From Onchocerca volvulus (taxonomy: Eukaryota; Nematoda; Chromadorea; Rhabditida; Onchocercidae): DNA of 64,000 nt. The stretch covers positions 6,286,616-6,350,615 of the forward strand of contig HG738139.1 in assembly GCA_000499405.2 (NCBI GenBank). The letters are read 5' to 3'. The notes below the pieces were generated by a model, which saw only the letters and a program-made list of their open reading frames with translations, had not been told where the DNA came from and ran no database searches. The position numbers and the translations under genes were made by a program. Positions 1 through 64,000 of this stretch are shown here, piece by piece. How positions within the stretch are numbered: position 1 is the stretch's first letter; the number at the start of each line of letters is the position of its first letter.

Positions 1-387
1 ATGTGATACATAAGTTTCACATATATTATTTACCACTTTTTTTGGATCATCGTTAATGAGAGCTGAAATGCGAGTTTTGTCAGTTATTTTTACGGGCAAT
101 TTCTTTTGTTTCTTCTGCGTATCTCTACTAGGTTTTTCGAGTGGTTTCTGAAATTCATAATGGTAAATATGGTTTGAAAAGTTTCCGACTGCATCAGTGG
201 TATTTTAACTTTGGCTTAATCAGCATACTCATCAATGCAATCTTAATTCAAAATGCAAGAGCTGAAGCAAGAATATTAAAAAAGGGTTGAACTTTTTTCA
301 TATTTCTGCAATGTTTTAGCCAATATTCGGAGGAAGGCAAACATCACTTTGCTCCAAAAAAAACTTTTTTTTTCATCTTAGTAGTGC

Positions 388-2156
388 CTAGCTATTAATT
401 ATGGAAGAGAAGATTTTCACTACATTCTTCTTCATCCTCCCTTCCAAAAGCATTTGTTCTTTCAGCCTCCATGCTGCTTGTCTTGCTGCTGTAACAGTAC
501 GATCGCTTCTTGAGGCATATGACCCAGATTCAACATCTGTAATAAATTCAATCAGCTTATAAGAAATGATTCCATCATAACATAAGTGTTTTAATGAATA
601 ATATTAAAACAAACAAAAAGCATTAATGACTAAACAATAAATCGAAGCAAAAAAAAATCACATTAGAGATTACCTTCATCTTTTTTACGTTATTTAAAAC
701 TTGATTTACATACATTTCACAAATTATAAAAATTAAACCATAATATACATAATGTTACTACATTAAAAGCTTACTTTTTACTTGACGAATTCCAAGAGGT
801 TCTATTATTGGCACGTGAAGTTGGTCATCATCCGAAGAACTGCGGAAGCCCATTTCATCTGCAACGAATAGAAGGAAATGATAATCCGAAAATCCTTTGT
901 TTCACTGATGTATTTTAATTTGAGTCATTACAGTTCCAAATTCTGATTGATAACATCTTCAAATTTCATTTGTCAAGTGATCAACTTGATGATTTTTATA
1001 GATTAAGTGAGTGAAAAAAATTATGAACTCCGACTGACCCTGAATTAATAATATAGATATTAATAATCAGTAAAGCAAAAATCATTTTTTTTTATCAAGA
1101 AGTAAATCTTGTTTTTTTCAATAACCAAAATGGAATAAGGACAGCGCTGCGATTCAACTTAAAGGGGAGATTAGATAATTTGAAAGCCTAATCAAATTTG
1201 ATAACTTCAAATTAGTGATGGAGTTTTTAAATTTAAATACTTAACTTTCGGTTCATGAAATTAAAAAAGCTAAATGAAAAATAGAAACATTCTTCTTACG
1301 TTCTCATTTCAAAAGATACACTGAAAATATTTTTAAAAAATCACCGAGTGAACACTGTCCATCTTGGTCAGTTGTGACATCATCATTCATTTCAGCTGAT
1401 TCAAGTGCTCGTTTTGCTGAAATGATGAGAATGATAGGAATTGTGGAAAAATTATTTCTTGCAGCCAAAATCGCTTCAATTCTTTTCTAATTAAAAAGAG
1501 AAAAAAAAAAGCAATAATATTGTGATTTGTTCCTTCTAACGATATTTTTCAAATTCTATAACCTCTTTTAACACAGCACTGCACTGCTAACAATTTCGCT
1601 CGATCCAATGTTGCTAAACTTTCCAAAATGTCATCCGAATATTGCAACAGCTTTATCTGAAAACTTACCATTGTACAGTACTCATTAAACTGTGAAATTA
1701 AGAAACACAAATTGTAAATTTAAAAAGTCAAGTAAAGGAAAAAAAATGATAACTTCTACGGAATCTGGATATTAATATAATAAGAATAATCTGTACGAAC
1801 TTTTGGAAATAATAAAATAAACAGAAATCGTTCGATAGTATATGGAAAAAACAACAAATTTTCGAAAAAAACTTCATGAAAAAAAGATTTTATTACTTCG
1901 CCACTTTATAAAGAAAGAAAAATAATACTACAAATGTATTTCTCTTCGGATTAACCTTTTTGCCTTGACGCTTGCAGACTGCTAAATGCCGAAAAATTTG
2001 TAATATAGTTCCAAATTGAGCTGTGCATCCCTTAGCATCACAAGCAAATAGTGCCAGATCAAGATGCTTCTGACAAAAATGTTCCTCGAATTCATCGTAA
2101 GTATCGAATGTTTCCTTGCATTCCACACCATCCACAGATGCAAGACACCAAAGTTC
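388..2156 (-). CDS. C2H2-like zinc-finger protein, 3' exons of a partial gene
   Basis: Five exons chain in phase on the minus strand: 2156-1956, 1656-1573, 1486-1345, 858-775 and 536-388, with TAG at 390-388, giving about 219 residues. The first exon carries a Cys/His-rich stretch (FEEHFCQKH, then FACDAKGC, then HLAVC) that reads like a degenerate pair of C2H2 fingers. The tail is acidic then basic (SSSDDDQLHVP, later TAARQAAWRLKEQ), which suits a nuclear protein. Introns use AG acceptors such as TTTCCAG and TTTTCAG. The donor of the second exon is uncertain: a GT at 1572 keeps the frame open, whereas one at 1562 does not. Upstream exons are missing; a short candidate at about 2441-2408 reads IIEVLNELS but its phase does not join directly. 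I do not recognise an orthologue and infer the function only from the Cys/His spacing. Confidence 0.55.
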
Positions 2157-2449
2157 CTGGAAATATATCATATGTGTTCCACGACATATCAATATGATAT
2201 TGCTTGCTTTTCTTATAATGATGTAGATGCTTAAATCGAATTAGAAAAATGGAAGAGGTAGAAAGAAAATTAGGGAAGAATGAAATGGGTAATGGAATGG
2301 AAATTGAAACACAATATATAATAAAACACACTGGAAATGAATAACACGAGAATTTGGGAGAATCTATAAAGGAGTGAATAAATTAAGAAATATTCCGTGA
2401 ATAACTCACCGGACAATTCATTCAGTACTTCAATAATTTTCCTGCAAGG

Positions 2450-2990
2450 GCAACAAATATAATGTATATACAATGAACTGAGCAAGTTTTATTAAGTGTA
2501 TCGATGACGCATATGTAAGCTTCAAACACAAACGTATGACTAAGTCCATTCTATGATGAAATGTATCAACCATATACTTTTTTATATCATCCAAATCCAA
2601 TGCACTACACTGAAGGAATCAGCGTGTTACAACCATTATCGAAAAATATAGATAACTCTTTGAATTATGCTCAACAAAATAATACATGATCTCAAATATT
2701 GGTTGAACTGCGGTTCGGTCCAATTTATTGCCAATATTTCCCCACGCGTTTACATTATTCAACTATTCTTACATATATTATTCGGATTTCAGTCATTCTA
2801 AGCAGCGAGATTTGTCTAGCTTAACGAAATCTGAAATGGAATTATCTCATTTCTCATACACTACGATCAAATTACTCATATCTTTGTTCAAAACCATAAA
2901 TAATTCATCGAAGGATAGAAAGCAGCCATGTAGCAGAATTTTCAAGCGAAACAATTCTATAAACAATGGTATTGTTAACACAGTCTCTCT
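2450..2990. other. No gene seen
   Basis: AT-rich sequence upstream of the zinc-finger exons. It probably holds introns or missing 5' exons of that gene, but no splice-consistent coding stretch was found. Confidence 0.4.
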
Positions 2991-3660
2991 CATGATAGAG
3001 AGAAATGGCTGATGAAAGAAGAGATGTAATCATAATGGCGTAGCCAACAAATCTCTGCACAGACGATAAACTACCCGTTGAACTGAGAGAACAAAAGCTA
3101 GTTGATACAACGAAGCTGAAAAGGGAAGAATGGTACAAGGAACAGTTGTGATCGATGTTACTATTGCTGGCATAGAAGAATATCAATGAAAAACAATTGG
3201 ATCAATTATTCAATGCGACGAGAAACATTAATATTTCAACGAGCGAATTTGGCACCATATCTGAAAATAGCAATGTCTAACTAATCTATGATTAGCATGA
3301 GAGTTATATTTTTTATGTTTTATATTACGTTCAATAATTCAGTTTTTTTCTTAGTTAAATTTGATCTTCCCTAGCAGAAATTTTGGTGCCATAAGCCGAG
3401 AATCCGATATATCAATAAGCATTGAAAGAAGCGCGAATCAGCAAAGAGGAAAGATTAGTTTTTGACGAAATTAGAGAAATGAATTCATCTACCTGATCAG
3501 CATCTTTCAAATGAAGGCAGTATGTGCAGTATGAAGTGTGATGAAAGATATTCGAGAAAAAACTACATGGACTCGAGATGCATGTTGAAGTAATGGATAT
3601 CATCAATAATGCTTCTAGAGTATTATAGCTGTGTGTGTAATGCAAAGAATGGGAGATCAA
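2990..3660 (+). pseudogene. Weak BEL/Pao gag relic
   Basis: Short plus-strand frames read like pieces of the gag relic further along (4.2-4.5 kb): one near 3070 contains VELREQKLVDTTKLKREEW, and one near 3450-3620 contains FDEIREM followed after stops by KKLHGLEMHVEVMDIINN. The order and spacing resemble the segment ending in KMERFESYV at about 4497. Many stops and frameshifts interrupt it. The assignment rests on similarity between relics in this window, not on a database match. Confidence 0.35.
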
Positions 3661-4006
3661 CATTTAAGAAGAATAATCGGCACAGAATCCACAAGCGAAA
3701 ACGTAATTATGTGGGTGAAACCCGAAAGATATAATTATTTGTATACAGGAAAAAAAGATGTACTTAGTTGCATAAAGGAATAAAAAATATGGTTGGGAAG
3801 ATGTTGGCAAAGTCAAAGGATGCAGTTATGAAAAACAAGAGATGTTAAAGTCAAATAGCACGAAAGGGGTCAACAAGCTGAAAGGATGAACATACTTACT
3901 GTCAATAACACCTAATACACAGGCAAACAAGTAAAGTTAAACAATCATGAAGAGATACGTTGAAGTTCAATTAAGGGCTTCGAAAGATTTAAAAGGGAGC
4001 AGTTAG

Positions 4007-5890
4007 ATGCCAGCGAAAGTTCCATTTCAAGTTCAAGTTTATTTACAACTCGGCTCCAAAAACAGTTCGACAGCAGCGACCAAGTTCAACAGCACTAACG
4101 ACAATTCATCAGGAGCATCAGCAATGAAGGAGCGAAGGAAGAAGACGATCAAAAAAGGAAAGTATAAACTTAATAAAGATCTTTGCTGACCTAGCTGAGT
4201 TACAACAGCAAGAAGAATCAATCTCCAATGAACAAAATGCAAACAAACAAGAGGGATTCTTTCCTCGAAATCATAAAAATCGACAATTTCTCGATGTCAC
4301 GAGCCGAGATGACATCCAAGATATTGGAAATGCTACTCCCGCGAAAGAGGACATCCTGAAACTCTTCCTCAACAAAATGAAAGAAATGGATTGGAGACCA
4401 ATCGACCAACATTTATCAGATGACAAACAATGTGAACAATATAAAAACCGAAAGGCGATCATTGATGAAAAGATGGAAAGATTTGAATCATATGTTTGAA
4501 CGCTCATGATTATCTCTGATAAATGGCTAGATTACTTGCAAAAGATCCCACCATAATAATGAAAGAGGAAAATGGAATATTTGGAGATAGTAGAAGACGA
4601 TCAAGAAATATTGAACATAATAAATGAAGAGGAAGAAGCATTGTTAATCTTGACCAAACACAAGAATGGCTGGAGCTAAAATCGAACGCAAAGTATACGA
4701 AGAGTGTCGGGAAAGTTTTTTATATTGTGACAGAGACGAATCTTCGTGGGAAAAATTTTATTGGCTAGAATGGATTTTTCTTTCACATTGTAAGATCAAG
4801 TCAGACTGAGATATATTAAGAATTTCTATCACACAAAATATTTTGATTACTCCATCATATTTTTATTATAAAAGATCATGGTTCTACCGACAAAGAGAGC
4901 CTTTAAATCAAACGGACCAAGGAAAGATGCTCCATACGGCTCGGCAAGCAACGGGAGATGAATCTCAATCAATCAACAAATTAAGAAGCTATCTGAGGAA
5001 AATAGCAAGCACAGAGAAAGATGTTCGGACCCAAATCTTACGGATTCGAGAAGAAACTAATGCATGCAAGCACGAATCGATAGTTCCGGGAGACAGAAAG
5101 AAGAGGATCCCCGGCTCTAGCATAGCAAAGCGGCGAGAATCAAACCACAATAACATTCCGAAAGTAATCAAAAGAAGGAATCCGAACTAAAATTCAGTCA
5201 ACAGAAAAAGAAAATCAAACAAGAACAGATCAGTTTTGGAAAATATCGATTTAGAAAAAAATCGACGTTCCGAAAGCAATCAAGAAAAGCAGTCCAGACC
5301 AAAACTCAGTTAAGAGAAGAAAATTAAACAAGAAATCTCGATAATAACGTTCCGAAAGAAATCAAAAAAAGAAATCCAAAGCGAAATTCAGCTCGGAGAA
5401 GACCTTGCTCATTTTGTAAAAAAGATCACTGTGATGAGGAGGAATTGAGACTATCTCATCGCGAAATAATAGATGGAGTATTTGAGAGAAATCTGTGCAT
5501 GCCTAAATTGTTTACAAAGGACCATATAGCAAGAAATTGAAAGATGATGGAGAAATTGTATTAAGAAATGAATCAGACAACTCTCGAGGTCTGTGGAAAT
5601 TGGCAAGAGCAAAGGAAATTAAGAAGAGTAGAGATAGATAGTAAGAACTGCATTAGTGGAAATGCCCAACGAGAAATATCTTAAAAGTGTATCTCCTCGA
5701 AGTCAACGAAACAATGAATATAGATGGAGAAGAGGTGAAGGATGACTCGGAGAAGTGAGAGGAAATATACGAAAGAACAAAGAAAACGTCTAGGAATCCA
5801 GACGAAAATATAACATCAAGAACAGGAAATGCCATTAGAAAACGTTTACCGGTAAAGAAGTCTCTGCCTGATGATGTTGAGTTTTCCTCG
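4007..5890 (+). pseudogene. Decayed BEL/Pao-type gag region
   Basis: Plus-strand remnants of a gag-like protein run from a low-complexity Ser/Thr/Asn leader (4007-4189) through a helical segment (KLFLNKMKEMDW, QYKNRKAIIDEKMERF, SDKWLDYLQKIP; about 4350-4545), a basic region (4843-5190), and a zinc-knuckle relic near 5402-5540 (PCSFCKKDHCDEEE, then a decayed second knuckle ending KDHIARN). The helical segment aligns by eye with the gag-like protein of the intact-ended LTR element at 14.4-15.0 kb (RRRVINQKIKFLELYIG, NNEKWLEFIQK), which supports the BEL/Pao assignment. Stops and frameshifts occur throughout and no reverse transcriptase or integrase was seen, so the element had lost its pol region. 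It is followed directly by an LTR-like segment. Confidence 0.6.
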
Positions 5891-5894
5891 ATCG

Positions 5895-6365
5895 GGAACC
5901 GGGAATATTTTGGTAGAATTGAAATATTTTATTATAAAAATATAACGTTATAATCCAGATCTTTTATATAGAAATTTGTAATAATTCTCAAATGAATCAT
6001 TATTCATCTCTTGGCACAAAGATCTTTGTTCTTTCATCTTGCGATCTGCTAATGGAGCTTATGTGCATTGTATGAAACATCGAGGTCCATGTTAACTGTC
6101 AGGAAGGACTAAAGACTGTTGTAAGCATTGTCCATCTCTTATTTGGTAAGTCTTTTGTAGAATGAATGTTATAAGTCTCCGCCCACTATCAGTACCAAAG
6201 AGTATAACATAAAAAAGAACTACCATAAAGAGTAAACTTGTTGTAAACGTATGGAGCAAACCCACAGAGCAAAAATAGCACAAAACCCTTGCTCTATAGA
6301 AACATACTACTTTCCAGGCTCTGATAATTTTGATATCAACTGTAGTAAGCAGTTCCACAGACTTA
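5895..6365 (+). mobile_element. LTR-like segment of the BEL/Pao family (copy C)
   Basis: A purine run CGGGAACCGGGAA (about 5897-5909), placed like a polypurine tract, precedes a stretch that matches both arms of the foldback at 51.9-53.5 kb. Shared landmarks in order are the AT-rich start with AAATATTTTA, GGCACAAAG.TCTTTGTTCT, GAGCTTATGTGCATTG, CATGTTAACTGTC and GCATTGTCCATCTCTTAT. The match fades after about 6200. The true 5' TG end is not preserved here. Confidence 0.5.
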
Positions 6366-6409
6366 TCGTTAATTGTTAAAGCAAGGCACGGCGGCGCAAA
6401 CTATGTTTA

Positions 6410-6636
6410 TTTACTTTTAACCGCTATGTGCCGCTTGCAAGTATGTTCGGCCATATAAATGTTTTACGTTCTATATCTCAAGGAAAAGCTCAATATAGTA
6501 TGCATTTTTCTTGTTATGAACAAGTGCTACAATGTGTGGTTGATGAGTTAAGGTACAATTACGGGCAATAATAATGGCACAAATAGTAGAGGCATTTGAT
6601 AAGCCACATGTAAATGTGGGAACAATAGGACATGTG
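6410..6636 (+). pseudogene. Nuclear insert of bacterial (Wolbachia-like) fusA 3' end and tuf 5' end
   Basis: One frame from 6425 reads [20 protein letters not shown] and continues with [12 protein letters not shown], the characteristic C-terminal end of bacterial elongation factor G, and stops at TAA 6569-6571. Two bases later an ATG at 6574 opens a second frame that reads VEAF.KPHVNVGTIGHV, the start of EF-Tu, and homology breaks off after 6636. The order fusA-tuf is that of the bacterial str operon, so this is a piece of bacterial genomic DNA, not a host mitochondrial-factor gene. In a filarial nematode the likely source is Wolbachia (inference). It contains only about 48 codons of fusA and 21 of tuf and cannot be functional. 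BEL/Pao fragments flank both sides. Confidence 0.85.
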
Positions 6637-6644
6637 TGTGGGAT

Positions 6645-7410
6645 TCAAGACCAGTATCAGCGGTAGTTCAGTTCCAGTCCAGTTTCGAAGACGAGTTCGA
6701 CGACAACAGAAGCGATAGTTCAACAGCACAAGCGATAGTTCAGCAGGAGCATCAGCAATGATAGAGCGTTGTCGGAATAACCGAAATATTTTGTAATATA
6801 AAAATATCGAGATAATCAAAATATTTTTATATTCTAAATATTTCGGCTTTAATATGCGATTTCTTAATTGTTTCGATTCATAAGTCATCAATCTGTAGAA
6901 CTTTGGGATCATGTGAAATGTCTCAAGTTTCAAAACAAATCATCCCCATATTAGTTAAATTTATGATCTTATGAAAGGTCTGAAATAATGTGAATATTTA
7001 TTAAATTCTCTTCAACTACCAATCATTCTATCACATAAATTGTTAAAATAATGTAAATATACAATGGTTAGTTATAATATTTAACTGATTAGTTGTATTG
7101 TTTATATTTCTTCTAATATAAAATTAAACTCCAAGAAAATTGTATTCCACAATTTAATTTTTAATCATCGGAAATCACAAACGTTACCAAATATTGTAAA
7201 CAAATTCAATATAAGATGGTTTATTATCTGCTAAAATCACCATTCAATTGTTCACTAAGTTCCTACCATTGCAATACTGTGTTATATCTTGTAGACTTAA
7301 TAAAGCTATGATTGATCTAGCGGAGTCACAACAGCAAGAAGAATCAATCTCCAATCAACAAATTACAAACAAATAAGAGGATCCTTTCTCTGAAATCATA
7401 AAAATTTCCC
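6645..7410 (+). mobile_element. BEL/Pao leader fragments split by an LTR-like start
   Basis: Positions 6650-6769 match the leader at 4050-4135 (shared CAGGAGCATCAGCAATGA). At 6770 an LTR-like start TGTCGGAATAACC begins, followed by CGAAATATTTTGTAATATAA as in the foldback arm at 51.87 kb. The leader resumes at about 7290 (GTAGACTTAATAAAG, then ACAACAGCAAGAAGAATCAA), matching 4165-4280. This looks like an LTR-derived insertion inside an older copy, now too decayed to delimit at its right end. Confidence 0.45.
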
Positions 7411-7544
7411 GATATATGAGTTAGTACAACGAACGTTAAAGCTACGTAAGAAAATTCAATGGTTCTCGCCCTAATCATTGCTATGTAAATTGGATGTCTT
7501 ACACTAGAACGTGGGGACTGTCGAAAAAAAATCAGATAGCCTGT

Positions 7545-8010
7545 AGTTTATTGATCGGAGATTGATTTTTCTAGCTGTTGTGACTCCACTAGGTTAGTAA
7601 TACCTTTTATTTGTTTTTATACCTATTTATATGCAGTATCACACTTATATAAGAATTAAATGAATACACGGCACATAAAAAATAATAGTCGTTGAATGCA
7701 CACAACGTTATCCTGTTTTCCTCTTCTAATTGTTTCTTCTTTCACTCTTCTTACTTCTGATGCTCTTGCTTGTGTTGTTGAACTGTCGCTCCTATTACCG
7801 TCAAAACTATCTTCGAAATTGGATAGAAACTAAACGGCGCTAAAACTAATCTTGAAGATATTAATTCTTTTGTGGCGAGCTATGGATAAATGATTCATTT
7901 GTCTGAGAATTATTACAACTTTTTATTATACAAAATGTTTTGGATTGTCTTATTATAATTATATTGTAAAATATTTCTATTTTACCAATAGAGACGATTC
8001 GGGACGGTTT
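7545..8010 (-). mobile_element. Inverted BEL/Pao leader plus LTR fragment
   Basis: Read on the minus strand, 8010-7860 matches the LTR-like start of copy C (GTAATAATTCTCA.A..AATG), and 7850-7545 matches the leader (GACAGTTCAACA.CACAAGC, then GAGTCACAACAGC.AGAA.AA). It lies in the opposite orientation to the copies on either side, so the region has been rearranged or hit by independent insertions. Confidence 0.45.
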
Positions 8011-8099
8011 TAAAATAGGTGACCGAAGTTTACTAGATAATCAGAGTTTTCCAGACATTCTTCAGGAGCTTATTTAAAGGAAGATGCAATATAAGCTAT

Positions 8100-8640
8100 T
8101 CGAAACTACACTTCTTGTGAGAGTTCTACCATCTAAAAGGTTTGACGATCTACAACTCATTAAAAATTTACTTACAATGAATTCCAGTTGATTAATGAAT
8201 GTAAACTAAAAGTGACTTTAAAAGCTTGAAATAATGTTAGAATTAGAAGCATATAAGAGAATATCGAACAGTAAAGTGTAGAAACAAATATTGGAGGATG
8301 GATTCTAAAGAAAGTATGCCAACAAAAAGGAAGTTGACAAATATGTGACTATTTTCATGTCTCAAATATTAAATTTGAAAAGAACAATCCAACTAAACAT
8401 TACATGATGGGTTCGGAACAGTAGGGTTTCTTGGCCTCAGTTAAGCAATATGAAGAATCGAAAACTATTAACGCAGAGTGACAATACATCGGTACTACAG
8501 GAGAGATCAAAGAATCTTTGCTTATTCTGTAACAAAGATCACCGGGACAATAAAATAATTCAGCATTATGTGATATATTTCACAAAGACAAGAAGAAATC
8601 AGGAAGGATTAAAATATGATGGAGAAAAGAGATAAAATTC
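8100..8640 (+). pseudogene. Second gag relic with zinc-knuckle remnant
   Basis: A broken plus-strand gag-like region ends in the frame 8450-8635, which holds LCLFCNKDH, the same knuckle type as the relic near 5400. The upstream part has stops and frame changes. It belongs with the fragments on both sides as debris of one retrotransposon family. Confidence 0.45.
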
Positions 8641-8819
8641 CAACACAAGAGTAACTGACTGAAAACCATGGTAGAATAAAAACGTTTTGCTCTTGTACCC
8701 AAAAAAAGAAGTCATATGAATCCAGAAATGCTAAAATCTAAACAGTAAGCAGCACTTTATGATGTAATATTGTTCAAAAATCATCAAAGCGACTGATAAC
8801 TACCAAAAACACCAGGGAT

Positions 8820-9290
8820 TTATTATTCATCATTTTATTATTATTTTCTGATTATTATTTTACCATCGCTATGTAATTATTATTATTTCATTATTACTAC
8901 TGTTATTATTAATATTTTTACTATTACTACCATTATTATTACTATTATTAATTATGATTGTTAATTATTATTAATTTTTAAATATTATTTATCATTATTA
9001 ATTATTATTTTTGCTATTACTATTATCATTAATTATTATTAATTGTTATGGTTAATCACTATTAATTATTATCAATTATTATTGGTTATTGTTATTAATT
9101 ATTAATTATAAACCATTATTAATTATTATTAATTATCCCTAATTTCTCTAATTAACAATAATTTTTATTATTATTAATTACTAATTTTTATGAACCATTA
9201 ATTTTTATTAAATGTTGCTTATTATTAATAATTAATTATTATTATTTATTAATAATAATTATTACCATTAATTATTGACGCGAAACTTGA
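8820..9290. repeat. ATT/TTA-rich low-complexity tract
   Basis: About 470 bp built almost entirely of ATT, TTA and AATT steps with occasional interruptions, an imperfect trinucleotide array. A shorter tract of the same kind lies at 9925-10009, directly beside the Helitron end. No coding content. Confidence 0.8.
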
Positions 9291-9925
9291 GTGGTATAAA
9301 TTGGAGTGTTGCACGACACTAAGATCTTTATTATTTCATTCGGTAAAGTATTATAGAATACAATACAGGAGTAGTCGTCCAATAATTCCTAAACACAATA
9401 GATGAAGAAATTAAAGAAATCAAGGGTGGACTTCGTGATCAAAGGGAGTAGTGCTGGATAATCGAAGGCACGACCGCATCGTTGTCGACGAAAAGTTAAC
9501 AATGATTTTTGGATCGTCGATTGCCGGCTACTTCGCTTCAGTCCACTCCTTGGCACTGTCTAGCCTAGGTGTCAGAAATCAACGACAAAGTAGCATCAAT
9601 CAAAGCAGGCGCGACTTTGATCATTGCATCATTTTCTGCCATTGATGAGTCTTAGTCTTTAGACTTGGGCAATTAAACTCTACATTTTAAACATCATTAT
9701 ACTTTAAAGTTTAATCAATACAAATTTAAACAATATGAGAGTTTCAAATGGTGTCGAAATTACGTCTGGCTTTGGTCCTCATAACATTGTAATCAATCAT
9801 CTAATATCTTAATATTTTTAATTGACACCTATTATATATCAAATTTTTACGAAATCAAATAAGAAAAAATAAAATTATTCTAATTAATATTAATATGAAT
9901 CCTTTTTTTGGTTATTCCGACAATT
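9290..9925. other. Unassigned segment, ending in an inverted LTR-like terminus
   Basis: A 64-codon plus-strand frame at 9451-9645 lies in a locally GC-richer patch (9440-9630), but I recognise no protein in it. At 9910-9922 the sequence GGTTATTCCGACA is the exact reverse complement of the LTR-like start at 6770-6782, so it marks a terminus of the same family facing the other way. Confidence 0.4.
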
Positions 9926-10009
9926 ATTATTTATATAGATTATTATTATTATTAATTAATATCTACATAGATTATTATTAATTATTGCTTTATAGATTAT
10001 TATTATTAA

Positions 10010-13000
10010 CTAACTGGACTCGGCCTCGCTCCGCATGGCGATTCAGCTAGTCTACGAGGGTCGACCTGCTTCGCGTGTCCGGCACCAGCTAATCCACATA
10101 AAAAAAAGAGTCAATGTTCATTTGTTCAAAAATCTTAAGCATAATTCAAAATCTTAGATATCGAAAACTCCTTACCTATTGCTTTGAAATTTTGATAAAA
10201 CTTTGCATTCGAATATGCACATGTTTTTATACCTGCGTTGCTATAGCTCAGTCTGGTTAAGTGGAAAAAAGAAAAGAGAAAGCGCATGTTTTTAGTGTTG
10301 GGGAAAAAACTGATACTTTGAAATTTAATTTGTAGTTTGGTTGAATTGGAGATTGTGATTAGGCTAGGTCAGCAATAAGTGTGAAGAGGTTTTTTTGTGT
10401 CTTGTGTGACAGAGATGAATGCTGTTGAGAAATGTTTTACTGATTGATGAAGAGTGCTTCTTCGCGATAAACAATTTTCAGAAAACATCCAGGTAAATTA
10501 AACACTGAGTTATTCTTTTCTTTGTCAATAGTAGAAAAGAATACTATTCAAGTGAATGTCGGATTATTATTATTATTGTGTCGCTTTGAACTATTGAATT
10601 GGAATCTTTGGAACTCCGAACTGTTGCTGTTGCTGCGTCGATCTTTACCTTTATCTGTGAATTGGAGTGTTTTGGTGGTAAACATGTTTTTCGTCTCTTT
10701 GAAGCTATGTTGCAGCACTTGACCTTCAATATTTCTTATTTACAATTACTGTTATGGCGTTATTTGACATCTTTCAGTTTTTGCCCACATCTAATATGTT
10801 TAATTTCACAATACTTGCGGGTATACAATATTTTTTGTTGTTCCATTGTCTGTGTAGATATAGAGATTGTGTGGTTTGCCGACTCTAGAACACTCAACAT
10901 ATAATTGTCCATATGAGAAGTAATAAGCTAGATCTAAACCACATAATTCTAAAAATTGATCTTGACTTTATTGATGGTGAATGCAAATGCCAACTGAATT
11001 GAGAATTGCAATCTCTTAAACTGAAATGGCATCCGTTGGAATCATAGGAATGCGAGGAATAAGGACATCTTCACCTCTAAAAGGTCCTGTCAAGATTGTT
11101 GCTTCTATAATGTTGCTCATTAATTTTTTTACTGCAAGCCGCGTGCTATTACAAGGTTTTGGTTGGTTGATATTTCGGAACATGATAATTGGCATGGCGA
11201 TTTTCAACTGCAGTATGTGAGGTGGTATCCCTGGCAGATCGAGTGAATTCAAAGATTCTGTTGGATAATTAACTGCTTCATCTGTTTTCACAACAGTGTC
11301 GAAGGACTTACATGTGACTACCTCGCTTTGATATTAGACTGCATAATATTGTCAAGTTCGTCGACGTCTTTGTTTTTGGCCGCAAGAAAAGCTCATATAG
11401 TCAGCCAATCGTGATTCTTATGATTGGTTTCAATATTGAGAAATACTTTTCAACCAACTCTTCTTTTGACGTTACTAAATTGCAGAAGTTATGAGGCAAT
11501 GAAATTCGTCCTGTGGTCAGATTAACCAGCACCTTTCCGTTCCCAATTTCCAGGAATTGATGTGAGAATATTTCAGCTGATCGATCGTTTTGGAGCTGAA
11601 TACGCATATTTGTAATTAATTTTAACGTATTTACGTGTCGCCAGAAAGTAGGATATTTTAGGCAATCATTTATTTCGTCCGTTGGTATCGATTGAGAAAT
11701 TATTGATAATCTTCGCCTGAAATCTCCTGCAAGCAATATTAATGCGTTCCAAAATGATCTGATATTTTCACGCAAATCTCGCAATGATCGATCAAGAATC
11801 TCGACCGATTTTTTTTGCGCCATTGTACATTTGTCCCAAACAGTAAGTTTGCATTTTGCAATCTTTTTCCATGCCGGATGTTTTGGAAATATTTATGTTG
11901 GGGTTTCAATGAACTGCATGCTCAGTGGCAATTTTAAAGTGGAATGAGCAGTTCTTCCACCTTGTAGCAATGTTGCAGATATTCCAGACGATGCAAAAGC
12001 TAATGCTATGCCATTTTGGGATCGAATTGTTGACAGAATCAACTAGTTTCTCCTGACCATCTAAAAATAAGATTTCTCCAACTCCCTTTCTGAAAGTTTG
12101 CATTATTTGATCGTAAATGCCTTTTTGCTCAAACATTAGCTTAGGAATATTTGATTGCACATATGACAAAAAAGATCAGTCGTGTTTTAATTTTGTTCGC
12201 AATGCAATTCTACATCGAGCGAAGCAGCAGCAGATCGATTCAGTGTTGGCATTCCCAACTGATAGAGAACTTTGTTCGCGATTTATAAGTGCAAGTTATA
12301 GATAGATAAATCAAAATTAACAAATAAAGGCATAATATGAATAAAATTTAAAAAAGAAAGAATTTTATTAATTATATTAAATTATAAGTTACCAATACTT
12401 CTGATGCATTTGAATATTTAATCTATGGAAAAATGAAGAAAGTTATGAGTTAATATTTTAACATTAAATTAACAACAAATTAAGTTAAATCAAAATTAAA
12501 TCGGAGAAGATTAACTAAGCAAAAAGCTTGAACCTAAGAAATATTCAGAATTAATGCAATAAAATTTCTTTAGGTTGAATTGATGCCTTTTTTCAAACAA
12601 ATTAAGCTAATTTTTATTCAACAGATATTTGAAAATTTTTTTTTTCAGATTCGTTACAAATCCAAAAATTTTTACATTTACCTGCCATGCCAGAAATTTT
12701 TTCAAATTCTTTTTATCATTTTTTCCTTCTTTCCTTGGATAAATCCACGTAATGTAATAAGCATAGCAATAGAGAAAGAGATGGGAGGTAGAGGGAGAAT
12801 GAAAAAAAAAAAAAGGAAGGGAATCAATCAACTCCACCCTTCACTTATTTTTAGTTGTAACGGACATGACAAGACGTGACACGTGATAAAAAGTAAGTAT
12901 CCTTATATAAAAAACGCGTCTGTCCGGACGTAAGGTTGTGTCAAAATTTGAAAGCAATCGATGCAGAACTTCCGAAGATTTGTCATTTGTAACAGGTAGC

Positions 13001-13023
13001 ATTTACATTTTTATTTATATCGA
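10010..13023 (-). mobile_element. Helitron (about 3.0 kb, degenerate, with helicase relic)
   Basis: Both ends match the 575-bp element at 46.6-47.2 kb while the interiors differ, which fixes the boundaries. On the minus strand it starts TC at 13023 and ends TTAG at 10010 (the other copy has canonical CTAA), flanked by A and T as expected for Helitron insertion between A and T without duplication. About ten bases before the 3' end is an imperfect hairpin around GCGGAGC, and a second with loop GCGAAGC lies further in. The helicase relic inside reads in the same orientation. At 3.0 kb it is much shorter than autonomous Helitrons, and no Rep (HUH) domain was seen. Confidence 0.85.
10810..12200 (-). 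pseudogene. Helitron PIF1-like helicase, decayed
   Basis: Minus-strand pieces keep the order of a Helitron helicase. N-terminal part: EQKGIYDQIMQTFRKGVG (about 12135), followed by a corrupted Walker A region. Middle (11823-11401): a frame with ALILLAGDFRRRLSIISQS and LKLITNMRIQLQNDRSAEIF. C-terminal part (11291-11016): LPGIPPHILQLKIAMPIIM and PFRGEDVLIPRIPMIPTD. Last part near 10815-10925: GQLYVECSRVGKPHNLYIY, the conserved motif VI end. Frameshifts and stops separate the blocks, and the Rep part is absent, so it cannot mobilise itself. Confidence 0.85.
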
Positions 13024-13841
13024 TTATTTATTAATTTTTAATTTCAAGGCATTTAGTGTTGAAAATAAAAAGAATGCTAGTCGAAACAATGATAATGTGC
13101 ATGGGTGCATGACTAACATCCAAAATATCTTAGAGAATATTTCCAAAATATCATTAATTTATTTGGAAGTAGAATTTGCAGATGAACTTAAAATGCCGTG
13201 CGATGTTTAGAAAATGGGAAAGATATCAGAAAAAAATAAGAGAGCAAGGACAGCAATGGTAAGGAGGATCCAACCATTAAATAGCCTGGTTAAGAGGAAA
13301 GATTAAATGTACAAACAGAAAATATACACAATTACCGCAACAGTGATATGAGATAGCTGATTTCTGTATCTATAGTAATTCTACTTTGTAGAGCAGAATG
13401 TTTTATTTTGCTAAAGTTTTTAGTCAGTTCCTCTTTTGTTGGTACTATCTCGTTTCTTCTTTATTATATTTTAATTATTCCTCCTGACTTCTTGTCTTTA
13501 CAATATATTATATATTACAGTAACTTTGTACAGAAGAAGCAAGATCTTTTGATCTTTGTAGACTCAATTTTGCTTACCTCTAGTACTACCGAATGTATTG
13601 TGATCCAGTATTTATAGCTTTCGGTGTTTTTCCAGTAGCTGAAGCCAAGAAGAAATTTCATTGACCGCACTGTTCTGAAACTTAAGTATTTAATTGGATT
13701 GTTCACCTCAAATTTAATACTTGATGCATGGAAAAAGTCCATATTCGTCGATTTCTTTTTTCAAATCTCCTTTTTATTTATACAATTTCTTTAGAATTTA
13801 TCCTTCAATATTTAATTCCATATTTTAGTATTCGATATTAT
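13024..13841. other. No gene seen
   Basis: AT-rich spacer between the Helitron and the LTR retrotransposon. Short frames only, with no convincing splice signals or protein similarity. Confidence 0.5.
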
Positions 13842-14405
13842 TGTAGTGAAAATTGCTTTTGTAACGCGAACCAATCTCAAACTTGGGTAATTAAACCTTT
13901 ATTATAAGAAAAACTTGATAATACGAAATACGAATTCTTACAAACATTACATATAAAATATAGCACGACTAATGGTAATAAATAAAAAAAATCGGGATAG
14001 ATGTGTGTTGAAAGCGAAAATGAACGAATGAATAGGGAAAGGGTTGTAAGTTTATATATATGGGCTTTGTTAGCACAATGCATTCGGGCTTTTGTTAGCA
14101 AGATGCCGCTAGCCCTTTGTTAGCAGGATGCCGCTAACCCTTTGTGAGCAAGATGGCGCCAACAGTTTGTTAGCAAGATGTCGCTAACCCTTTGTTAGCA
14201 GGATGGCGCCAACAGTTTGTTAGCAAGATGTCGCTAACTCTTGGTTAGCAAGATGGCGCCAACACTTTGTTAGTTAGATGCCGAAAGGTTTATATCTTAT
14301 GTAAATTAAGTTACAAAATTAAAAAAAATGTTTAATCTGGAGAAATGTTACTACTTGTTTGAATTTAAGAAAGATTTCAAATTTTGATCTTCAGTTGTTC
14401 TGACA
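13842..14405 (-). repeat. 3' LTR of the short retrotransposon
   Basis: 564 bp. Contains TTTATT at about 13903, the complement of an AATAAA signal, near its minus-strand 3' end. A 25-bp minisatellite of about nine units lies at 14067-14285. Differs from the 5' LTR mainly by one extra repeat unit and a small indel near 13985. Confidence 0.85.
14067..14285. repeat. 25-bp minisatellite inside the LTR
   Basis: About nine copies of a 25-bp unit TTTGTTAGCAAGATG.CGC followed by TAACCC or CAACAG. The two endings largely alternate, suggesting a 50-bp higher-order unit. The other LTR has a matching array at about 15217-15420 with one unit fewer. Confidence 0.85.
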
Positions 14406-14986
14406 TTCCCGACTGAAGAGGTTGAACTCTTTCAGGGGGAAGAAAGCAGGGAACATAAATTAGGGGTTCTGTGCCTTTTGATCCTTCTGCTNGATTTGAT
14501 GGTTTCATACAAGTTGAACAAGAGATAAATTGGATCAGTCTGAATTTAAGCTTAAGCACAATGCATATAAGTAAGACCATAAAAATACATGCATCAACAA
14601 TAATCAGTCTCCAATGTGTCACGAATTCTGACAGCTCTTCTTGTATCAATTCGGTAGCTTTGCCAACTTCTGTTTCCAATTGCTCTGCCAATTCTTTCTT
14701 CCTCTTCTTTTTTCTTCAGCGATGTTGAAACTTTCTGAATGAATTCCAGCCATTTTTCATTGTTCGATTCAATTACGCCAATGTATAGCTCGAGAAATTT
14801 GATTTTCTGGTTGATGACTCTTCTTCTCGCCTCGCATTGTTTGAAGAGTTCATTATTTGGTAACTGTTCGTCGAGAGGCGATAAGTCCAATCCTTTGATT
14901 TCCTCGATCAGTTGTGCCGGTTTCTGCTTAGCCGGTTCTATGTTGACAATTATGCTGTCCGACATGTCCTCGGTTTGTGGCACCAA
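14377..14986 (-). pseudogene. gag-like start joined to envelope-like end of a BEL/Pao element
   Basis: The minus-strand frame 14986-14594 has a charged, helical gag-like sequence (IEEIKGLDLSPLDEQLPNN near its start, then INQKIKFLELYIG). A second frame, 14691-14377, overlaps it with a shift. It holds a single hydrophobic span of about 22 residues (IIVDACIFMVLLICIVL) followed by a Cys-containing tail and a short C-terminus, the layout of an envelope-like membrane anchor. Everything between the gag start and the membrane anchor is missing, and the two parts are in different frames, so no fusion product is implied. Some copies of the family were therefore env-bearing (inference). The ambiguous base at 14492 lies in the tail region. 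Confidence 0.6.
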
Positions 14987-14990
14987 AAAA
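14972..14990 (-). other. Putative tRNA primer-binding site of the LTR element
   Basis: Just inside the 5' LTR on the minus strand, after a short T run, lies TGGTGCCACAAACC. The 3' end of the tRNA-Phe encoded in this window, with CCA added, would be complementary at 12 of these 14 positions. Position and the TGG start fit a retrotransposon primer site. The exact primer tRNA is inferred. Confidence 0.5.
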
Positions 14991-15538
14991 TGTAGTGAAA
15001 ATTGCTTTTGTAACGCGAACCAATCTCAAACTTGGGTAATTAAACCTTTATTATAAGAAAAACTTGATAATACGAAACACGAATTCTTACAACCATTACA
15101 TATAAAATATAGCACGACTAATGGTAATAAATAAAAAACGGGATAAAAATCGGGATAGATGTGTGTTGAAAGCGAAAATGAACGAATGAATAGGGAAAGG
15201 GTTGTAAGCTTATATATATGGGCTTTGTTAGCACAATGCATCTGGGCTTTTGTTAGCAAGATGCCGCTAGCCCTTTGTTAGCAGGATGCCGCTAACCCTT
15301 TGTGAGCAAGATGGCGCCAACAGTTTGTTAGCAAGATGTCGCTAACCCTTTGTTAGCAGGATGGCGCCAACAGTTTGTTAGCAAGATGTCGCTAACTCTT
15401 TGTTAGCAAGATGGCGAAAGGTTTATATCTTATGTAAATTAAGTTACAAAATTAAAAAAAATGTTTAATCTGGAGAAATGTTACTACTTGTTTGAATTTA
15501 AGAAAGATTTCAAATTTTGATCTTCAGTTGTTCTGACA
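14991..15538 (-). repeat. 5' LTR of the short retrotransposon
   Basis: 548 bp. Nearly identical to the 3' LTR. It has eight minisatellite units, against nine in the other LTR, and an extra ACGGGATAA-like insertion near 15138. High identity implies a fairly recent insertion. Confidence 0.85.
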
Positions 15539-15543
15539 ATTAT

Positions 15544-18239
15544 CTCTCCTGTGCTTCGAACTGTCTTAACACTCTTTCAGGCTTTTAAAGCAATTTTCAC
15601 TTCACAACCGTTCCGTTTAATCAATTAGAATTCATTGCAAAGTGATTTTTTAAGAAGTATGAATCGCCAAACTTTTTCGGTAATATGCTTCGCATAACAA
15701 TTATAATTTCATGTCTCTTCAAACGGATAATTTTCTGAATATTTGAAAAATTATTGCGTTTTGAAACCGTCTCGCAATTGCATATTCTGTAATCATCGTG
15801 ATAATCTTTTTGAGAGAAAAAAAAAGGTGATTCAGAAAGATAAAAAGTGAGGAAAACTTATAAAATAGGAATCAAAATGGTTCTAAGACATCTTATTTTT
15901 CAGTTTCAAAAACAAATGACGATCGGAAATCATCACCAAAATAAACTCCTCATTATTAATTCACATAATCATCTGTCATGAGTGATCGAAATACATATTC
16001 CGAATTTTGTCGTATCCCTATGCCGCGAATATTATTTTTCCAGCTTTCTTTCGGCTCAGCTGTCGCTTCACTTTTTACATCATCTCTTCTATCATTCAGC
16101 AACAAATTTATTAACAATTTTAAATATGATATAACAAATCTCCGAGGTATGGAGGCTTCCTCTGTCTTTCAAATCAAGGTAACAGTTGGTTAGTGTGAAG
16201 CAGTGAACTTGCAGACTGTTTAACATAGTACTGAAATAAAGTAAATATATCGTTGATATTCCAATCAAACGAGAAAATTGAAGCATCTTATGCCGCTGAA
16301 ACCAAACTATCGATAGTGCTGTTATCCCAAAGTCTTCTGAGTTTAGCCATGCGAAAAGGAATCGTTCTCAAAAACCGAAAAGTAGCAACTATTTTTCAAT
16401 GCATGGGATACAACCAAACGACCGCGACAAGTCCCACAGAATGAACAACGGTAAAAATGTCAGTTCTGAGAGTTGAATGTATATATAGATAACGCAACAA
16501 AGGAGCATGTGATATGCAAAAAAGTGGAAATTTAACGTATCATGCACCATCGAATCATTTCGTCAGTCTTAAAAAGATCTATTTGAAAAAAATAGTTAGC
16601 GTTAAAAATTAAAATGCAAACACTTCGGCATCAGATTTTTAGCAACATCGAAGCAATGTCGTGAGGATCAAATTCCGGCTATATATCTGAAATCCTTCAC
16701 AAAACAAGAAGAAAACCAACTGATCACCGAAGCTCTATATGCAATCATTTATTTTAGCAAAAATACCGACAAATTTTGCTTGACAATGACAAAATAATCA
16801 GTTAGTTAGTTTACATATATAAAGTATCTCTAAATCATCATAACAATTATATACACATAGCTCTATGTGTACACATCTGTGGGAAAGAGAATGGATCGAA
16901 CGATTTTACTGTAACAAATTCATTAAGTAATAAATAGAAATAGGCAGATTCATTTTAAAAAGAAAGTGTATTAGATTCACGGACGCTAACCGTATGGATC
17001 CGCTCAAGCATTTTCCTCCAACGACAGTAGAATGATGAAAATCGGAAGAAATGAGATAAAATGACAATCCACACCGAAATTCTCATAAGTTTGTACAAAA
17101 AAATTACTAATAACTTCCGCTTTCAGGATTTAATTTTCTCACACAAGGAGCATAAGCAAAAAGCAGTGCATGGGATAATGAACTTATCAATAGAATTTTG
17201 AAAGAAAAATGGGTAGGAGGAGTCAGAAAATGAATTTAATTGTTTTTTTTGCATTTCTTATATTGCTTACGTACTCCATCGTAACTCTTTCCATCATGTA
17301 TTGTTATTTATAAAATCGAACAGATCAGTGGGATAAAATATGGTAGTGAGCATATTAGCTCGGCAAATAAATGAAGAAATCCCTAGCCTGCTGAAAATTT
17401 CTCGCATCAATTTATAATTAGAGCACATACTTTCCTGGAAGCGTATTTAATTGTTTCAACCATTTTTAATGTTTCATATAGCAAAATATGTAAGCGATTA
17501 CAAAAAAAGTATAAATTGTAACATTTATTATGTAGATGTGAATAACAGTATCATACGGAATGCTGCCCTCTTCACTTTATGAAAAAATGAATATTTTTTC
17601 AATTCTACAAAATTGGTCTTGTTAACGTGAATTCTGATCTTAAGGTGAAAGCAGTTATTCCATATCTCGAACTAGAGATGATTATAACAAATTTTTTATT
17701 ACAGGAAAGAAAATCCCTTCAGAAAAAATGCGAAATGTCAAGTAATACTATCCAAGCTCGAATTCTGAATTTGGAAAAATAATCATGAAAATCATACTGC
17801 TATAATCAAAAAAGACTTAAAAATTTACAAATGCTAAATAAACGGACAAATAAAAATGAAACTGAGTTAGAACGCCTTCCATCACAGAAAGATCAATGTA
17901 GTAAATTTAAATAGCCTGTTTAAGTGCTTGGAAACAAAAAACATGGAATAAGCTTGTTTTAAATGCAAATTTTCAGGGAGCAAGGAAGTGCTTATATGAA
18001 ATTCCCAAAATTCATCCTTTTTTCTAAGAATAAAATCATGCAGAGTATTAAGAAATGGCTAAAAAGAAAAAAATGTCAATGACAAACATCGAAAATATAA
18101 TTTCATGAAAATATGAGAAAATAAAAAATGACTGTCAAAAGGCGAGACTAACACGGCACAAAAAGATCCCCATTTGAAGCTCTAAATCTTTCATTGCCGG
18201 TGACAGTTGCTCAATCAGAATTGGTGGCATCACAATCAA
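15544..18239. other. Intergenic, no gene seen
   Basis: About 2.7 kb of AT-rich DNA between the retrotransposon and the 3' end of the SRPK gene. Several short frames exist (for example 15978-16193) but none shows conserved protein sequence or a splice chain. The SRPK 3' UTR should lie at its right end. Confidence 0.5.
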
Positions 18240-32948
<14,709 letters not shown>

Positions 32949-35100
32949 TCTCCTTGGAGCCAGCCTTTTTTTACCTAGTTTTTGCTGAAGGAATGATAAT
33001 AAGCATTTGATAAAATTAATACGCACTTCCTATAATTCTGCTGATTAAATTTCACAACACCGCTCCCTGAAATCAGTAGAATGTGCGAGAAAGAAATCTT
33101 AAGCAAATAAAAAACGCCTTCGGTCTTTATGGTCGATATATTTTATACAAACAATTCCTTAAAAATGCTCCATCATAACAGTTTTACTATGTATGATAAG
33201 AAAATTAAAAGAATACGTAAATTAACAAAAAAAAAAAAGGAAAAAGCATAAAATTTAAAATACCCTGCGCCTCTATTTCTATTTTTATCTCTTGTCACAT
33301 TTAACACCATATTTCTTCATTATTATGACATTTAACATTACAACCTTAATGTTTGCACTTAAGAAAAAAAATAAGCGACAATAATAAACTTGACAGTGAA
33401 AAAATAAAAACTTCGAAGGTCCTTCTCTTTCACCAATACTTCTGCCCGAAAAAATCGAAATCTTCGATATAGGTCACTGAATTTCTCTTACTAGCTACTT
33501 TCTAGTGTCGATACTAGAAAATAGCAAATAAGAGAAATTAAGCGACTTACACCGAAGATTTCGATGTATGAATAAAATGACAAAATTTGGGACAGAATAT
33601 ATCTAAGCAATCGCCTTATTCTCGAAAAAAAACTGCTTTCTTGATTTCAAAAAATATAATATATAAAAAAATTTATCTCACAATCTTCACAACATAATGG
33701 AAATAGTGTAATAAAGTGAAAAAAAAAAACGAGAGTAAATGAAATTTGACAACTCCTAAGCAAAATTAAAATTGGCGCAAATGATTAAGTACTGGTTTTA
33801 ACGTAAGTTATATAAAGCAGAAATTATGTCACTGTCAACCAAGCACTGAATGCAGAATTACTGTGCCCCAAAACGTAGGCATGGCACGAACGGCAATGCA
33901 GTACTTCTACGAAGAATCGACGTACCTGGATCTAACAATATCTATAAAATAATGAAAGAAAAATCTTCCGGAGTGAGGGCCGCTTTCCATCTTTAGAATG
34001 ATCGTTCCTCCCACAAACAAATCACAAAAAATCTTCTAAGTAACTTCATCGATGAACTTTTCCTGAATTTGGATTTCCAAAACCGACATGTTCACTGTAT
34101 CTACTCTAAGTCCAATTATGTGAATCATTATCTATCTAATGATAATGACTATCCAGTAAATATTATAGGACGAAACATTACAACACATCCCACGTTTTAC
34201 TGTGTCTTAATATATATCTCGGAAAACTGGAAAGAAACTTTTTTTTCATGCTTCAACAATACCTAAAATGCATTAGAGAACATTTAATACTTAAAAAGTG
34301 AGACCTATGTAACGAAGAATAACTAGCAAGTGTGCTGCAATGAAGTCAGCGACCTATGTACAGCTGAAATAATGAAATCAGACAGTCTTTTCAAACTTTC
34401 TTTCAAAAAATCAATGATGATGTCCTATGATCAGTTAACTAGGATAGTGCAAATAAAGAGCCACAGTAATGTGATGAATATCACAAAACTATATACCTAT
34501 TTCTACATAATTATTCAAAAGATAAAAAAACATTCAGTAGAGAACCTTTCATACTAGCATTATTAACACCAGAAAATATTTCGGAAATGAAAAAATAAAA
34601 CATGACAAATTCTGCAATAACAAACAGCTCCAACAGATGTGCTCTACTATTAATATTGAAATGCATCATCGGTGAAATCTTTCCTGTTTTATTTGGTGAG
34701 AAAATATTCAAATAAATAATTATCATGCGTCCAGCCAACAATATAAATGGGAAGCTATGAATATTCACTAAATCCTAATCACAAACCTATCACTGTAATT
34801 AATACACCAGTCAAACTTTTATTTAACAAACAAGATAAAGCGCAAGAATGTAGAAATTGTTTTTGAAGCACATAAACAAGATATGTAACGTTTAATAAAT
34901 TCTATAAATTATGATGAAATAAGAGAACATTTGCTTGCTCTTATGTAATATTCCATTTGTTTGCGCCTGCATATCTTATTGCCAAATATTCGTAATTGCT
35001 TTTTTTGCAAAATCAAATATTCCATCCACTTCATCTGCCAAAAAGATTATTTGAAAACTTTGCCTTATCGATTTTTTATGCACAGCAGAAAATTGCCGCT
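32949..35100. other. Intergenic, putative SRPK upstream region
   Basis: An acceptor-like TTCCTTCAG ends at 32985, 37 bases before the SRPK start ATG, and could be a spliced-leader acceptor or join an upstream exon. The rest is AT-rich with no recognised genes. Near 33470-33560 two short stretches, ATCTTCGATAT and its neighbours, form an imperfect inverted repeat around TAGCTACTTTCTAGTG. Confidence 0.4.
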
Positions 35101-35508
35101 AACCGTTCGATTAATTCCTCAACAATGGTAAAATCGATAGCTGTAACACAGCGGAAGAGTAAGAAGTGAAAACCGCGTACGAAACCACATCTGCGTGATG
35201 CTGTCCAGCAATCTACGATCCGCCGGGTAACGATCACACGTCTTTTCAGGGAGAAATTCCTTCCCCGGTGCTGGATTTGTGCCAAAATGGTACAGGTACG
35301 GCCATACAAAGGCATTATGCAACGCACTATCCCGGGGCATAAAGTTTGAAAATTAGTTCCTTCACGGGCAAGGAATAGTCAATTGCTGCGAATCTCTCAA
35401 GGATTCTTTCCTCATATTTTTGTTGATTGAATAGGGTAAAAGGATGAAGAGTGGAGGGATCCGTCTCTTCCATCAGCCATTCAGATGTGCAAGAACGATT
35501 TGCTACTT
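35095..35508 (-). pseudogene. Broken coding relic, family not recognised
   Basis: Two adjoining minus-strand frames look protein-coding but lie in different frames. The first (about 35508-35338) reads SEWLMEETDPSTLHPFTLFN and then YEERILERFAAIDYSLPVKE before a stop. The second (35340-35119) reads DSALHNAFVWPYLYHFG and then CDRYPADRRLLDSITQMWF. Base composition is clearly GC-richer than the flanks, which argues for past coding selection or transfer. The shift and stop at about 35340 suggest a pseudogene. The closing ADRRLLDSI...W pattern weakly recalls carboxylesterase-type proteins, but I cannot support that assignment. Confidence 0.45.
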
Positions 35509-35519
35509 ATGGTTATGGC

Positions 35520-37330
35520 TTGCTTGAATACTTGCTTTCAGAAAATCTATTGTTAAGATGATAAATCCCTCATCATTTTGATATTTCCTAACTGTGCAAA
35601 AAGTTTTTATCACTGTCAAAGTGTTTTTGCCGATGACTTGAACATTTATATGCATATTTTGATATGATTAACATACACAACATATCGAACTGAGCAAATA
35701 ATCAGTAAAGCATATTAAAATCAATAAGATCACCGAATGATTCAATCAAGAGTTTAAAGTTAGTATGAGCTCGATAACATATGCCAGTATGAAAAATGAG
35801 CAAATCTTATAAGAGGAAAGGGGAAAAATTGGTATGATCTTGAATTACCTTTTCAAACTTGATAGTTTCAATTAGATTCTTTTATAGAACTTGAAATCCT
35901 TAGTTTAATGCTAGAACAAATGTCGAGTGCATTCATCCCTTGCCTTGCCTGAACATCATATTAGTTTACGAAGGAAGGAACAACCGAGGAAATAAGCCAA
36001 GTAGAAGAAAGCAAAACATATAAAATGGCAGCTAGAGCAAATAATCAATGGGCAATGTTACTCGTAGAAATGACTATGCAGTGAAAGAAGATTGATTTCT
36101 GACTTCTGGCGGAATTACAACATCAATCCCGGAATCAGTCTTTGAAGAAATCTTCTCAAACTATTCCAAAACATCGGTTTTATTTCTGCATTATCCTTTT
36201 CATGTCTCATTTCCAGCAACCATTTAAGCCATGCATAACTATCCTTTGAGAGATCGAATCCATCTGCGTTTAAATGACAATTTAAATTCTGCTCTATTCT
36301 GCCAAAAACTTTAAAATTTTAATTTCAACTTAAATTAAATCTGCTGTTCAAGTCTTTGCCATTAATTATAGTATTTGAGTAGAAATAATAAGATGCTGAG
36401 ATCATATAGGCAATGCACTTGAGACGGAGACTTGTTGCTGTTTCTGATGATGACAGTTATTATTTTGAGTGGAGTAATGATTCTTTGACGGACTACTCCA
36501 CCATTTATAAAGACGTATAAGAAATGGAAATTCGAAACGGTTTTCTATCCTGAAAATGAGAAAATCACGAGTTTGATAAAGTCAGCTACTATCATTCACA
36601 AATTTTTAAATGATAACAATTTAAGTAAAAATATAACATATTTCAACCTGGCCATTTATATGTTGTGCTTCTTGAGAATGATTCTATAGCTAGGAAAAAC
36701 AAATCAACAGTGCCCATGATTGACCTTCAACTATTTCGTTGAATTTAAATGAGCAGCATAACTAACTAAATAAGCGATATTTATTGAGTAGAACACTTTC
36801 GAAACCCATGAATTCTATGCTTAGAGGCTTGAAAAATCCCAAATTAATGAAGGCTATCCAAAATTAAGATCATTAAGCATTACAATTATTTAATTCTCGT
36901 AGTCCTACAGATTAATCAACAACACTACGCCAAGCCTTTGGTATTTCCCTCAAGATTATATTGGTTCTTAGAAGACTTGCAATAATGGTGCATGGTCAAG
37001 TAGTACAAATTATAGAATAAACTTGGCACCGATATGCAATATATATAATGACCCAATTTGGTTCATGTACAATTAATTGAAACTAAATTTTTTACGAATC
37101 AAAAACGAAGGACAACATATAATTCGGAAAAGTGGAGTTTCTGATCCAGTACAATCTCCAAGCATTAATTAATGATGATGATGCTTATATTATCACGAAA
37201 TCTGATTTTTAATACCTGATGAGAAAGCAATAACATGTAACTTGCCTTACTCTCAATCTAAACTGCGTATTCGTGATTGTAATACCTTTAACTTATCATT
37301 TATTCGAAAAGTGAAGTTGAATATGAGAAT
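35520..37330. other. Intergenic, no gene seen
   Basis: AT-rich spacer downstream of the sphingomyelin synthase gene. No recognised coding or RNA feature. Confidence 0.5.
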
Positions 37331-37334
37331 TTTA

Positions 37335-40187
37335 TTATTTATATTTATATTTACCAAAAAAAAGAAACAACCTTCCGGGTGTAATATCAACTTCTAGCCA
37401 GCCAACAATTTGCACTACCCATAATCGATAAAGAATTGATAATTTGCGATTTGTTAAATCGATTTCACAAAATGCGTGATAAATACTAGAAAAAAAATAA
37501 TAAAGAAGTTATTAATAAGTGAAAGAATGCAAGATGGGAAAGCAATGGCCTAAAATAAGTGGATGGATAAATAAACTTAAGTAGATGATCCATATGATAT
37601 CAATTTTTTTCAAATGATCATTCCAGAAAAATAAGAAAAGTAACATTAATGATCGACATGGATCAACTTCAAGCAATAAGATCTCTTTCTCTTTGGTGCG
37701 AAGAAAGCATAATCCTCATTAACTATTTGAAAAAAGATTAGACAATCTGGTTCCTTCTCTAAATTTCATTTGTTTTAATTAAATTGATCCCGTCCGCTTC
37801 TTTGCTCTTTTTCATGTATAATTAATGAGACAATCTGTGCGTAATCCGTAACCAAATAAATACATATTCCAAATTTCTCAATATTTTTAAGTCTTTTATT
37901 TCAAAAAAAAAATGAAGCAAAAATTCATTCGTTTTTCTAATCGATAACAGATTTTTTATCATTATAGCAATCAAAAAACATTAATAAATGTTTGACAAAC
38001 CTAAATACTGCTGTTGATAACCAATAAGCAAAAAGAACATCAATGGTATAATGAGTCCTACTAATAACCATACAAATCATTCCGATCCATGATAACAAAC
38101 GTGGTATATATCTGCAGAACATCAACTTAGCGTCAACTATTACATTAAGTTAAATTCGAAAAAAAAGTGATACCTTAGTGGTCTAAATGATTCAGGTAAA
38201 TAATAAGCTATTGTTAACGAACTGATAACCATAGCTAATGTATGACCTGAGAATAATAAATCACCACATAGCATTTCATCATCCATATCCTAAAAATGAA
38301 AATTCTACTCAAATAACCGCTTTTTATTAATTGCCCTGCAAATTATTCGTATTGGAAATATAGATATTAATTTAAAAAAAAAAAAAAAAAACTTTCGAAA
38401 TTTGTGTCTCGGTGATTATAGAAAATAGCTTTCTGTGGAACGAAGCGAACAGGTGAAGGGAGAGGAAATCGGAAAAATGATTACAACCATGTATGATCCT
38501 TGTGCATATAGCAGCTTTCAAACTATTCAACCAATAGATAAAACGATTATGATGCTATTTAATTTTTAGATCACTCAGTTTAATGTTAAAATCGAAAAAA
38601 AAAAAAAAGAAAATAAAAACGAAGTTTCAAAAAATAGTTTGGAAATGAGAATGCGAGGAATGTTTGGCAAAGAAATTTACAATGAACCTGAAATCCAAGT
38701 TTTACTGCTTGAGAAAAAACACGCCATGCAATAATATCCCATTTTTGACCCGTACGATTGCTTTGGTTTCGGCAACGTTTATTATTATCAATATAACCGG
38801 GCGGTAACTGTGTACAAAGCAATGATATTGTCCGCATAGTATATAAACAAGCTGCAAAGTTAAGATAATGTGCAACTTTGGTCATTAGCAGTGCAAAAAC
38901 TTCTTCAAATTACATATATAATTAAGAATGAAGAAGCTATCATTGAATTATGTTTTTATGAAATTTTCTCACAAAGATCTATTCTTTGATCTTTTTTAAC
39001 AATCACAAGAAACTGAAGTACAGCAAAGTCCAGAAATTTAAAAATCACCATATATAAACAAACAGTCTGAATGTCAAGCTATGTAGCGATTAAATAGCTA
39101 AGATATAATAGTGATCATGCTACCGATAAATGCTCTAAACAAGTTCTTATGATCAATCATTCCTTCGTCAGCATGAATCTAAATTCCCACCGTGCTTTAC
39201 ATCTGACCAGTCTTTATAAATTATCAATCGAAATATCATCGAGCATACCGACATTACTACAATTTTATTTGTGGTTGCTACTGAAATTGATGTCAAATCC
39301 AAGTTTAAAATTCTACTTTATAGTATAGTATGAACTTACCCACAATAAAAGCAATTCGTTGGATAATAATTAAACGATTTTTATGAAGGAAAAGCAAAGT
39401 AAAAAAGAAAGTCGAACAAAGTGTAACCATTGCATCTCCAACTTTCAATGTCCATAATAATTCTGGCACAACTGAAAATACGATATCAGGCAAGGCTTCC
39501 CTGAAAATTAATACTTTAATCAATCTTAAAAGTGAAATGTACTATTAAAGAAATGAACAAACAATGAAAATATGCCAGCAAATCATTTTGCTCAATTTAG
39601 TAACACATATTATTTCTACTGAAAATCTTACAAAAAAACAATGTTCAGAATTGAGGAGAAGCAATGAAATTTTTATTATTAAAATTTTAATTTTTATGTT
39701 AATTTATAAACAAACCTTCCAACGAAATCATGGATATAAGCCAGGGCAATCCAATTACCAAATGCGGCCAACGTCAAGAATGTCAAAACGAAGAGTAATT
39801 TTCGTAGCTCAACTCTTCCACCTGTTACATTCATAATCAGGTAACGCGTGAATTTACCGTTACCGTACTCTTTTTCTTCTTCTTTCTCTTCCTCCTCTTC
39901 GTAAGCCTCGCTGTTTTTCTTTTCTTCTTGAGTTAGCTGTAAATGAAAAATAAAAAAACTTTTTTCAACCACTGGAAGCATCTCATTACTAAATTGATAA
40001 AACTATAGCGGATCCAGAATGATAATGATCCAGAGTGATAATGTTCATGTGATGATAGAAGCTGTGAATTTCTTAACAATGATTCCCTAACAATAATGCC
40101 AAATAATTTTCTTTGTTGCCTAAACGACAGTTCTTCCCAAACTTTAAAATAATCATACTTTATGCTGCAAATTGAATTTGAACTCAT
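37335..40187 (-). CDS. Sphingomyelin synthase family (SMS) membrane enzyme
   Basis: Transfers a phosphocholine-type head group from a glycerophospholipid to ceramide at Golgi or plasma membrane. Seven exons join in phase: 40187-39990, 39936-39716, 39500-39340, 38851-38688, 38289-38174, 38111-38001 and 37485-37335, giving 373 aa, close to human SMS1 and SMS2 (about 365-413). The family motifs are intact: ALPDIV in the first luminal part, CGDLLFSGHT with its catalytic His, and HYTIDVLFAY...F..YH carrying the second His and Asp. Several hydrophobic spans fit six membrane passes. The N-terminus has an acidic run (EAYEEEEEKEEEKE) and no recognisable SAM domain, which argues against the SMSr/SAMD8 branch. 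The last exon may instead have a donor at 37354, but the frame closes naturally at TAA 37337-37335, overlapping an AATAAA signal. Confidence 0.85.
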
Positions 40188-40189
40188 TG

Positions 40190-43100
40190 CTTTCGTTTGA
40201 TAAAGTTTTTTTTTTTCGTCCTCCTTTTTCCATCTTTAATCATTCTGATGATACCTTCTTTAGAAATTACCTAGGAGATATATCTCGGAAGCTATGCAAG
40301 AAGAATAGGAGGAGAAGAATCTAGAATAAATGTCACCTTCTTAATTCATTTCCAATGCAAATAATAGCAAGCATAAAGGAAAATGAATTCATTGAGTAAT
40401 TTTCTTCCATGAGAATGTTTTTAAAGAGATCAGTAAAATTGAAATATAAATGATTTCGAATATAGAATTACTATTCAAATTACTCCACAATATAAAGATC
40501 AATCCTATTCTGCATTTATTCGCTTTTAAATGGCGGAAGAAAAAAGCTTACGATAAAGAATTAGAAATATTAATCAAAAACTATCCATCAGATATAACTT
40601 AATATCGAAACGGAATATTAATATGGTATTTGAGGAGGTTCCTAGCTCGAATAATTAGTTTTATTTCGATTAGTTTAGTTTTATTAGAAAAAATGAAAGG
40701 TATCTATGGAAAGCTGAATTGATATAGACAATGGTAATAGCTTAGAAAGAATGAATAAAACTTTTAGATGCACTTTCAAGGTTTTCAACTAAATAATCAA
40801 ATTTCAAAATCCTAGTAAAGATCAAGAAGAAGTAAAAGAAAAGCAGTAAATAAACAAATCTATTTTTGCAGTCCTTTTTTTCCTTTCTTCCCCTCATTGT
40901 GCTTCATTTATTATTTTTTTTTTTTTCATTCATTTATGATTGAAAAATAATTCGTTGCATTTTAGATATTTCTAGATGATTCCCGCATAGTGAAACTACA
41001 AAATTCCAGTTCAAAATACGAAAATGATGAGTGTCATAGTTATTGCAAATAAGATTACAAAAAAAATCAATCACTATATTTCTAGCGCAATTTTGTAAAC
41101 AAATGAACTAAATTTTTATGAAAAATGTGGGAGCAGTTTGGCCGTTCGATCTCTGATCTTTTAAATAATATCAAGAGATTAGATTCACAGCCTGATTAAA
41201 TCCCTCGCTATAATAATAGCACTTGAAGGTAACTCTATTAAGAGTTGCTCTCGTTGCCATAGCAAAATGTATGTCCAATGTTGAACAGAGCTAGGCTATA
41301 AATGTCGTCAATTGAGACCATACCAAGATTGAATTTTAGTTAGCAATAAGTGCAATCAGAATGACACTAAAATAAGGCGAAGATTTTTGTTCTTCGAATC
41401 TTTCAAGTTTTGTTTCAAAAAAAAGGAATTTCATAGGGCCAGCCAGATGGATTAATAATGTCAACGGAGAGAGAGAGAGAGAGAGAGAGAGCATTCCCAC
41501 AGGAAAGTTTGCTGGAAAAAGCAATACAATGTGCAATATAGTATGACCTATCATATATATTATTATCATGATATCCATCATTATCACTACACCAGCAGAG
41601 TAGAACTTTTTTTACAGAAACATTGTTACGAGCAGCTACAATACAGAACAAACAATTTCACCTCTTCCATAATATTTTTGATCAACGTCACATAGACATG
41701 CTGTGCAAATAAGTTTTAACAAACGACAAATATCGGATTAACTTATTTGAAATATCTATTTGTCCCCTCCACCTGCAATGTCATTTGTCTCATTCTTTCG
41801 ATATCAAAACATAATTTCGAGCTTTAATCAGAAATAATATTTTACGGAACAATTTGGGATAAATATTAATTTATCAAGCTTGTTTATTTATTTATTACGG
41901 ACATTTCTTCCATAGCTAACATCTTGAATAAGCCATCTTTTTTCTCATTTGAAAATTTCGAAATAGTAGAAAAAAAAATTATTTAAATATATGGCTTATA
42001 TTCAGGCCAGAGTTTGCATATAATTTTAAACAATGTTTTATTTCGACTAAATGATTATTAGATGTTTTAAATGAAAATATGCCAATGCAGAAATGAAATG
42101 AAATTTTAAACAGTTTGATCATGAATTCATCCTTTATAACTCATTAGATTGTGTATATCTACGATCTGATACTTGGTGAATGTTATCCTATTTATCTTTA
42201 TAGCCACTTTAACAGCTTTACTTTGAAATATATTTCCAAGCAAATTGCTCTGCGAAAAATTTATTTCCAAAATTTCTCAATTTTTTTTTAAATTTGAAAA
42301 AAATTGAAAAAATAAACTAATATTTTTGATTGAAAACATTGAATTTACTTGAAAAAAATATGCGATTAGAAGAAAAAGATCTTAAAGCTATGTAATTTTA
42401 TTAGAATTTCATTGTTATGTTACTGTAAAAGCAATCATAATATTATGGTGTACAAATCTGTTCTTACCAATCAAAAAAGAATTAATGAAATAATTTTAAC
42501 ATGACTTGAAGGAAATACCTGGAAATTACTAGCTAGCAAATATCGAACACTGTGATATCAACATTGTAAGAGGATCTGATCTGCTGAATTGCTATATCTC
42601 GATAAAAATCAGAAAGCACTGTTTAAACAGAATGATTCAAATTAGATTCAAATGATTTAATTGTTGTCAAGTTGAAAAAAACAAGCAGAGAAAACGGACA
42701 TACTTGATAGATTAAAACTTTTGAAAAGATGATAGAAAGATAAGGAATGGATCTCAGTAAGTGTGATACAAGGAAGAAGAAACTTGACTGAATCCTTTGA
42801 CAATAAATGGCATGATTATTCATTATGATTGCTTTTATTTTTCTTTTTTTTTTTTTTTTTTTTTAAATCAGACTATTAGAAAAAATACAGGATAAGCTCT
42901 GAATTACAAAAAATCAGATTAAAAAAAAGTAACAGAAAATTAGATAAAATCAGATTAATAAGTAATCCTTTTCTCTTCCTACATAAAGCTCAGAATTTTT
43001 AATTTCCCATGACAAATGATTAATCTATTAATACGACATCCCACATTCCAGCGAAGTAACTTGAAACAAAGATCTTTAGTATTCAAAGAACTTTTTCTTT

Positions 43101-43270
43101 GGATTATTCATCAATATTTAAAAAAAAAAAATAATCGTTTGCAAACTGCCCTATGAAGTGAATTTACAAAACTTGAGGTCTTTAAACCTTTTAACATTCT
43201 AAAACATATATAATAGATATAGATATATTGTAAGAGTGGAAATTCGTTTCGATCATTGAACTAACAGTTT
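40190..43270. other. Intergenic, no gene seen
   Basis: AT-rich region upstream of the sphingomyelin synthase gene, where its promoter should lie. It contains a (GA)n run of about 25 bp at 41467-41491 and poly-T/poly-A runs. No coding chain recognised. Confidence 0.45.
41467..41491. repeat. (GA)n microsatellite
   Basis: About twelve uninterrupted GA units. Confidence 0.9.
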
Positions 43271-43571
43271 CTACCTGAAAATCAATATTTTATGTTCCCC
43301 ATCCATACTTTCGAATATGCGGGTGGCAATATCGATTCCAATTGTATGCACATAGTTTAAAAATTTAATTTTAAAGTACTCCTTCCATAAAAATGTTTCT
43401 TTTACAATACCCACGTCACGACGAGAATTCAAAACATCTTTACACATGGAATCAATCATAAGCTTAGAAGGATTATATTTTTAATCGCAGGCAAGAAAAT
43501 TTCATCAATTTGAAAAATGAACTGACCGCTTGACCGTATGTGTCGCCATCACTGTCTACTCCAGAATTTAC
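43271..43571 (-). CDS. Candidate exon pair of an unrecognised gene
   Basis: Two exons on the minus strand join without a phase break: 43571-43527 (VNSGVDSDGDTYGQA, TTTTTAG acceptor, GTCAGT donor) and 43462-43271 (begins LMIDSMCKDVLNSRRDVGIV and closes at TAG 43273-43271). The second frame is free of stops for 63 codons and has a balanced amino-acid mix. An upstream exon ending at 44914 (MAHLEYTFNVHVSFKQ in one frame) would also join in phase, giving 94 residues. I recognise no family, and the last exon may continue through a GT at 43275. Treat as a weak model. Confidence 0.35.
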
Positions 43572-43911
43572 CTAAAAACAATTCACTGCTTCATTTGTTA
43601 AGATTTAAAAAAACAACAAAGGCTTGTTTGCCTGACAGCAACTTTTCATACAAACTAGCATATGTGCTTATTTTTTAAAGATTATTTTGATTGTTTTCAA
43701 CAAAAATGTTCCTTGCCTATTCCTCTCCTCTTCTCCCACTCCTTCTCAACTCTTCATTAAGTTTCTAGCATCTTCCTCTTTTCCATTTCCTGACAGCTTA
43801 CATGAATTTTGTTCATTTCACATCATCAAAAAGTTTCCTATTATTTCTCATTACTTTCTGAACAACCAGCGACACCTGCCTAGCTTCTTATTATTTTTTT
43901 GTTGGTTATTT

Positions 43912-43913
<2 letters not shown>

Positions 43914-43942
<29 letters not shown>
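43914..43942. repeat. Poly-T tract (about 29 bp)
   Basis: Uninterrupted run of T. Confidence 0.9.
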
Positions 43943-43943
<1 letters not shown>

Positions 43944-44527
43944 GTCAAAATATTTTGCTCTTCTTTTGCAAGGATCTTTCGTGAAATTTGTGTTGACATA
44001 TGTAATAAGAATTGATACTTCAAGCTAACGCTGTATTTTCAATCTTTAATCTTATTTTTCATTTTATTTTGTTTCAGAGTTCCTTAAATTCCCCATTTTT
44101 TCCCTACTACTTATCAATACAGCGATTCGGTTCTTTCACAGAATGTTGAACAATAGAAGACTGGAAATCATCAAATCTAACTCAGATCACGTAATTAAGG
44201 ATAATCGATTCCACTAATAAACTAATTCAAGATTGATATTTAAAAAAATCCTTAAAAGTCAATTTCTAAAATTTTAAAGTTAACCTTAAAAAAAAACATT
44301 AGCATCCACCATCGATGTTACTAGTTATGATCAAAAAAAAAATTCTGAAATAATTAAATGAACTGCATGATGGAATTTTCTAGAAATGGACTGAAGAGAA
44401 ATAAAATCGAGAACGGAATAAGCAGCAGCTGTGAATATCGAGATTTCCGGACCGACAAATGGATGGATAAGTGAGAAAGTTGACAAAATTTCCCTAGCAT
44501 AATATGTGTATGTGTCAGTTGGTGTTG

Positions 44528-44530
<3 letters not shown>

Positions 44531-44623
<93 letters not shown>
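44531..44623. repeat. (TG)n microsatellite
   Basis: About 46 perfect TG units, the longest simple repeat in the window. Both frames across it give only His-Thr or Cys-Val runs and are not coding. Confidence 0.95.
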
Positions 44624-44624
<1 letters not shown>

Positions 44625-44913
44625 ATCACGTCAGCGTATTTCCTGGCAATAAAACACTAGGTGTGAATTCCATTAATGCAAAACAAAAGGATGCTGAAGA
44701 TAAAAATAGGTACAACAATAGCGCCAAGTGTAAATTGCTACTTTTTTAGAACACGGGAACCAGAATGCAAACCATTTAGATTTTGAAGTTTCCTTCAGGA
44801 TAGCTGAAGTACGTAATGAAGCTATTATATTCGGTAAAGCGAATGATCAGAGGAATTGTGGGGAGAAACATCTTCAACCCATTCTCAAACTTTCGATGAG
44901 TATGACGTCTTAC

Positions 44914-44982
44914 TTGCTTGAATGAAACGTGGACATTGAATGTGTACTCCAAGTGGGCCATTCTTGGTAAGCAGAAGTGGCG
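44914..44982 (-). CDS. Candidate single exon, possibly PDZ-like
   Basis: Bounded by TTATTCCACAG at its 5' side and a strong CAA/GTAAGA donor at 44914-44913. In the phase that accepts one carried base it reads SPLLLTKNGPLGVHIQCPRF, and NGPLGVHI resembles the second strand of a PDZ domain. A possible first exon near 50098-50050 (ATGAAGAGG start, GTAAGT donor) ends with one carried base and would join. In the other frame the exon reads MAHLEYTFNVHVSFKQ and joins the exons at 43.3-43.6 kb. The two readings exclude each other and neither is confirmed. Confidence 0.3.
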
Positions 44983-44999
44983 CTGTGGAATAAACCAAA

Positions 45000-46580
45000 C
45001 GTTAAGGTATAAGTCTTCCGTTCAGTAAATGGCTGAATTGAATCGACAATCACATCATGAAGAAAAGAAAAGATTCGTCATCGAATAATAATTAGACTGT
45101 CAGTAACAAAGCATCTAATGATGGAAAAATGAGATTCAAAAGCAACTGGCCATCAGTAACAAGATAGTATTTATTCGGTGATGAAACAATGTTATTGTTC
45201 GGTAAGCAAGTAAGAAGAACTATTTGCATTTCAAGAAGAGTAATTATTAACTTACCGCTGAATAATAATGCGTGTTTCTACCATGCATGTTTCTACCTAT
45301 TCTTCCAGTTTCTTGAATCAAACAATGCTACGATTCATCGTACCTTAAAAAAATGAAACAAATTAAAAAGATTAAATTTGATTTAAAAGTTACACATTTA
45401 ACAATACAAGAACTTGGATCTTTCCATTCGATATCTGTCAACAGGAATTCAATAAAACTATGCATGAAATTTTCAACATACAAAATTGATCATCATACTT
45501 ATAAATTTGTATCATTTCATTTTCCTCATTCTTAAATTTTTTTGCGCATAAATATTTAGAATGAATTGAATAGCTATTCATATTTGGATAATATTACAAT
45601 CTTCATTCGCAAACATTTATTACGGAATCTAAAAGAAGGAAATGCAATAATATCTCGTAGAGTTTATTACGTATTTGACTACAAATGCTGACATATAATG
45701 CAAATAAAAGAATAGAGATATCGATGCCAGTATCATAATCAAAAAATAAATGCGTAATCTGAGTTCTCGTTTACCAACAATAAGTGAAATATAAATTTAA
45801 TTATCTAATAACAACGTAGTATATATTTCTTTCCTTAACTTGCTATAAATTGAAAATGAATGAAAACATGGGTGATTCTATCATTCTCTGCAAATATTCA
45901 AGAACAAATTAAACGCATATATTTCGTCATGTTTTCTAATCATATTAATTAATCGATAGTAATTCTTTGTCATTTATATCAGAAAAGATGGATATTTTGA
46001 AAAATAAATATCATGAAGTCAAAATGTTCCTCAACACCTGATCAAGAAAGGAATGAGTGAATCAATAAATCGAAGCAAAAATTCTTATATTAATAATTGT
46101 TTAAAACCACATAATTATAGAAGTAGCTAAATAAGATAGAAAAAGATATATTTGTAAATGTCAAAATTTCACAAAATCTGTGAAAGTCACAATAAAATAA
46201 TGGAATGGATAGAATGTAATGCTTTCTGATGGAATATGAACAAATGTACGGAATAGTTTTGGTGATGGTGAAATCACAAAAGTAAACAATGAGCTGCTGA
46301 TGCATGCAATATTCAAAATGTGTTATCATTAATGTTGAGAAGTTCCAGAAGGCTGAAAATCTACAATAAAACGAAGAATTGGCATAAACAAGGAAATGGA
46401 GCATTGTAAGAATAAAAAGTTGAAGGAAATATGTTAGGATGGAGAATGAAATCTATTCTGAATTATTGGTGAAAGAACAAGCGTTGTTTAATAAAAGAAC
46501 TGAAAAATTGTGATCATAGGGGCAATCAGATAAAAAGGAAATACTGTGGAAATGAAAGGCCATTCTAAATATATTCAAAT
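45000..46580. other. No gene seen
   Basis: AT-rich, with only short frames lacking splice support. Confidence 0.5.
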
Positions 46581-46581
46581 A

Positions 46582-47156
46582 TTAGCTGAACCGGGCCATG
46601 CTCCGCGTGGACGATCCAGCTGGTTTATGGGGGCCGGTCACGCTTCGCATGTCCGGCTCCAGTTATTCTATATAAATAAAAATGTCAATGTTCGTGTGTT
46701 CAAAATCTTAAACCTCCGAAAATTCTTAAACACGGAACTTATTTATATTAATTCAAAGTCTTAGATATCGGAAAATCCTTAATCTACTGCTTTGAAACTT
46801 TGACACAACATTGCATTCGAATACGCCATGTTTTTAAACATTTATTATTCTTTGTTACTTTTCATTATTACTTGTTATTATTTATTATTATTTAATTATT
46901 AGTTATTATTTATTCTTAGAGAAATGGGAGAAAGAAGGAGAATGAGAGAAAAAAGGAAGGTGGAGTCAATGAACTCCGCCCCTCACTTACTTTTAGTTGT
47001 CACGCACGTGATACATGAAGAAAAGTAAGTATGTTGATATAGAAGCACGCGCCTATTCGAATGCAAGGTTGTGTCAAAATTTGAAAAGAATCGGTGGAGA
47101 ACTTGCGGAGATCATTGCGGAGTAACAGGTAGCATTTACATTTTTATTCATACAGA
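46582..47156 (-). mobile_element. Non-autonomous Helitron (575 bp)
   Basis: On the minus strand it begins TC at 47156 and ends CTAA at 46582, flanked by A and T. The 3' end carries two hairpins with three-base loops, GCGAAGC (about 70 bases in) and GCGGAGC (about ten bases from the end). The first 230 bp or so at the 3' end and about 240 bp at the 5' end match the helicase-bearing element at 10.0-13.0 kb, while the middle is a short A/T-rich joint. It is therefore an internal deletion derivative that the longer type could have mobilised. Confidence 0.85.
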
Positions 47157-47159
47157 TTT

Positions 47160-50100
47160 TATGAAAATCGATATGAAATTGTACAGTTTCTTCTTTACAT
47201 TCTTTTCTACTTCATGACAAAGATCTATTCAGTTTAATTTTTAAATTCATTTAATGCATTTAATTCAAGAAATTTATCCTAAATTGATTATAAATGAATG
47301 ATTCCATTCTTTCACATTTTCACCTATCTTCCTTTTCGCAACTTTTTTCTAGCAAAAATCTTGCAGATAATAATATAAACAATTTTTTCAAGTTAAATAA
47401 TTAGCAATTAACAAATTGCGCAATCGAGCGAATATTTTGGCAAAGACTTTGCTTTAAGCCTAATTAGCAAACCTCTTTGATAAGCGTCATATACCTATAA
47501 TTGAAACTTGGCTGTTACTGATTCTAAAGACATGAAAGACAGTTTTTCTTTCTTCTTTTACAAACTTATTCCTTCTCGAGAGATTTAAATTTATTAGCAA
47601 ACTATTACATTATAAAATGCGCGTGAGAAACCGGTTTTAGGAAGAAATGAAAGAAAATATGTTTTTAGAATATTTTCTGCTTTGTCATCAGTTTCCTCTT
47701 CGCTATTTTTTTAAGCAAAAGTTTGTTTATCGAAATGTTTGTACGACATCGTACACAGTGTGCCATATTCTTTTTTCACCTTTCTATTTCTAATAGTTTA
47801 TTTTAACAAGACGAACAACGAAAAGGTTAAAATAGGTCAAGTGATCTAAATATGTGCACTAACACGAGAAACAAACCTACCAACATCTACAGTTTCAGAA
47901 ATTTACCGATGTCAATGAATATAGTGAAAATCGCTTCCTTCAAATGCACTCTCTATCTCTCTTTCGAACAGTCAAATATCTTCTCTAATAATCCAATTAA
48001 TAAATCTGTTTTTGATTATACTTTATCACTCTTCCAATAAATATCGGTTGTACATGAAAAAGAAAGTAAATATGAAAGGCATATGTTAGATTAAAACTGA
48101 ATTAATTACGAATTCATTAATAAAACTGAGTGATTCCCCTCTATCTTACTAGGGAAAGTACTACGTTAGATAGGTGATATTTGGAAATAGATATGAATTT
48201 TAATGAAATATATGGATCTGAGTTAAATTTATTCCTTGGACTCACATCATATAAGGCAAAATGATTCTAAGCATTCCAAACATTTGTTTTAAAAAAATTA
48301 GCCGCTTCAAAAAGCTTCACTCAATGGCTGATAAATGAAAGAACAGAATAAATAAAGAAAAAAGAGATGGGGCAGAAAGATTATCTCTGATCCAGGTGCA
48401 ACCTTTTTTTTTTTTTTTTTGTAATTATCAATGAATTTCTAACTTTATCCTGGAAGACTGAAAATCTGAAAACTTCCAGCTAGTAACTTTGAGACAATTC
48501 AGAAATTTAGTCGTTCAAATTTTAGACTATTCTCTTGATTGCTAAGCATCGCTCATTTCATTGTGACTTTTTTAAAGAGCAACTTAATTGTCTCTTTATT
48601 GATTTCATTTGAGAAGATAGAAGAGGATGGAAATTCGATTAAGAAAGATCTATTACAGTATAAAAATGAGGCATTAAAACTAATTGAAAAAACGTTTGTA
48701 CCAAAGTGAACTGAAAAAAAAGAACAAAAAAAAGTTTAGGAGTATGACGAAAAAGCGATATAAATTGGGGCAATCAATCAAATCAAGCTATACATTATGC
48801 ATCAAATATATCAAAAAACAAAAGATTTAAGAACTGAATATGAAGTTGCCAATAGAAATTTCATTTTTAATGATAACATTGTTGCTTCATAGTTGGCATG
48901 CTCAATTATAAAAATTAATGGAGTTAGAGTTAAGTTTTTGTCATGATATGTTTATAGATTTTGTTCATTTTGTTTGTGAGGAAGCAAGGAAGTCTGAAAA
49001 GTAGCATGACAAAAATAAAAAAAAAATTTATTAAGAGAACTTTTTTTTTTTTATTTTTCCTCCTTTTTAATTTCTTTTTTTCATGGAATAGATTAAAGTT
49101 GCTTTTTTCCTGGCGTTCGTATGTTTTGTTTTTCTTCATATTCTGAATAGTTTTGATTCTTTTATGAAGAAATAAAAATAGAACTAGAACTTAGATATTA
49201 GAGAAAATGTAAAATAAACTGTCTAGGATCCGAGATATCATGGGAGATTTCGAAGTATCATGAAAAATTAGAGGGAACTAATAACTGAAGTCAAACGGGA
49301 TGGAGAAAGCATGGATATGGACAGATGAAGGACCGATTAAATAAATGGAGAAATAAAATAGAACAAAATGACCATAATGAAATTTTTTTGGGAATTGATA
49401 GAGACGTACAAAGTTTATCAGTCCATAGATATATTTCTAAGTCTAATTCACAAATATGCATCAAGAGATTCGGATGTATAATTTGCCTTTGTTTCACAAT
49501 ATTCGGAAGTACAATAGTGTAATACTATTAAAAAAATTTGTTGCATTAAGAAATCGCTAATGAATAAGATGCAGGCGACTAATTCCTGCTCAGTTTATTT
49601 TCGTTCTGAAATGCTTGTTTAATAGTAGAAAGAATCCTCGAAATTCAAAAGTTGGAGATTTTTCATTTCTAAATTTTAAATAAAATAAAAATTTTATGAG
49701 TGTAACAATTTGCAATTTAGAAAAAGCTATTTTTTGGAGAGAGGAAAACTAAGCAGCGATTTTGCCAAATAAATCGTACAATTGCATCCTGCCATAATTC
49801 GTCAAATTATCGAAAACAAATGTGAAGACTGGAAAATTGGTCGAAGTACAGATGGAAAGTTTAAAGGATCTCGAATTATTCGAAAAATTTAGATAAAAGT
49901 GTCGATATAACAATGCAGATCAAACAACCGACTGTGCAGAGTGGCGATTAAAAATTTGAATCTTTCATGACTACATTAGCAATCCATTGCAGAATGGGGC
50001 TGGTTGGAAATGGAATTTAGCACATCGTCAAAAAGGGTAAAGGTCACATCAACTACTTACATCGTATCGCCGCATTGTCACCATCCGTCTGTATCTTCCT

Positions 50101-51870
50101 CTTCATGTTGTTTGCATACGCACATTTTCAAAACATTTGACTCATTCCTAACTACACTTTAGAAACATAGCGATTGATTATTGATCTCCTCAGTGAGAAA
50201 ACTATCATACTTCATCGTTCCACTCCAATTACTGACGATAAACATTATAAATTTAACTTCCTGAGAGGATTCTGAATTTGATTTTTTTTCCTGTTTCTGA
50301 TATTTGATTTATGAATTCAGCATCCACTGTTTTGGCTCTATAAATTTTTCCATCAATATATGAATCATTATCACATCACATCAATATTAACTTCGTCACG
50401 GACACTATTTTCTCCAATTCTCAAACCTTATTTCTCGTTGCTTTTTCGGCAATACATAACAGTAGCGGTAAGAGGTATAAAATGTGAAACGCAAACAATA
50501 AGTGATTCCCTTCGTTTTAATTTGATTTTATGTGAAGCAATACTTAAAAGAATGTTAATGAATAATAACGATGAAATTTTCAATTAAGATTTTAAAAAAA
50601 TCATAAAGCGACAAGCATTTCACAATGTTTTCTGCAATAATTCTACACCACTTTCTTTAAGTTACCGAAAAACACTTTGACAGGATATTAAGATTGAAAC
50701 AATAAAGTACTCACTTTCAAAAAACATTATTTCACACTTGGTTCTTTTTTTTTTCTTTTTTTTACTTTCTTATAACGAAGGATCCAAATCTATACTTCTT
50801 CGTGAACTAATTTCAAGAGCATTACTTTCCTAAGTTGTTTCCAAAATCCTCAGAAAACAATTTTGAAACGACAGCTGACAAGTGCAGAAGGAGATAGAGT
50901 TAATCGAAACTGCAGGAACAAAAAGATTTACGAATAATTTAATACAATAGGCAGTAAATTATTAATATTAAACATTTCCACGGCATGACTTTTGGAAATG
51001 AAGATCAAAATTTAAAATAAAACTTGCAACGAATAGATAATCGGTAGAAAAAAACATTGTGAGTACAATTTTCATAAAGATCAATATTCAAAATAGAAGT
51101 TAGAAATAGGTAATCAATGCCGTGAATAGCGACTTTCATATCCATCTTATATCTCGAATTAGAATTCAGACAAGAATAACCACAACTTTAATCGCTTCAT
51201 TCAGTATTGGAAAGTAAATTGCAGCCATCATGTTGATATGCAAGGTTGAAGTTTGATAACTGTTACAATTTTCAATTCATTGAATCGCTTTCAATTGAAT
51301 AAGTGCTTGCACTGAATGCAAACAGAAAAAAACAAATACATTTACATATTAATTATATAATCAATATTAAAGATCAAGACAAAAATTCTTGGGAATATTT
51401 CGAAATATTCGATGATGATATCTACTTATTTTCATTCTTTGGCGCTGACAATGTTCCTCAGTACTATTTTAAAGATAGTTTAAGGTACATTATTCGCTCG
51501 ACGTTCGGGATGGTAATTCCAAAAATTAGAATAAAACTGTTTAATTACAACAGACATTTATTTCACTGTTCCAAAAATGACGGAGCAACACCGTCATTTG
51601 TCATCTCTCCCAAATTTAAATTTTCCATTGCGGACAGCAAAGCCTTCGCATTGCCTAAATGTGAAATTCATTGATTTTTGCTGACTTAATATCACTGGAG
51701 CTTCTTGCAATCTTTAGCAGAGGAGCAACTTGAGTGTCAATTAAATTGAACTTTATCTTCGAAAGGAAAACTAATCAGAATCCCTATTTATATACTGCGG
51801 AGATAGTTTCTCAAAAGCTTTTTCGCAACACTACTTAAATTCATAATGGCTCATTTCATGTAATTGAAAC
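47160..51870. other. Gene-poor region, no gene seen
   Basis: About 4.7 kb of AT-rich DNA with many short frames. One short exon-like piece at 50098-50050 (minus) has an ATG, the frame MKRKIQTDGDNAAIR and a GTAAGT donor, but nothing downstream confirms it. A 123-codon plus-strand frame at 51303-51674 has no recognised similarity. Confidence 0.4.
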
Positions 51871-51871
51871 G

Positions 51872-53470
51872 ATTTGTCAGTAACGAAATATTTTATAATA
51901 TAAATACGATAAAATAATCAAAGTACCATGTGCAGGCAAATCATTTATGATATCTCGGCACAAAGGCCTTTGTTCTCTCATCTTCCGACCTACTAATAGA
52001 GCTCATGTACATTGAAATGTTGAAATCCACGTCAATTGTCTGAAATGTTGTAAGGACTGGAACTTGTTGCAAGCACTGTCCATCTCCTATCCTTTGTCTT
52101 GATAACCAAATTAGATAACTTTGTTTATATAACCCATATATTGTAAGCCAGCGCCCATAACAAAGATTAAGGACTATCGATATAAAAAAGAGATTCTGGC
52201 GGTTATTCGGTTTTTCAGTCAATTCGAACTGTCAGTTCTTCAGTCCAATCATTCAACTCACTCCATCTGTTCAACAGCCATTACTGTACGTATCTGTTCG
52301 CATATACTTGAAGTATTTGTAGATGATTCAAATGATCTTTACAAGCTTAACGTAACGCGACTCGATTTAAAGGAAAATCATCTGAGTTCATATTATCATT
52401 TCATTCTAGTACTTCATAATGCAAACCCCAAGCTACTATCGCGTTCTCTACTTTCTTTACTGATTCGGCCATAATACTTATTCTATTATTTATTTCACAA
52501 TAATTTAATGTTAATTTACTCAAATCTAACCTAGTATGCCAGTGAGGGCAGTGTTCAATTCACGCTCAGTACGCCAGAGTATCTTATTAAAGAAGAGCGA
52601 TTAGCGTTTACTCCAGCTACCTTCATCAATTCATTTACGTTAATACTATGTATACTATCAAGGAGTAGTTACAGAGTTACAAAAAACACAATGTTCAATA
52701 AAACGATGAGTGTAGACATATGTGTTTGGGTATCATTACCAGTTATATCAAACCTAATTATTTTCGATATCGGCTACTGTACTGAGCATTAGTTGAACAA
52801 TGCTCTCATTGGTGTACTAGGTTTGGTGCGAAAACTGACATTTAATTATTGTGAAATAGATGATGTAACAAGCATTACGGTCGAATTAGTAAAAAAAGTA
52901 GAAAACGGTCGTAGCTGGAATCTAGATTGTAAAATACTCGAATGGGATAGTGAGATCAGATGATTTTCTTTTAAGTCACTTACTTTTAGCTTGTAAAGGT
53001 CGTTTGAATCACTTCAAGTATTTGCAAACAGATGCGTACGATGGTAATGTTGGGCGGATTGAGTGAACTGAGTTACTCGAGTGAAGAACTGAGTGAGGTG
53101 AAATTGCTTAAAAACCACAATAACCACCAGAATCTCCTTCTTATATCGATAGTCCTTGGTCTTTGTAGTGGACGGTAGTTTAGAGTATATGGATTATACA
53201 AAGATCTGATTATCAGGACGAAGGATAAGAGACGGGTAATGCTTAAATAATTTTAGTCCCTACGAATTCCAGACAATTAACATGGATTTCAACATTTCAA
53301 AGCACATGAGCTCTGTTAACAGGTCGGAAAATGAGAGAACAAAAGCCTTTGTGTCTAGACATGGATGATTCATTTGCCTGAAAACATCAAAATTTCTTTT
53401 GTACATTGAAATGTTGATCATTTTATTATATTTATATTATAAAATATGTTGGTTTTACCGCAAGATTCAT
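51872..53470. mobile_element. Foldback structure of two LTR-like arms
   Basis: The left arm (about 51872-52590) and the right arm (about 53470-52785, reverse complement) match over roughly 700 bp, separated by about 200 bp of unmatched sequence. Landmarks shared in order include ATATTTTATAATATAAATA at the outer ends, AAAGG.CTTTGTTCTCTCAT, GAGCTCATGT, GGACTATCGATATAA, GAGATTCTGG.GGTTATT, TACTTGAAGT and TATTTCACAATAATT, then a last shared CTCAGTAC. The outer end TGTCAGTAACGAAATATTTT matches the LTR-like start at 6770, and the arms also match copy C at 5.9 kb, so they belong to the BEL/Pao family. It is either two solo LTRs in opposite orientation or one long inverted-repeat element. No open frame of note lies inside. 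Confidence 0.7.
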
Positions 53471-53498
53471 ATCTTCAACACAGCTCTGATAATCTAAC

Positions 53499-56400
53499 TC
53501 AGTATATAAATAGCGCAGATAAATTAATACCTGAGAAATACGCTATCAAGGCATTATGAAGAAGCAACAACTGCTTACGCATTACTTTCCATCGATTCTC
53601 TTCTAGTAATTTCAGTTTCACCTAAAAATCAAAATTGCAATCTTATTATCAAATGATAGAATCATTCAGTGAAAGACAACTTATTTTATGTCCAACTTGA
53701 AGAAAAAAACACTGGCCTTTTTTTGTTTTGATTTCATACCTAGCTAACAGCACCAAACATTATCTTACGAAGCTCAATTCCTGCTCTGACAAATGAATTA
53801 GAAATAAAATCAAGAGAGGAAAAGAGGACCTTAACGTCAGCTTTTAACTGTTCATATTTTCTTCGATGTTGATTACATCTGAAATCGGCATCTGCAACTG
53901 CTTCAGGACTTGCATTTGATTGTTGTAACGCTGCTGTTTCATTACGATGTACGTCATATTCCAAACGAGCCTATTATGAGAATATTTATTAATATGATCG
54001 ACGAAAATTTTTTCATTCCATCTCTTTTACTATTTTTTTTACAATTTATTACGGCGAATCCTAGCATCGTTATTCTCTAAGAAATCAGTTCAATAACCTG
54101 GCAAATTTATGACAACTCCGCTATAATAAATCTCATGTTAAATTAAACTATAAAATTGCGGTTTACAAATCGATAATGAAGTGAAAAGAAGGCTAGTAAA
54201 GTCTAGTAAAGCCTTTACCGTGGTTTGATTGGAATAAAGAACTGTGATTAGAATGAGATAAATTAAGCAAAAGTTTAGTTGGCATCAACAATGAAAAAAA
54301 AAACCTGATCATAATTATGAATTGTTCCCATTGTGTCTTCAAATGTTTTCTCGGACAGTGTCTTAATTGATGACAGAAAAAATGACAAAGCGCGCTCTAA
54401 AAGTTCACCGTTATGTGCCACCGAACGCAATGAATCACAGTTTGAGGAACATTCTGCCTAAAAAAATAGTGTTAATTATTCTTGAAATTTCAAAAGTTAT
54501 TGTCATCAGACTCTGAGATTTCACGTTATAAGAAACAAAATTTAATGGACTCAAATAAATAAAAATTTTATAGTGGAGCTTATAATCAACTGACTCATGT
54601 AGTTAAAGAAGAAGAAATTAACTGGAGCATTTCCGAATGAATAATCAGTAGGGGAAAGTTTTTTACAAAATAGTTATAACTTCTAAGAATTTTTCAAAAT
54701 TGAAAATAACTTACGCTCAAGCTGATTTCTTTCAGTGAGAGTTGATAAAGAGATTCTGCTAAACCTTTTTGTGCTTCGTTCATTTGATGAAAACTTGAAG
54801 TAAATAATTTTGACATTGCTAACATCTGCAATAAATTAAAATTTATTCAATTCAAATTCGTTATCAGAAATATTTGAAGACAAAAAATAAATAGCAACAA
54901 TTCAAAAACTGAAGGTAGCAGGTTAAGAAAACCAACTTGATTGTAATATTTGTGTAAAATTTTCAATTGTTCAATCTCTTCTTCCAATTCCTTATCAACT
55001 GTACGCTCTACCTGAAAACCATTATTATGAAGTAAAATAACATTAAGTACGAGTGTATACACCACTAATTTTAATGTCTTCAAAAAAGACACAAAAAAAT
55101 GGGATCAATATTGCATCATAAATAAAAAAAGTAATAGATATGAATATAGTAAAAAGAAAAGAATAAAATAAAATATGAAACAAAAAGTATGAAATATGAA
55201 ACGCATGAAAGAAAAGTTTAGCAAAAACAGATGAAATTTTCCATAAAGAAAAATTTCTTTTAAAAATTTCCCAACCTTTCCTAAATTTTCACATATAGAC
55301 TGTTTCGTTATTTTATAAGTCGAAACGGTCCATTTTTTCAATGAATCTATTTTTGCAGCCATCTGTGCCAAATCGGATCTGAATGTAATAAATAGTGATA
55401 GAACTTTTTCAAAATTATTAAAATAAATCCAAATTTCAATTAAAAGTGCTCTTTTATAAGCGCTCCTTTTTATTCAATTGTACCAAAAATGATTGCAGAA
55501 AAAGTTCGCTTTTTTGTTTTCAGTCAGCGATATATGAAAGGCCTGATTAAAAAGTGAATTTATAATTCTTCAATTTTCACAAAAATGTTGGATTTTAGAC
55601 TGCGACGATCATTTAAAAATATAAGATTTTCAGAATGTCTAGTCATCTTCTTATCTATTAAGGGATATACGCATAGCAAGATCCAATGATCTCTCAAGTC
55701 GCAAATAAACGAAATATATCCAATGCAAAATCATTCAAAAAAAGAATTTTCAAGAAACTAAATTTCATTTGCAGAGAAAATCTATGTTATATTGTACAAA
55801 AGCATATATTCTGGAAGCAAAATTCAGTAAGACTAAATGATTTTAATAGTCTCCTATGCATGGACAGATATTATGCTTACATTTTCATACCGAACCAGCC
55901 ACCTGTCGACATTAATTCGATCTTATATTCAAAAAAAGTATTCTGGAAAAATGTGAATTCAAATTATACGAATCTTTATGTATTTTAAATCTTACGTGTT
56001 ACATACTATACTTCCGACTGGTGAGAAAGATCGTTGCACTCCATCCGAAGCTGAAATTAAAACTGATTCAATTTTTGCATTTAGAAATCGAAAATCTGCG
56101 CTGAAAGTTGCGAAATGAAAAACTCAACATTTATATAAGTCCAGTTAAGAAGCAGGAATTATAGAAATAAATATTATCTTTTGCTTACGATCTTGGAATA
56201 GTTCTACAAAAATAAAAGAGACACCAAAATGTAATTAAATTATTATGCATTTTTCGTACATTTTTTTTCATAAAAATAGTGATCGAAATCGCTTTGAAAA
56301 TGTTGATTTCTTTAAGTTTTATAAGCAGTGATGGGATTTACAAAGATTAAGTCATCTATGGACAGACGAAATTCAATGGAATCCTATGAAAATTGAGCAA

Positions 56401-56933
56401 GACAAATCTAATCACCAAGACATCAAATAATTATCGAAAAAGACTCCCAGGGAAAGAGGCAAAACAATATATTGGACGAAACGGAAGGACTGAAAGTGAA
56501 TAAAAATAAAAGTTGATATTAGAATGAAAGGATTAGAAAGGGTAGAATAATGGTAACAAATATGATAACAAATGATTGACAGCAACCAAATAATTTGGAA
56601 CAGTGAATGATTTGAACAGAAAAGTGATAATTATTTGAGTCTAGAGTGACTATTTGCTATCTCCGCAGTCAAAGCAAGTTCCAATTGTCCCCAAAAGATT
56701 TTTCTAATTTTCATACGAAGTCAACAGAGATTTGGCCAGCCTTAAACCTTTCGCATTTCACAATATAAACTCACACATTCCGAAATTTATCTGTCAAAAG
56801 CAATTAAACGATTAGAACTTTCTAACCTTCAATATTTGCTGAGTAATAACTTGAATGTTTCCTTACCTGAACCGATCACAGCACCATTATTACTTGATCC
56901 ATAAACAAACATATTACTACTTTCTGGCATCAT
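53499..56933 (-). CDS. Arfaptin-like BAR-domain protein
   Basis: Arfaptins bind curved trans-Golgi membranes and Arl1/Arf/Rac GTPases. Nine exons join in phase: 56933-56867, 56203-56189 (15 bp), 56050-56007, 55362-55276, 55011-54937, 54825-54715, 54457-54305, 53970-53830, and 53621-53531 or on to TGA 53501-53499, giving 271 aa when read through. Family signatures are clear: [85 protein letters not shown] and [18 protein letters not shown]. These cover the whole BAR helix bundle. The N-terminus is short compared with human arfaptins. The final exon either ends [11 protein letters not shown] or splices at a GGTATTAA donor into a tail not found; a transposable element begins about 30 bp beyond the stop. 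CAG directly before ATGATG may be a spliced-leader acceptor. Confidence 0.85.
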
Positions 56934-56966
56934 CTGTAATGAATAACATTTACCAAACAACTCATT

Positions 56967-57039
56967 GCCATGATAGCTCAGTCGGGAGAGCGTTAGACTG
57001 AAGATCTAAAGGTCGCCGGTTCGATCCCGGCTCGTGGCA
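56967..57039 (+). tRNA. tRNA-Phe (GAA)
   Basis: 73 bases fold as a cloverleaf. The acceptor stem GCCATGA pairs with TCGTGGC (one T-G wobble) and the discriminator base is A. The anticodon stem TTAGA/TCTAA holds the loop CTGAAGA with anticodon GAA at 57000-57002. The T loop GGTTCGATCC and D-loop box TAGCTCAGTCGGGAGAG give intact A and B promoter boxes. CCA is not encoded, as in eukaryotes, and a TTTT terminator follows at 57044-57047. No intron. Confidence 0.97.
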
Positions 57040-57540
57040 TACCTTTTCATTCAAAGAATGGAAACAACCGAATTCCTTCGAATAACTCTGGACATTTTCT
57101 TAGAAATCGCTTTTTAATTGGTAATATAAAAAAGGCTTGAAAGTTAATCTAATTACCACCAACTTCTGGTACTAGAATAAATCTTCACAACCCACTTTCC
57201 TCTTTGTAACTGTATTCACAGAGTGTTAAAACTTTAAATCATCAAAATTGCATTTTTGAAAAGAGACGATCTGAGTTTTGGATAACATCCTCTGAAAACG
57301 GTCATTAATTAAAATCAAAGGAAACTTGTAATATAATTTCATAAAATACAAAGTGCTCACATTAACTGATTTTTTATTTCAGCCATGAATTTCTTTGGAA
57401 ATCTTTATTCACTATAAACAACAAACATTCACTATATAAACAGCTAGTTCGTAACATGTAATGATCAGTAGCACTTCGGGAATAAAATTTGTTAAAACTT
57501 TGATTGAGATAAACACAATAGGTAATGGAAAATTTTTCTA
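57040..57540. other. No further gene seen
   Basis: Spacer between the tRNA and a candidate exon. No recognised feature beyond the tRNA terminator at 57044-57047. Confidence 0.5.
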
Positions 57541-57547
57541 ATTTCAT

Positions 57548-57709
57548 GGAGAACCATATTCAATGGATGAACGACATGCAATAGTAAGTAAAACTTCTTC
57601 ATCCAACTTTACACGCTGATGAAACAATTCGATAATTTCACTTTCCATCTTTTCAAGAATTGGGGAGGAAGAAAGATCGAATAAACCATGTGAGTAATCA
57701 TCAATCCTT
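57548..57709 (-). CDS. Candidate terminal exon, unrecognised
   Basis: A minus-strand frame after a possible TTTGAG acceptor reads IRIDDYSHGLFDLSSSPILE and continues through ESEIIELFHQRVKLDEEVLL to a TGA. Its amphipathic, charged composition looks coding and unlike most short frames nearby. No upstream partner exon or family was recognised, so it could be an orphan exon, a relic or chance. Confidence 0.3.
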
Positions 57710-57729
57710 ATCTCAAACAACACCAATTA

Positions 57730-59800
57730 TAGTGGATAAAATAAACAAATAAAGCAAATCCAATCATAAAAACTACAATGAAAACAATGATGCTTTCTCT
57801 GGGAGTAAAAATCATTTCTATATCATTCTAATAAGAATCATTCTCAGCAACAGGAACTTTACACTTCCATTTCTCTTCTCTTTATCGATTCTTGCAAAGA
57901 ATCCCGTCTTGTTCGCCCCCCTCTCCTTCCATTTCCAGAAAAATTTTCTAATATTTTGATGGATTTGATTAGTTCTATATGAAAACTTCTCCTCCACGCG
58001 CCTTAGCGATTTACAGTATTTCAAAATTTTTAATAATTAAAAATCACATATTTCATTCTACTCTTCAACAGAATTTCCATTCACTTCCTCTATTTTATCA
58101 CTGGTATCGCAAATCCACTATTTGAGTGAAAAAAAAAAAATGAGCAACTTACAGATGATGAAATAACTAATAGAACTTAATAAAAGTCTGAACTAAAGAA
58201 GAAATAACAAGCAATACGCAACAAAAAAAAAAAAAAAAACTCAGGTTAGAGATACGCGGAATTTTATAAAATATACAAAAAACAACCAAATACTGCATAC
58301 CAACTAGATCACTCCGGAAAAGCCATCACACACAAAATTCTTCGAAATTCATCCTTTAGTTAACAGAACTATCATTTGAAATCAGAGATATTGGAAAATA
58401 AAGCGAAATAAGTTAAATAAATAAACGCTTCAAGCAATCAATGTTTCAGGATACAAAGTGGCTTATTTTCAAACTGTTAGCCAATAAAAGAGAAAAAAAA
58501 AGTGGCTTCCTTCAAGTCAAATAATACTTAAGTCCCTCAAAAAAAATATATATATAGCAGTTCTTGTAAAAATTCCATCTTCCATTTCGGACAAAAAATC
58601 AGAAGCATTAAACTCATACAGAAAAGCAAGGGCACACGTTCTAGTTTCTTGCAAAATGTGACAGTTTCAAAAAAGTGGACAAAAAAAAAAGCATTATGGA
58701 GCATTATAGTATGATGGTCATCAGGAAGATAGAATTCACATAAACAGTAAGAAATTTTTTCATAATGTATAAAAAAGATAAAAATCGCAGGGAATAATAG
58801 AAAAAAAAAAAGAAAAATGAAATGAAAACGTCAATCGAGAATCATGTTACAACGATGACAAACTACAATACAATAAAAATCCTGCGAAAGTGAAAAATTT
58901 CGAAGTAAAATAAAGTCAGTGATAATAATGTACAAACATTTTTAATCCATAAAACAAAAATAAGGAACTGCGGAAGGACTTAGAGAAGGTAACTGGCTCA
59001 ATGAAGGTCATTTTGGCTTCAAATATGAAGGAAGGAAGCCATATAGAGAAACTTTCAGGAAAATAATTGCTACTCGTTTTCAAATCATAATTTAAAAAAT
59101 AGAAAAACTATAATGATCATATTTCTAACAGCAAAATGAGTTGTCCCATCACTCTGAAATGAAACAATCAAATTTCCAATGTCATTAATAGGGTGCAATT
59201 TCATGCATGTTATTTTGCTTTAAAAAGTAGCAATTACATAGCAGAAAAACAGAACATTTAGAGTTATGTATAAGAATAATGTGACTAAAGTCAGTGTTTT
59301 CACTTAGTATTTCTATCTGAAAAAAAAAATAGAAAAAATAAAGAACATGAGATTGGATTCGATGAAAACCATGAAAAATCATCGCCAGTTTTCTGAAACG
59401 ACATCACTATGATATGACTCTAAAACGCATTCGTCCACATGCTTTTTAACAGAGTAGTAAAAAAATTCTATAATTTCCGATGTAAAATGAAGTGAAGAGA
59501 GAAATATATATAAGACAAAAATGTTAAAATAAAAAGAAACACGAAATAATTATAAGAGCAAATTATTTAATATATTTTTTTAATGCACTTTGAGCGTAAT
59601 GTACACAATGGCGTCGACTAAGCCGTCGAATCAGAGCTATGAAAAACTTCTCGAACAACTAAATTTATGAAGAAAACAACATGTTAAAAAAGGATATGAC
59701 AAAACTTATATTTACAATAATTTACATGAGCGCAAAATCGATTTTTTGGCAGCATTAAAGTGGAGCTTTCTCATTCTAGCATAGAAGCTGCTCTGTTCTA
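57730..59800. other. Intergenic, no gene seen
   Basis: AT-rich with several poly-A runs (58131-58140, 58220-58239, 58680-58690, 58800-58812). It should include the 3' UTR of the Rheb gene at its right end. Confidence 0.5.
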
Positions 59801-59806
59801 TTAATT

Positions 59807-61266
59807 TCAAGAAATTACACAACCATTCTGGTTTCGCTTCATATTCCCATTGGCAATTTCAATTTCACGTAGCAAACAATCAAAGATTTGTTCCACAGAC
59901 TGTAAAAAATTATTCGAAATAAGTAGTGGATTAGCTTATGGAAGTTTTCAATTATACGTCCACAATTCAAACGCATGGTGCAGCGAGAACAAAAGTATTT
60001 GGATCATGCCAACTATTTCAAATCTAGCAATCCTATATCAACTGAATATCTGTTTCACTCTAAGAATTTTTTACATTTCATAATCTATATTCAGGAGATA
60101 GCAAAAAAATTTTTTACAAGATATTCTGGAAAAAAATGGATTCAGAAATAAGTATCTCGGTGACTTACTGTATTATCTTTGGCTGATGTTTCCAGAAAAG
60201 CAGCATTCCAAGAAATGGCTAATTGCCGACCCTCTTCTGTCGAAACATGTCGCGCATTGAAATGTAGATCTAATTTATTGCCCACAACCACAATTGGTAT
60301 GCTAAAAATTAAAGTTAAGTATTATCCGAAGAAAAAACTTCAGTAAGAAGTGTCTTTACAAATTTAATTCTAATAATCAGACCCAGAAAATCTTATCACT
60401 CACTTTTTATCCCCGAGATTTTCCATTATTTTATCGTAAATCGATTGAACTATTTCGAATCTGTAAAATGAAACTATAATACACATAGGTAAAATAAATG
60501 TATTCACTCACTGAAACATCATAACTACATTTAACAGTAATGTTAATAATGCACCATGAAGCAGAAAAAATTTTTCGTTAACTCACGACTTTCGATCATC
60601 AATTGCATAAACGAGGATATAACCATCAATATCTATTGCGCAGCTACGGGGAAATAATGAGAATTCTTGCTGAAAAAAATTGGAAAATCTATTCGAATCC
60701 TGGACACTTCGAAAATCTTATCATTTAAAACCAGAATAACTGATTCTATAAAAATACTTATCCCATGCTGGCGATAATATACAGGAGCTTACCTGTCCCG
60801 CTGTATCAGTTATTTGCAAAGCAAATTGTTTTCCATTAAATTTATATGGTTTTGTATAAATATCCTCAATAGTTGTGTCATATGCGTCTGGAAAATTACC
60901 ATACACAAATCGTAATGTGATAGAAGATTTTCCTAAAAATAAAATAAAAAATAATTCAAAAAATCTAAACATATTCTAGTTTGACTTCAATTTTTTAAAA
61001 TCAGTTACTAAATATCCCACTTACTGCTGTGCATATAAACAGAACTTTTCATTGTTTTAAAATATAAATAGAAATGAACAATGAAAATAAATTCGATTTA
61101 TTTCGTGCAAGCTTTTTTAATTATAATCAATGAAACCCAATATCCTACGACCAAAGCGTTCCTTTGGCATCATTCCTATTGATAAGATTCAAAAAACAGA
61201 TAAAATTAACTAACCGACACACGGATAACCCATCACAGCAATTTTTCGCTGAATAGCATTCGCCAT
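59807..61266 (-). CDS. rheb-1: Rheb small GTPase
   Basis: Rheb activates TOR complex 1 on endolysosomal membranes. Six exons join in phase: 61266-61215, 60932-60793, 60669-60587, 60460-60404, 60301-60169 and 59899-59807, giving 185 aa (human Rheb 184) with matching residue numbers for all G boxes. G1 is GYPCVGKSS (13-21), the effector region YDTTIED (35-41), G3 DTAGQ (60-64), G4 NKLD (119-122) and G5 ETSAK (148-152). The protein ends CVIS, a CaaX box for prenylation. Residues 15-16, Arg-Ser in human Rheb, are Pro-Cys here. The start codon follows GGGCAG, which may be a trans-splice acceptor, and no extra upstream exon was seen. Confidence 0.95.
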
Positions 61267-63125
61267 CTGCCCACAAATTCTTTCTTGTAGGAAATGATTT
61301 ATCTAAACAAATTAAATTTATGAAAAGGAAAGACGACAATCAATAAGTAGTCCAATGATGAGTTCAGTTAAAAATAAAAATAAAGATTTAATTTGTCCCA
61401 AATGTAGAAAATAAAATTTAATTTCAAAATGCTGAAAAAAATTACCTTCTGCTAATTTTTTTTTTACCTAAAGTTAATTTTAAACATTCCACAAATGAAA
61501 TGAGAGCTAATTTTAGAAAAAAGCTATAATATCCTCCCACATTAAATTTGATTCAAATTATTTGATTCATAGCAATCTTTAGCTCTAATGCGACAAAATC
61601 CAATCCCGATATCTCTGGTTTCTTGATCATCGTCAGAAAATAAATGCTAAATGTTATATACCTCGAACAGACTTTTGCAATTGATCCTATTCATTTTCAA
61701 CATAAGAATGTGTGAACTTCGGAATTAAAACATGAAATTTCAATTAAAATAGAAGTATATAGAAACTGACCACGTCCGTGCACAAGATGCATCCAACTAC
61801 AAAGTCCAGATATTCGGTGAAAATTCGAAGATATCTACCCTTCTAGGGAAAGGGTAGAATCGATGAATTGCAACTCTTGTGGAACAAAGGTGAGCTTCAA
61901 TGAAAGCTACAATCTTCCGACCTTATAGAAAAATATTCGGGCTTATGGTCCTTCCTCTTTCTAAATGTATGTATTTAAGGAGAGAAAATGACCATATATG
62001 TATGTAAAAAGTCATCGAATCGGTTTCAGATGAAGGAAAACTTAAAAACATCACCTCCACATATCTTCTCTCTCCACCAATGTTTTACTCTTCAGTCACG
62101 ACAAAATTCAGAGCGGAATTGTGCTGCAATACTCACACATAATCCGCGCAAGACACATCGGTTCTTCAACATTTTCTATGGCATGAAATCAGGTCGATGG
62201 TGGGGTCATGTGGGGAAGGAGTTGAAGCAGTGATTGTGATTTGATTATGAATACAGATAAGTGAGATACGTGACACAACATTATCGTTTACACATCGCCA
62301 ATGTGGATTCGATCGGGCACAATGATCATATTAATTGAATGATTGAGCAAGAAGTAGAAAAATACAAAATTGATCAGCCATAAACTGCCAAGGCTTGAAA
62401 TGTGTACAAAATTGAGCCTAAACGTTGTTTGTATTTTTGTCAAGTTCGTCGACAAGGACTTTTCGTAATTTCAAGACCCTAAAGTAAGAAAGAGAATGTT
62501 TTATTTGCCAACATCTTACGGACTGACAAAATTTTAAAAAAAAATCCATTTTTTTTGAAATAAAGCATGATTTAATTTAGTATTAACTAATAAACATTTA
62601 ATTATGCTTTATTCCAGATGTTTTTCTAAGTTTCTTTCTTTGTTAGTTAATAAAGTCGCCTAATGTCGATCACCATGTACATGATTAGACATTCGGAGAT
62701 TAATGCGAATTATTTTCTAACATTGCAAAGTCAATCGCAGGCTTATAACTTCAAATGTGAAACAATTTTGGAGTGCAAATAGAGGTAATTTATGGAAAAT
62801 ATTTTTTATTTTCGATCGTTTTAGCAACTTATTTCAATATTTCAAATTACAAAGAAATTGTGATTCAGTGCACTTAATTATAATTGTTTGAGATACAGCT
62901 CACAATTACTGCAATGATGGTAATGTTACAAGGCCAGCACTTTATATTTATTTTTATTGTATTCCGTGGAGTGATTGGAAGATTGATTTATAAACTTGAC
63001 TTGGAAAATATTGCTTCATCTCGGATTAACAAGATCACTTTCTCGATTCGTTTGATCTGTCATGTGCCTGTGGAAACGATTCAGAGTCTTAGAATTCTTC
63101 AATATTTTAGACTTGAGAACTTTAC
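61267..63125. other. Intergenic, no gene seen
   Basis: The Rheb promoter region should lie at the left end. Short frames at 61988-62233 and 62884-63168 lack recognisable protein sequence or splice support. Confidence 0.45.
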
Positions 63126-63164
63126 ATATTTTAGTTTCGACAATAGACGAAAACGACGAGACAA

Positions 63165-63290
63165 TTAACTTTTGCAGCCAGTGGAGTAGAAAAGACAAGT
63201 CGTAATCGTCGTGCCATTACGATTCGTGAAATTCACCGCTAATAGAACACTACCGAATGCCTTACACCAGAAGTGTAAGTGTAATAGACG
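63165..63290 (+). pseudogene. Possible histone H2B C-terminal relic
   Basis: One frame reads NRRAITIREIH, close to the H2B block NKRSTITSREIQ. After a frame change the next residues read TANRTLPNALHQ, recalling TAVRLLLPGELAKH that follows in H2B. Preceding and following parts are not recognisable. The match is short and interrupted, so this is a weak call. Confidence 0.25.
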
Positions 63291-63299
63291 TTAGATTAT

Positions 63300-64000
63300 A
63301 TTCTAACCCCTGTTGATGTTACTGTGTCTGTGTGGTATGTATTTATTATATTGATGTATGTTTTTACACTGAGGAATTTTTTTGTTGTGATAAAATTATA
63401 AAAATGCTGAAAAAAAAAAAAATTTTGGATGTCTTACTCTTTTCTTGCAATTTTTTGTTGTGAAAGTATTTTGAATCTCAACATCAGATAATTGTTACGC
63501 ATCTTGACAGCAACACCGATTTCATCAAATAGAATTTCTTTTTATAAGAAAAAAGTGTTGGCATAGGTCGATATGTCATGTGACCAGTCTGAAAAGAAAA
63601 CCACGTTATTTTAATGCATGATAATTTTCTAGTTCATTTGTGAAAAATGAATCAAAAATTTTTATTCTCAAGAAGAATTACGATATTTCTTATCTGTATT
63701 TATTCAAAGTAAATTTTCAAGTAAATAACAGTAAAAAAAGATTTAATATTAATTTGATTCGTCTGACAATTTCGATCCATTATTTGTTGTTTACTCGGAT
63801 TATCTTGTTTTTGCTTTTGTTCTCGAGAATTCTTTCGAAATGCTAAATAACAGGAAATTCCTATCGAAGCACAAACAGTGTTAGTGATATTATTATTGGC
63901 CACATTTTTCGTTTTACATTTCTTCATTTTAAAGTAGAAAAAAAGAAAAGAAAAGAAATGAAAAATCGAAGCAGAATTTCTCGAATTTCTTATAAAACAT
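63300..64000. other. No gene seen
   Basis: AT-rich sequence to the window end with no recognised coding or RNA feature. Confidence 0.5.

Follow-up and report, generated by a model that had tools for sequence, protein, structure and literature searches.

A segment of the Onchocerca volvulus genome near position 6,400 of the window, the whole stretch of 64,000 nucleotides analysed here, reads as the junction between the bacterial elongation factor genes fusA (EF-G) and tuf (EF-Tu), which raises the question of whether symbiont DNA has entered the host genome at this locus and, if so, in what form it arrived. A first-pass annotation of the sequence had described positions 6410-6636 as a nuclear copy of an intact operon junction, probably from Wolbachia, that was transferred as a single segment and bordered on both sides by debris of BEL/Pao retrotransposons.

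Origin and decay of the fusA-tuf fragment

The bacterial similarity is concentrated in one ungapped piece, hereafter piece C, whose limits fall within those first proposed; positions 6410-6427 belong to a different piece (piece B, below).

6428-6635, forward strand: Wolbachia piece C, the end of fusA (EF-G, with EFG_C), the spacer and the start of tuf (EF-Tu), corresponding to wOo 138527-138734
6560-6562, forward strand: site at which wOo and wDi have the EF-G stop codon, which the nuclear copy has lost

Over its 208 bp, piece C is 93.75% identical to wOo, the Wolbachia of Onchocerca ochengi (NC_018267, L005; E 5e-87 and 1e-85), and 89.4% identical to wDi, the Wolbachia of Dirofilaria immitis (L009). 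Comparison with Wolbachia, which the first-pass annotation had suggested for 6370-6640, placed wOo first among 12 Wolbachia or Rickettsiales loci, the ten besides wOo and wDi reaching 75-88% to piece C; this ranking reflects pairwise identity over the 12 loci rather than a tree. Pfam analysis assigned the EF-G C-terminal part to EFG_C (E 2.6e-7), whereas the 30-aa EF-Tu part, taken by itself, matched no Pfam entry. As a control, the reversed window gave zero matches at E 1e-3 to 408 kb of wOo. The tuf start of piece C also matches the second tuf copy of wOo, at 942 kb; only the fusA-linked copy spans the whole piece.

The gene order of piece C is that of the operon, with a C-terminal piece of EF-G followed by the start of EF-Tu, but the arrangement is not intact and the stop codon and two-base gap that had been taken for bacterial spacing are not bacterial. 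Among the nine of 12 loci in which the tuf start was located, the spacer measures 11 bases in seven and 14 in two, against 2 in the window, and EF-G ends after 44-46 codons of the stretch in the 12 translated loci (L005-L016) against 47 in the window. The stop codon shared by wOo and wDi is lost, and in the window EF-G runs on to an in-frame stop further downstream, at 6569-6571. Because the Wolbachia and Rickettsiales loci have the longer spacer and the earlier EF-G end, the operon-like layout is, on this sequence comparison, a product of decay. A functional gene was rejected, as 47 EF-G codons and about 20 EF-Tu codons are left and the EF-G stop is gone; the insert shows no sign of function and appears to be decaying as a pseudogene. 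Four of the Wolbachia or Rickettsiales loci (L006, L007, L010 and L014) carry about 21 additional bases at the tuf start that are absent in wOo and wDi.

Three Wolbachia pieces within a host repeat

A search of the whole wOo genome with window 5900-7300 identified the donor sites of piece C and of two further pieces that lie directly to its left, where BEL/Pao debris had been annotated.

6212-6336, reverse strand: Wolbachia piece A, corresponding to wOo 519386-519505 on the reverse strand, 84% over 126 columns (E 3e-32 / 7e-31)
6337-6427, forward strand: Wolbachia piece B, corresponding to wOo about 611988-612091, 89% over 6349-6427 (wOo 612011-612091)

Piece B features an internal 11-bp deletion between GCA repeats, and the 12 bases between the matches of A and B were assigned to B (6337 onward) by reading the flanks. 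In window order, the three donor sites lie at 519, 612 and 138.5 kb of wOo and in mixed orientation, so a single transferred segment does not describe the insert. The wDi matches are also far apart (A at about 438 kb, for the right part of A only, B at 350 kb and C at 696 kb), and the A-B-C order is therefore not a gene order shared with wDi. Both internal joins, A-B (6336/6337) and B-C (6427/6428), are blunt, and neither templated filler nor microhomology was found at them. The whole insert consists of 424 bp of three abutting Wolbachia pieces, each roughly 90-210 bp long, and has the features of complex insertions of the numt/nupt type: distant donor sites, mixed orientation, a single locus and internal joins without long homology, the host-side joins being eroded and uncertain in form. 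At window 7022-7051, 30 bp match wDi (E 3e-4), a similarity attributed to chance.

On either side of the insert lies an arm of an interspersed host repeat.

5905-6211, forward strand: left arm of the host interspersed repeat, with copies elsewhere in the genome
6636-6749, forward strand: right arm of the repeat, matching L074 and L075 among others; in L075 and L038 it runs on directly from the left arm

The best 40 of 149 candidate matches to this flank were scored, the window's own among them, and seven of the 38 repeat loci tested hold copies without the insert. In L075 and L038 a single alignment runs through both arms, and in five further loci both arms lie close together. At the position of the 424-bp insert, L075 has 21 extra bases and the other five loci have 20-72. 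Since copies that lack the insert carry these extra bases, some tens of bases of the repeat were probably lost at insertion; identity between these copies and the window arms is no more than about 66-82%. As both arms have other copies in the genome, the insert appears to be flanked by host DNA on both sides. These copies without the insert, together with the identity of piece C to wOo and the lack of any full-length copy of the 8.1-kb wOo region among its 23 matches in the assembly (below), support the first-pass proposal of a nuclear copy of a Wolbachia fusA-tuf junction.

The nature of the landing site was only partly as described: an interspersed host repeat did receive the insert, but its identity as BEL/Pao, on either side, was not confirmed. 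No Pfam retrotransposon domain was found in eight ORFs near the site (from 10 ORFs of at least 100 aa in 1-14000), nor in seven ORFs at other repeat loci (from 14 of at least 120 aa). Further along the window, on the reverse strand, two open frames apart from each other (11016-11892) have PIF1-like helicase domains by Pfam, as Helitron transposons do, and an open frame of 513 codons (27234-28772, reverse strand) had no Pfam match at E 0.01.

Mosaic insertions across the host genome

The mosaic pattern of the window is also present elsewhere in the host genome. When the host assembly (94.68 Mb, 115 contigs) was searched with 8.1 kb of wOo, 23 places matched, the best of which spans 598 bp in the host, and none was a full-length symbiont copy of this region. 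Two matches within a host EF-Tu-like gene were dropped, and loci of roughly 3 kb around the remaining 21 insertions were compared with 408,141 bases of wOo (43%). A non-collinear second Wolbachia piece was present in the 3-kb locus of 8/21 insertions when the window's is counted (7/20 of the others), and this piece lay within 30 bp in 7/21 (6/20 of the others); the other 13/21 had no second piece when tested against that 43% of wOo. Across 51 pieces, the median length is 122 bp. A second wOo query, 10 kb long, matched the host genome 30 times, and the mosaic counts rest on the 8.1-kb query. Insertion places number about 2 per 64 kb, and the window holds one besides the mosaic.

48660-48931, reverse strand: second Wolbachia insertion, corresponding to wOo 515713-515980, 78%, a single piece that is more diverged than the mosaic

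Eleven joins were picked for inspection. Two are those of the window; in five others (one each in L086, L087, L094, L098 and L089) the pieces meet to within one base, and in about 4-5 of the 11, the join on contig C81 counted, they are separated by 13-41 bases or their ends are ill-defined. L089 (C4 near 4.03 Mb, 4,031,952) contains at least 20 wOo matches in 3,087 bases, originating from 52 to 871 kb of wOo (best 40 of 97 candidates scored), and the stretch may extend past both ends. On contig C81 (L002, near 2,967-3,047), two pieces form a mosaic that has hardly decayed: the first, of 159 bp, is 100% identical to wOo and the second, of 242 bp, reaches 99%, their donor sites lying at 511 and 612 kb; a third wOo match, of 23 bp, lies inside the first piece. 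Given identities of 99-100%, the C81 pieces were short before any decay. The 18 bases between them look like templated filler, and likely are, as filler and join repeat 13 adjacent bases in the way that a templated insertion would, in this one case and in AT-rich sequence. The sequence around the C81 pieces matched neither wOo nor the host loci compared, and we infer that it is host DNA.

Age and formation of the insert

Private substitutions, defined as changes in the nuclear copy relative to wOo and outgroups (wDi for A, six outgroups for C), were counted for each piece. They number 8/119 sites in A, 5/91 in B and 10/208 in C (8/208 with wDi alone). The three loads do not differ detectably (chi-square p 0.77), in what is a weak test on few sites; p is 0.41 if B is taken at 8/91, the count obtained when its deletion is misplaced in the alignment, and scoring C by wDi alone gives 0.50 (B 5/91) or 0.21 (B 8/91). 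Equal divergence and exact abutment of A, B and C are compatible with joining before or during integration. Decay relative to the living symbiont is seen in these substitutions, in the 11-bp deletion of B and in the lost EF-G stop. wOo has changes of its own in each piece (5 in A, 4 in B and 3 in C), and the transfer therefore seems older than the recent history of wOo; it also seems younger than the split between wOo and wDi, because 13 differences separate the nuclear copy from wOo, as against 18 between wOo and wDi. Given the changes private to wOo in all three pieces, O. ochengi would be expected to share the site.

Our preferred reading, to which we assign a probability of roughly 0.85, is that the insert represents a mosaic nuclear Wolbachia transfer (nuwt) that arose as one 424-bp insertion and not as a transferred operon, since the internal joins are blunt, the loads show no detectable difference and repeat copies without the insert exist. 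Symbiont DNA would have been broken down to roughly 90-210 bp, and three of the resulting fragments, from distant parts of the genome, would have been joined end to end in mixed orientation. The product may then have sealed a break in the interspersed repeat at the cost of some tens of repeat bases. Parsimony and the parallel with complex organelle insertions lead us to infer that joining preceded or accompanied the repair of one break, presumably in the germline and through end joining of the polymerase-theta or classical type. Complex numts, nupts and numins of plants are described as pieces of various organelle regions, sometimes in opposite orientation, that were concatenated before or during break repair and bear end-joining signatures (Portugez 2018, PMC6215612). 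The insertions described here are alike in their scrambled concatenation, but they join a bacterial endosymbiont as donor with a nematode as host. In Caenorhabditis elegans, polymerase-theta-mediated end joining is reported to join broken chromosome ends with minimal microhomology and occasional templated insertions (PMC8654963). The nuwt mosaics may be comparable to its products in these two respects, with one likely templated filler, on C81, and none at the internal joins of the window's mosaic, and the capture of symbiont DNA by this route would be an extension of its reported role.

Decay of one large Wolbachia insertion, deleted and inverted down to three remnants, is an unlikely origin. 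Insertions of 484 and 528 kb are reported from tsetse (PMC3998919), and McNulty 2010 (PMC2882956) left a large insert open for filariae, but such decay would here call for an inversion as well as deletions, each tens to hundreds of kb long, that ended inside one repeat and left three blunt joins. The nearly identical C81 pieces are already short and re-joined, and the L089 matches, packed into 3.1 kb, would need many deletion or inversion events. Three separate insertions into the same spot at different times, slightly less probable again, would fit the unequal identities to wOo (A 84, B 89 and C 94%); against them stand the exact abutment of the pieces, the lack of a detectable difference in private divergence by the weak test above, with or without the corrected alignment of B, and a frequency of second pieces within 30 bp that is far above chance at the observed density of insertion places. 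An assembly artefact in which symbiont reads bridge host contigs is very improbable. Symbiont DNA would be expected in the DNA source, but the insert is 6-16% diverged, carries indels and has lost the EF-G stop, and beyond the site the host repeat resumes. The join to a symbiont contig against which the first-pass annotation had cautioned therefore finds no support as far as the assembly allows a test, piece C being 6% diverged and decayed, unlike what a live symbiont contig would contain. The same annotation had named a host mitochondrial elongation factor as a possible source; EF-G and EF-Tu do occur as mitochondrial proteins, but a pseudogene of these was rejected as having next to no likelihood, because the 94% DNA identity to wOo continues through the intergenic spacer and the only places in the host genome that match 6370-6640 are the window itself and C81 (over 6370-6427 only), which also excludes the host EF-Tu-like gene (C2:4156933-4157522) as the source of piece C. 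That gene is a different locus, with about 69% identity to wOo and one 67-bp block at 84%, and the one exon checked has an open EF-Tu frame whose best solved-structure matches are bacterial, with mitochondrial EF-Tu behind.

Nuwts are well known in Onchocerca: 531 putative nuwts were reported for O. volvulus (Cotton 2016, PMC5310847), followed by 818 matches in 653 regions, 96% of them from supergroup C (Vancaester 2025, PMC12693587). The insertions described here resemble these, since in both cases the Wolbachia pieces in the nucleus are decayed and for the most part short. Taken alone the locus is unremarkable, and the main result is the mosaic pattern. A word search found no mention of mosaic nuwt structure in the main text of PMC12693587, and mosaic nuwts are not described in the portions consulted of PMC5310847, PMC3849323, PMC4046930, PMC4675112, PMC7181701 and PMC4299567. 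A search by title and opening abstract found no report of mosaic, scrambled or complex nuwts; the supplementary tables of Cotton 2016 may list the locus itself.

McNulty 2010 considered it undecidable whether nuwts of Acanthocheilonema viteae and O. flexuosa, with mean piece lengths of 159 and 174 bp, stem from one big insert later scattered or from separate small pieces. These means are near the median of 122 bp found here, and the mosaics speak to the same question, which becomes testable with sister species and long reads. The mosaic indicates that shredding and re-joining of symbiont DNA can precede its entry into the host; blunt joins, no detectable age difference between pieces and the nearly fresh C81 case point to a shredding step no later than integration, and piece-by-piece nuwt counts can consequently overstate the number of events. 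More tentatively, and at somewhat less than even odds, much symbiont-to-host transfer in Onchocerca may draw on pooled, shredded Wolbachia DNA whose fragments are ligated into scrambled, many-piece concatemers before or while germline breaks are patched, in which case piece-by-piece catalogues would miscount events and misread their history.

Two observations concern other features of the host sequence. The nematode SL1 leader occurs in 434 copies in the genome (106 forward, 328 reverse), and L003 (C1 near 212-243 kb) contains a long tandem SL1 gene array with 313-base units, in which Rfam detected no 5S rRNA over the 3 kb scanned. Glutathione transferase exons point to an Onchocerca host, most likely O. 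volvulus, as they match two solved O. volvulus structures, with 48/48 and 52/52 aligned residues identical to 2hnl chain A and 41/42 to 1tu7 chain A.
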